From Zygnema cylindricum (Eukaryota; Streptophyta; Zygnematophyceae; Zygnematales; Zygnemataceae), in the NCBI GenBank assembly GCA_037447655.1, contig JBBHKE010000576.1:1-64000 (forward strand): 64,000 bases of DNA. Direction: 5' to 3'. How positions within the stretch are numbered: position 1 is the stretch's first letter; every line of letters begins with the position of its first letter. Positions 1-64,000 of the stretch are shown here, one piece after another. Made by a program: the position numbers and the translations under genes. The notes beneath the pieces were generated by a model. That model was not told the DNA's origin, ran no database searches, and saw only the letters and a list, made by a program, of their open reading frames with translations.

Positions 1-231
1 AAGAGTTACAAAAATTGAAATGTAAGTCTTGTAATTCATGTATATTGTCAAAACTTAGTTCAAACTACGAGGTTTTGGCTTTTAAATAAGGATATTAACT
101 AGATTGAAGTTATGTTGTTCCAATAATTGATTGTCCTAAAAAAACATTCATTGTTCACTGCATAACATACAAACGACGTTTTTTCGTGTTCTAATAAGTT
201 TCTTCGGAATTATCTTGTAAATGTTGTGTAG
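1..231 (+). other. intron of the KNOX gene (partial)
   Basis: The stretch ends in a splice acceptor (AG at 230-231) directly before the homeodomain exon. I find no coding sequence that fits a KNOX protein in it, so the upstream exons lie outside the window. Confidence 0.6.
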
Positions 232-384
232 GAGGAGGAAAAGGCGGTATTAGTGAATCAAACTGGATTGGAACTGAAGCAAATCAATAATTGGTTCATC
301 AACCAACGGAAACGGAACTGGCATACGTCACCTTCGCAGCAACCATCGTCGAAAGCCACAAACAAACGAAAACAATCTTTGTAG
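232..384 (+). CDS. KNOX class II homeodomain protein, terminal exon (partial)
   Basis: Last exon, 50 codons plus TAG, of a TALE-class KNOTTED1-like homeobox transcription factor. It starts at the acceptor with [17 protein letters not shown] and runs into the recognition helix [15 protein letters not shown], the signature of helix 3 of KNOX homeodomains. The residues after it (NWHTSPS) match class II members of the KNAT3/4/5/7 type; class I proteins usually read RHW there. A short basic tail follows (NKRKQSL). The exon begins where plant KNOX genes carry an intron inside the homeodomain, just after the WPYPT motif. KNOX proteins act in the nucleus and pair with BELL-type partners. The ELK and MEINOX domains must lie upstream of the window. 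An AATAAA-like signal follows near 431. Class II rather than class I is judged from this short segment only. Confidence 0.9.
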
Positions 385-2018
385 TTATAGGAATATTCTA
401 TTTTCTACTATAATTCGCCTCTTTAAGGGCGAAATAAATTTGAAAGTCAATAATTTTTACGGTTTAATTAGCTAAGTTGACAAAAGTACATTATAATTTC
501 TCATTTATACGCCACATTATAATTTCTCATTTATACAATGTTTTTTGAAGGAATAAGACATGTGTTGATTGATTGAAGGTAGTTATTTTGGGTTGGCATA
601 TGAGATTATATTGTTTCGGTGGAGTCGTATTAAATGTATTAAAAATCCTTGTTTGGATTATTAGTAAATGATACGATCCTCGTGGTTATGAAATGAGGAT
701 AAAATTTGTTATAAATGATAGATATGTTGACAACTAAGTTTTTGAGCTTTAGATGTTACTTGACAACATGTATCAAACCCTTGCGATTATAATTTACATC
801 ATGAATAACGGTTCTACATTTTTTTTTCCATGTTGTTAATGGGACCAAATGCAAAATTGCAAACTATTGTTTTCATGAATTCTATATATCAGTTGAGACG
901 AACATTTGGAATAAATTGTTGAAAGATGTATGGAGCTAGGAAAATTGAGAATAGTATGGTAATGAATGTGTTGAAATTGTCGTACGATGTTGTTGTTTTG
1001 TTTTTTCCCTCTTTCGATGAAATTCCTAATTGCAATTTTTTATTAGATCATGCATACTCTTAGCTTGCACGTGGATTTGTTTCCCTGTATTCCCTTATGT
1101 TTGGGAGAAATTACATCATATATCATTATTAGCGTTAATGTTTTTTGGGGTTTTTTAGAGTTTTTGAGGTTTTAGGGCTTTTTAGGGATTTTTAGGGCTT
1201 TTTAGGGTTTTTTATTATCTCTTCTCCGCGCTCAAGTCTTCCTTTGTCTGAAGATAACCAATCCGAAGGTGACACGTTACCTCTCCATCGAAGCTTACAA
1301 CCGACAAGAAGGGAGGAAAGTTCATTTAATGACCAACACATTCATTTTGTTAACAACACACAATATACCAGTCACATAAAAATCGTTTAATAATTTATGT
1401 GTTTATCGCATACAAAGTACCAAATAATTAACACACTTCAAAGAAATAAAAAAAACTCCGAACCTTTTTTTTTAGACTTAGACTCTGATTGGTCCAAAGC
1501 ACCAAGTTGTCAGGCTGTACAGTATTGCTTTAGGAGATTAGGAGGGAAAGACGCCATAATAGGAGAAACCTAAAGGAAAATGCACATAAAGAAACAACAC
1601 GAATGTAGAGAACCTTGTCTCATGTTATAAATAAACATGTTCCAATAGGAAAAATCCAAATAAATACATTTGAGAGGACATCACTTTTGGGAGACGCATT
1701 CCTTTCTACTCTAATTCCGAAAAAGCGCTTCGTACGGTCGGCCTGCTTTCGCCTCTGAACCCCAACCGCCAAAATCCAAGATTTGCAGTTCGGCGGGTGA
1801 CTTTGATTTAAGGCGACAAACATACAATTCAAGATCCACGCAAAGGGCAGACCTGTTCTATGTAGTTACTGGTTAGCGTACGAGTTGAAAAAGTAACGTA
1901 CGACGGTACCAGCGAAATCCGACTAGGTTTACCAAAGATTGACGGAAGATTCACCAAACGATAGCCAAAAGGTAGCAATTGAGCAGTACGGTACAGTACT
2001 GTACTTTACTGTACTATA
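385..2018. other. intergenic, AT-rich, no gene seen
   Basis: 3' flank of the KNOX gene. Short ORFs only, none with a recognisable domain. It contains a degenerate telomere-like patch (1140-1216) and ends at a cluster of TA-flanked inverted-repeat elements. Confidence 0.5.
1140..1216 (+). repeat. degenerate TTTAGGG-like patch
   Basis: Several copies of TTTTTAGGG or TTTTAGGGC follow one another with irregular spacing. They resemble the plant telomere unit TTTAGGG but are too irregular for a true interstitial telomere. A similar patch lies in an intron near 50525-50580. Confidence 0.45.
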
Positions 2019-2585
2019 CACCTCCAATCGCTATTAGCGTAGTGTACGCTGATTCCGTCCCGCTTTTTTTTTTTTTATTATTCTCAAATAGCGTGGCTTA
2101 TTCTATTTTTTTCTGTAAACCATTTAGGGATATTTAGGGTTATTAAGTTTCGTACAAAACAAAAGTACTTTTTCGTTTAAATAGTGTGGTGTACGGTAAG
2201 TGTGAGACCGTACACAATTGTACCTTTTTAAGTGAAAAAGAATAATTTATGAGTTTTACTAACCGCGGACGCATGAGAATATGCGCTCTAAAAAGGGGAT
2301 AAAATTAGGATTTCAAATATCACGTTCGCACATATTTGTCCAACAACACGTTTTGACTGTGTGAACGTACGATTTGTGTACGACTGTCAGATTTTGTACG
2401 AGTACCTATATTAGTGTAAGCATGTTTGCGATCGACATTTATCTTTTTCAATGACCCAAATTAGAATTATTAAACAATTAGAATGTATGTTTTTTTTCAA
2501 AGTTTTCAAATTCTTAATTAGCGTAAACCACGGTAATTATTCATATACGCTAAAGAAACTTCTACGCTAATAGCGATTGGCGGTG
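2019..2585 (+). mobile_element. TA-flanked inverted-repeat element (long version)
   Basis: Both ends show the family terminus. Left: CACCTCCAATCGCTATTAGC. Right, read on the minus strand: CACCGCCAATCGCTATTAGC. The dinucleotide TA flanks both sides (2017-2018 and 2586-2587), as expected for Tc1/mariner-type target duplications. At about 567 bp it is longer than most copies in the window. The interior shares a stretch with the copy at 59660-59873 (a CCGTCCCGC motif, then a T-rich run and ATTATTCTCAAATAG). No transposase ORF is present, so it is non-autonomous. Confidence 0.75.
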
Positions 2586-2602
2586 TACTGTACTGTACTG
2601 TA

Positions 2603-3154
2603 CACTGTCAATCGCTATTAGAGTAAAGGAATAAATAGCGTAAAAAAAAAATTAGTGCTATTAACAATAATCGGGAATTTTTTTTTTTGAAAAAAAAAAT
2701 ATATACACTAATTAATCCCTAACTGTAATTTGGGCTGTCCTGAATAATAAATACCCGCCCTTTCGATGTCTACAGTAATATGCGTATTTGTACAAAATCT
2801 GACAATTCGTACGCCGTCGCTCTGTTCACACGGTCGACGGACGAACATATGAGAACGTAATTTTTGTCGACGAGTTTGCATCTCTTTCTTCCAGTGCATA
2901 TTCACATGTGTGTGTAATAATGTTAAGTGTCTTTTTATGCCTTTGTAATTCAAAAAGTACCATTTCGTACGAAAAAATCCTGTTCGTACGCCACACTATT
3001 TCCATCGCAGTGTACTTCCATTATTAACGCTAAATTGAAATAAAAACCTAATTAGAATAATGGAAAAAATAGAATTATGGACTGTATTTCGGGTTTTTTT
3101 TTTGAAAAAAGGGCACCGAATTGGCGTTATATACTCTAATTGCGATTGACGGTG
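2603..3154 (-). mobile_element. TA-flanked inverted-repeat element (adjacent copy)
   Basis: Begins CACTGTCAATCGCTATTAGA and ends in the complement of CACCGTCAATCGCAATTAG, with TA on both sides (2601-2602, 3155-3156). It lies 17 bp from the preceding copy. Its interior matches that copy in the opposite direction: the stretch around TGTCAGATTTTGTA near 2385 reappears inverted near 2795. No coding capacity. Confidence 0.7.
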
Positions 3155-6100
3155 TACTATACTGTAGCGTTAAAATATAGTTTGAATGAGGATTGCTTTT
3201 GCGTTTATACTTTATAGTTCTTATGTCTGGTCCATGTGACATGGACGATTCGCAACCAGAAAAATACTTACCCTGAAGAAATAAACAATTAGTAGTAGTA
3301 ACGCTATTTTGCGTTCGATGGCAAGAGTATAAGGGACGGAATTAGAGTTATTAACGCTAAAATACCCATTCATGGTGTAAAGTACATTACTGTAGCTACC
3401 ACTGTACTGCAGCGATCCATGGTGTAATGTAACGCAATAGCGATTCACTGCGTACCTTTCTACCGGTACACCGTCTGTCGTATTTGCTATTTAGTGCTCA
3501 ACACGCTAAATACGATCGATAGTGTACTGTACTTTTCTCCCGGTTTAAAGAACCGAACGACTGATCATGTCGTTGTGCCAACTGACAAGTACGTACAGTT
3601 GTTGCCAGGTCGATATATCGGCATCGCTGCGGTATGCAAGCCTACAAAGCTCTACGAGAAGGAGATCGGGTCTATCCACGGCGCCGCAAAAGAATCCGAA
3701 GGTTGCCGCAATTTTTTTCGGCAAAAGAAGCTGCTGCCATGTGTGACTCAAAACAGTGCACTTGTCAAAAGGAATCGGAGAAAATGTCACTCCAGCGTCC
3801 CAAGTCATTGGCAGCCGGTCCAATGATTGCCACCACGTCTGCTGGAATTCAAAATATCTACTTTTGATATTTCCGCGCGTGCGACGATAACTTCCAGAGT
3901 GGCGCTGCAGTTTGTTGTACAGATAAAGTGTGATTTTCGACACGCGGCTGTTTTTCAAATGAAGACACTATAGTGAAATCTGAACAATCTATTGTCCTTG
4001 GAGTACAGGTCTTCAGCTAAAGTTCGCATTATTTGTCGTTTCTGAAATGACTCATCAATAACTGCGCTGCAATGAACGGCGCGCTGATCGCCAACAGGAA
4101 TGGGACAAAGAGTCTAATTTCGTTTACGTCGTCTCGGTTAAGGCCAGAATATGTGTCTAAATAGACCAATGAGAAGTGAAAAATAGTCGCAACGAAACTT
4201 TTTTTTTCTTGTTCTTGACTTTCTACCGTACTACAAATAACATGGTCTTATGACGAACGTTCTTCATTAAACCATGTTTCAATATTTTTCAAAAATCTGT
4301 AAGACCGCACGGGCATGTTAAACCGTTACGCATTCTAAGGATTAGCTAGAAAACGCCCGCAACGCGTATTATACGACTTTTAGCGTCTGTGGAGTACTGG
4401 AGTGCGTGTTTAGTGCGCTGCAGGATGCACATTCTACCATTATTTATTTAGTTTACTTTGAATATAATTTCGAGTTTTGCTCTGCGTATCCTTAAGACCG
4501 CACGTCACAGCTATGGCTTGAGACTTTTGACCGGTTTGACCTTGGAACGCTGAACTTTGGTATTGAAAGGGTTTTTTCGAGAAGAGCTCGCTCGTATTTG
4601 TCCAGCTCGCTCGTATTTGTCCATATTTGTCCGTACCGTAAGTTACGAAATACCGGCATTCCGAAAACAACCGATGTTTTTTTTTTTTGGTATTGTCGGG
4701 CAGCTTAAAAAGTTTCCGGGTTCCCTTTACCACTTCCCACGTGTTTCCTGACTGTACACGTTGAAAATATTTGTACTTTATCTGAACTGTCAACGTACGA
4801 CTTTTTCAAGTCTTTATGTACTTTTTGCCCTGATAAGCTCTGCTTCCTCCCAGGTCTCTATTTCCTTCTTTATCAGTTGCAGCTCATCCTCATGTGTGGC
4901 AACTTTTCCATTGCAGGTTGACGACCATTTTTTACATTTTCTTATTCTCCATCTTTTATCACTTGTAAGCGCTAGTTGTAGTATGTAGTTAAGTATGTGT
5001 GTTATTTAGTGAAGGATTATGGCATATTTTTGTGGTTCATTCTCCATAAACCAGAATCAGTCAAGTTACAGTTTCACAAATATGTGGTTGTCAGAATCTC
5101 AAACTGTAGGTGATGTCTGTTTGATTGATACAAGAAAAAATGCATTCGAGCACGGGTTTCAAAAACCTTTTTTTTTCAGCAAAGCAAAGTTATTTCCAAA
5201 GGTTGTGATGTAAAACTTCTTCTGCAGACTGTTTTTTTTTGCGGTTTGTTCTTAACTCAAGCCAGTGTAGGGTAGCTGAATTCAATGCGATATCTCTTTT
5301 AGTTTTTAAAGATATTATCAGATTATTTCGTTCTGTTTTCAAGTCTGTATGGCCCATTTTATGAGTTATTGTTTATGGAAGTAAAAAACTAAGAAGAAGA
5401 AAGATACCGTGCAATTTGATTCCATCCAGCGTCATTTTACGACATTGCAAGTTTTTTGTCTAAATTCTTCTCAGCTTTCTCGTGCTTTATGAATTTGAAG
5501 TATAGGAATGTTGTTGAATGATGTATGTTTTCGAATGTTATCTTGACTTCACGCAAGTGCCATTGGATGACATATTTCAGCTTCTTAGGTCCCCTGTCCT
5601 TAATAAAATGCTCGTTTAATTTGGAATGTAATTGCCTTTAAAAATGGCTGCTGGATCCATGGATAGTAACCTTCTGGATTCGCAAATGAATTTGTGTTAT
5701 TGATGTGTTTAGTTACTTTGTTTTTTATGTCAAATTTGTTGGCAGGTATAGCAATAGGAGATGTTTATGTGAGTTTGCCTGGTTACCCTCCTTCGATCTT
5801 CGGTTTTTTCTCGCGACATTAGCCAACAACAAATTTCTCTTTACATGGTAAAATTATAAATGGAGACGATGCATTCACATGTGTGGAAATATTCTCTACT
5901 TGTTCATTTTCACCCTTTTTTGTCCTCCAGAATGGTGTGGTGGTCATCATGACAGTTAACACCTTCAAATGTGACATACAACTTGTCAGTTGCAACTGTC
6001 ATTGAGAAGAATGACGTGATTAAGATTATAATGAAGTTCAGGTACCAGAGAGAATTGAGTGGAAAAGTGGTTGATCGTAGTTCTTCCTCCTTTCTCTCGT

Positions 6101-7150
6101 TTTGCCTCTTATGACATTGTTGACCAGTATTGTTTTTGTGTAACATAATTGTTTTGTTAAGACTATAAGTAAAGGGCAAATGTTGTTCTTGTATAACATA
6201 ATACTAACTATCATATATATTTTTTAAGACTGATGTATGGGGCTTGTTGAGGGCATTGCTGGGCTTTTAGGATCGGACATTTAAGAATTTGAATGTTAAA
6301 ATACCGACTGGGCCATCTGATTTGGTATCCCAACCTTCTGGAGACCTCAGCTCGCCAGGCTCCACTTTTCGTTCCTTGCCCTTTCAAAATCCAGATTGGT
6401 CGGAAAAGGTAAATTTTGCAGTTTTTCAACATTAAGTTTTTGTTTTTAATTTTTATTTTCTGTTTTTTGTTGTTGTTTTCTTGCATGTATAAAATGGGGA
6501 CATTTGATTGTACTGTTGCAGACTGAGCAGCACTAAGTTTTCCATTTTAGGGCTAGAAGTTGAATGCATTTTTTTTCTGTCAAAGAACATGTGTGCTTGT
6601 ACGAAATATGGTCCGGCACTCTTTTTCTTGCCTTTACCTCTTTTGAAATGTTGAACATCCTTCGATCAGTCTCTGTGTGTTTATGTGTTCCTGATAATTG
6701 TCAATTTAATTTTTCTCATAGGTGCTTCAATCACAGGCTCTCTACTTGCCTCAGATATGTTGTAATTACTGTTTTTGTTCCTTCTGCAATCCTGAGGGCT
6801 TTGTTTCACGCAGTAAGATATAAACTACTAGCTGTACTTTCTGCAATCTTTATTTCTCCCTGACACTGACCGTTTTTTCTGGCCAATTGTATTTGAAGAT
6901 GTTGTTATGTCAGTCATCTCTTTCTGGCTTTTCATTCTAGGAGTGCTCTCCCATGACAGTGTATGAGGATTGATTTGTTTGGTGATGGCAGTAGTGAAGG
7001 AGTGGTAAAGGAATGGAGAAGAAAGAGTGAGAGGGAAACAAAAGGTGAAAGAGAGGTGAAAGAATGTCCATGGTATTGGGCTGAAACACTTCAACTTACG
7101 GGGGCTTCTTTCTTCTCTGTATTCAATTTATTCATGCCTTAGATAGTTTT
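3155..7150. other. intergenic, no gene recognised
   Basis: No domain, tRNA or clear exon was recognised. Around 3545-3958 the base composition is less AT-rich and both strands stay open for more than 100 codons, but neither product resembles a family I know. Degenerate ends of the TA-flanked family occur near 3340-3530. Upstream exons of the PP2C gene may be hidden here. Confidence 0.4.
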
Positions 7151-7375
7151 ATGTGTCTCTTCCTCCCTCCCTCCCTGCCTCCCTCTCTCTCCTCTCCCTT
7201 CCTCTCTCCCGCTCTCCTTCTCTCCCTCTCTCCCTCCCTCTCTCCCTCCCCCCTCCTGTCCCTTCTTTCCCCCCTGCTCCTCCCCCCACCCCTCCCACTT
7301 TCCCTGCCCCTTCTCCTCCCCCTCCCCCTCCCCCTCCCCCCCCCCCCCTCCCCCTCCCCATTCCCTCCCCCTTTT
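7151..7375 (+). repeat. polypyrimidine (CT/CCCT) tract
   Basis: About 225 bp made almost only of C and T, ending in runs of C. It lies upstream of the first visible PP2C exon and is probably intronic or 5' flanking. The ORFs across it encode only Ser/Pro/Leu or Gly/Arg/Glu low-complexity sequence and are not genes. Confidence 0.8.
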
Positions 7376-7555
7376 AAACAGGAAACAGGAAACACCCCAT
7401 ATGCTGATGAAAATTTATTTTTTGTTCTTTCCTTTATTGAATTGTGGACGGGGAAAAAACTCCTGAAAACTGATGAACTCAACTCTTGAACTGATTTTTT
7501 TTTCTTTCTTTCTTTCTTTCTTTCTTTCTTTTCTTCCTCTTTTGTCTTGTCGCAG

Positions 7556-10500
7556 GACCAGCGAGTCCTTACCTCCTTAACCTTGAGTCTCTGTTGTCGA
7601 AGTCCCTCAAAATCTGTACACTTTGATAAATGTACTGAACGTTTTTCTCCGGGAACTGACGTAGTCTTAGCCACTGGAAGTCCGTCGTCTTGTAGTAGAC
7701 CAACCATATCCGGAAATCCGTTGTTGTCTTGTAGTAAAGCAACTACAACGGGAAATCCGTCGTCTTGTAGTAGAGCAACTGTAGGAAGCAGTGGGGGACA
7801 GACCGAAGGAATGCCGAGGTTTTCTGGTAATCCTTCATTACCAGGAGAAATCCATAATGTGAAGCGGCAACCAAGTGGTTTAGATCACCCTTGGCTCGAA
7901 TTCCCGAGGAAGTCTCCAAGGACTTTAGATGCCGGTCAAGGAGATGTTTTGAATCTGCACAATAATAATAATAAAGGCTGGCGACCGAAGAGGGAGTTTG
8001 GTGGAGGAGGAGGGCTGGGAGGGGAACTCAGGAGAGTTGCCAGTGGAGAGTTGAAGAGAACTGGGAGTGGGGAATTTAGGAAGTCTCCTAGGGCAGATTT
8101 GTGTGATGGTTCTTCTATAGCGAGCCAATCGACTTTACGGAGACTTCCCTCTGCCACATTAAATCTTGGAGGGACAAGGAAGGAGCGTGCCTGTGAGGCT
8201 GACAATGGCTCTGACAAGCCTCTGGGTCACGAGGGAGGCAAAAACCAGGTGTATAAATATGTACCTGTGCTCTTTTCTGAGCCATTTCATAACTCCCGAA
8301 TATTGAAGTTCAAAACTGTGCATCATTCAGGGTTTTTATCTGTGCCTTTTTTGAGCAATTGCTAAGTCACGACTATTGACGTTTCAGTTTTGTGCATCAT
8401 TTTCTCGTTGGGAGAAAGCTTTTTAATAATATCTTTGCCAAAATTGCACTTGATATTTGTGCAGTCATCAGGACCACTTCCGGATGAACCGATTGTATGC
8501 CGAGTAGCTTGCCAATCTCGATCAGGTCGAAAGAATGGGCTGAGAAAACCTAACCAGGATGCCTACTGCTTTATGAGATCAGACGACCGAAAGTACGTTC
8601 CTCGGAGAGTTTTTTAGTACATGTCGATTGTTTTTTTTTTTTTTTTTAATGTTGACTTGCTAACCCGGTTGTGATTGGATGTGTGAAAATATTTTGGAAT
8701 AGTGTCGGGTCTTTGCCAGATGTTGTTGACATTCCATTTGATGTCTTTTTTATCTAACAGATCCTTGATTTTTGGGGTATTCGATGGCCATGGACCAAAT
8801 GGTCAAGAAGCAGCTCTATTTGTGAAGGTGATATTCTTACCTCTGTTGAGCATGGAAGTAGAAGTTAGTACACTGTACTTTCAATGATACCGGGTTGATG
8901 TTATTTAGGCAGTATGTTGTATATCAGTGATATCTAGGTTGATCTTACCTTTGATCATTGACATGTCTGGCCTTAATAACATTGTTGATGAAGCTGTTTG
9001 TGAAGGAAATAACAGACATTTTATGTGATCCTCGAAAAACCCGTGTAATGCCTGTATAATATGGGATAACCAGATACAGTCTTTCCATGTGTTTTTTAAC
9101 TTTTGAAGTATGCAAAATGATAGTGAAGCCTTATGTCTCCCCAGGTCAATGGCACCATCCTTTCCTAGGAAATGTTAAGCCCAATCCAGTCTAGCCCTAT
9201 GAGACAGAAGCATAAGGAAACTAGGAGTCCATTTGCACTGGAGAAATGTGCTGACATCTAATAGAGTGTAGCTGAGAAATCGCACATAGCTACAAAGCTA
9301 CAATTTCTGTGGATATGATGGTATTGAACAGCAAGCAATTTGAGTCGTTTGTGCTATAACTTTTATATTTATATTTTCTCGTCTATCCATGTGTTTCTTC
9401 TTGTCATTATATATTTACATCATCCCGGGGAAATAATTCATACATGCTTTGGACAGAAAGAGAAGTTTAGAAGGTCTACATGATGTTTTTAGTTCTGCAT
9501 TGAACTCACTAGTCTTGTTTATGCTGTTGACAAAAGTTGTAAACAGACTATACGAAAACTTTCAAACTTCAATTTTTTCATTTTGTCATCATGTATCAGC
9601 TTTTGTTACCGGGAGATAGTGTGGCGATTGATTGAAATTCTTTTATTTAACTGGAAGCAGAAAAAGCTTTACCATTACTTTTTCGATCGATATTGTCGAA
9701 GGTCAATCCAACTCGCCTGTTTTTCTAGGGTTCCAATTAAGATTGAATCATGTGTTTAACTGATCTGGATCGCTGAATTTTGCAGGAACACTTACCTGCT
9801 TCGTTGATGAAACAACCTAATTTGTTGACATGTCCAGCGGATGCCTTTGCAGTTGCCTTTTCTGTAGTGGATCAGAATCTTGAGCCTGGTGGTGAGTGCA
9901 AGAGTTCCTCGATCTTTTAGGACTTATACAGATTTCTTAAGACTTGTTAGGGTTCCGGATGTGTTTCTCTTCCTGACCAAGGTCTATTGTGTGTTTTTAG
10001 ACCAATCTCTGTATTATAATTTTTTTTTGTTGTGGGTTGTTTTCACTGTGCTGTCCCCTCCTGTTCCTTTTTATAAGTATGTTTTGTCCAGGCCATCTTG
10101 TTTGACCCATGTTTTTCATTATTGTGGATGACTTATAATTTCTTTTAGTGATGTTAGAATATGTGCTGGTTGGCGAATAAGATGATCATTGAAAAGAATC
10201 CGTTTTTTCCCCTCATTTTAGACCACATTTTCATGCTCAAATTGTCCATGTAGCTTAGATGAATGTATGGATTTCTATTTTGTGATGATGGATATCGACT
10301 ATCTGCCCTTGTGCATGGATAGAAATGATGAATGGCTCCTGTTTTTATTTTGGAATACCTTACCTCGTTTGTTTTTTGCTCTTTTGCTCTTGTAGGGTGT
10401 CGACATTCTTTACCTTATCCCAGTTTTCCCTTCTCTTATTTTGTCTTTTTGCAGTTGAGTGCTCTGTGAGTGGCACTACAGCAGTGGTGGCACAAATTTT

Positions 10501-12215
10501 CGGTCGAATGCTGACTGTTGCCTGGGCGGGAGACTCAAGGGCAGTTCTTGCAAGGACAGGGAAGGATGGTATGTTTTTCTAAGTATTTCTTTACAATTTC
10601 GTGTAACAGCTATAAGGGTGGGAAGGTGAACCTCCGTTTGAGGTTGATATATGGCTAAGATGGTGAGTTGGTGCTCATTTGAGTTTGGTTTTAAGGACAA
10701 GAGGTGGTGGTCAGTATTTCTTTGGTACTCTGTGTAACAGCTGAAAAAAGTTGCTAGAATGAGGATGAGGATGAATATGCATTGAGGTTGAAATGTCGTG
10801 GCTAAGAGTGGCGAATGGGTGACAAAGTGTCTGTCTATTGGACGTCTTGCTACCAGTGTTTCTAATTGTTTGAATATGCATTGAGGTTGAAATGTCGTGG
10901 CTAAGAGTGGCGAATGGGTGACAAAGTGTCTGTCTATTGGGCGTCTTGCTACCAGTGTTTCTAATTGTTCTGTCAAGTTAGGTGGCTTTCATCTTGATAT
11001 GGACTCTGTTTCCGGTCAATAAGGTCTTCTTGTCTGCTGTCATGTAGGAGGCAGTTGCATCGCTTTCTGATCACATTACTTGAAAATTTATAATTGTTAT
11101 GTGGTTCTTTTTTGCAGGTTCACTAGAAGCAATGGCTCTGACCATTGATCATAAACCTGATAACGTTTCTGAGCGACAACGGATTATGGAGAATGATGGA
11201 CGAGTGGATAGGTGAGCCTTCTTAAACCGGTCCGAGACCTCTTGTAGTGGGTTTTCAGTTAGTTGTCAGTCTTCTTTTCTTTTGCAATAGTATTAAAGGT
11301 CGAGGACAAATCTCTGCGAGAGCAAATATTATAGCCGGTTACCGGATTTATCTTTCGGGTGAAGAAAATTTAGTGACCCGTGAGCCTCATGTGTGGACCC
11401 ACCCAATATATGATATGAGAAGATGGTGTGCTTTGTTCATGTGTAGAAAGCCTGTTCAAAAGCAGTTCTATCGTGGTACAGGAAATACAGTTTATATAAA
11501 AGCTCAATCGCTTTTGAAATAATGGACGTTGTGTTGCAGATTACTGGATCAACAAGGAGAAGAGGTGGGACCTTACCGGGTTTGGTTACGACAGTCGCCT
11601 TTTTTGGGTTTAGCAATGAGCCGTAGTCTTGGAGATTGTTTAGCACATTCAGTAGGAGTGATTCCACAGCCTGAGGTAAGAAGCTCGTTATTTTCTTTAA
11701 CTTGTTGAAACAGTCTGGTCATGAGTAATCAGTGAAACTGTCTAGGATTTTTACTAACATATGTCTTCTGTGCGAAGTTTTTTCATCTCCTTAGTGTGAA
11801 ACCACTTTTGCCTTGAAATTGCCATTTTTTCTGAGTGGTGGTAGTGGTGTTGGTTATTACTTCTTTGCAGGTGATTTCTCATGAATTACAAGAAGGTGAC
11901 AAATTCTTAATATTAGCGAGTGATGGTGTTTGGGAATGGATCTCATCGGATGAGGCGGTGGAAATTGTCGGTTATGCTCCGTCCATTGAAGCCGGGTGCA
12001 AAAAATTGATGCAAGCAGCTCGTGCCAGGTGGCAATCCTTCGACCATGGAAGCTACATGGATGACATCACAGCCATGGTCATAGGCTTCACTCATCGCCA
12101 AAATTTGTCGAATGCTTCGGAACCTGGAGTTGAAGCAAAACCGGTCTGTAGTGAATTAAGGACGGCATCAAATGTTTCTGTATTGGCAACTACTGTCGAC
12201 ATACCGACTTTGTGA
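7556..12215 (+). CDS. PP2C-family serine/threonine protein phosphatase, 8 visible exons
   Basis: Exons 7556-8248, 8465-8592, 8761-8827, 9786-9891, 10455-10568, 11118-11211, 11540-11675 and 11871-12215 join in frame with GT-AG borders to 560 residues and a TGA stop. Residues 1-231 (counted from the first visible codon) are Ser/Gly/Arg-rich and probably disordered. The metal-dependent phosphatase domain follows: NQDAY (Asp about 263), FGVFDGHG (Asp about 282), SGTTAV, AGDSRA (Asp about 358), SRSLGD (Asp about 433), ASDGVWE (Asp about 464) and DDIT (about 510-513). All Mg/Mn-binding acidic motifs are kept, so an active enzyme is expected. The start codon is not found: the first exon opens at an acceptor after a long T/C tract, so at least one upstream exon is missing. 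Many plant PP2Cs act in stress and kinase signalling; substrate and clade cannot be read here. Confidence 0.92.
10772..10969 (+). repeat. 99-bp tandem duplication inside a PP2C intron
   Basis: Two head-to-tail copies, 10772-10870 and 10871-10969. I see one substitution (GGACG versus GGGCG). Intronic, so no coding effect is expected. Confidence 0.9.
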
Positions 12216-14155
12216 AGAGTTTTGTGGGCAAAACTGTCTGGAATCAAAATCATCATTTTGGAGTTTGCAAGCGATGGCTAGTTTTCCTTTTAATGGGAGC
12301 TCGAATTGGAGCACCATTTTAATTCTTGCTGTCGATGGTATTGATGTCGAAAAGCTTTGTGACATCTTTTAATTTGATGGAGTCGATCTGACGGTCGAGG
12401 ATTTTCAAGCAGTAAAATGCTGGAGGGAATGTAATTTTAGGAGAAGCTTATGTACTGTCGCCCATTATGGCATCTATTATGTTAATCTGTTGTCTTATTC
12501 TACGCCGACCAGCGCTCTCGACTTATGACTTGAGTGACTAGCTCAGAATAGCCACTCTCTTCCTTTCTTTCCCTCCCTCTCTCTCTCCCTCTTCCTCTTC
12601 CTCCCTCTCTCCCTACGTCGCTCTCTCGTCTCCCTCTCCCTCAATGCTTTGGACAGTTTTAGCATCTCAACTGGAAGGCATGTCGAGGATGTGTTGTTTA
12701 CGTCAGTCAGAGGATAGATCTCTGTTAACCCTTATTCCTTAATCAAATTTATGACACTCGCCGTGTTTATGACCTCAAGTGTGTTTGTGGTAATTATTTA
12801 CTCCGACAAATTTGTATATTCTTTTTGTAAAATTAATTTACTGACTAAGGTCTACGATGTCGATGGTCTTTGTCAAAGATTCTGTGTGATTTATAATTTT
12901 CATTGTCGTGAGTGATGAGCATAGATGGAAATGGAAATTTGAATCTAAAAGACGATTGGTGCCAGGCTGTTAAGAAATGGAAGCTCTTGGAATAAGGTTG
13001 TATTACATATTTGTGTCATTCAATTATAAGTTTGCTGTAAATTTTGTCCAGATTTTTGAGCGATTGTGTGTACAATCACAGAGTAAAGTGTATATTTTTT
13101 GGAAGGGCCGACTTAATTAAAAAGTGCGATGGTAAACCATCGGAGTCCATAGGAACACGCCAAATGTGCATGGAATACAGTGGCAGGTTGGGAGAGAGAT
13201 GATCACACACTAGGAAGTATTGGCAGCAAGTTCCAGAATTGCAACAGTGCAGCAAAAAGCATGATGTTGACGACACCACAAAAGAACAGACGCCTACAAC
13301 ATCACAAAAAAGAAATAGATAGCTGTAGCGTCACAAGAGTACAAAACGTCTACAAATGTCACAACTTCATATGACAATAAAACGTTGTGCATAGTTTCTT
13401 TGCTAAATTACAGCATGAACAAGCGCTTGATCATAAGGTTGTACAATTTAGACAAGTTTTGTATATTATAAGTTTCTGTAACACTCTCCATTTACGGCTT
13501 TCATTTGTATCATTTAACCATTTGCAAAACAAGGCACAACCCCATGTGAACAACGCCTGTCCCTGAAAGGTAAGCCATAAAACTTCTTCCTAATATGGAC
13601 AGTTGTTCGCACAATTCACTGCAGCCAATGTTAAATTCACTGGAGCCAATGTTAAATTCACTGTAGTCAATGTTAAATTCACTGCAGCCAATGTTAAATT
13701 CACTACAGTCAATGTTGAATTCACTACAGTCAATGTTTAAATTCACTGCAGAGATTGTTGGGTGCACTAACAACTCTCGCTTCCAACAACCAACCTTGCT
13801 TCCAATATTCGAACAACCAACGTCTTCAACACAATTTGAGAAAAGTTTTCAGGATCGGAACCTTCTTGAAACTTTTGTTTTAAATTTAACCAACAATTGT
13901 TCAACATGCAAACCACCTGGCTAAACTCCCCATTCAGTCTAAAGACTCGTTACACTCCAAAATGTTAACAAATAATATTGCCGCAATGAAAAAAACATAA
14001 ATCTAGTCCAAAATTCCTTAAAAGAAGCAACCCGGAAAATAAATCAAATCAGACCTACAATGTTATCGACTGACAACGATAACAAACTCGAAAAGAAAAG
14101 AGTGAGCAAAGGACCATTGGGCTAAAACTTACTCTTAAGTACTGAAGATGTCTAT
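12216..14155. other. intergenic between convergent genes
   Basis: 3' flank of the PP2C gene. A CT-rich patch lies at about 12558-12645 and a 21-bp tandem repeat at 13613-13750. No coding region was recognised. Confidence 0.5.
13613..13750. repeat. 21-bp tandem repeat, about 6-7 units
   Basis: Unit close to AATTCACTGCAGCCAATGTTA. Because 21 is a multiple of three, the minus frame reads a repeated Asn-Ile-Asp-Cys-Ser-Glu-Phe heptapeptide. One unit carries an extra T. No start, splice or domain context supports a protein. Confidence 0.8.
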
Positions 14156-14256
14156 CTAAGCTTTTCCAACATTTGAAGGTCCGGAAAGTTGAGGAGCCTT
14201 CATAGATTGGCCCATAATCTGGTTAAGTTTCTCTTTCTCCTGTATTGTCAATTCCT
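14156..14256 (-). CDS. unrecognised terminal exon
   Basis: On the minus strand an acceptor (ATAATTGCAG) is followed by an open frame reading ELTIQEKEKLNQIMGQ and later APQLSGPSNVGKA, then TAG. The charged segment looks helical. I do not recognise the family. It is the only exon-like minus-strand signal downstream of the YLMG exons, so it could be that gene's last exon, but no connecting exon was found and YLMG proteins I know do not end this way. It may instead belong to a separate small gene. Confidence 0.35.
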
Positions 14257-15221
14257 CTGCAATTATCATAACAAGTACATTGTTACTATTAATACATTGT
14301 TACTATTAATACATTGTTACTATTGGAACAGTACATTATGAATCATTATTAGTATTAATAACACTATATCGGCGCCACTAAATTTTGGCCCTTGAACCTA
14401 AAGGAGTGTTAATAACACTAGTTGGCTTTTTCTTAACACTAATTCTTTAGACGGTTCACAAGCAGCCATGTCTTTAGAGACTGAATTAGAATTGATAAAA
14501 CTAATATAAACCCCACACTAATAATTTGATTATTCTAATAGTGATTCCCGGTGTTCATTCAAAATGCGATTTATGGGTCAACTCAATTGTATAAACCTAA
14601 CCTCCCAAAAAAACTTAAAGGGAAGAAGCCAAGAAAACCCTATCTCCTTCTAGAATCATGGAACAGAAATTCACGTAATAACAAATTACGCTGACTTTAT
14701 TTTTACTCATATTCTTTTCCAAAAATTAGAACAAAATATGTATATATCAACAACGTCAGTCCGGTTTTGCTTTATACACCAACATACAAACTTCTCGTTG
14801 TACATTAAAGAATAAAACCAATCCTTAAAAACGACTCTGTCTGACAATAACAAAAGAGTCGAAGATTTTAACGACAAATCTTCCTACACATTATTCCTTC
14901 GTCGAAATCAAACAATCAGCAAGCTGTTTAGACACAAAAAATCATTCAATCGACCTAAATTGCAAATATAAATTTCAAATATCATTCTCTCTGCAATTTC
15001 TTCCTTCAAAGCTCTTTTTGGACCCTTTTTGGACATCCATAATCGAAATACACTACCCAACGCCATTAGTGTTAATAACATTAATTCCGTCACAACTTTT
15101 TTTTACTAAAAATTATAAAACAGTGCTAATAACACTATTCTACAAGTCGCCACATCTTGCTAGATTAAATTAATATTACACTTTCTAATTCCCCATTTAC
15201 ACTAATAATTCCTTTACACTA

Positions 15222-15432
15222 CACCGTAATCGTTATTGGTGTTAATGTTTCTTTCGCCACTTAAAACATCTTTTCTCCGTGCACACTTGTCAGATTGTCA
15301 ATCCAGTTGCTATTGGAAGGCAAGATTCTCAGCTTCCTATTGGCGGTCTATATCGAAAATCCGACAAGTGTGCAAGAGAAAAGTTGTTTTAAGTGGCAAA
15401 AAAAACTTTAACACTAATGACGATTAGGGGTG
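15222..15432. mobile_element. TA-flanked inverted-repeat element with long TIRs
   Basis: Left end CACCGTAATCGTTATTGGTG, right end (complement) CACCCCTAATCGTCATTAG, with TA at 15220-15221 and 15433-15434. The inverted match continues inward through GCCACTTAAAACA and ACACTTGTC, giving arms of about 75 bp, so the element could fold almost completely. 211 bp, no ORF. Same family as the copies at 2019, 2603, 17414, 59660 and 63090. Confidence 0.8.
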
Positions 15433-15576
15433 TAGTAGCCATGGGGCAGTGTACTTTGCTTTCCTCTGAAACTCATTTCATTTCAGACAATGGCCGTTAA
15501 TGGGTTCAACCATTTCCACATTTCGAACCAAAGTTAAAGTTTCTGGCCTTACTTCAAATTTCAAGATTCCTGCTCA

Positions 15577-15715
15577 GTTCAAATGTGCGAAAACAATTGG
15601 AAACGCTATACCTGGTGTCTCTGAAAAGCATTATACCTGAAAAGAACGTATAATACGTGTATATAGTACAGGGTAACCAAATAGAGAGTTTCCAAATGCT
15701 TTCGCACATTTGAAC
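15577..15715. mobile_element. 139-bp foldback element, GTTCAAATGTGCGAAA ends
   Basis: Left arm GTTCAAATGTGCGAAAACAA and right arm (complement) GTTCAAATGTGCGAAAGCAT, both followed by TTGGAAAC. One-armed relatives occur at about 53727 and 57877. No clear target-site duplication was found. Confidence 0.65.
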
Positions 15716-16755
15716 TATGGATTTCTAGCATTTCTCGCGGTGCATCTCACCTATCTGTTCAGTTTGTTTTACTAAACAATTTTATTAACTAAGACTTGAG
15801 TCAATTCAGCAATAATCAATTCATAGCATTCAGACAGTCGTCCTAATAATTGACACTGCACCATGAATCACTAATAGTGTTAATAACACATACGGTCCGG
15901 TTTTCTTTGGCATCTAGGCACAAAAAAACATTAATACTCATTTTTTTTTTTTTGAACGGCTATATCATTTTGGAGTTCAAAATTGTCCACAACACCTTAT
16001 TAACGCCTAAAACAGACCTCGCGCTACATATTTCTTTACTCCAATAGCAATTGACAGTCTGGCATTTTAAAAGTTTCCAAGACAAGATAGCTTAGAAAAC
16101 AAACAGATACAGTCAGTAACCTGCGGCGTTTATCATAGCACGGAATCAAAAAGACACCGATTGACACTTTCCAAGACTTTCTTTCCTGCTCTGTTACAGA
16201 GAAGCCAAAAAAAAAAACATTTTTTTCAAAAAAAAAGGATAACAGAAAAAACAGTACCTGTGTGTGAGCTTAGAGCAAGTGAAAGGAGCTGTGGTTTAGG
16301 AAGGAGTGAGCATTTCATGAGAGGATCAGGATCGTGCTGCGGGGATCATCAGATCAGATCAGATCAGTTCGTTGTGACTAAAAAACCCAGTCAATACTGC
16401 AAAATTATCATGATTTTTAAGTATTGGTCATTTGCAAGTTATTGACATGTCAAGTACACATTAGTTCAACAAATTCATCCACCACAACTGCGGTTTTTCT
16501 GACCATTTAATCTTCCCATACTTCCAGTGCTGGATCCGAGTCAAAAATACATGAACTTGAAAATGGAGCAATTTCAATCACAACCAATAGTGATACTCAT
16601 ATAAAAGAGACTGATATACCCTTAAAGATTCTGCAATTGAGACAGAAAATCCCATAATTCAATGTACATCTCATTTCTGTTTCAAGAAATCCACGATCGT
16701 AGGAACCTCAAAGAAGTCCTTGCAGCGAAAGTTTACGAATGAGAATATTAAGCAC

Positions 16756-19700
16756 CTTAGGGGGCTGGCAATGATTTCGGGTGGGTTGGGGAACCAGGTG
16801 AGTACGAGACGACCAATGAGTAGAGTGTTGTAAATGTTTAAAACTGCAAAACACCCAGAAATAACATGCAGAAAATAAACCTGTATGTCAAACAAAAAAA
16901 GGGAAAAAAAAGGAAAAAGGAAAATTTGCAAGTACTCAATGTCTCTCTCTGCAAAAAAAATAAGACGTGGAAGTCAGTTCCAGGTCTTCATTCAGACGTG
17001 AGTACAGTAGCCTTATCGTTAAAAGGAAAATGAACTCAAACACTATGAGTCACGATTAAAGTTAATAACACGAATTTGGTCGCGAGGTTTTTTTTTGCCC
17101 TCTGAGCACAAAACAGCATTATTAATGTTTTTCCATTGCTCGTTTTGCGTTTCACAATAGTCCAAGTCATTTTAGACCAGAAATAGAATCAGTAAAACTT
17201 AAACAATTCTTATGCTTATAACTTTTTAACGTTAATAGCAATTAAAGGTGTACTTCATATAATCTTTGTGAAAACAACGGCCAAAATCAGCCAGCAAGAG
17301 CAATGGAAATACAACGACTTCACGAGGAATGAGTATGTATTCATGCACTTGTGTAAGAAAACTATTTGCAAAAATCTTACGGCCACCATGAAAAGATTGC
17401 TTAACTAAAGCTACACTGCCCATCCCTATTAGTGTTAAACATTTTACACGCACTAAAACGTCATTAATTTTTTTTCAACCGTTGGGTATTATAGTAAAGT
17501 TAAAGACGTTAGTGGCTCAAAAAATTTTAACACTAATGGCAATGGGCAGAGTAATATGATGGCTGAAAAAAGGTGCATTACATTATCCTGACTTTGTGTA
17601 GACTTCAGAACAGAATTGTGGCATTAACTGTTTATGCTGCTGCTGGAAATGCGTACCGTTGAAAATACTGGCAGTTTCTAACAGAAACTTACAATTGAAA
17701 ATTCTAGTGGTATTTAACTGAAAAAATTACAGCTGAAAGCACTGGTGGTCTTCAACTGAAAACTTACATTTGAAAGTAATGGTGGTTTTTTGCTGTTAAA
17801 CTTACAATTGATAATACTGGTGTTTCTCTAACTAAAATACTTACACCTGAAAGTCAGTGAAACTGACAGTTGAAAATAGTGGTAGTGAATGATTGAAAAA
17901 CTTACATTTGAATGATGGTTTAACTAAAAACTTACGGTTGAAAATATAAGTGGTCTTCCTGGAAATTTACATTTGAGAATAATATTGGTTTTCAACTGGT
18001 ATACTTACAATTGATAATCCTGGTGTTTCTTTAACTAAAAAACTTACAGTTGAAAATACTGGTGGTTGCTACCACAGCAGCAACAGAGTCACTTGGCAAA
18101 ATGGCGGCAAGGTGGAGAGAACGGAGAGGGTGGGAGGGCCGGCTAGGAGGGGCTGGAAGGAGACCCTGAGAAAATAGAATGTCAAGAGGAGTGTAAACTC
18201 AATAAGTCACTTTTACAATACCTCTGAAAATTCGGAATTTTTTCCGTCAAGATTTGAGGATTTTTATGCAGAGAAGGCTGCGCCTGAGGATGTTCTAAGA
18301 TTTCCATACGGCGTAATCTTCACTCTTCTACGCAATGTCCTCCTTTAAAAGTTAACTTTTGCAAGATATTAAGTAGAAAAACAATGTCAAGTTCACCGTC
18401 GTGGAATCATAAAAAATAAACAAATGTGTAGAAAAGAACGGCCCTCTTCCTCTCCCTTCCCCCCACCCTACCCCTTCCTATCCCTCCCCCTACCTCTCTT
18501 CCTCTCCCTCTAGTCCAAAAGCACTTATTGCAGGTCCAGACTTTTGGACGAAGTAAGACAAATAACATGAAGATGCAATAATAACACTTTCCAAGACTTC
18601 GAAAAGTTCAGCAACTGATAAGCATTTGCAAATTGCTTTAAATGATGCCAAATAAGAGCTTCTAGAAGTTAATATTTAAATTGTTTACTATAATTGATTT
18701 GTTAACTTTTAAGAACATATTACACTGAGAACTGCTTTGACAATAAGAAAAAACTAATATGAGGACTGTTTAGTGCTCATTGTTCTAGCCCCGGTCCGAA
18801 TGACGTGGACGATTGTGAACCACAAGAAGAAATTGAATTAAAAAAAAAACCGTCTGTTATTGACGACGCTACTCTGTGATACTTATTATCATTGTGTTAT
18901 GTTGTGTTCTAGTTATTATTTTGTGTTATTTTGTCTTATTTTGTGTTATTTTGTGTTATTTTGTAGTTTGTAATTTAAAAAAAAAACGGCAACAAATTAG
19001 TGTTATTTGCACGGTGTAGTGTTCACTTGAAAGTAGTGTGGCACACTATTATGTGTCCATATGAAAAGAAACCATGTATTATTTCAGCAGATTTACAGTT
19101 GAAACTTGTGCAATCTATTTCCCACCTTATTATCACCTTTTACAAATGCCTAAATAAAATATAAAAAAAAAGAAAAAGAAATAGTAAAGGTCAGATAATG
19201 GCAGGTATTACACAGAGGATATCTAATTATGTACTTTAGAAAGATGAGAACGAAAATGACATAACATTGTCGTAAGGCGTTGAAATACATCACTTTCCTA
19301 TCAAATGACAGAAAATCTTCGAACTTCATTTTTTTTAAGGAGTTGCAAAACAGCCTAAAACCGCTAAAATATTGGAGTACAGAAGCCTCTCAGACATTCA
19401 AACAAAAAAGTTACGTTCGAAAAACAAGCAAAAAAAAAAGGAACACCGTAAGTAAAGAAAGACGCAAAAAATAGACAAGACAAAGATTTGAAGAATATAT
19501 CAAAAATGTCACTTACTCTCATTTGAGGAATCTGCACATTTTCTTCCACAAAGTTAGAGATTTTCTCTCCTTTTGTCAAAAAATCTTGCAATACAGTTTC
19601 CAAAACTGCTTTCACTTCATCAACTTTCTGCTGAGCTGTCGTCTGAAATTGACTCATTCCAGTGCTGACGTCATGTTTAAGAGATTCCAATCTAGAAGTC

Positions 19701-19888
19701 TTTCTCAATTTCTGGTCTTTCGCAATCCTACAATATCGAGACAATGGAGACAAGGAGAGTGATGTGTTGAGAGAGAAGGTCATTGAAGCAGTAGAAGAAG
19801 TCCTATTGGATGGTAATACAGAAGCAACAGTAAAAGCTGCATTAAAAAGAGCTTCATCTTCAGCCATGTTATATGCAACACTCTCCAT
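16756..19888 (-). CDS. YLMG/YggT-family plastid membrane protein, three exons, C-terminus not found
   Basis: Exon 1 is 19517-19888 (124 codons from ATG), exon 2 is 18048-18165, exon 3 is 16756-16843; all join in phase with GT-AG borders. Exon 1 is polar, with a segment that may be helical (QQKVDEVKAVLETVLQDF). Exon 2 gives LHLAAILPSDSVAAVVATT, close to the plant YLMG1 motif before the first membrane helix. Exon 3 gives NFLNIYNTLLIGRLVLTWFP then NPPEIIASPL, diagnostic of the YGGT domain. YLMG proteins sit in plastid membranes; in Arabidopsis they affect nucleoid distribution and cyanobacterial YlmG affects division. The second YGGT half (family motif RGxIPPLGG) should follow but was not found, so the gene may be truncated or have a diverged exon. 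Exon 1 does not look like a typical transit peptide, so the true start could be upstream. Intron 2 holds a tandem array of copied donor sites. Confidence 0.72.
17414..17551. mobile_element. TA-flanked inverted-repeat element in YLMG intron 2
   Basis: Left end CACTGCCCATCCCTATTAGT, right end (complement) CTCTGCCCATTGCCATTAG, TA at 17412-17413 and 17552-17553. 138 bp, no ORF. A degenerate relative lies just downstream of 17040. Confidence 0.65.
17640..18047 (-). repeat. tandem array of copied exon-end/splice-donor units
   Basis: Read on the minus strand, about ten units of roughly 35-45 bp repeat the pattern CACCAG, TATTTTCAACT, GTAAGT, then a T-rich spacer. The first unit is the real 3' end of YLMG exon 2 with its donor at 18047. 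At least seven of the others still carry CTTAC on the plus strand (a GTAAG donor core). Each unit therefore looks like a microexon between AG and GTAAG. Confidence 0.8.
18166..19516 (-). other. YLMG intron 1
   Basis: Intron between exons 1 and 2. It holds a CT-rich patch (18440-18512) and a repeat of about 10-12 bp, TTTTGTGTTAT, at 18885-18966. No other gene was seen. Confidence 0.5.
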
Positions 19889-22800
19889 TTTGTGTCTAAC
19901 TTTCTCTATATCGCTGTCTTTACCTCTCTCTCTCTCTCTCTCTCTCTCACCCCCTTTCTCTCACACACTTTCTCTCTTCCTTTCTATCTCTACCTCTTTA
20001 TCTCTCACACTTGCTTCCACTCTTTTAATCTCTCAGAATATGCTCAAAACAGTCTTTCCTGCACCCGGAAAGTCTGTAGCTCTCTAAGCTCGGAAAAATA
20101 GTGAGGATGAAAAATGCAAGTCTTAGGAGTAGTGGTTTGTTTCACTTGAAAGGAGCTGCAGCAGAGATTCCCCTTCTTGCCTTCAAACATGGCTTGGAGA
20201 GGAAACACTGGACCGTACCAGTGTCAAGATATCCGTACATACATGCACGTACATATTCGTACACACATGCACGTACGGTATTGCAACAGTTTGCCATGAC
20301 CGCTGTAAATGGCGCAACTGGCGCAGTAATCAAAGTTCTTGTATGTAAAACTGTACGATTTTGTGAAAAAAGTACGCTAATCTGTACGATTCCGATGATT
20401 AGGTGCCGGTGTCACCGGTAATTCCCCCCCGTATAATCGCTCTACGCTCATGAACGTGATCAGATTAGGATGAAATAAACATTATGATCCATTCTACTTT
20501 TAGTTCAAATTTTGTAAGCCCTTGTGGGTCATTCGTGACCACTAAACATTGAAGTTTCAACCAGTGTGGTCCATACTGAATAATCTTGCAATTGAGATAG
20601 TTAGCCACATCGAAAATAGCTCTACCTCTCCCAACTATGTGACAACACCTTCTTCTTGGGGAAATCTTAGGCCCCCCATCCTCTCCCTCTCCCCTCTTGA
20701 TAGTACTTACCAAGTGGCAACGACACATCACATTCCCCGATAACAACATTCCCTTCCACTTGAGCCACGCACCCTCCCCCTCCCCCTCCCCCTTCTTAGC
20801 GGCTACATTTTTTATTTTCTCCCTCCCTCCCCTCCTCTTTTCTCGATAACGACTTTTTTTCACCCCTCCCCTCCCCCCCCCCCTTAACGATCAAACATCC
20901 CCTCCGTGACAAATCCCCCTTTGTTGTTGTTGACCCTTATCAAACCACCCCAGTGTGCTCTTCGGGGCTAAACAATCACAAACAAGAGTTATGGAAAAAA
21001 ATAATCTAAAAGACAAACACCCACGTAGGTTTTTTATTTTTTATCTTTTTTCTTTAAGACAACAAAAAACAAGTTATGGGTTTTTTTATCTCGTATCTTA
21101 CTTTCCGCATCGAGCATTTTTTTTTCCGCTCTGCCCACTTCCATTCTCCCACTCCGTGTTTTTTACCCTCTATTACACATTTTTTTCTTTCTTATTACTC
21201 CAAATTTTTTTCTGTTAAGTTTTTTCATTCAACGTATTTGGCAACACGTTTGTGCCCATTCTCCCTCTCTCACCTCCCACGCCAAATATAGGAAACATAG
21301 TTTTAAGTGATTCCAATATCCGAGGTAAATCTGTGGTAAAAAGAGACGTCACCACTATGTAGCCCTTGGGAATCTTTTATATCTTTGATTGCAATTTCCG
21401 ACGACCTTCTAGAATAAGAGTTGTTTTTTTTTTGTTTATGCCCTTTATGACTCGAGGCCAGTCAAACTCGGCGAGCCACTAACTTCGAGCCCCTAAAACC
21501 CACTTACCCCCAACCACTCGTTTTGAGTCACCCACTTCGACCATTCACTCCAAATCGTTGTAAACTCTACGTTTTTATTTTCGAGCATGAAAACCTTTCA
21601 AATCCCTAATTTCATTCGATTTGAGAGACGTCGCTTCATGGCGTTGTGTTCTTATGTTTTACCTTTGCACCTTCTTTTCATACGCACTTGTGGGGTCGTT
21701 ACAAGGGCTCACGGAACATGACTTTTAGTAGGAGATATCTTAGAGGTGATTAAAAGACTCTCCGTTTTGAACACAAGGATTGTGGCTATGGTGTTTTCCT
21801 TACACCCCATCCTTCACTTTCTCCTTTGGAACTCCATGTTTATTATCGACAAATATCTAATTTGGTTAAATTTGTGAGGTGTCTTGGGCAATTAGGCCCC
21901 TCGAACCGCTCATATTTGCTTCCTTTGCAATTTTTTGAGCGCTTCGTCCACTTCTTTATACACATTTGTCCGATCATGCCAATAGATATTTGAAAATTAA
22001 TACCTATGAAAAGACACTTTCAAATATTTTTTCTTAACTGAAACAGTTTTATTAAAGCAGTTGACACTTGCCCACGTCTTACAACAAAGGGATCAACCTG
22101 CCTCGGGTTTTCATTAACTTCTCTCATGTTGCCTTCTCAATTGTTTGTTGAAGGCTCTAATGTGTTTTTTATATTCCTTTCCTTTATTGCAAATGGAAAC
22201 AATACTCTCATGATTTGCAATCTCCATTATTATTTTGTAGTGGGTAACAAAAAGCCAAATGGGGTATCCGCCCAATTGTCGTAGGTGAAATATCACAGCT
22301 ATTGGTGGCTTGCTTGATTTGGATACAATTACAAGCCTCTTCTTGTTATTCTTTTTTTTTGTTATAACGTTTCGGGTGGCTACCCACAGAGGTTTTTACG
22401 CCTTTGCCCACTGTATGCTTATTCTCTTACATCTCCAACTATATATGCTGGTCCTCTATATTGATGTTTTAAAGGTCGTTAATGAATATGATCGCAATAT
22501 TGTTTTTTTTTTATTTTTTACGGTTGCCATTTCCTCAATGTGTAATTTTTTTTTGCGAGTCTTTGATCTTTTGACAAACATCCTAAATTTCCTAGTTGAT
22601 AGTGGTCTTGATATTATTTTCACTGCAACGTACACTCGTTTAGGCAACCATATTGACGCTCTTTTAGATTCCTTTGCTCATTCTAGGCTTTCATTGTTCT
22701 TACATGCCTCTTATGTTCAGTGGCGGATGACACTTATATCATCAGTTCAATAGACAGTGTTGAGCCGAGTTCTATTTTATTTTTTATTATTTTAACCGCT

Positions 22801-24330
22801 TGGCAAAACTTAACCAACTTGTTGAATCGCATAAGTGTGTTTGATGGTGACGTTTTGGAAACATTTTTTTTCTCACCCCCTTTTAAGACTTGCAAGCCCG
22901 CGCCGCACATTTTGTATGAGGGCATTTGTGTGTCGGTGTGCCCGCTTCACTAAAGTACCTTTTCGACCTAGTTTTTTTTTTTTGCCATTTAAAGAGATTT
23001 ATCCCAAGTGGACGACCTCCCCAACCTTCGTTACCCACCAGTGATTATTGCTTTTTTTACGTGTGTTTCACCCACCACCACTCATACCTCGCCTATACTT
23101 CCCCTCCCAATCTCCTTTCGAATCGATGTTTTCCGTTGATTTAAGGAAAGTCATTAAAATTACATTGTTGCCCAAAGACCCTTACAAAAATTTGTTCCAC
23201 ACATGCTCCCCTCACACAACAAAATATATGTGAGTATTATTTTGTGCGACACTGTTGAAAACGTAAGAAGCATGCATACTTGGGAAAAAAAAGTTGATTC
23301 ACTAATTTTGTGTCGAAAGATGAAAAGGTGAGATGGCGTGACTTTAATATGGTTTAAAAAAGAAAGTTGACAAAATTAAACACAATTTCATATTAAGGTG
23401 GCGTTATTGATACCTTCATTTAAGGTGGCGTTATATGATCTTCATACGGCGTGCGATCTTCCAGATGCACCAACAATTATTAAAAAAATGATAGAGAAAA
23501 ACTTCACATTTTGTTTTTTTATGTTTTTATTAAACATGTTTATTAGAGATGTATGAAGATTCTCCAAGCTTTCCAACGTAAATATTGACTGTCTGATGTT
23601 TTACTTTTTTGCATCCTATCTAGCCAATTTCTGACTAATGTCCCCAAGGTGAACATTAGCCACAAAGTAGACGTGTATAATGGATACAATTGGAAAAGTA
23701 ATATACTTTCCACAATTAACTCCCACGGTCGACGCGCAATGATAACCCCCAAGGTAGTGTAGGCCACGTGCCTTCGAACAACGTGGATACAAATCCATTG
23801 AAGCCACGAGAAATTATTTGTTGGAATATTTCCTCCCACGCTTCCTTTGCCATCCATTGACCTTCAAAGTTTGACACGATTTTTAATTCTTGTTTTTTTT
23901 AAATATATTTCCATTTTATAATCTAAACTATTCTAAAAGCGTCAAACATTATTCATATTAAGAAAGATGAATATGATTGAAAACTACTCCATCTTGAAAG
24001 GATATAAGCAAAATTTAACAGGTGAAAAGGTGCGTGGCAATGAAAATAGACGCCAGAGATGACGCTCGGGGGATGTTTAAAAAAGGGTGTATCAAAAGCA
24101 TTTTTAGAAGGAATGTCATCAAAGTTTGTACAATGATACAACACGAACGTACAAATATTGATTTTCGTTTGTTATTACACATAATTTACATTCAAATGTT
24201 GCGCTTCAATTTTTGTTGACGATTTTAGGCATCTAGACGCGACCTAATGGAATATTTGTCAAACTATTATTTCCAATAAACGTGTTTGTACGATTATAAG
24301 CAAAGCCTTGTGGACTGATGTCATAACACG
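19889..24330. other. upstream of YLMG: pyrimidine-rich spacer, no gene recognised
   Basis: A CT microsatellite (19926-20000) lies just upstream of the YLMG start. From about 20650 to 23240 the plus strand is strongly T/C-rich with many T runs. It contains a 147-codon ORF (22310-22753) that is mostly hydrophobic because of the base skew. It may be a decayed retroelement on the minus strand, but I found no domain. Confidence 0.4.
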
Positions 24331-24802
24331 TAGTGTTCTGTATCATTAGAAAACTTATCGCGATAAAACCGATACCGATAGTTATCGGTTATCGAATGGT
24401 GAGGGGTTATGATATATCGCTCCAATACTAACAAATTCCTTATCGCCGATAAGTGGAAAAAAATATAGTACGCTATATAATAGTACTTCATGTTATTTTG
24501 TATATTATATTTCATTATGTATAGCGAGGCATGCCAAGTATAACAATGTGCTCCATACCTTTTTTAACTGAAGAACGAGTGTCCAGTAAATAGGAATAAT
24601 CCGTACAGATGCATGGTTTGAACCATACAATTATCGCCGATAGTAATAGAACCGGTGTTATCGCGATGAAAAATTGATATTATTGGTTTTCCATCGCGAT
24701 AACACCGATACCCACATATTGTGCCAATATATCGATTATTTGTATGCCAAAAAATGGCCATATCGGTTAATGGCATATGGCTACCGATACACAACAATAC
24801 TA
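24331..24802. repeat. TATCGCGAT-rich palindromic repeat, hAT-like ends
   Basis: Starts TAGTGTTCTGTATC and ends in the complement of TAGTATTGTTGTGTATCG, similar to the hAT-like element at 29925. The interior is full of short CGATA/TATCG palindromes. The flanking 8-mers differ, so it is either decayed or not one element. Confidence 0.4.
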
Positions 24803-24807
24803 AAGGT

Positions 24808-25625
24808 ACTTTCGCATGTTATCGAAAATTTAGTCTTTTAACTTTGTTTTTAGCGAAGATTATACGTACTACTTTAAGAGCATTTGTATGTAAATAAAAT
24901 GAAGTCGTTACTTTAGATTGTGAAGGATGTAGACGTGGGTGTAATTTGTGACGGTTGTAGACGATTACAAAACTCGAGATAATTGACGACGTTTGCAAAA
25001 TAGCGACGGTTGTAGACGTCTAGCTAATTGTGACATTGTAGATGTTTAGGGTTTGTGACATTTTGATGTCACGCTCAAATTATGACAGAGTCGACGTCAC
25101 AAATTTTAAAATTTCCGCCATGGTTTCCCAAATTTATTTTTTTAACTTTTCTCACTCTACTTGCCATCAAAATACGCCCAAACATAGTAAACAAAAATCG
25201 TTTGTAGAGATCTTTCATTTTATACCATTATTGACGTTTTTCATTGCAAGAATTGCGAGATAGACGTGGTAGTGGGAGCGGGAGAGAGAGAGAGGCGCTT
25301 TCATGGACTTCGCTTTTGCGAAATGGGCGTCCTTTGGTCGAGACCCCCTCCACGGCCCTTGTACGGAAAAAGCGCATGGGAAAAAGTCACGCACAGGCTG
25401 GAAACGCGCAGTGGGTTTTTTTTTTGGTACTACGGTCACAAAAATTGTCAAAAAATTCCGACACGTGCGACAGCATCTGCCTATTCGCTCACCTCATGGA
25501 ACTTTATTTAAAATCACCTGGCGAAGTGATTTTATATAAAGTTTGAAGATGAGCTGAAAGGACGAGAAAGTGGGTCGAAATGCGCTAAATGACAAAATAC
25601 ATTGCGCTAGACGACAAACTACGGT
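24808..25625 (+). repeat. GGGTACGTCCCCATG-family repeat, copy 1
   Basis: Matches the copies at 28403-29200 (best), 45720-46612 and 63428-64000. Shared landmarks in order: GTAGACGT motifs, a GTCACGCTC-type block, GATCTTTCATTT, a GAGAGAG patch, CTTCGCTTTTGCGAAATGG, then an AATCACC palindrome (here imperfect, 25513-25536). The short ORFs in it are not conserved as proteins. Confidence 0.7.
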
Positions 25626-26636
25626 ACTTGTAAAGTTTTAAGAAAAAGCAACTTGTACGGCGGTAATTTCAATTTTCTGGTTCGGCCGCGGATTTTTTCG
25701 TATTTTTGTAAGTTATGGAGGAAAACGACAGAAAATAACAGTAACTTTAGCACATGCGACATTACCCTATCACGTATCTTAACAGTTTAAAAGAAAAAAA
25801 TGTTTATTTCCCCTCTGAACAAGTTTCCACAGTTCAACACTTAGGGTCGAGTTACATCAGACGAAAAGTGAGGTTTTTTACATAAATATGTATTTTACCG
25901 TACTATTTTTTGGTGATTATTTAATAACAGCATTACAGAAGATACGACTATGATTCTCCGATGGTCCGGGCGAAAACAGTGACCGTCCGATTATACTTTG
26001 GTCCTCATCCGCGAAGCAATCTCTCCATCCGGCTCAGTAATGGGCTACCCACCCGACGTGAGTACATCACAAAAATAATGTAGACGCGTGCGACGACGAA
26101 CTACCACAAAAATTTCAGAAGTCGCAAAGGCCACGTGCCTTCAGACAAGGTGGACACGAATCCACCAAAATCCAGCAGAAAGTCTTTGCCGGAAGATATC
26201 CCCGGCACGCTTCTTTCGCCTTCCCTTCAACTTCGTGGATTCCCGCGGTTCGAGTTTTCGTTTCGAAAAAACAAGTCTGGAAAAAGCAGGCCTAAAAACG
26301 ATACACCGCGCATCGTTATTAGTGTCAAAGTTTAAATAGTGTGTAAGTAAATATACCGTCATTGACGCTAATTAAGAATTTGAAAATTTAAAAAAAAAAG
26401 GTTTATTCTAATTTCAGTGTTAACGCTACTTTGCTTTTGAGCTTGGCGCCCTTAGGTGCTTCAACTTCCCTTCCGCTTTCTTCGCACGGCCCCTATAGAA
26501 GGCCGTTTCTGAAAGACGACCTAAAACCACCTAAGCACAGGTGGAACAGACTTCCGTGCACCGGAAACGCTGAAGACTTTAAAAACACCATCAAGCAGCA
26601 GCGTGCGCAGATGTAATAAAAACACTACATGAGTGC
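25626..26636. other. spacer before an assembly gap
   Basis: No gene recognised. About 90 bp near 26125-26215 resembles 23760-23850 (shared GGCCACGTGCCTTC, ACGTGGA- and TCCGGAA-like blocks), suggesting a shared decayed element. A partial TA-family end (CACCGCGCATCGTTATTAG) lies near 26303. Confidence 0.4.
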
Positions 26637-26646
26637 NNNNNNNNNN
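26637..26646. other. assembly gap (10 N)
   Basis: Ten consecutive N; the true length is unknown. Confidence 1.
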
Positions 26647-27845
26647 GAAGGCACCTGGTTTTGTCATGACTTTAGCATCTGGAAGGATCTTTAAGCTCAC
26701 AGCTGAGATTAAGGACAACGTTTGTCCGTATCTGTAGCGAACACAGTAACTAGGAAGGTCTACGATTTCAGTACTGTTTTGGTCCACGGAAGCCAAGTCG
26801 CAAATTTATAACGGGATTCGAAATAGTAGCCCAAATATGACCGCACCATGTCTGCGCAGCGAAGATAAACGATTGTATCGTTCCATCCGCATTGACGAAT
26901 TGGAGATATAATGTTGTCAACAATTGGACATACGGTTATCGAAAATTCTTTGTATTATCTTGGTGAAGCATAACTTGGATAATTGGTGGTGTACACCGAG
27001 CAACATTTCTGCGTAAATGATGTGTATCTCTTGGAAGGGTATCATTAATTGATACTTCGAATTGTCGGTCACTATTGTCGATCGTCACCTAAATTGGCAA
27101 TACATTGTTTGCAACCTACCGGTTGAATCGGAAGAGATTCATTTACTTTGTTCCTCACATAGGGTGGAATCAACTTTTGCGTGAAGTTTGGTGAGCGATG
27201 TAATTCCCGCGGTTGTTGCTGAAGTGAGGTTCACAATAAATCGAGAGGTTACCCACATAATCCTTCTAACGAGCAGTTTACATGTCTTCGTTGTCTTTGG
27301 GTTGACCTTGTATTCCCCCACGGGTTTGGGAAGACCCTTAGATATCTGGTGCTCACGGATCGAATTGGGACACGCTTTCCTTCTCGTGCGACATTCCACA
27401 TGGGTACGGCTGTTTGAGACTCACTAGCTTCCAAGCAAAGAGATTATACTCATCGCGACTCGTTAAGTCAGTTAGTCCCATTTGCAACGAACCTTTTCGC
27501 CACTTTGGAGAAGTCGCTTAAACGATTTGCTACGCAATTGTGCGTATACAACTTTTGAGCCTAGAGGTCTTGGTGGTCCTCCATTAAGCCTTCTCACAAA
27601 TTGATCCAGGTTTGTTTGTAGTCAGGTGAAATATAAATTTTCGTGGAGTATTAGGGATTCTCTCTATTTGGGGCTAGAAGCGGTCATTTTGCAAATGCGA
27701 TGCCGATAGAAGCTCAATGATTGTGATAGACGCGGGAAACTCGACAGGCCCGTTTAGTTTAATACGCACGTGATAAACATGCCAAACTAAAAAACAAAGG
27801 AATAAATGAAGTCGCCCGTGAAACCTTTGAAAAACATTTTTAGGG
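26647..27845. other. spacer, no gene recognised
   Basis: Moderate GC with short ORFs on both strands (for example 86 codons on the minus strand at 27139-27399). It has the look of a decayed transposon, but I could not identify any domain. Confidence 0.35.
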
Positions 27846-27990
27846 TGCGTCCCCATGTATTAAAGTATCGACTTTTTTGTGTCGTTTTCACCCAAAACGC
27901 AGTTCTGTACAATGAAAAATTTAGCCGTACAAAAAAGTCAATTCATCAATAAAACAGCAAACAGCAAGTCAATACTTTTGCAAGATTCAC
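27846..27990 (-). repeat. GGGTACGTCCCCATG-family, isolated end
   Basis: Begins GGGTGCGTCCCCATGTATTA and continues with CGTTTTCACCCAAAACGCAG, matching the outer end at 45730. Only this terminal segment is present. Confidence 0.6.
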
Positions 27991-28402
27991 ACTAGAAATG
28001 GATGACGAATGAGATGAGGAAACTAATTATCCCGTACCATTCATGCCGCAAAAAACCAAAAATAGAGGCGCCAAATTGGTCGATCGCTCGGCTGTCAACC
28101 TTTTTGGAGCGTAGCGACCGAAATAATATACGATTTGGAGCGTAGCGACGGACAAAACATACGGTCAAGTTCGTCAAAACTTGACAACTGTGGTAAATCA
28201 TCTTCTTACCCGAAAAACCTTCCGTTCTTTTCCGAAAAACCTTTTCGGAATGCATAAGTATGACTTTGAAAAAACATGAAGTTGTATCCCGAATGAATGA
28301 TCCGTACTGTAACGTTTTTTTTTTAAATGGTAACTCATAAACAAATAGCCAATCAAAATCATCCAAAATAGGACGTAAAAAAATGTAAACTGAAAACTTC
28401 TC

Positions 28403-29200
28403 TGTAAGGGTACTTTTGCATGTAACCGAAACTTAGTCTTGTTACTTTGTTTTTTAGCGAAGATTATCTGTACAACTTTCAGAGCATTCACATGTAAAGA
28501 AATGAAATCGTAACTTTAGATTGTGACGGATGTAGACGTGGGTGTAATTTGTGACGATTGTAGACAAGTACAAAACTCGCGACAATTGATGACGTTTACA
28601 AAATAAAAACGGTTGTAGACGTCTAGCTACTTGTGACATTGTAGATGTTTAGGGTTTGTGACATTTTGACGTCACGTGTACTTATGATAGCGTCGACGTC
28701 ACTAATTCCAAAACATTTCGCCATTTTGTTTTTCGTTCGTTCTCACTCTACTTGCCACCAAAACAAGCTAAAAGACAGCCAAAAGAAATGTTTTTTATAG
28801 ATCTTTCATTTGATACCTTTCTTGCCTTTTTTCATTGCAAGAATTGTGAGATAGACGCGTTAGTGGGAGAGGGAGAGGGAGAAAGGCGCTTTTACGGACT
28901 TCGCTTTTGCGAAATGGCGTCCGTTGGTCGAGACCCCTCCATAGGCCTTGTACAGAATTCAGCGCATGGAAAACAGTACGCACAGGCTGTAAATGTCCGG
29001 TGGGTTTTTTTTTATGGTACTCCGCGCTTAAAATTTATAAAAAACTTCCGACACGTGCGACATCATCTGCCTATTCGTTCACCTCATGGAACTTTATTTA
29101 AAATCACCTCGCGAGGTGATTTTATATAAAGTTTGAAGATGAGCTAGAAGGACGCGAAAGTGAGTCGAAATGCGCTAGACGACAAACTGCTTCAAGCTTA
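28403..29200 (+). repeat. GGGTACGTCCCCATG-family repeat, copy 2, with perfect palindrome
   Basis: Close to copy 1 at 24808 along its length. It contains a perfect 24-bp palindrome at 29100-29123 (each half AAAATCACCTCG), extended by imperfect arms (AACTTTAT / ATAAAGTT). No coding capacity. Confidence 0.75.
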
Positions 29201-29385
29201 ACGACAAATTGCAGTCACTAGATGTTTCATTCGTATTATGCGCACGGTAAAGTATTTTGAAAAAGAATGCATATGCGCATTATTCAAAATTTCACATTTT
29301 TTAAAATGCGTTGACCGGATTTGACTTATTAATAAAATAAAAAATCGAAACATTTAATCAGAAATAATACTACAACTTAGGGTAT

Positions 29386-29640
29386 GTGCTCATGTATTAA
29401 ACTACCGGTTTTTTTTTGTCGTTTTACTACAAAATTCAGTCCCCAACGAGAAAATCTCATTTTGGCGGTTTCAAATTTTCGACCAACGGGCAGGAAAAAA
29501 CTTTTTCAGAAATCATCTCACAAATTGATTCTAATTAAATTATCATCCTGACAGCAAATGAAAAACGTTCACGCAGGTGTCACACGAGTTGGAAAGTTTT
29601 AGCACGAGGGAGAATACTCGCTATTTTTTTTTGCGTTAAT
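29386..29640. repeat. GGGTACGTCCCCATG-family, diverged fragment
   Basis: Starts GGGTATGTGCTCATGTATTA and includes a diverged version of the AATCACC palindrome near 29510. It shares its downstream ACGAGGGAGA-TACTCGCTAT block with the copy near 46060. Confidence 0.5.
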
Positions 29641-29719
29641 ATTGGTACTGTTAAAATAGTGTTAGTTACAAATTTCAAATGTTTTTAAATAGTGTAGCAT
29701 ACGAAATGTGTCAGTCCGT

Positions 29720-30740
29720 ACTAAATCTTAAAATTATTTTGTACAGACGTACAAAATAAGTGTCACATAAATGCGTTGACAGTGGAAATTGAGTGCGTTG
29801 CACGGAAAATTGTATGCAGATTTCATTCCAAGTCATAAAGACGAGGGAAAATAGCGAGAACCTGTTCTCACGTGTTCAGGCGTCGAAAATGTGAACACAG
29901 GCTATCGCGGCTAACTCTAAAAACTAGTGTTGGGTATCGGGTAGTTTCATATCGCGATAATTTCGATATTCAATATATCGAATATCGATCGAAAAAAGTC
30001 CTCGATATATCGTACCGAGACCAACATAAATTATCGCGATATATATCGCAAAAAATGGGTATCCGTACATATACCGTACAGTAACTGTACAGGGAAAGTA
30101 CGGCAAACCGTACGGAAAATGGTACGAATCCCCCCCCCCCCCCCTGGGCGCCCGCCCCGGGGGGGGGGTTGCTTTTGGAAAAAAAAAAAAAAAGTCCGAA
30201 AAAAAAATAAAAATTCTGGACATTTAGCTTCTCCGTTCATGGTCTCGATATATCGATTATCGGGTAGCTAAAATTCGATAATATCGAATATCGGCAATAG
30301 GTCCTCGATACCCAACACTACTAAAAACATGGGAACGCGTATCGGTTTCTTAACTATAATAGTGATTCACGTTTTACTTTTTTTTTTTTTTTTTTAATTC
30401 CTTGCATTACATCCGTACATATTTTGTCAGTCCGTACTAAATCTTGTAATTATTTTGTAAAGACGTACAAAATAAGTGTCTAATAAAGGCGTCGACAGTG
30501 GAAATTGAGTGCGTTGCACGTAAACTCGTACGAAGATTTCATTCCAAGTCATAAAGACGAGGAAAAATCGCGAGAAACTGTTCTCACATGTTCAGGCGTC
30601 GAAAATGTGAACACAAGCTGTCGCGGCTCATGGGAACGCGTATCGGTTTCTTAACTCTAATAGCGATTCCGCTGTGCTTTAATTTTTTGTTGTTGAAAAT
30701 TCCGTGAATTATATCCGTACATATTTTGCCGTACATGAAA
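29720..30740 (+). repeat. tandem duplication, left copy split by a hAT-like element
   Basis: The stretch from AGTCCGTACTAAATCTT to CGCGTATCGGTTTCTTAACT occurs twice: about 29720-30355 with the insert and about 30440-30660 without it. The copies share GTGCGTTGCAC-type and TTCAGGCGTCGAAAATGTG blocks. Confidence 0.75.
29925..30320. mobile_element. hAT-like non-autonomous element with 8-bp TSD
   Basis: Terminal inverted repeats TAGTGTTGGGTATCG at both ends, flanked by the direct 8-mer CTAAAAAC (29917-29924 and 30321-30328), the target length of hAT transposons. 396 bp. The interior is rich in TATCGCGATA palindromes and holds a C-run/G-run pair near 30130-30170 that could form a strong hairpin. 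The neighbouring tandem copy lacks the insert. Confidence 0.85.
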
Positions 30741-31149
30741 AGTATACGAAATTTACGAAAAGTTCAAAAAACCCAAAAAATAATGCATAATCGTAAAATT
30801 TTCAAAATTTTAACGAATGAAACATCTATGGATTTGAGTCATCGGCGACTAATCCTACGGCAACATAAATCACATCGCGACGTTGACCTGTAGTAACGAC
30901 GTAGAGTCAAGCGACAAAAAGTACGATGACACAATTAAAATACAAAAGATAATCATAATAAGGATAAAAACATACGTAGGACAAACAGAGAGACCGTCGC
31001 CCAAAGGACTTATACATAGGGCGGCAAGACTGGACCGACGTAGGAAATGACCAGTACGGACAAGACCAAAAGATAGTCAAGAGTGGACCGACACGTGTAA
31101 TGAAAGGTACAAACGTGACCAAAAGTGAACCGACGCTAAATGACCCTTA

Positions 31150-31745
31150 ACATTCTATTGTGAATCGTGCATTTGAATGTAATTCATGTTTGTCGTCATG
31201 GTAACGAATTTTGGCGCTTTACTTTTTTCGACCCCCGGGCAAAAGAATCCAGCCCGTGAAAAAACTTCATCAAAAATCACATCGCGAGTGGATTTCAAGG
31301 AAAGTCTCACCCCAAGCAACGAATGAAAATCGGCCCACGCACGCGCTACAAGCCTACAAAATTTTAGGACGATCAAAATAAAAAACAGTTGTCGCTTTGC
31401 GACCTGTACGAAATGTCACGGTCAGGATTTCGATGTCACGTGATGTTGTGGGAGTTGTTTGCCACCATTTGTCAATGTAGACGTGTACACGGTCAAGATA
31501 ACGATGTCACGTGATGTCGGTGGAGTTGTTTTACCACCATTTGCCATTGTAGACATGTACATCAGTCTTTAGTTTTTGAGACGTCACCAATTGCCGCGTG
31601 TATTGTAGACGTGTAAAACCGTCGTAGTTTTTGCGTACGTCATCATTCATAGTAAGTTTCATAGTCGTTTCCAATCGTCGCAAGCTGTATCCACATGTAA
31701 ACCGTCACATTCCAAAGATCCGATTTCATTTTCGCACATTGGGAA
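31150..31745 (-). repeat. GGGTACGTCCCCATG-family repeat, minus-oriented copy
   Basis: 31190-31380 matches 45868-46080 (GACCCCCGGG, TCCAGCCCGT, AATCACATCGCGAG). 31600-31745 matches the GATTTCATTTTCGCACAT block of other copies. A 73-bp unit with GATGTCACGTGATGT is duplicated in tandem at about 31418-31565. Confidence 0.6.
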
Positions 31746-31805
31746 CGCTATTCAAAGATTGCCACCTGTCTTTCCTATCAGTGTGACGTGGCAACTCTGC
31801 AGCCC

Positions 31806-32408
31806 ATGGCGCTCACCATGGTCATCGCGAAAGTGCTGATGTTGGTGTGGCACGTGTCACTCGTCATGGGAGACTACAAGGGAGTCATGCCGGAACCAGA
31901 CAGTACGGTTTCCCCTCCGATGTCTTTCCTTTTCTCTCTTTTTGTGCAGTCCATGTCTTCACACGTGCGAAAACGTATCTTTAATTTGATCCTCTGCCGC
32001 TTCTCTGTCGATCCTGCTGCTGCAGAGTCAACTCTGGAGGCGGTGAAGGCGGCCGCCGGGAACAAGAAGGACTTTCCTGAGATCAAATGTGATGGACTTT
32101 CTTTCGACTGCGATGATTCCCGTCGCGTGATTGGCGTGTGAGTGGCTACCGATGCGTGCAATCTCTGCTTTCATGATTCCACACTGAATTGCATACGGAA
32201 TCTCGCACTTAATTTCGCACTGAATTCTGATTCATAGGATGTGTGCAACCTCTACCATAAAGGGTCAAGATGGTCAAGGAGGGGGGAGAAGGATGAAAGG
32301 ATTCCGTTTAAAGTCCTTTGAGAGGGGGGTGCAGATATTTATCTTACAGGACTACAAGGGAGCATTGCGGCGGAGATAGGCAACCTCACACGATTGAAAG
32401 AGTTGTGA
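31806..32408 (+). pseudogene. 5' fragment of a leucine-rich-repeat receptor-type gene
   Basis: An ATG at 31806 opens a hydrophobic leader (VIAKVLMLVWHVSLVMG), then a region like a plant LRR N-terminal cap: ESTLEAVKAAAGNKKDF and CDGLSFDCDDSRRVIGV. A donor-like GTGAGT follows at about 32140. After an acceptor (TTACAG, 32349) the frame reads LQGSIAAEIGNLTRLKEL, a typical plant LRR, with another GTGAGT after it. Such N-termini belong to receptor-like kinases or proteins of the plasma membrane. The two parts do not join cleanly in phase and no further LRRs or kinase follow: the next sequence is a purine tract and a retrotransposon. I read it as a truncated or broken copy; a functional gene with unseen exons cannot be excluded. 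Confidence 0.6.
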
Positions 32409-32722
32409 GTGGATAGGGGATGGGATGCGCAAAAGTAATCAGAAAATCTAGTGAAACGTACTATTAATTAGAAGGAAAAACCTAAGATTTCATTTTACAT
32501 TAGTTTCTCCATTTCATGTTCTAATTTTGGTCATCAAACTGAACACCATATTCATTTATGCTTTTACCAATTTTTGTGGGGTGATTTTTTCATTGATTTT
32601 GCAAATTATTATGTTTTTGTCATGGAGGAAAGAGGTGGGAGGGTGGGATTGTGACAAAAGCCATTTGGTGGCAAAACAATGTATGTTGTAAATATGTTTT
32701 TGTCTTTTTTTAGATTTTATTT

Positions 32723-33067
32723 GGCGGGGGATGAGGGGTGGGGGGTGGGGGGAAGGGGAGGGGGAGTGGGAAAGGGAGGTTGAGGGAGGGAAAGAGGGGG
32801 AGGTGGAGGGGGGAGAGGGAGAGGGGGTGAAGGGGCAGGGTAGGGGGAGGAGTGGGGTGAAGGGGAAGTTGATGTGGAGGGGAAATGGGAAGGGAAGGGA
32901 GAGGGGGAGAGGGAGAGTTAGGGGGAGGAGGGGTAAATGGGAAGGGAGAGGGGGGGAAAGGAGAGGGTGGGTGGGCAGTAGGGGGGAAGGGATTGGGAGG
33001 GAGGGAGAGAGAGAGAGAGTGGGAGAGGGAGAGTGGGAGAGAGGGGAAAAAGGGGAGTGAAGGAGCG
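32723..33067 (+). repeat. purine (GGGAGA) tract, left part
   Basis: G and A almost exclusively. It continues at 39214 on the other side of the copia element, so the two halves were one tract before insertion. ORFs across it encode low-complexity Gly/Arg/Glu or Pro/Ser/Leu and are not genes. Confidence 0.85.
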
Positions 33068-33072
33068 ATAGG

Positions 33073-33633
33073 CGTCATGGTTCGCTGTGGAAAGGACTAG
33101 TTGTGTTATGTTTTGGCGTCCTGTTGCAGGATCTAGTCTTGGTCCATTGTTTGGTTTCAGTTGGCGTCTTGTGAGTTGTTTTGTGTTTCGTCCGTTGCGT
33201 ATTGTCTTGTATGGTATTTGATGTCATTTAGTGCGACGTACTTGTAACGTTCGGTTCAGTGCGCACCACTCAATTTCGGCGCACACTGTTTGATTAGGCG
33301 CACGTTCGCCTACCTTTTGTCACGTCCTTATGTTCACTTTTATCACTAGGTGTTAGTGGTAGTTTTAAGTCGGTTAGGTATAAGTGTTTTAGTAAAGAGA
33401 GGTGAACAATTTAGTAGCAAAAAAGGAGAAGGAAGAAAACATTGTAAAGAGAAAAGATCTCCAATTAAAGAAATCTTTTGTTGGAGAATTCTTTGGGCTC
33501 CTATCATGACTGAATGCTTTCGCATGCTCTTTGAGATAATGTAATGTAATGTTCTATTCCATTTCTGGCCGTGCTCCTTGAACATTTCTGGCCATGCTCC
33601 TTGAACATTTCTGGCCGTGCTCCTTTTCTATCA
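33073..33633 (+). repeat. 5' LTR of the copia element
   Basis: 561 bp. Its first base has mutated (CGTCATGG against TGTTATGG in the 3' LTR). Near its end a unit of about 25 bp, TTTCTGGCCGTGCTCCTT, is repeated three times (33562-33629); the 3' LTR has one. Confidence 0.9.
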
Positions 33634-34004
33634 CTTCGTATCGGAACAGGTAGAAGTACTTTGTATCCGCTATCGGCAATTCAGCAGTGACTAGTAGTGT
33701 TAAAATGGGAGGAAAGAAGAAGGGTGCAGCTCCACAGTTTGCACCTGTGCAATCTGGGAGGAAAGAAGAAGAGTGGAGCAAGAAGGATACAGCTCCACAG
33801 TTTGCATGTGTGCAATCTGACACTCCAGTGACACTCCACTTCAATGACACTCCAGTGACACTCCAGTGACACTCCAAAGATGAGTCATAGGGGCTTCAGT
33901 GCTGCCCAATTTGAAAAAGAAGAAGACACGTTACCTACAGATACGTTTGTACAGAAGAGTAAATAGGAGTAGAGGTATTTTTGACATAGTAGAGACTTTA
34001 GACA

Positions 34005-35053
34005 TTGTTGACTGGAGTTCTTCAATGTGTGCTCTCATTTGCCCTTCAAGGGGGCAGGCTGCTAGTTGTCATTAGAGGTAGCGGATATGTTGAAGGAGAA
34101 ACTGAAAATGACAGGAGAGAAAAAATTCGGAAAGGGAAATTGAAGGCAGAAGATGAGTCTAATTTGGAGGAGGACAGTGATGAGGAAGATGAGATACTGC
34201 CCGGCAAAGTCGTTCTCCTCAATGGAAGAACTACTTTATTTGGAAGAGATACATCAAAGGATAACTTAAACTTCAGCGTCTTTGGAAAATTGGAGTTTGT
34301 TACTCCAGCGGAGCCCATGCCGATTTTTGATCGAAAGGTAAGGAATAAATGGAGACGAAGGAATGTTGCCGTCTTCACCGGATTGATGCAAACTTACACG
34401 CCCGCAGTTCATGAGTACTTTCTCACACATGATTCTGCAAATGAATGTTGGCGGGCCATTGAAAACGAATTCGAAAAAAGAAATCAAAATCGCGGCCAAC
34501 ATGCATATACCGAATTTCTCAATTTTAAGATGAATCCGAATGAATCGATCGGATATGCGTCGAACCGGTTCAATATTATTGTGGAACGACTTGCGTCTAT
34601 CAGTCACTTTATTATTTAGGCGGATAAAGTAAAGTGATTGGCTTTCTGAATGCCTTGCCGGATAGGCTTGTCCATCTCAAAGAAATTTTGATACTATATT
34701 TTGTATTTTGAAAAAGAGGTTGACTTACGAATTCATTTTATCATATTTAAAAGATAACGAAGATAATGCAGTGAGTTCTTCTCAAAGAACTCCACCGGTT
34801 CTTTAAATACTACCAATTCTAACTCCGTTGACTTATTTATCTCCGTGGTGGCGGAAGAGGAGGAAGGGGAGGAGGCCTGAGAGGTATAAGAAGGGGACAA
34901 ATGAAAAATAGAAATCCAAAGGCCTTTCTGTCGGCCCCCGATCTGAATTTTGTCTCATGTTTTCATTGCAACAAACTTGGACATTTGGCGATGTCATGTC
35001 CCGATCGGCAATGTTACCTTTGCGGTAAGTAGGGGCACCTAAGTTCTCAATGT
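34005..35053 (+). pseudogene. copia gag and CCHC zinc knuckles (broken)
   Basis: 34005-34619 encodes a capsid-like region (segments such as HEYFLTHDSANECWRAIENE), acidic near its N-terminus. The frame is then broken. Two CCHC knuckles follow at 34958-35053: CFHCNKLGHLAMSC is intact, and the second (CYLCGK, stop, GHLSSQC) has a stop codon inside it. A Gly/Arg-rich stretch follows to about 35215. In an intact element this protein would package the RNA. Confidence 0.8.
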
Positions 35054-35209
35054 TATGCAAAATGAGAAGGCGAAGGTGGAGGTGGTAGAGGTGGATTTAA
35101 TGGCTGCCGTGGTGGCTTTAATGGCGGTCGTAGAGGATGTCGCATAGGAGGTCGAGGAGGAGAACGTTTTGGAGGTTGTGGTGGTGGCCGTTTTGGCGGT
35201 CAAGGACAT

Positions 35210-35476
35210 TTGTTTAGCGAAAGTGGATATGAAGAAGAAGAGGGATCAGGTGCTGAGATATTTACTTGTCTCATCCTCTCGGTTGATTTATCGGCAAAAA
35301 ATGGAAATGTGGAGTGGGTAATTGATACGGGATCATCACATCATGTTTGCACTAATGTGACATTCTTTGACGACTTGCGACGGTTGGCAATTCCAAAGAA
35401 AATCACGGCTGCAAGCGGACAAATTATTTCTGTCACCAATGTGGTAACCGGTACGTTTAGACCTTCCCACATTTAA
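35210..35476 (+). pseudogene. copia aspartic protease region
   Basis: Contains VEWVIDTGSSHHVC, the retroviral-type aspartic protease active-site motif of copia polyproteins (D-T-G). The frame stops at 35476 and resumes in another frame at 35505 (LHISGGSVNLLSV), consistent with a frameshift. Confidence 0.8.
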
Positions 35477-35739
35477 TTCTGAAGAGAGAGAGCCCGTAAC
35501 CCGTTTGGTCAATGTACTTCACATTTCCGGTGGTTCAGTTAATTTATTGAGCGTCTTGCCGATCCAACGTGCGGGTGGTAGTGTATATGCCTTTGGAGAT
35601 TCAACAATTCACAATGTTAATGAAAAGGGAGTCGTCATTGGTGAAGGGGAAGTCACGAAAAATATGCATAGTCGATTAGTATGGTAGCGGACTAAGGTTG
35701 ATTCATATCCGGATATGATCTTATATTTCAAAATTTAGA

Positions 35740-36893
35740 GGGTATTTAAGTCTTTGGCATCGCCGAATGTGCCACACATCTGAGGGGAGACTAAGGAAGA
35801 TGTTAAAAATCAGTTGAGTGCGAGGTTAGATTTGGCCTCGGGCGAAACGTCAATGGATGTGAGGGGCGTAGTCAAGGGAATCAAATACAAAAACCTCATC
35901 CACCGAAAAATATAAAGTTTTGATCCTGACATCCTCTCGAATTAGTCCACATCAATTTGTGTGGAAATGTGAAACCGGAGAGTATTAGAGGAAATCGGTA
36001 CATCATGGTTATTGTCGATGATTACTCACGTTTCTCACGGGTAATTATTCTAGCATTAGAGAGGTTTAAGGAGTGGCACATCATGGCGGAACGATTATGT
36101 GAGAGGAAATTGAAGTCCATTCGATCGGATAATGGTGGTGAATATGTTGCTTTTGATGGATATTGTCTAGAATGGGGAATAAAACATCAATATACGGCAC
36201 CTTACTCCCTGGAACCAAATAGAGTGGCTGAAAGCAAAATCGAACACTCTAAAAAATGGTCTGAGCTATGGTGCATGCATCCGGTCGATCTAGTCACTTT
36301 GGGGAGATGCACTCTTAACCGCTAATTATACATGTAATCAGCGACTTACTTCCATTTCGGGCGATAAAACACCTCATGAGTTGTGGCACGGGCGAAAACC
36401 AACTCTACATCACTTGCGGATATGGGGATGTCGTGTTACCGTATAGGTAGAATCACAAAATCAGCGAGGAAAATTTTCATTGAGAAGTTGGTCGAGAATT
36501 TTTGTTGGATATAGCCCGCGAGGGAATCTTTACCGAATTTATGATCCCTCACGGCACACAATTATTGAATCACGAAATGTGAACTTCCATGAGCACCTGA
36601 AATCCGCAATCGAAAGATCGGCCAAATTGCGGAGAAATTTGGATTTTCATGACGAAGCAAAAATTTCTAATTTCTCGGACATTGAGGAGTCCAATGATGA
36701 CATTGAACCTGATCCGGCTATCAATGTTATGATCGGGAAACAAAAATCGGACATTGAAGAAAAAATTAAGAACATTGACGTAGAATCGCGACAATCGAAT
36801 TCTCGAATGACATCCGAATCTCAACATATTCAAAATCATGCTCTTCAAGGCATACTGAATTGGATAAAGAAAAAGAGTCGGATGTTACTTTAA
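35740..36893 (+). pseudogene. copia integrase (broken)
   Basis: The pre-integrase His motif is visible near 35755 (LWHRRMCHT). The core follows in 35957-36325 with GNRYIMVIVDDYSRFSRV, SDNGGEY and NRVAESK. The usual first catalytic Asp (family HIDLCG) reads HINLCG near 35953, so the catalytic triad is damaged as well as the frame. The C-terminal part reaches about 36893. Confidence 0.8.
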
Positions 36894-37081
36894 GGAGGAG
36901 TACACAAGAATCTAAAGGGAGAAAACCGGCGAGATTATCTTTTGATAGGAAAAAAGGAAATATTGAAAATTCACATTACTTCATTTCGGCGACTAAGAGG
37001 GAGGATTTCCTCCTCTAGCAATTACTTTGTAAAAAGTACGCCGGTGACCCCGATCTTACTCCGAATCACGAAATTTGGGTG

Positions 37082-37997
37082 ATTGGGAGTCAAAATTGCA
37101 ACCGGCTTGGGAGAAAGAATATAAGTCCATAGTAGAGAAACAAACATTTGAAGAAGTTGATTTATTCGAGGGGAAAAAAACGATCGATGCAAAGTGGGTC
37201 TTCAAGAAAAAACTGGTGCTTGTGGAGAAGTAATTAAGTATAAAGCTAGACTAGTATGCAAAGGTTTTCAACAATAGGAAGGAAATGATTTTATAAAGAC
37301 ATGCGCCAATTGTAAATTTTGACTCTTTACGGATGATTATGGCGATTGCAGCAGTTGAAAAAAAACACATCCTTCAAATGGAAGTTGAAACCGCGCCCTT
37401 GAACGGAGAATCTGAGGAAGAAGTGTACATGAAGATCCTTGAGGGAGTTGACGCGAAAGAAGAGAAGGTGAGGGAAGTCTCTGTACGGGTTAAAGCAAGT
37501 CTCTGTATGGGTTAAAGTAGGCCCCGGGTTAAAGCAAGTCTCTGTATGGGTTAAAGTAGGCCCCTTGTACTTCTTACTTACGGTGGCATTCGGTGTTAAC
37601 CAATTTTGGATTTAAACGGACTACTTCACATTCGGGCGTTTACATTAAGGGGGAAGGAGAAGACCAAATAATGTTCCTAGTTTACAGGGATGATTTTTTG
37701 ATGACATCGGATAATCTAGACTTAATCATTGAATTTAAGGCCTTTCTATGCCTTTTTTTTAAGGTAACAGACCTTGGAGACGTCCGTTACATTTTGGGGA
37801 TCAAAGTGATTAGATATCCTAATGGAGATAACAAACTGAGTCAAGCTCAGTATTGCAAAGAAGTATTAGCGCGGTTAGGCATGTCGAATGCAAAACCACT
37901 TTCTACGCCTATGGATCCTAAGTGTCATTTAAGGAAGTTTGAGGATGAATCGTTGGTCAACGTTCCATATCGAGAAGCCATCGGAAGTCGTATGTAA
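37082..37997 (+). pseudogene. copia reverse transcriptase (broken)
   Basis: Begins with the conserved KSIVEKQTFEEVD and AKWVFKKK motifs (37110-37215), is interrupted, and continues at 37593-37997. The catalytic YVDD box is altered to LVYRDDFLMTS, followed by VTDLGDVRYILGIKV. A unit of about 38 bp (GTTAAAGCAAGTCTCTGTAT) is duplicated near 37488-37560. Confidence 0.85.
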
Positions 37998-38107
37998 TTG
38001 AGTGTAGGTACTCGTCCGGATATGCGGCGGCATTTTCAACTTTGAGTCGATTCTGTCATGAACCAAAGAAATCGCATTGGGAGGCTGTCAAACATAACTT
38101 TTGATAT

Positions 38108-38611
38108 TTGGCCGGTACGATTGATATGGGATTGACGTACAAATCGGCAAGTTGCATTGGTTACTCCAATTCCGACTGGGCAAGAGATTACGATTCTGGA
38201 AAGTCAACGTCCGGATACGCATTCATGTTCGGCGGTGCAACAGTTTCGTGGGTTTCACGTCTGCAACCAATAGTTGCATTAAGTTCAACGGAGGCTAAGT
38301 ACATGGCGGCTTGCCATGTCACTAAAGCATCAATTTGGTAAAAAGAGATGATCGGTGAATTGAAGATTTCGAATGTGTGTTTGCAATTTATTAGAGATAG
38401 CATGAGTTCTATGGCACTTGTTAAAAATTGCGTATTTCACAAGCGTACAAAGCACATCTATATTCAGTGGCATTTTGTGCGTGATTTGGTCACCTTAAAA
38501 GAGGTGGAGTTTGTATTCGTGTTGACTTTGGAAGATGCCGCAGATTTACTTAGTACGTCGACTACCTATGATCTGTTTGTCGGAGGTCGTCCAAAGTTAG
38601 GGTTAGCATGA
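38108..38611 (+). pseudogene. copia RNase H domain (interrupted)
   Basis: Contains GYSNSDWARDYDSGKSTSGY and LSSTEAKYMAA, the standard copia RNase H signatures, then a stop at 38339-38341, and resumes with HKRTKHIYIQWHFVRD. It ends just before the 3' LTR. Confidence 0.85.
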
Positions 38612-38653
38612 AATGCATTCTTGTTTGCAATTTTCCACATCGAAGAGGAGGAT

Positions 38654-39208
38654 TGTTATGGCTCGCTGTGGAAAGGACTAGTGTTACGTTTTGGCGTCCT
38701 GCGGAATTACGGATTTGGTCTTGGTTCATTGGTCTTGGTTCATTGTTTGGTTTCAGTTGGCGTCTTGTGAGTTGTTTTGTGTTTCGTGCGTTGCGTATTG
38801 TCCGGTACGGTTTTTGATGTCATTTAGGGCGACATACTTGTAACGTTCGGTTTAGTGCGCATCATTTAGGGCGACGTACTTGTAACGTTCGGTTTAGTGC
38901 GCACCATTCAGTTTCGGCGCACAATGTTTGATTAGGCCCATATTCGCCTACCTTTTGTCATGTCCTTATGTTCAGTTTTCTCACTAAGTGTTACTGGTAG
39001 TTTTAAGTCGGTTAGGCAAAAGTATTTTAGAAAAGAGAGGTGAAAAGTTTAGCATACCAAAAGGAGAAGGCAGAAAATACATCATAAAGAGGAAAGATCT
39101 CCAATTAAATAAAATCTTTTGCTGAAGAATTCTTTGGGCTCCTATCATGACTGAATGCTTCTGCATGTAATGTTATGTCCCATTTCTGGCCATGCTCCTT
39201 TTCTATCA
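38654..39208 (+). repeat. 3' LTR of the copia element
   Basis: 555 bp, begins TGTTATGGCTCGCTG and ends CTATCA. It carries its own 45-bp tandem duplication (ATTTAGGGCGACRTACTTG, about 38820-38908) not present in the 5' LTR. Confidence 0.9.
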
Positions 39209-39213
39209 ATAGG

Positions 39214-40653
39214 GAGTGAGACAGGGAGAGAGATATGGAGAGAGAGGGAGAGAGCGAGGGAGTTAGACAGATTGAGAGAGTAGAGAGGGAGAGGTAAAGG
39301 GCGTGGGAGTGCGAGAGGGAGAGGCAAGGAGGAAAGGGGGGGGGGAGAGAGAGGGAGAGAGGGAGAGAGGGAGGGAGAGAGGGAGAGAGGGAGGGAAAGA
39401 GGGAGAGCGGGGGTGAGTGGGAGAGTGGGAAAGGGGGAGGGGAAGAAAGAGGAGATAGATAGAGAGAGAAAAAGAGGGAGAGGGAGAGGGTGAGGTAGGG
39501 TGAGAGGGAGGATGGGTGGGGAGAGGGGGGAGGTGGGGGAGGGGAGGAGGGGAGGGGGAGGGGGAGCGAGAGATGGGACAAGATGAGCGGGAGAGGAAGA
39601 GAGGGGGTAAGGGGGAGAGAGGGAGACAAGCAGAGGAATTGGGGGAGAGAGTAAAGGAGAGGAAGAGGGGAGAGAGTGAGAGGAATAGGGGAAGAGGTAG
39701 AGGGAGAGGAAAGGAGGGACGGAGGTGGGATAGAGGGAGGGAGAAAAAGAGGGGGAATGTAGGGAGGGGAAAGGGAGGGGGAGAGGTAGGGTGGAAAAGC
39801 GAGGGGGGAAGAGGGAGGGGGGGAGGGGGAGAGGGGGAGAGGGGGAGAGGGAGAGAGGGAAGGAAAGAGGGAGAGAGGGGGTGAGGAGTGGGGGAAAGGG
39901 GGTGGAAAGGAGAGAGGGAGAGAAAGGAGAAAGGGAGTGGTAGAGATTGAGGGAGGGACAGAGGGTGGGTGGGGAGGGGGACGGGTGAGGGGGTTGGAGG
40001 GTCGGTGGGAAGGGGGAACTTGGGAGCGGGAGAGGGGGAGAGGAGGAGAGGGGAATAGGGAAAGAGGGGGAGAAGGTGAAAGAGGGAGACAAAGAGAGAT
40101 TGGGGGAGATAGAGGTATAGGAAGAGGGGGAGAGAGGAAGAGGTAGAGCGAGACGGAAGGAGGGAGGGACAGAGGAGGCAGAGGGGGGGAAGGGGAGGGG
40201 ATTGTAGGGATGGAAAAGGGAGGGAAGAGTGAGGGGGAGGGGGAAAGGAAGGGGTAGGAGGGTGATGGGAAGGGTGGGGGAGGGGAAGGCGGAGGCGGGG
40301 GAAGGGGGAAGGGGAGGTGGATGGGGGAGAAGGAAGAGGGAGAGGGCGGTGGACGGCGAGGGGAGGGCGAAAGGTTAGAGAGAGTGAGGGAATGGGGAAG
40401 GGGATCTAAGGGTGGGCTGAGGGGGATGTGGAGGGGAAAGGCGAGGGGAGGGGGAGGGGGCAGGGGAAGGGAGGGAGGGAGGGAAAGAAGTGGTGGGCGA
40501 GGGGGATTGGGAGGGGGAGCGGTCGGGGGGAGGGGGGTTGGGGGAAACGGGGAGAAGGTTAGAAGGGAAGTTGGAGTGTGGTAGGTGCAGAGGGAGAGTG
40601 TTAAGGGGAGAGACGATGGAGAAAAGGGAGAGAGGGAGATAGATGGAGAAAAA
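39214..40653 (+). repeat. purine (GGGAGA) tract, right part
   Basis: About 1.44 kb of nearly pure G+A with GGGAGA, GGGGGAG and GAGAGG sub-motifs. All six frames are often open but the products are compositionally biased. Such tracts can form triplexes. Confidence 0.9.
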
Positions 40654-41324
40654 ATAAATTAGAATAGTAATAAATGATAATAACAATAAATAGTACTATG
40701 GTATTAAATTATAGTAATAATAACAATATTTATTTATAGTAACAAGTAGCGATTGTAAAAAATGTTTAGAGTATATATAGAACTTATTTATTAATGAAAT
40801 ATAATCAATTATAGATATTGGTGACAATACAGTGGCAACAATGAAAAAAGAATAATAAAAAAGTCTCATGGGGGTTTGAAAGCTAGCGCAATGAATTAAG
40901 AGACCATTTGAGTATTTGATGCCACAGAGGTCTACAATACAACCAATTGAGTGGAAGCATTCCATCGTCCATCGGTCAACTCACATCCCTCCGATACTTG
41001 TAAGACATGTGACACTAATGATAAACGTTTTATAAATTATGTAATGAGAACTAAGAAACAAATTGCAAAAAATAGTATTATCAAGAAAAATAATTACTTA
41101 AATTATTAATTACTATTTGATACAAAAATTACTTACATACATATTAATGTTTAAACCATAAACAACAGTAACCACCAATAATAACCACACATTGTAATAA
41201 TTATAAAACAGTTAATTATGTCAATGAGGCAAAAATTGATCAAAAAGCATTAATGGTAAATTTAAAAAAGTGAAAAATGAAAATAAATATAAAAAAATAA
41301 AAAAATATAAGTATTCTTATATTT
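40654..41324. other. AT-rich spacer
   Basis: Very AT-rich, no gene seen. Near 41264-41340 AAATAT/GAATAT hexamers grade into the satellite that follows. Confidence 0.6.
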
Positions 41325-44288
41325 ATGAATATGAATATAAATATAAATATGAATATGAACGTGAACGCAAACGTGAATGTGAAAGTGAATGTGAACGTGA
41401 ATGTGAACGTGAATGTGAATGTGAAGGTGTATGTGAATGTGAATTTGAATGTCAATGTGAACGTGAAAGTGAACGTGAATGTGAACGTGAGTGAATGCAG
41501 ACGTGAATGTGAGTATGAACTTGAAAGTGAACGTGAATGTGAATGTGAAAGTGAATGTGAACCTGAATGTGAACGTGAACGTGAACCTGAACATCAATGT
41601 GAATGTGAATGTGAATGTGAACGTGAATGTGAACGTGAATGCGAACGTGAACGTGAACGTGAATGCTTATGTGAATGTGAACGTAACCGTGAACGTCAAT
41701 GCGAACGTCAATGCGAATGTCAATGCGAACGTCAATGTGAATGTCAATGCAAACGTTTAAGCCAATGTGAACGTCAATGTGAACGTCAATGTGAATGTGA
41801 ACGTGAATGTGAACGTGAATGTGAACGTGAATGTGAACGTGAATGTTTATGTGAATGTGCATATGAACGTAACCGTGAACGTGAACGTTAATTTGAACGC
41901 GAATGTGAACGTCAATGTGAACGTCAATGTGAACGTCAACGTAAACATCAATGTGAATGTCAATGTGAACGTGAACGCCAATTTGAACGTCAATGTGAAC
42001 AACAATGTGAACGTCAATGTGAATGTGAACGTCAATGTGAACGTGAATGTGAACGTGAATGTTTATGTGAATGTGCATATGAACGTAACCATGAACGTGA
42101 ACGTCAATGTGAACGTCAATGTGAATGTCAACGTGAACATCAATGTGAATGTCAATGTGAACGTGAACGCCAATTTGAACGTCAATGTGAACAACAATGT
42201 GAACGTCAATGTGAACGTCAATGTGAATGTGAACGTCAATGTGAACGTGAATGTGAACGTGAATGTTTATGTGAATGTGCATATGAACGTAACCGTGAAC
42301 GTGAACGTTAATGTGAACGTCAACGTGAACGTCAATGTTAATTTCAATGCGAACGTCAATGTGAATTTGAACGCGAATGTGAACGTCAATGTGAACGTGA
42401 ATGTGAACGTGAATGTTTATGTGAATTTGCATGTGAAAGTAACCGTGAACGTGAACGTAAATGTGAACGTGAATGTGAACGTGAATGTGAATGTGAATGT
42501 GAACGTGAATGTGAACGTGAATGTGATTGTTAACGTGAATGTCAACGTGAATGTCAATGCGAACGTCAATGTGAATGTCAATGCGAACGTGACGCCAATG
42601 TGTACGTCAATGTGAACGTCAATGTGAACGTCAATGTGAATGTGAATGCGAATGTGAATGTCAATGCGAATGTGAATGCCAATGTGAACGTCAATTTGAA
42701 CGTCAATGCGAATGTTAACGTCAATGTGAACGTCAATGTGAATGTGAAAGTCAATGTGAACGTGAATGTGAATGTCAATGTGAATGTGAATGTGAATGTA
42801 ACCGTGAACGTGAACGTGAATGTGAATGTGAACCTGAATGTGAACGTGAATGTGAGCGTTAACGTGAATGTCAATGTGAATGTGAATGCGAAATTGAACG
42901 TCAATGTGAACATCAATGTGAATGTCAATGTGAATATGAAAGTGAATGTGAATGTGAACGTTACTGTGAACGTCAATGCGAACATCAATGCGAACGTCAA
43001 TGTGAATGTCAATGCAAACGTTTAAGCCAATGTGAACGTCAATGTGAACGTCAATGTGAATGTGAATGTGAATATGAACGTAACCGTGAACGTGAACGTT
43101 AATGTGAACGTCAACGTGAACGTCAATGTTAATTTCAATGCGAACGTCAATGTGAATTTGAACGCGAATGTGAACGTCAATGTGAACGTCAATGTGAACG
43201 TCAATGTGAACGTGAATGTGAACGTGAAAGTGAATGTGAACCTGAATGTGAACGTGAACGTGAACGTGAACGTGAACGTGAACGTGAACTTGAACGTCAA
43301 TGTGAATGTGAATGTGAACCTGAATGTGAACATGAACGTGAACGTCAATGTGAACGTGAATGTGAACGTGAATGTGAACGTGAGCGTGACCGTGAATGCT
43401 TATGTGAATGTGAACGTAACCGTGAACGTGAATGTGAACGTTAATGTGAACGTCAATGTGAACGTCAATGTGAACGTCAATGTGAATGTGAACGTGAATG
43501 TGAACGTGAATGTGAACGTGAATGTTTATGTGAATGTGCATATGAGCGTAACTGTGAACGTGAACGTTAATGTGAACGTTAACGTGAATGTCAATGTTAA
43601 TTTCAATGTGAACGTCAACGTGAACATCAATGTGAATGTCAATGTGAATTTGAACGCGAATGTGAACGTCAATGTGAACGTCAATGTGAACGTCAATGTG
43701 AACGTCAACGTGAACATCAATGTGAATGTCAATGTGAACGTGAACGCCAGGTTGAACCTCAATGTGAATGTGAATGTGAACGTGAATGTGAATGTGAAAG
43801 TGAATGTGAACCTGAATGTGAACGTGAACGTGAACGTGAACGTCAATGTGAATGTGAATGTGAATGTGAACGTGAATGTGAATGTGAACGTGAACGTGAA
43901 TGCTTATGTGAATGTGAACGTAACCGTGAACGTGAATGTGAACGTTAATGTGAACGTCAATGTGAACGTCAATGTGAACGTGAATGTGAATGTGAACGTG
44001 AATGTGAACGTGAATGTGAATGTGAATGTTTATGTGAATGTGCATATGAACGTAACCGTAAACGTGAACGTTAATGTGAACGTCAACGTGAACGTCAATG
44101 TCAATTTTAATGCGAACGTCAATGTGAATTTGAACGCGAATGTGAACGTCAATGTGAATTTGAACGCGAATGTGAACGTCAATGTGAACGTCAATGTGAA
44201 CGTCAATGTGAACGTCAACGTGAACGTCAATGTGAATGTCAATGTGAACGTGAACGTCAATTTGAACGTCAATGTGAACGTACTGCAA
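41325..44288 (+). repeat. hexamer satellite, (GTGAAY GTSAAY)n
   Basis: About 3 kb of six-base units, mainly GTGAAC, GTGAAT and GTCAAT, in constant phase. Read as codons the plus strand gives alternating Asn-Val; the minus strand gives Phe-Thr or His-Ile/Val alternation in other frames, so ORFs up to 623 codons are a by-product. Longer phrases recur: GTTTATGTGAATGTGCATAT appears at about 41845, 42059, 42265, 43525 and 44028, showing a nested higher-order structure. The left edge decays into GAATAT units in the same phase. The right end stops at an assembly gap. Confidence 0.95.
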
Positions 44289-44289
44289 G

Positions 44290-44299
44290 NNNNNNNNNN
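44290..44299. other. assembly gap (10 N)
   Basis: Ten N between the hexamer satellite and a G run. Unresolved repeat length is likely. Confidence 1.
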
Positions 44300-44398
<99 letters not shown>

Positions 44399-44468
44399 GG
44401 GGGGGGGGGGGGGGGGGGGGGGGGGAGGGGGGGGGAGAGGGAGAGAGGGAGGGAAGGAAGGAGGGAAG
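44300..44468 (+). repeat. G homopolymer run grading into GGGAGA
   Basis: About 125 bases of G with only a few A, then a GA-rich edge. Directly beside the gap, so a sequencing or assembly artefact is possible. A true G/GA tract would fit the purine tracts elsewhere in the window. Confidence 0.8.
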
Positions 44469-45719
44469 TTATTCAGAAAACTTCAGTGAAAAAAGATAAC
44501 CAGAAGATATAAAAGAGTAAGATTGTTTTTTATTATTTGAAGTGGTGGAAATGGAGTGAGGTTAAGGAAGGGAGTTGTTTTAACATAATTTTGAAAATAA
44601 ACATTTGTTCTTTAAAATATAAAGAGGGAACAAAAAAACCATAAACGAAATGAAATAGTGAACTACCCTAAAGGCATTGATGCAATTTGAGTATTTTTCT
44701 TTTAAAAAATCCTTAAAACTCGAAGGAAACCTAAAAGAAAAAAAATACACAGCTTAATATATATATATATACATATAATAAATATAACATAATATATATA
44801 ATATAATACATATAATATATATAATATATAATAATAAATTATATAATATAATTACAAACGGAAATACTGAGCTCAAATAGTACCTTCACATGGTGGTAAG
44901 GTCATATGGTATGTTTAAGTAGGTGAAAATAACAATTCGTACGAAAAGAGGTTAATTTCATCTGAACCTGCGAAAAGACAAAAAATAACACCAATTTCAA
45001 TTCAATTGTTTGTTAAATTCACTTTCCGGATTTTTTGACTCACGATCATATTGGTGGAAAGGGGGGAAGCGAAAGAAAATAAGAAAGAGGGAGAAAGAGA
45101 GAGAGAGAAGGAAAAGAGAGGGGAAATAAATAGAAAAAGGAAAAGAAACATATTTTCTTCCTCACGCTTCTTCCTCTACAAAAGAACGTGATAAACAATC
45201 GGCAAAAATCAAAATAAAACTATTTCACTATTCCATAAAGCCACTCTAAAATGCTTAACCCTAAAATCACAAAGATCCGTTCCAGTATTTTTTCTTGCCT
45301 TGAATTGACCGAATAAAGTACACTGTAAAAACAAAACGAAAAAAAACTGACCAGCAAGGTTTTTTTCTCGAAAAAAAAAGGCGTATAATGTCCAAAGGGC
45401 CACTGTAGAACGAAATTATGACGGCAAACAGAAGGAAAAAGACGTCTATGGCTCCTGCAGCCAGCTTTTATGAAACGTGGACGTTTTGCATCTTCGGCAG
45501 CAATGAAGTTTCAACGGAAAGTCGCCCTCGTCGCACTGATCGTACAGAAACCGTACGAATTATATTTTTTTCTGTAATGTTTTTGAAATTTCTAGCGCGT
45601 TAGGGAGGTTTCGCACGCTGGAAAAACGATTTATCTACTACACGCCAGCAAAACTGTTGTTTAAACGGTAAAAGAATTCCAAGACCACGGTAGGGCCCCC
45701 CGAAACAAGTGGAGATGAT
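44469..45719. other. AT-rich spacer, no gene recognised
   Basis: Contains TATA-type dinucleotide repeats (44755-44855) and a GA-rich patch (45060-45145). Nothing coding was recognised. Confidence 0.5.
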
Positions 45720-46612
45720 GTGGATTGTGGATACGTCCCCATGAATCAAAGTATCGACTTTAATCTGTCGTTTTCACCCAAAACGCAGTTCCGTACGAGA
45801 TAAACTTTAACCGTACAAAAAAATCAATTCTTTAAAAGTACAGCAAACTTCAAGTCGATACTTTGAATGTACTTCATGTTTGTCGTCATGTGAACGCATT
45901 TTGGCGTTTTCCTTTTTTCGACCCCCGGGAAAGAGAATCCAGCCCGTCAAAAAACTTCATCGAAAATCACCTCGCGACCTGATTTCAGGGAAAGTACCGC
46001 CCAAACAACGAATGAAATGGAACCCACGCACGCGCTACACGAGTGGTAAAATTTTAGGACGAGGGAGAGTACTCGCTATTTTTCTCCCTGCCCGTCACGT
46101 GCATGTACGGAAAACATGAGGATGTACGGAAAAAAATCTGCAGGGGTCTCGGACCTCCAATTTCATTCATGGGTCCTCGATAGAATTTTGCATCGTCGTC
46201 GCCTCTCCCCTCTCCCTCTCACACTATCACTTTTATCTCTCACTTTTTAGAATGAGGCACGACATTATGTATATTTTTATGGCAAGTAGAGCGAAAAAAG
46301 TAGAGAAAACGAAATCGGGTATCCATGGCCGAAAGTTCTTGAATCTGTGACGTCACAAGTGAGCGTGACGTCACAATGTTCCAAAACCCTAAACATCTGC
46401 CATGTCACAAAATTACCAAATTGTAGACGTCTACAACTGTCGCTGTTTTTGTTGGCGTCAACAATTTCGTAGTCGTCGTCAACCGTCACAAAGTTGTACC
46501 TACGTCTACACCCGTCACATTTCAAAGTTCCGATTCCATTTTCGCACATAGGGACGCTTTTCAAAGTAGTACGGAACACTGCACTACAGTCCAAAATACT
46601 TTTTCAAAGTAT
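45720..46612 (-). repeat. GGGTACGTCCCCATG-family repeat, nearly full length
   Basis: One end reads GATACGTCCCCATGAATCAAAGTATCG (45734 on). The other, complemented, runs into CGATACTTTGAAAAAGTATT, matching the start of the 63428 copy just inside its outer tip. The body is collinear (minus) with that copy and holds the palindrome-like AATCACCTCGCGACCTGATT at about 45964. It shows what a complete unit of about 0.9 kb looks like. Confidence 0.7.
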
Positions 46613-46804
46613 CGGACACCTCCTGACACGTGTGCTTGCAACAGAGCAAGTCATGATTTGGATTCCTGATTCGCGCGAATCGGCAGGGGATGAGGAAACC
46701 GCGCGGTGGCATACGGGTGTTGCCGCGCGGTCGCGAACACGTGTCGCTTGACGCGTGCAGCTCCTCTCGAGCCTCTTCCAGTAGCTAGACGCCACGGCAC
46801 CGAC

Positions 46805-49800
46805 ATGTGGGGCGACGAGGTGGTACGGCCGCGTAAGATGACCATAGTCTGCACGTCGTACTGCGGGTGAGTTTGGTTGCTGGCTTGCCATTGGCTAACC
46901 CTAAAAACATAAGCCTTTGGCTTACCCTAGAAACAAGTAATTAGAAACACATTTGGTTAACTATGTAAAAGGGGAGGCTTTGGATAACCCTAAAAGCATG
47001 TTGGAAGCGAAACGTCCGGATAACCTTAAAAGAATATTAAAAACGGAGCCTTTGGATAACGATAAAAACATGTTAAATGGAACTACTTGTTTAACCCTCA
47101 AAATGTGTTACAAGGGAAGCCTTTGGCTAACCCTAATAAAGAAAAAAGAAGGGAAAAAAACGTTTTGAGGTGTATTTAACAAGCAGGTAATGCAGCGTAC
47201 AGTCTCAAAGCATTGTGGAAATTCAATGATTTTATTCCCTGTCGGTGCTCTTTTAAAATAATGGAAAATGCGTGCCACGAATTTATTTATTTTGTTAGTT
47301 TTTGTATCCATTTTGGACTCTCCGTCTCCCTCTCCCTCTCCCTCTCTCTCCCCCTCTCCCTTCTCCCTCCTTCCTGTTTCATTTTCCTTTGCCATTTTTT
47401 ATGCTCATCAGTTTGTCCTCTTGTTCTTCAGTTGTATGCACTTGACTTTTCTGCATTCCTATTTTCCATTCGTCTCCTCCTCCTTCCCTTTCTGAAGATG
47501 ATGAATCCTCGCTCTCTCTTTCTCTCACTGTGACAGGTGTGGTCACTGCTGTGGATGGGAGTGGGGCCTCACTCTCCCCGGGAACCGCTATCTGGTTCTG
47601 GGAGACCTGGGGTCGCCACGTGGCACTCCCACGGCAAGTGTCCTCTCTCAGCCTCTCCTCCCACAGGAGCTTATTCGTGTCAAGTCACGTCGCATGCGGG
47701 AGGATCTGCGTGCAACTCTCTTTTGCCGGTGAGGCTTCTTCTCGTTGTTCAACTTTCTTTCTTTTTGTTTTTTGGAGATCGTTCCATTTCTTGATATGTA
47801 TTTGTCGTAATGTCCACCACCTCGGGCTGATGTAAACGAGGGAGACATGGTCGCGTTTAATTAGTTCGATAATAGTCGTGTATGAAAAAATAGTAACTAG
47901 GTTATCGATTAGTCCGACTGGTCGAAAATGTTACAATCCATTCAAACAAAAGATAGAAGTAGACGTTCGTCTTTTTCCTCATACTATTGACATGGTTCGA
48001 TTTTCTGGGAATTCCTGACGCGAGTTCAAATCCTAGAAATCCTGGTGGCTAAAAAGTTCATTTTTTGACGAATCGAAATTAATTATTGAACCGAGTCTTA
48101 GTCTGAGGGGTGGACATATCAGTAGTAAAGATTTTCTGTATATCTTGCAGAAAATTGTCAATGGAAGGTATTTTTTGATGAAGTGTAATGTCACAATTTC
48201 ACTTGCAATGCTGTTGGGCTAAATTCACAATAACTCCATTTAGTGTGTATTATCAGTTTCTAATATCGGTTGGCTGTGTATTCGTGATCATCCACCTGAA
48301 ATATGTTAAAAAAATTGATTAGTGGTAATTGGAAGGCAACTAGAGAGAAACAGATTTATTCTCAAATTATCCCTGCTTTTGAGACCACAGAGAAAAAAGA
48401 AATAGCAAATGTCACCTCAAAACCGAAAAGCATAATACAACTTTTATGAAACTGTCTTGTCACTAAGATGTGGAAATAAATGGGAATAAATGGAAATAAG
48501 GGCTGACCAATGAGAGAGGGTGGGCTGGACGTCAGTTATTGGACGACAACGGACTTGAAAGGTTTGCCATATACGGGTGTCACATCGACAGGGAACTATC
48601 CTAAGCAGGTATGGACCCTATATTAGTATGGATGAGGAATAAACTTTAAAAAAATGATCGCCCGGGACTATTTAAATTCTCAGCCTGGTGTTTTGTATTT
48701 TAAAGCTATACTGTCCACCGCCACCATTGTTGTGGGCCTCAGTAATTTTAAGTTCCTTGAGTTTATTTATTGGGATCAGGGGAATAACTTCATTAATAAT
48801 TGAGGGTCTATAGAATATAAAGCGTAGAGTGACGATCGTCGGTAGCATATATGTAAAATTTGCGGATAAAACCCACACTATTTATGAAATGCTAATCGGA
48901 GATCCACAGACCGACAGTACGGATGATGTTATGGATACCCTTTTTCTTTATTTCGCGTTATTTTATCACCGGGACTATTTTGAATTCTTCTAATGTTGCA
49001 TATCGAGCCAAATTTCCTTCAACATATTTCCATATGGTATCTGACCAGGAACAACAAAAAAAGGAAATTTGTGTTTTTTTAGTAACATTTCGGGGTTCAA
49101 ACTATGATATCTTGGCTATCAATGCACTGGTATAGTTGATTCGTTCATTTTCAAGTTGGCGGGGAATTGTTATTTTTGTATTTGTATGTAGAAAGAGACA
49201 AGAAACGTTAGGAAAGAGCTAGTAAATTTTTGATGGTGGACAACTTTTCAGGTTTTAAAAGGTACAATTGGCACATTTATTATCAAGCATTTCCATGATT
49301 AGAGACGTTTTTTCTTTGTACGGGCTTGATAAGCATCTCTCATGTTAATAATGTTGTGTGACAATTTTGATTTTGTTTTGCCTTTCTTAATAAAGCTTAA
49401 TATTACAGAGTGAAAAATAGTACTATACAATTCAAGTTACAAAAAGCCTTTTTCTGTTCCCCCCTCTGAATCACTGTGGAAACCATTTCTTTCTTTTGAA
49501 TTGAATCCTTACACTTTATTTCTTTATCACTTCATTTACTTTTTGCCCTTTGCTTGTTTCATCTCTTTCTTTTCAGTCTGTCTCCCCGTCCCCCTCTCCA
49601 TCCCCATCCCCATCCCCATCCCCCTCCCCACCCTCTTCCTCTCCCCCCTTCCCTTGCCCTCTGCCCCGTCTCTCTCTGACTCTTCCTCTCTCTCATCCCC
49701 TTCCTCCACCCCCTTCCCTGCTCCTCCTCTCCCTCACTCTCCCTCACTCTCTCTCACTCTCCCTCACTCTTCCTCTCTCTCTCTTTCTTCATGCGTCAGG

Positions 49801-50813
49801 CTCGCAGTGCTCTCCTGTCCACTTCTCAACTCCAAAACAAAGCCCACCGGATTCCGTTACGAATACTGCTTCCATGGAAGACACTTCCGGAAGTCGGCAC
49901 GATTGCGGCCGACACTCGATTCTTTTCGTTTGGGACAAAAATGTTGGTGCCAGGATATGGCTGGGGGATTGTAAGCTTCAAATTACTCTTAAATATCTCT
50001 CTTATTTGCGGTCGATTACTCATCTCATCTCATCTAATCTCATCTCGTCTTATCTCGTCTCATCTCGTCTCATCTCGTCTCATCTCGTCTCATCTTGTTT
50101 CGTCTCATCTCGTATTGTCTCGTCTTGTCTTGTCTGATTTCTCTTATTTGCAAGTTGAAGAGAGCTTGTCTTCTCAATTTTTTCTTGGTTTGAATAAAGA
50201 CTGAAAAAGAGCTTTTTCAAAAACATAATTTTCTGGAGTCCGTTCAAAAATCTAGAATCCCGAGTTTTCTTCAAAATCTCATAACCCAGAGTTATTTCAA
50301 AAATCCCGTAACCCGGAGTTTTGTCAAAAATGTCGTAATTGTACTTTCTGCTGTTGTGAGGTTTTTGTCTAATGTTTTTTTTTGTCTTTTCCTTTGTGGG
50401 TTTTGATGATCCCAGGTACAAGATCACGGGTCGGCCATTAAGGGGCGTTTACATGTGGATCTGTTCCACCAATCCCACCAAGATGCCCTCGAATGGGGAC
50501 ACAAGGAACTTCCGGTAAGCGGGTTTAGGATTTTTAAGGTTTGTATGTTTTTAGGGTTTGTAGGTTTGTAGGGTTTTTGCGGTTCTTCATCTCAAAAATG
50601 GTTCACTTCTTACAAATGCTGTTTTTGGGTCCGTTTTTGTTGATAAGAACCATAGTTCGACTAATATTGTTCGTTTGGGTTTTCGGAACGTAGGTCCTTA
50701 TTGTGCCACCTGGCAAGCACCCATTGGACGTCCATCCTTTGCCTGATTCAATCAAACCCGTGGCAAAGGCTCTTCACAACGTTTGGAGTCTCTTATTTGG
50801 TCTCCACCATTGA
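46805..50813 (+). CDS. 3D-domain (RlpA-like barrel) protein, six exons
   Basis: Exons 46805-46866, 47537-47728, 48536-48608, 49881-49970 (or from 49800), 50416-50514 and 50694-50813 join in phase with GT-AG borders. The product is about 211 residues (238 with the longer exon 4). Visible: CTSYCGCGHCCGWEWG near the start, GLPYTGVTSTGNYP in exon 3, then GTIAADT (Asp120), a stretch of GYGWGI, VQDHGSAIKG (Asp142) and HVDLFHQSHQDALEWG (Asp154). These are the three aspartates of the 3D fold, related to bacterial lytic transglycosylase barrels (MltA, YuiC-type). Enzyme activity in a plant is unproven. No signal or transit peptide is seen, so an upstream exon may be missing. Both exon-4 acceptors keep the frame; the short form gives the usual spacing between the Thr-Gly motif and GTIAAD, the long one has the better pyrimidine tract. 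Its last exon is copied at 54940-55059. Confidence 0.85.
46892..47144 (+). repeat. tandem repeat of about 36-42 bp, about 6-7 units
   Basis: Diverged unit containing CCTTTGGATAACCCTAAAA. It lies in intron 1 of the 3D-domain gene, just after the first exon. The AACCCTA core recalls the plant telobox, but the spacing is far longer. Confidence 0.75.
49562..49790 (+). repeat. pyrimidine-rich tract before exon 4
   Basis: C/T-rich with CCCCATCC repeats; it serves as a very long polypyrimidine tract for the acceptor at 49799. It also produces spurious Ser/Pro ORFs. Confidence 0.7.
50008..50145 (+). repeat. (CATCTCGTCT)n microsatellite
   Basis: About a dozen imperfect 10-bp units in intron 4 of the 3D-domain gene, degrading to TTGTCT at the right end. 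Confidence 0.85.
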
Positions 50814-52867
50814 GAGTAGCATCTCCCGGTAGTCATCGAAAAGGAGGAATCTCTTCAGGTTACTATTGCTCTCCTCAAGCATTTTTAACCAGTTATTTTG
50901 GGCATCTTCTTTTAGGTACCGGTTCCACTATTCTACTTTTAAAACCGTGTCTTTTCCTCCTAATGACAATTCGTATTCCTAATGCCTTTTCTCCTAATTT
51001 TAGAGTCAAGCTCACTTAAACCTTCCTCCTACTTATATACGGTTTTTACGCTCTCTCACAACTCACATCTTCCTCTAGACTGAACTAACTAGCATTGGGA
51101 TATAGTTTGAGATACATAGTTTAATGCATGTGAAAAAAACAAAAAAAAGCCATAAAACTAGCATTGGGATATAGTTTGAGGTACATAGTTTAATACATGT
51201 GAAAGAAAAGAAAGTAAAAAAGCTAGAAGTAGCACTGGGATATGGTTTGAGATATATAGTTTAATACATGTCAAAAAAAAAAAACTAGCATTTGGCAATT
51301 GCTTGAGATATATAGTTCAATACATGTTTTGGTGGACCATAATATGCTCAATCTCGGTCAATCTTGGTCAATCTCGGTCAATCTCAGTCAATATTGGTGG
51401 AAAAGTGGTTTTTCGTGGTAACCTTTATCCAATTACGGAGGCAGTTTCCAGTCAGGGTCACAGATTGATTAAATATATTAGTACAAGTCTTAAATTTTTG
51501 GGAGTTGGAGAGGATATAGTGATTTTGAGCGTGATTTGGAAGAGGGCATGTCGATCGGGATCACTTAGTTTATCTACGGGTTCGACGAAGGATTTATAGT
51601 GGGATTTTTGTCCTATCTATCGGAGAACTTATTTGGTAGTAGCATTTATTTTGGGTGATACTCGGACACGTGAAAGTTTAAATACACATTGGTTCATTTC
51701 TTTGTTAATGGCATTGGTAAACAATCAACATTTTTGGTAAAGCGATAGACTTTTGTTGGTAGACATTGTTGGTAAATCAAATAGACATTGTCGTCCCTTG
51801 TCTAATATCTGAATGTGTGGTATTGATTGCAAATTCAAGTTTTGGAAGTCAACCAGAAGTATCGTCTTTCATTCATGATGGAAAAATCGTTTCTCTCGCA
51901 TTTTTAGTTTCGGTTTTGTCTTTATCCTTTCACATAAGCCGTTCGACTTTCAATAATTTCGAGCATTTCTATATATCATCTTGACGACGAAATTTGTGTG
52001 ACGTAACAAAAAAAAAAACACTCTCTACTTGATCTGATAGTTTTTCTTTATGTAACTAAAAATACTAAACAATATATAAAAAATGTAGAACAACTTGCGT
52101 TGTAGTGTTTCATTTTCTTACTGTCTTACTGATTTTCTAAATATGGAGGTTAGTTTTGTGGTTGTATTGTTTATCTTTTGTGCTTTCAGAGGGACTTTTA
52201 GGATTTTTTAGGGTTGTCTTGAGTAAACGTCAAATAGTTGTAATCTAAAGTCAAAGCCTTTGTCAACTTTTAATTCAAATATATTTTTTTTTCTACTTGT
52301 TTATTCTACCAGTTTATTTGGATTGGCTTTTACACTTACGGAAAATGTTTACGGTTTATTTTTTTGTTTGGGGAATACAAACAGATATTGTGTACAAATT
52401 TGATATATCCCTTTCTTTTTTTATTTTTTTTAACTAATTCGTTCTAACTTAGTGTAAGATGAAAGCAAATTGGTCTTATACCCTCTGAACATTTTTTCAG
52501 TATTTTACAGTGTGTTACTATTGACACACTATATCTGTTACAACACACACATTCATACAGCAATATTCATAAAACGGTCGGAAAAAAATAAATATCGAAA
52601 ACATAAAAAAACACTTCTCCAAACAAGTATCGATACAAATGAGATGGACGGCCACGATGTCAAGGTCGAAAGAGTTAAAACTTAAAAGCTCTAGAGCACG
52701 TGTGTTCATTCTCATTTTGTCTGTAATCTCCAGTCTAACGTGAAAGTACATCTCGAAAGTACAACGTGGAATTACAGCGTGAAAGTACAACCTGAAAGTA
52801 CAGCGTGAAAGTACAGTGAGAAAGTAAAATGACTAAACGAGAGTCGCTCTTGGTGTGATAATCCTAA
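50610..52867 (+). repeat. segmental duplication, copy 1
   Basis: Runs from inside intron 5 of the 3D-domain gene through its last exon and about 2 kb of 3' flank. It matches 54856-56999 in the same direction over nearly its whole length with scattered substitutions and small indels. A 13-14-bp repeat (CGTGAAAGTACAG) closes both copies. Confidence 0.9.
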
Positions 52868-54855
52868 TTCCGTCCCGATTTTGATGTATTTTACTATTTT
52901 AGGCTTTTACCACATCAGATCTATAATGCCAGTTGCCCACATCTCAACTGTCATACAATGAATAGAGTGGCTTACGCCATTCTGTTTCTTCTATTTTCTG
53001 TCGAAGTGAAGAAATGGTGTAGGGACTTCATTAAGAAAGCACAATTTGTGGTAAACCGTCTTGAGTATAGGGGAACAAAAAAGATAAAAGAAGAGGCAAA
53101 CATAAAATGGAGGTGTTAAGATTGTCTCTAACGAAACTGACAAAGCTGATGCCTTTCATACCATGGCCGACCGACACTTAGACAATGGATTTTTGTTTGA
53201 TGATGTAACTAATGTAACTGTTCTATGGTATGTTCTTTCGATCTTAACTCTGTTCCTTGGCATGGAAAGGTTTACTTCAAATGGAATGCTGATTGCAGAT
53301 TTGGACCATGCATAGCTACATTTATTTATTTTTTTCCTGTTTTTTTTTTTTTTCCTGTTTTTCTGAAATGAATAGCTACATTTTTTTTTTCTCCTGTTTT
53401 TCTGAAATTAATAGCTACATTTATTTTTGTACGTGTTTTTCTGCCATGAATTTATTCCGAGTGGACCACTCTAGCAATCATTCCACCTTCTGAGATACCT
53501 CATTCTGGAAACCTAAATAAAAGCCCTAACATCTGAGTCACGTCACCTGAAATTATACAATTAATTATGGAAGCCACATGTACGACATTTACTAAAACAA
53601 AGAAGAACGTGAACAAATCCATTCCCTCTTTCTCCGTTCAAAACTTTTAAATAAAAAATAGCTGTTCTTCAACATTAAAGTACGATAAATGCGTCCAGAA
53701 CCGTGATTTAGTATCCCTATTATAAGCATAGGTTTGATTTAAAGTGCGAAAACAATTGGAAACGCTATATACAGTACGCCCTTATAGGATCCCGTATAGT
53801 ATGAACTATAGTTAACTATTTATTTAGTACGCGTACTATACAATGTAACAATATAATGTATTTCTACTTGTATTCACACATAAAACTTATGATTAAAAAA
53901 AAATATTCAATAAATATTCAATATCAAAATCCGAAATTTTAAGAGATGAAAAAAAAAAAAAACCGCTCTTTCCCTCTCTCCTACTCTCTCCCTATCCCTG
54001 TCCCTCGCTCTCTCTCTCTCCCTGTCTCTCCGTCTCTCTATCCCATTTTCCCTCTCACCCTCTTTCCCTCTTCAACTCTCTTACTCTATTCCTCTCTCCC
54101 TCCCTCCCTTTCCCTCTTCCTCTCTCTGTGTTAGATTCATTGTTGAATCGCGCGAAGTGACGCTTCAGTGAACTGCAATGTATATCGCGTTTGCATACGG
54201 AGCGCTCGACTTCGATTCGCGTCTATTGCGTGGTTCACACTTGAAAAAGGGGAAAACGGTATGGTATGAAAACAGTACTTTTTTTTGTCCGCCGTGAACT
54301 GGCACGTGACGCTAGCCTACGTCGACTAGCGTGTCGTGATGGGAGCCACTTGCCCGTACGAAAAAGGAAACGCTTTGCGAACATGATATGTATGAATCCT
54401 TCCAAACCAAAATGTACTGCCACGCAAGCGTGCGTTTGTACAGACCGAAAATAACCGAGAAGGAACTTTGGGCATGCCTTTTTTTTCCATCAGTGTTTTT
54501 TTTTTTTTTTGACATTATGTGTTCTCTTGTGTGATTGGTCCCCTAGTTTGTTCATAAGTTTGCGAGGGAATGAATTCCTGTACGGTTCACGTCCGTGCGC
54601 TTCATTTCGAAATTCTTCAAACACGAAAAAGTGCATTCCGAACATGATGTCCGATGGCGGACGGCAGTTGCCGTTTGCTTTACGCAGCTGTCGAGTTTTG
54701 ACGCATAGAACTGCATCTTTTGTCCGCCGCTACGCTCCAAAACGGTCGAAACCAACCGCCCCAACCGTCACCGTCGCGTCTCTTTTTTGGTCTCCACCAT
54801 TGAGAGTAACATCTCCCGGTTGTCATCGAAAAGGAGGAATCTCTTCAGGTTACTA
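50814..54855. other. 3' flank of the 3D-domain gene
   Basis: No other gene recognised. A 78-codon ORF (50783-51019) overlaps the gene end in another frame; its counterpart exists at 55029 only because the DNA is duplicated. Also present: three minisatellite units (about 53320-53455), one arm of the GTGCGAAAACAATTGG element (about 53727-53870), a CT tract (53966-54130), and a less AT-rich stretch (54140-54780) sharing TACGCTCCAAA/TTTTGTCCG blocks, inverted, with 28080-28190. Confidence 0.5.
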
Positions 54856-56999
54856 TTACGAATGCTGTTTTTGGGTCCGTTTTTGTTGATAAGAACCATA
54901 GTTCGACTAATATTGTTCGTTTGGGTTTTCGGAATGTAGGTCCTTATTGTGCCACCTGGCAAGCACCCATTGGACGCCCATCCTTTGCCTGATTCAATCA
55001 AACCCGTCGCAAAGGCTCTTCACAACGTTTGGGGTCTCTTTTTTGGTCTCCACCATTGAGAGTAACATCTCCCGGTTGTCATCGAAAAGGAGGAATCTCT
55101 TCAGGTTACTATTACTCTCCTAAAGCATTTTTAACCAGTTATTTTGGGCATCTTCTTTTAGGTACCAGTTCCACTATTCTACTTTTAAAACCGTGTCTTT
55201 TCCTCCTAATGACAATTCGTATTCCTAATGCCTTTTCTCCTAATTTTAGAGTCAAGCTCACTTAAACCTTCCTCCTACTTATATACGGTTTTTACGCTCT
55301 CTCACAACTCACATCTTCCTCTAGACTGAACTAACTAGCATTGGGATATAGTTTGAGATACGTAGTTTAATGCATGTGAAAGAAACGAAAGTCAAAAAGC
55401 TAGAAGTAGCATTGGGATATGGTTTGAGATATATAGTTTAATACATGTAAAAAAAAAAAACAGAAAAAAAAACCATGAAAACTAGCATTTGGCAATTGCT
55501 TGAGATATATAGTTCAATACATGTTTTGGTGGACCATAACATGCTCAATCTCGGTCAATCTCGGTCAATATTGGTGGAAAAGTGGTTTTCCGTGGTAACC
55601 TTTATCCAATTACGCAGGCAGTTTCCAGTCAGGGTCACAGATTGATTGAATATTTTAGTACAAGTCTTAAATTTTTGGGAGTTGGAGAGGATATAGTGAT
55701 TTTGAGCGTGATTTGGAAGAGGGCATGTCGATCGGGATCTCTTTACTTAGTTTATCTACGGGTTCGACGAAGGATTTATAGTGGGATTTTTGTCCTATCT
55801 ATCGGAGAACTTATTTGGTAGTAGCATTTATTTTGGGTGATACTCGGACACGTGAAAGTTTAATACACATTGGTTCATTTCTTTGTTAATGGCATTGGTA
55901 AACAATCAACATTTTTGGTAAAGCGATAGACTTTTGTTGGTAGACATTGTTGGTAAATCAAATAGACATTGTCGTCCCTTGTCTAATATCTGAATGTGTG
56001 GTATTGATTGCAAATTCAAGTTTTGGAAGTCAACCAGAAGTATCGTCTTTCATTCATGATGGAAAAATCATTTCTCTCGCATTTTTAGTTTTGGTTTTGT
56101 CTTTATCCTTTCACATAAGCCGTTCGACTTTCAATAATTTCGAGCATTTCTATAATATTATCTTGACGACGAAATTTGTGTGACGTAACAAAAAAAAAAA
56201 CACTCGTCTACTTGATCCGATAGTGTTTCTTTGTGTACCTGAAAATACTAAACAATATATAAAAAATGTAGAACAACCTGCGTCGTAGTGTTTCATTTTC
56301 TTACTGTTTTATTGATTTTCTAAATATGGAGGTTAGTTTTGTGGTTCTATTGTTTATCTTTTGTTCTTTCAGAGGGGCTTTTAGGATTTTTTAGGGTTGT
56401 CTTGAGTAAATGTCAAATAGTTGTAATCTAAAGTCAAAGCCTTTGTCATCATTTAATTCAAATGTTTATTTTTTCTACTTGTTCATTCTACCAGTTTATT
56501 TGGATTGGCTTTTACACTTATGGAAAATGTTTTACGATTTATTCTTTTGTTTGGAAAACGCAAACAGATATTGTGTACAAATTTGATATATCCCTTTCTT
56601 TCTTTTTTTTTTTTTTACCAATTCATTCTAAATTAGTGTAAGATGAAAGCACATTGGCCTTATACTCTCTGAACATTTTCTCAATATTTGACAGTGTGTT
56701 GACACACTATATATGTTACAACACACATTCATACTGAGCTTAATATTCATAAAAACGGTCGGAAAAAAATAAATGACGAAAACATATAAAAACACTCTCC
56801 AAACAAGTATCGATACAAATGAGATGGACGGCCACGATGTCAATGTCGAAAGAGTCTAGAACACGTGTGTTCATTGTCATTCTGTCCTGTAATCTCCAGT
56901 CTAACGTGAAAGTACAGCGCGAAAGTACAGCGTGAAAGTACAACGTGAAAGTACAGAGAGAAAGTAAAACAAGAATCGCTCTTGGTGTGAAAACCCTAA
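54856..56999 (+). repeat. segmental duplication, copy 2
   Basis: Second copy of 50610-52867. The 70 bp just before it (54785-54855) repeat a segment also found at 55033 and 50797, so a smaller duplication happened at this border. The minisatellite and the CATAGGTTTGATT arm that follow copy 1 also follow copy 2, so the original event probably reached about 53870 / 57990. Confidence 0.9.
54940..55059 (+). pseudogene. orphan copy of the 3D-domain gene's last exon
   Basis: Same length (39 codons plus TGA) and intact acceptor (AATGTAG) as the true exon 6. Three residues differ: HPLDVH becomes HPLDAH, and NVWSLL becomes NVWGLF. The 3D-core exons are absent upstream, so it cannot make a domain alone. 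It could be used as an alternative last exon only by very long splicing. Confidence 0.85.
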
Positions 57000-57004
57000 A
57001 TCTC

Positions 57005-57555
57005 CCGGTTTTCTGACATGAATAACTACATTTTTTTTTTCTTATTTTTCTGACTTGATTAGCTACATTTTCTTCTTTTTTTCCTGTTTTTCTAACATGA
57101 ATAACTACATTTTCTTTTACTTTTTTTGTTTTTCTGACATGAATAGCTACATTTTATTTTTTTTCCTGTTTTTCTGACATGATTAGTTAAATATATTTAT
57201 ATTTTTTTCCCTGTTTTTCTTTTTAATCCTGTTTTTCTGAAACGAATAGCTACATTTTCTTTTTCTTTTCCTGTTTTTCTGACATTAATTTTTCTTTTTT
57301 TTTTCCCATTTTTCATTTTTTTTTTCCTATTTTTCTGACATGAATAGGCTACATTTTCTTTTTTTTTCCTGTTTTTCTGACACGAATAGTTATATTTTCT
57401 TTTTTTTTTCCTGTTTTTCTGACATGAATAGCTACATTTTCTTTTTTTTTTCCTGTTTTTCTGACATGAATAGCTACATTTTCTTTTTTTTTTCCTGTTT
57501 TTCTGACATGATTAGCTATATATATATGCATATTTTTTTCCCTGTTTTTCTTTTT
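57005..57555 (+). repeat. minisatellite of about 42-45 bp, about 12 units
   Basis: Unit CCTGTTTTTCTGACATGAAT then AGCTACATTTTC and a T run. It creates a 117-codon ORF of repeated Phe/Ser/Cys that I do not regard as a gene. Three related units occur at 53320-53455 after the other duplication copy, so the array expanded after duplication. Confidence 0.9.
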
Positions 57556-57573
57556 TTTCATCAACTGGTACGA

Positions 57574-57870
57574 ATGATGAAAAATGCCATCTGCATATGG
57601 GTTGTACTTTGTTTTTTTGAAGTCGCATGCTCATGCTCTCAGAAAAGTAGAGAGAGAAGGGCCATGGTTGTCTGTCAGACAAAATTATTCTGACAAAAAA
57701 GTGGGGCGTTGCCCAGGATTTGAACCTGATCCTATGATTTATCACAGAAACTTCTCACGGCATCGTCCGTAACCAGTTGATGTACGTGTTCTAGTAAACA
57801 CGTGAGGTGTGATAACTATTTAATTAATTAAAATAGTTTACCGCTCATTTAACAAAAAGTGTACAAATTG
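57574..57870. repeat. duplicated segment with a tRNA-like B box, copy 1
   Basis: Matches 58388-58640 but carries about 40 extra bases that include, on the minus strand, GGTTCAAATCC, a tRNA B-box consensus. An A-box-like TACATCAACTGG lies upstream of it. The acceptor arms do not pair, so this is a SINE-like or tRNA relic rather than a gene. Confidence 0.5.
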
Positions 57871-58002
57871 CATAGGTTTGATTTAAAGTGCGAAAACAAT
57901 TGGAAACACTATATATAGTATGCCCTTATAGGATTCCTTATAGTACCAAGTTTAGTTTAACTATTTAGTACGAATACTATATAGGGTAACAATATACCCT
58001 AG

Positions 58003-59213
58003 TTGTTCAAATCGCACGATTTTTTCATTTTTCCCAAGTTTCTACGTATTGTACGTGAGTTTTGAAAAAATCGCAAAAAAACGTCAACTGTAAACTGAAC
58101 GGACAATTTACGAGAAACATACAGACAAATTACAGTAGCTGGAAAAATTACGGTAGCTGAACAGAAAGTTCACGGATGTATATAGAATTTTATCGTACAT
58201 CTACGGACAATTTCAAAAAGAGACGTTGAAGCATCACACTATTTGCGCGTCGTAAGTTCAAAATGTGTACGAACGTCTTCTTCAAATTTTTGAAAAGAAG
58301 TCGCCACGAAAGTAAAAATAGATGAAGGACATATATGTATGATTGTTTTTACTTTTTAATTAACATGTTACGTTGTGCAATGTTGAATGATGAAAAATGT
58401 CATCTGCATATGGGTTGTACTGTGTTTTTTTGAAGTCGCATGCTCATGCTCTCAGAGAAGTAGAGAGAGAAGGGCCATGGCTCTCGACAAAATTATTCTG
58501 ACAAAAAAGTGGGGTAAACTTCTCACGGCGTCGTCCGTAACCAGTTGATGTACGTGTTCTAGTACACACGTGAGGTGTGATAATTATTTAATTAATTAAA
58601 ATAGTTTATCGCTCATTTAACAAAAAGTGTACAAATTGCGGTACATGTTGAATTCAATTTTTTAATATGTACGGATTTGTACAAAAATATTCATTAACGA
58701 TTTTTACGATTTTTTCAAATCGATCTCTCCAGTTTCTACGTATTGTACGCGCGTTCGAATCCTGTGTAAATTGCGTTTTGAACAATTATGCAACATACCG
58801 TATTTCTAATTGTATTCACCATAGTTGTTCAAACCGTTTAGTAATAACGATTCAATCGCAGCGAATTATACGAAAGCTCTCCCTCCCTCTCTCCCTCCCT
58901 CCCTCCCTCCCTCTCTCCCCGATTTGAAAAAATTGTTGAAATCGTTAGTGATCTTATATCCATACTATTCTGTACATGTAAAAAATTCCGTACGATCGTA
59001 CATAATTCAAACTTACAGCGCGCAAATGGCGTAACACTGCAACATCTCTTTTTGTAAAAGTCCGTACATTTCCGTAAAATACCGTACATTTCCCGTAAAT
59101 TTTCAGTTCAGTTTACCAGCCAGAAAGTTCTCCGCGTTTTTTTGCGATTTTTTCAAAGTCACGAATCATAAGTAGAAATTGGAAAAAATGAAAAATTCGC
59201 ACGATTTGAACAA
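58003..59213. mobile_element. putative 1.2-kb element with long inverted ends
   Basis: The left end TTGTTCAAATCGCACGATTT and following CAAAAAAACG block recur inverted at 59095-59213, the right end complementing to TTGTTCAAATCGTGCGAATT. Arms of about 100 bp. The interior has further partial copies (58697, 58817) and the duplicate segment of 57574. No transposase ORF. It abuts the miniature LTR element. Confidence 0.55.
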
Positions 59214-59273
59214 TGTTAGAAATCGGCGATATTCAACTTATCGCAAGGGCGCCAAAGTGTTAACTTTGGAAAA

Positions 59274-59345
59274 TGGCCAAGTCGGGGACCGAACCCAGGA
59301 CTTGTGTAAACCGTACACTAGCTCTACCAACTGAGCTACCCAGCC
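59274..59345 (-). other. tRNA-like sequence in the left repeat
   Basis: The minus strand starts GGCTGGGTAGCTCAGTTGG (acceptor and D arm, A box) and ends with a TTCGGTC T loop and CTTGGCCA, directly followed by TTTT, a Pol III terminator. The 5' and 3' acceptor halves pair with several G-U. The anticodon stem GTGT/ACAC closes, but position 33 is not T, so an ordinary tRNA is unlikely. Confidence 0.6.
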
Positions 59346-59538
59346 GATGTGTACGCAAGCGCCTAATACCAAATTTATACGGCTATGAGCAGCGCACTGG
59401 CGAACCAGCTAACATCGCGATACACACGTGTGGCGAACCAGCTTACATCGCGATACACACGTGTGGAGTCCAAAGTGGACAGTTCTCCAACACGCCACCT
59501 CACGATGTACTCCATCTCGTGTAGCTTGCCATCGCCCC

Positions 59539-59553
59539 CTGGCTCCGATACCA
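59539..59553 (-). promoter_or_regulatory. primer-binding site of the miniature LTR element
   Basis: Minus-strand TGGTATCGGAGCCAG immediately follows the LTR end CTAACA. It matches the initiator-Met tRNA type site with one difference. Confidence 0.75.
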
Positions 59554-59613
59554 TGTTAGAAATCGGCGATATTCAACTTATCGCAAGGGCGCCAAAGTGT
59601 TAACTTTGAAAAA

Positions 59614-59900
59614 TGGCCAAGCCGGGGATCGAACCGGGACCTGTGTAAACTGTACACTACACCGCCAAACGCTATTAGCGTAGGGTTTTAAAGGGGACAT
59701 AAAGCAATTAGCGTGGTTTACGCTAATTGAATTTGGAAATTTTCAAAGAAATCGATTACTCTAACTAGGAATTAGGTTATTTTTTAAATAGTGTGGATAA
59801 TTCTATTTGAGAATAATAATAAAAAAAAGCGGGACGGGATTAGCGTACACAACGCTAATAGCGATTGGCGGTGTAGCTCTACCAACTGAGCTACCCGGCC
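59614..59900 (-). other. tRNA-like sequence in the right repeat, split by an insertion
   Basis: The two halves (59614-59659 and 59874-59900) equal the left copy with better pairing: 5' GGCCGGGTAGCTCAGTTGG, T arm GGTTCGATCCCCGG. The insertion at 59660-59873 lies between the D arm and the anticodon arm. Confidence 0.6.
59660..59873. mobile_element. TA-flanked inverted-repeat element inside an LTR
   Basis: Ends CACCGCCAAACGCTATTAGC and, complemented, CACCGCCAATCGCTATTAGC, with TA at 59658-59659 and 59874-59875. 214 bp. The sister LTR at 59314-59324 reads ACACTAGCTCT without the insert, giving a direct empty-site comparison: exactly the element plus one TA was added. Confidence 0.92.
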
Positions 59901-59941
59901 GATGTGTGCGCAAGCGCCTAATACCGAATTTATAATGGGCA

Positions 59942-60846
59942 AGCGCGGAGGAGAGGAGCATTATTAGACGTTGTCGCCGCGACTTAATAGAAAATCTAAA
60001 GCACATTTATCAACAAAGCGATGGCTAAATAAAAAATCTTTTGCTGTGAACGAAGTAAAGAAGCAAACCGAGTTTGAATGGGCAATTACAACATCACGCG
60101 TAATAATATGAGTGTAATTTGCTTTGTTTGTCAAGATATAATGCAAAGATCAAGTAGTTGTAAATAAACCTCAGAACTAAAAATAGTTTTTAACATCAAT
60201 GATAGTCAGAATTCATTGAAAGTAAAAAAGAAGAAAAGATGAAATGTATAAAAAAAAGAGAAGTAGCACAAAAATTTTACAACATTTTATAACATTCAAT
60301 AAGTTTTTCACTTTCAATTTTTTTCTACAAGTCGTAGATTGTAAAAACCTGAGTTTAACATAAAATACAGAAGACCTAAAAATTTCATTTTATTTTTCCC
60401 CCCCTCCATTTAGTTTCCAAATGGGCCAAAAGTAATTCATTTTCCTTCCTACAATTATTGCTTCAACCGAAATTTATTCTGTACATTTTCCAAACAGGCG
60501 ACCTTGATAAAGAGACAGTCAGGGTTTCAATTTTTACACTATCGAAATTTTACCGTACGTTTGGAGACTAAATCGTACAGTTCGTGAACTCTTTCCAATA
60601 CGTACGGCTAATTAAAAACCGTACTCGTAAATATCTTTTATATACCTAACGGAAGCATCTTTTCTTTTCTCAAACTCGATACCTCACATCGTTACTCAAA
60701 CTCGGTACCGAGCATCATTTCAGAAATCGGTATTGTACTATTTTTAAACTCATCGTACACCCTTTTCTGAACTCAGTACCGAGCATCCTTTCACAAAATC
60801 GGAGCCGTAAATTCCCTTCTTCGAATCCCAACCGTAAAATATTCCT
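59942..60846. other. 3' flank of the cytochrome b561 gene
   Basis: AT-rich, no gene recognised. 60650-60845 has repeated CTCGGTACCGAGCAT-like blocks, partly palindromic (for example near 60710 and 60775). Confidence 0.45.
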
Positions 60847-61679
60847 TTAGACTCGGTACTGAGCTCCGGTAGGAGGCACTCCATTGGCTGCTGCTCCCGC
60901 CGGAACTGGATTCGTGTTGACTCCGTCGCGGCCAACGGATTCGTAACTGCCGACGCCGTATCCTTCGCTTTGCGCCGCCGCGTTTTGAATCATAATGTCC
61001 TTTGGACGCCTCTGGTACTGCATGTGCTCCCACCGGTTGAACAGCAAGTACACCCACAAGACTGTGGAGATCTGACACGCCAGAAGAATCTGAACCACAA
61101 AAAAGAAAAAAGTTATTACCAAGAGAAAAAAGGAACAAAAATTAAAAAAGGCGGGAAACGGAGGAAAAGGGTTTTGAGTGTTATGGTTGAAGTGTATGTG
61201 TGTGTGTGTGTGTGTGTGTGTCTCACTCTCTCTCTCTCTCTACCTCCCATTCGCCTTACTACTCTCTTCTTGAGGAGAGCGAGCTCTCTCTCCCTCTCTT
61301 TCCCTCTTCCTCATTCTCTCTCTCCCTCCCTCTCTCTCTCTCTCTCCTCCCTCCCTCCCTCTCTCCCTCTCCCTCCCCCTCCCCCTCTCCCTCTCCTCCA
61401 CTTACCACGAGAGATCTTGGAATTCCCCACATCGCCTTATAAATATTGATTCCGAGGAAAATGTTGTACCAAGCGAGGCCCACGACTCCGAGGCCGATTG
61501 TTAAATGCACAATGTACCACGGAACACGCAGACCACTGCCGAGTCGAGGGCGAACAATGGCCAAAAGGGGTTGGAGGAGGAGAAAACCCACAATAAATAT
61601 TCCCAATTTGGGGTGCAAACCGGAACCACTCCATCCTTCTTCCCTGAAAACCTGTTGAAATCAAGATGGGAATTTGAGC

Positions 61680-61712
<33 letters not shown>

Positions 61713-62346
61713 GAGCATGAAATGTGAAAGACTAATAAAGTGTTTAAATTTTTTTTGGGCAATTAGCACAGTAATGGTGGTTACCACCTCAAATTCCGTA
61801 CATAGTCTCTTACAAGACAATTAGTGTTGACAAAATTTAAGTTGCGATTCACACGACTATAATTCTCGACATTTTTGTCTTCTTATGGAACCACTCTAAA
61901 CAAAATGACTTCCAAATTCAAACTTCACAACACAAAATTCAACCCTCCTACCAACTTTCAAACTAAAATTTCACCTTGATCCTTAGCACTTAAAAAAAAC
62001 ACGAAAAAAAAAAAAAAACCCAAAAATGAAATATACATACATTGAACTTCGTGAGTGCAATAATCGCTCCGGCGATAATTAGTGCGGCTCCCGTGACTTG
62101 AGTCAAAATATGAAGAAGAACCCATCGTCGCGTCCCGTGTCGTCCCAAACGGGCGATTAAAATTCCCACCGGAAGAACGACGGTGAAGCCGGCCCACATG
62201 AGCCATCCATGAGCTTGGTACCATCCCTTGGAAGTCAGGGCTCCCTGTCCTTGTCCTTCTACTTCTTCTTGAGAAAAAGCATAAGAGACAAAAGAAAGAA
62301 GAAACATGGCTAGAAGGAGAAGTTGTAATGGCATCCGGAGAGCCAT
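60847..62346 (-). CDS. cytochrome b561 domain protein with signal peptide, 3 exons
   Basis: Exons (transcript order) 62041-62346, 61406-61651 and 60847-61089, phase-0 introns, 264 residues. Residues 1-25 form a hydrophobic signal peptide ending near YAFSQ. The b561 core has about five hydrophobic helices, with four histidines at the usual spacing: H46 (AHGWLMW), H79 (VLLHILTQ), H115 (LHPKLG) and H151 (WYIVHLTIG), expected to hold two haems. The last exon gives a final helix and WVYLLFNRWEHMQYQRRP, then a polar Gly/Asn-rich tail. Layout and the WEH motif match plant b561 proteins lacking a DOMON domain (Arabidopsis At2g30890/At4g18260 type). Expected role: trans-membrane electron transfer, probably from ascorbate. 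Intron 2 carries GT and CT microsatellites; intron 1 has a 34-base T run. All key residues are present. Confidence 0.93.
61197..61395 (+). repeat. GT then CT microsatellites in a b561 intron
   Basis: (TG)n at about 61197-61219, followed by CT-rich repeats to the exon border at 61405. Intronic. Confidence 0.85.
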
Positions 62347-63089
62347 TTTTGTTAAGGTGAGGTAGAAGAGAAGATGGGGAGATGGGGAAATGGGAGAAGG
62401 GAGAGGGAGATGGGAGGTGGGCTTAGCTTAGAAGAATGCTTTTAGAAAATGTTATTAAGTTTCGAAGCGTTTTAGTAGAGGCCGGGAAGGGCGGGAGATT
62501 TCGAGTTCTTTTTCGTACTTTTCGGTTGACTGTACGGTAGTTTACTTTTTCATTCTTTTATTTTTTGTTTTTGACTGGCTGTTGGTAGTGGTCCGTACGA
62601 GTTGTATGGTACGGTATGCTGTGTTGGCAGTCTTTTCAAAGGACGTGGCGTTACGTTAGTCAAGATGTTCGTCAATCTGGGGCGTCGAGGTGCCACGCAG
62701 TAAAAGTATGCACAGGTTTAGACGCGACACGTGGCAGTTTTTTACCTTGCATGCGTTGAAGAATCCGCCAGATTGCTAAAAGTTATGTTATGATGCGACG
62801 GACCTTAACCGAGCCAAACCGTCCTTTCGTACATGTACTACACGTGTCTGAGAACGTGAAGAATTCGTGTGGCAGGAAAGGAACTGATGCAACTGGCTGT
62901 TAGAAACAGACGTGGAAGCTGCAGGGCGTTGTTTGACCATCTTGACTGGGTGAACGTGTATGACGATTTGTCGTTTGATTTTTTGTTTCTTGCCGGTCGA
63001 CGAGATAGTGTTAGGACAAGATCTGGCCGTCAGATCCAGGTCACGAGTCCGACGACTGACGGTTATGGGATGTTGGCCAATAACTACTA
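62347..63089. other. 5' flank of the cytochrome b561 gene
   Basis: The promoter should lie here (gene reads leftward). A purine-rich patch (62355-62425) sits just upstream of the start codon. No confident TATA box or other gene was seen. Confidence 0.4.
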
Positions 63090-63288
63090 CACCGCGAATC
63101 GTTATTAGCGTTGAGAAATTATTAGAGTAAAGAAAAAATTAGCTTCATTCATTCTAACTTAGTGTCAGGATACGTGGCAGATTATGGTGCACGTCCTTAA
63201 ATAGTGTAGTTTATTCTATTTAAGGTATCAATGTCAAAATTTGGGGGCGCCGATATAGAGTTCATAACGCTAATAACGATTCGCGGTG
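63090..63288. mobile_element. TA-flanked inverted-repeat element
   Basis: Both ends read CACCGCGAATCGTTATTAGC inward, with TA at 63088-63089 and 63289-63290. 199 bp. Another left end of the family (CACCGCGCATCGTAATTAGA) follows at 63306 but has no matching right end. Confidence 0.85.
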
Positions 63289-63427
63289 TAGAGTACAGTG
63301 CTGTACACCGCGCATCGTAATTAGAGTAATGAAAAAATTAGAGTAAAAAAAGAGAAAAAAATAATTAGAGTAATTTACTCTAATTTATGTGATAGAACTG
63401 TTTCAGAAAGGAATTTACTCTAATTTA

Positions 63428-64000
63428 AGGGTACGTCCCCATGTAATCGGTACTTTGATAAAGTATTTTGGACTGTAGTGAAGATTCCCCGTACTACTTT
63501 GAAGAGCGTCCCAATTTTATGTGCGAAAATGAAATCGGAACTTTGACATGTGACTTTTGTAGACGTAGGTACAGCTTGTGATGATTGAAGCCGACTACGA
63601 AACTTCCGACGATTGGTGACGCCAACAAAAACAGCGACAGTGGTAGACGTCTAGATTTTTGTGAAATTGTAGACGTTTAGGGTTTGGTGAAATTGTGACG
63701 TCACGCTCACTTGTGACAACGTCGACGTCACTATTCAAGAACTTTACGCCATGGTTTCCCAATTTCATTTTTTCTACTTTTCTCATTCGACTTGCCATTA
63801 AAAAAAAACCTAAAAATTGTCAAAACAAATATTTTTCAAAGATCTTTCATTTTATATCAATATTGTCGTGTCTCGTTCTAAAAAGTGAGAGATAAAAGCG
63901 ATAGTGTGAGAGGGAGAGGGGAGAGGCGACGACGGCGAAAAATCATCCAAAGGACCCATGAATGAAAGTGGAGGTCAGAGACCCCTGCAAACTTTTTTCC
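63428..64000 (+). repeat. GGGTACGTCCCCATG-family repeat, runs off the window
   Basis: Begins AGGGTACGTCCCCATGTAAT and is the closest match, inverted, to 46160-46612. It contains GTGACGTCACGCTCACTTGT and GATCTTTCATTT landmarks. The right end lies outside the window. Confidence 0.75.

Follow-up and report, generated by a model that had tools for sequence, protein, structure and literature searches.

What does a tRNA-shaped sequence do when it lies inside the long terminal repeats (LTRs) of a miniature retrotransposon? The question is raised by a locus near the end of a 64,000-nucleotide stretch of DNA from Zygnema cylindricum (contig JBBHKE010000576.1, positions 1 to 64,000), which we refer to as the window. 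A preliminary description of the sequence had proposed a terminal-repeat element of the TRIM type, in which a tRNA-derived unit occupies the place that 5S rRNA has in Cassandra elements. This holds: Rfam and ARAGORN recognize tRNAs in the LTR, the genome contains further copies, and these are bordered by 5-bp duplications. The arrangement was thought to be undescribed, but it is already known, as Kojima 2024 (PMC10886601) had defined Helenus in just this way. The window copy is very probably a degraded Helenus-type TRIM, a non-coding LTR element of about 553 bp, dependent on enzymes that an autonomous LTR retrotransposon supplies.

The element lies on the minus strand, as do all of its parts given below, and it is damaged: the 5′ LTR is truncated and split, and the 3′ LTR carries a duplication. 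The two direct repeats first noticed, 59,214-59,379 against 59,554-59,659 plus 59,874-59,934, are indeed present, with 93-95% identity. It was also correctly seen that a primer site contacts one of them, since the right-hand repeat ends ...CTAACA on the minus strand with TGGTATCGGAGCC immediately next to it (59,541-59,553). We take this sequence to match the 3′ end of a plant-type initiator tRNA-Met. The repeat of 166 bp is not the whole LTR. The sequence 5′ of it is also common to the fetched copies, including those where the primer site follows the repeat, and therefore the LTR starts further out; in other copies it begins 80 bp further 5′, at TGTTGGAGAACTG, and measures 246 bp. With the borders of those copies, what had looked like almost no interior becomes an interior of 61 bp (59,493-59,553), and the right end of the element moves from 59,941 to 59,934.

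With these borders, which were taken from other copies and checked in the window, the 3′ LTR occupies 59,214-59,492 (TGTTGG...TAACA). Its 279 bp correspond to the 246 bp of the reference copy plus a 33-bp tandem duplication in its 5′ part (59,398-59,463, a direct repeat of 97%). The tRNA-like unit of this LTR, at 59,274-59,345, has an A box, a B box and pairable arms. The TTTT reported directly after the 72-nt unit is present at 59,270-59,273 and is a possible Pol III terminator, and TATAAATT (59,372-59,379) starts 34 nt ahead of the unit. The interior has matches in its own genome and ends, just ahead of the 3′ LTR, in a polypurine tract (59,493-59,503) that reads GTGAGGTGGCG in the window and GTGAGGGGGCG in several other copies. 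The 5′ LTR (59,554-59,934) lacks its first 80 bp and is interrupted within its tRNA-like unit by a 214-bp inverted-repeat insert (59,660-59,873) with the terminal repeat CACCGCCAATCGCTATTAG and a duplicated TA; LTR positions 81-141 lie at 59,934-59,874 and positions 140-246 at 59,659-59,554.

Four TRIM copies have a transposon at an identical TA (GAGC-TA-GTGTAC) within the tRNA-like unit: the window copy (59,660-59,873), L061 near 471, where only the left TRIM junction is seen, L062 near 1701 on the minus strand, and L080 at 1738-2279. The terminal repeats of these transposons (CACCGCCAATCGCTATTAG or a variant of it) resemble each other, but their insides do not. We considered an insert family that targets tRNA genes as such and dropped the idea; other window copies of the 214-bp family sit in GTAC-rich sequence, so a preference for a TA beside GTAC is the simpler and likely reading. 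On the other side of the TRIM, a long inverted-repeat element at 58,003-59,213 (terminal arms of 38 bp, 87% complementary; inner pair of 23 bp, 100%) adjoins the LTR exactly at 59,213/59,214. No clear target duplication was found at the ends of that element.

We searched the genome of the window, 352.8 Mb in 2689 contigs, for relatives. The 166-bp repeat has at least 41 matches there, with the best 40 of 356 candidates scored, and the interior at least 42, with the best 40 of 86 scored. We call this family A. Its LTR runs TGTTGGAGAACTG...TTCTAACA (246 bp in the reference copy), and the non-coding interior between two LTRs is 61-62 bp long, starts with TGGTATCRGAGCC in most of the copies printed and finishes near GTGAGGGGGCG. 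The copies display LTR borders, a tRNA-like unit in the LTR, a primer-site sequence, a purine tract, 5-bp duplications, both single-LTR and two-LTR forms, and LTR pairs that are nearly identical.

The target duplications were counted in 79 LTR chains from 72 loci, some of which are one place in two overlapping loci; 38 chains have both outer ends and distinct flanks. Exact 5-bp duplications border 23 of these 38, namely 15/26 single-LTR and 8/12 two-LTR rows, compared with 7 matches in 1406 mismatched flank pairs. Other lengths are rare (3 bp, three cases; 7 bp, one; 4, 6 and 8 bp, none). Fifteen copies have no exact duplication, and in five of these (L020, L038, L040, L045 and L059) one flank is element-like, so that none is expected. 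The duplication evidence comes from copies other than that in the window, whose 5′ LTR is truncated. The genome-wide copies and 5-bp duplications that the preliminary description had suggested looking for are therefore both found. Across 15 neighbouring LTR pairs the median divergence is 0.029 substitutions per site and one pair is identical, thus the family moved recently.

These results bear on a different identity, a tRNA-derived SINE whose flanking repeats and primer site are coincidental. A tRNA-like head with A and B boxes is what a SINE would have, but the duplications, exactly 5 bp long, lie at constant LTR ends, copies occur with one LTR or with two, and a primer site and a purine tract are present, which leaves this reading with next to no chance. 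We found neither SINE copies without LTR borders nor a lack of two-repeat copies among the fetched loci, and every fetched copy contains LTR sequence, although a 166-bp query with its best 40 of 356 candidates scored favours complete LTRs. The single unit, the A-rich or simple tail, the duplications of variable length and the absence of LTRs that mark SINEs are not seen, and for the fetched copies a SINE is refuted.

Some TRIM copies lie close together. Two of them, L009 (680-3461) and L011 (726-3215), are about 2 kb apart on one contig and have a common 3′ flank and different 5′ flanks, a pattern pointing to local duplication or recombination. Inverted arrangements of copies occur at L064/L082, L045, L059 and L075, and these resemble an inverted array reported for maize TRIMs.

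How tRNA-like is the unit? A 72-nt unit had been claimed for each repeat of the window copy. That at 59,274-59,345 is intact and scores 31.9 bits with the Rfam tRNA model (gathering score 29, E 1.3e-4, 851 bp searched); the right-hand unit is split by the 214-bp insert. A whole-window Rfam search lists no tRNA and default ARAGORN finds none, whereas at an 80% threshold ARAGORN reports a tRNA-Thr(GGT). Its folding z-score is -0.76 and its minimum free energy (MFE) structure is not a full cloverleaf. The unit in the window copy is decayed. The proposed check with these programs succeeds better elsewhere: of 34 loci scanned, 30 have a tRNA by ARAGORN, mostly Thr(GGT), and 27 by Rfam (31.7-48.6 bits), and the MFE structure is a tRNA-like cloverleaf in all three other copies folded (z-scores of -1.4 to -2.1). 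Rfam lists tRNA and no 5S rRNA in the LTR, and we rejected Cassandra itself as an identity.

The calls in 30/34 and 27/34 loci are also what ordinary tRNA genes lying by chance in repeats would produce. This reading is very improbable, as the calls fall at one constant place in a dispersed LTR, most two-LTR elements contain two units, and the isotype differs among closely alike copies. The predictions range over Thr-GGT, Thr-AGT, Asn-GTT, Asp-GTC, Glu-CTC and Lys-CTT, and this drift argues against a decoding role. One practical consequence is that Helenus-type LTRs can inflate tRNA gene counts, as the ARAGORN result (30/34 loci) illustrates.

We aligned 31 units, leaving out 12 of 43 distinct units for length differences. 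Of 620 pair cells, 96.8% form the expected pair; with the pairing slid, the figure reaches 44.5% at most. However, none of the 20 pairs is altered on both sides among the 31 sequences and a shuffle control (96.9%) is not exceeded, therefore covariation lends no support. Conservation differs with the level of comparison. Between subfamilies (51 versus 16 copies) the unit differs at 3/72 positions and the remaining LTR at 28/174 (Fisher p 0.010). Among copies of the main subfamily, variation per site is much the same in the unit (0.032) and on the U3 side (0.033), thus no constraint is visible in dispersed copies. Taken together, the two levels fit selection on source copies that is followed by neutral decay. 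Among 66 distinct copies, TTTT stands directly after the unit in 52 and TATAAATT lies 34 nt upstream in 41; nine copies have GTAAATTC instead and no TATA at that place.

These features can be compared with Helenus, a TRIM with tRNA-derived LTRs that the accessible text of Kojima 2024 (PMC10886601) reports from fungi, animals and one plant, Selaginella moellendorffii (120-bp LTR, 85-bp interior), and places with Cassandra and Ajax in a proposed TRIMp3 class. Among open-licence papers, Kojima 2024 is the only one found on TRIMp3 or on Helenus as a TRIM retrotransposon. The label Helenus-type, as we use it, rests on arrangement, by the description of the listed Helenus families. In this genome, as in Helenus, a short non-coding element has an A- and B-box-bearing, tRNA-derived sequence in each LTR (unbroken only in the 3′ LTR of the window copy), and two such LTRs enclose a primer site and a purine tract. 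Its approximately 553 bp, with an interior of 61-62 bp, lie within the 311-1263 bp given in the available part of that paper for Helenus, which has no coding interior. The 5-bp duplications (23/38 in family A, 9/18 in the family B described below) also agree with those given there for fungal and plant Helenus. In contrast, the parts of the literature available to us indicate that Cassandra, which shares a Pol III gene sequence in the LTRs, a TGGTATCAGAGC primer site and tandem arrays, holds 5S rRNA and not tRNA (Kalendar 2020, PMC7215508). PbTRIM of ants is likewise a TRIM, in an animal, but has 4-bp duplications and a tRNA-Leu primer site, and the available text mentions no tRNA-like LTR (Zhou & Cahan 2012, PMC3532108).

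Fungal Helenus is mobilized by Copia machinery, according to the accessible text (PMC10886601), and Copia is the most likely source of enzymes for the TRIM described here. The window contains a decayed Copia at about 33,074-39,208 with pieces of gag, integrase and reverse transcriptase; its LTR-like repeats are about 76% identical, its primer-like site is a degenerate TCGTATCGGAACAGG, and it is old. When an autonomous partner was sought in the window, no TRIM module matched this element. Two further features of the window are a very long low-complexity repeat at about 41,260-44,500, with several frames open on both strands and a short N stretch, and two exon-like frames at 61,259-62,427 on the minus strand. 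The latter presumably resemble a membrane protein of the plant cytochrome b561 type. Their sole Pfam match, which is CD20-like, falls below threshold, and a protein search with the cytochrome-b561-like exon yielded 46 candidates, none of them at E <= 0.001. The Copia domains, the type of primer site and the look of these frames are in keeping with a plant host.

Family A has company. Among the 30 loci that the interior search provided, two had other LTRs with other tRNA-like units, which we call families B and C. Family B has an LTR of 229 bp and at least 68 genome matches, with the best 40 of 937 candidates scored. It is independent in this genome: in a sample of 18 places that each contain at least two close matches (a few more such places exist), ARAGORN calls tRNA-Glu(CTC) in all 18 and exact 5-bp duplications border 9 of the 18 elements, compared with 3/306 in the control. 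One family B locus, L096, has a truncated 5′ LTR and no duplication. Family C was encountered only within mosaics. With one copy of each compared, resemblance among the LTRs of the three families is confined to the tRNA-like unit, to which B and C add some 21 bp on its upstream side. Unit identity is 63% for A/B and A/C and 85% for B/C; outside the unit LTR identity is 50-55% (44-51% for subfamily a against B and C), figures that stand without an unrelated-sequence control. The interiors, again from one copy each, match mainly in the first 15-19 bp, the primer site, and in the purine tract. Rust fungi carry several Helenus families per genome, as the accessible text states (PMC10886601), and families B and C go beyond what that text covers.

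What, then, might the unit do? We infer that transcription starts at or just upstream of it, through the A and B boxes and perhaps with the TATA box 34 nt upstream, and that its roles are those of a promoter and of homology for strand transfer; decoding is not among them. It would then form much of the repeated R region at both ends of the RNA. Reverse transcription would be primed by the initiator-Met tRNA, the tRNA-like R region would carry the first strand transfer and the primer site the second, with the finished product inserted by a Copia integrase. Judged from its sequence, Pol III transcription of the element is plausible. The TTTT straight after the unit is a difficulty for Pol III, and speaks against any simple Pol III transcript of full length: in family A and in the one family B copy examined, most Pol III RNA would stop after about 76 nt at the run in the 5′ LTR. 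The family C copy examined, a single one, lacks a T4 run in LTR and interior alike, and Pol III is not one simple explanation for all families. The full RNA might come from some read-through, in which case R would span the tRNA start up to the T run; alternatively, Pol II might begin a TATA-driven transcript at about the same position.

The second of these amounts to an identical element driven by Pol II from the TATA box 34 nt upstream, in which the unit would be a SINE or tRNA-gene relic kept mainly as R-region homology. This has an appreciable, if minority, chance of being right. The constant distance of TATAAATT in 41/66 distinct copies and a TATATA at -32 in the family C copy both fit it, as do the TTTT of the 5′ LTR, which would halt Pol III, and the lack of any T4 stop in family C. 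However, TATA is missing from this place in the examined copies of subfamily a and family B, all four modules retain sequence resembling an A box and a B box, and the unit is the main LTR portion common to the three families.

The mosaics bear on the proposed R region. A module map of 103 loci, which hold 37 distinct A-interior places (28 from the interior search and 9 new) and 18 of family B, was drawn with A, B and C modules, so that mosaics with other families would escape it; families mix at three places only. The first, L072/L084, reads LTR_B - int_C - LTR_C - int_B - LTR_B - int_A - LTR_A, with the first LTR_B cut inside the tRNA-like unit. ATATT stands at both outer sides, and three families thus lie within a single non-repetitive 5-bp duplication. 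The second, L066/L085, reads hybrid LTR - int_C - LTR_C - int_A - LTR_A and has GGGAG, in low-complexity sequence, on both sides; its hybrid LTR is A in the 5′ part and C in the 3′ part, and switches within the tRNA-like unit. The third, L069, reads cut LTR_C - int_A - LTR_A.

In all six cases within these mosaics an interior is followed by the LTR of its own family, and the cross-family joints of complete modules lie at the LTR end and primer site. Repeated intermolecular plus-strand transfer at the primer site would produce joints of this kind. An intermolecular first-strand transfer in R would likewise account for the hybrid LTR, and this would put the tRNA-like unit inside R. We suggest, at somewhat less than an even chance, that tRNA-bearing TRIM families swap parts while they are reverse transcribed, with the shared tRNA-like R region and primer site as points of exchange; repeated intermolecular transfers would build the chains prior to integration, and each chain would be inserted whole. 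The rival explanations are DNA-level recombination and assembly error. Two different families at the outer ends of a chain within one non-repetitive duplication are less easily explained by either, yet such cases are few, two in number with one in repetitive flank.

Related structures are known from other elements. Three LTRs and two interiors within a single 5-bp duplication are described in the available text of Sabot & Schulman 2007 (PMC1950507), where switching between two packaged RNAs is the explanation; those elements are full-size (Angela-like, Squiq, Opie) with outer LTRs alike, while here up to three TRIM families are joined and the outer LTRs are unlike. Tandemly arrayed TRIMs likewise hold several LTRs and interiors within one target duplication, but the accessible part of Gao 2016 (PMC4717578) mentions no family mixing, and the paper nowhere uses the term tRNA. 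Tandem arrays are noted for a zebrafish Helenus family in the available text of Kojima 2024 (PMC10886601), which does not mention cross-family mosaics. The accessible open-licence literature on template-switch elements and TRIM arrays likewise contains no cross-family TRIM mosaics that we found.

In summary, a class with only one plant listed gains a genome in which more than one Helenus-type family is present. The mosaics make it testable where the RNA of these elements begins and ends, and whether parasites of one machinery recombine in one particle. If the exchange proposed here is true, the tRNA-shaped LTR would be a promoter and at the same time a common exchange port, through which otherwise unrelated TRIMs would recombine and share one mobilizing machinery.
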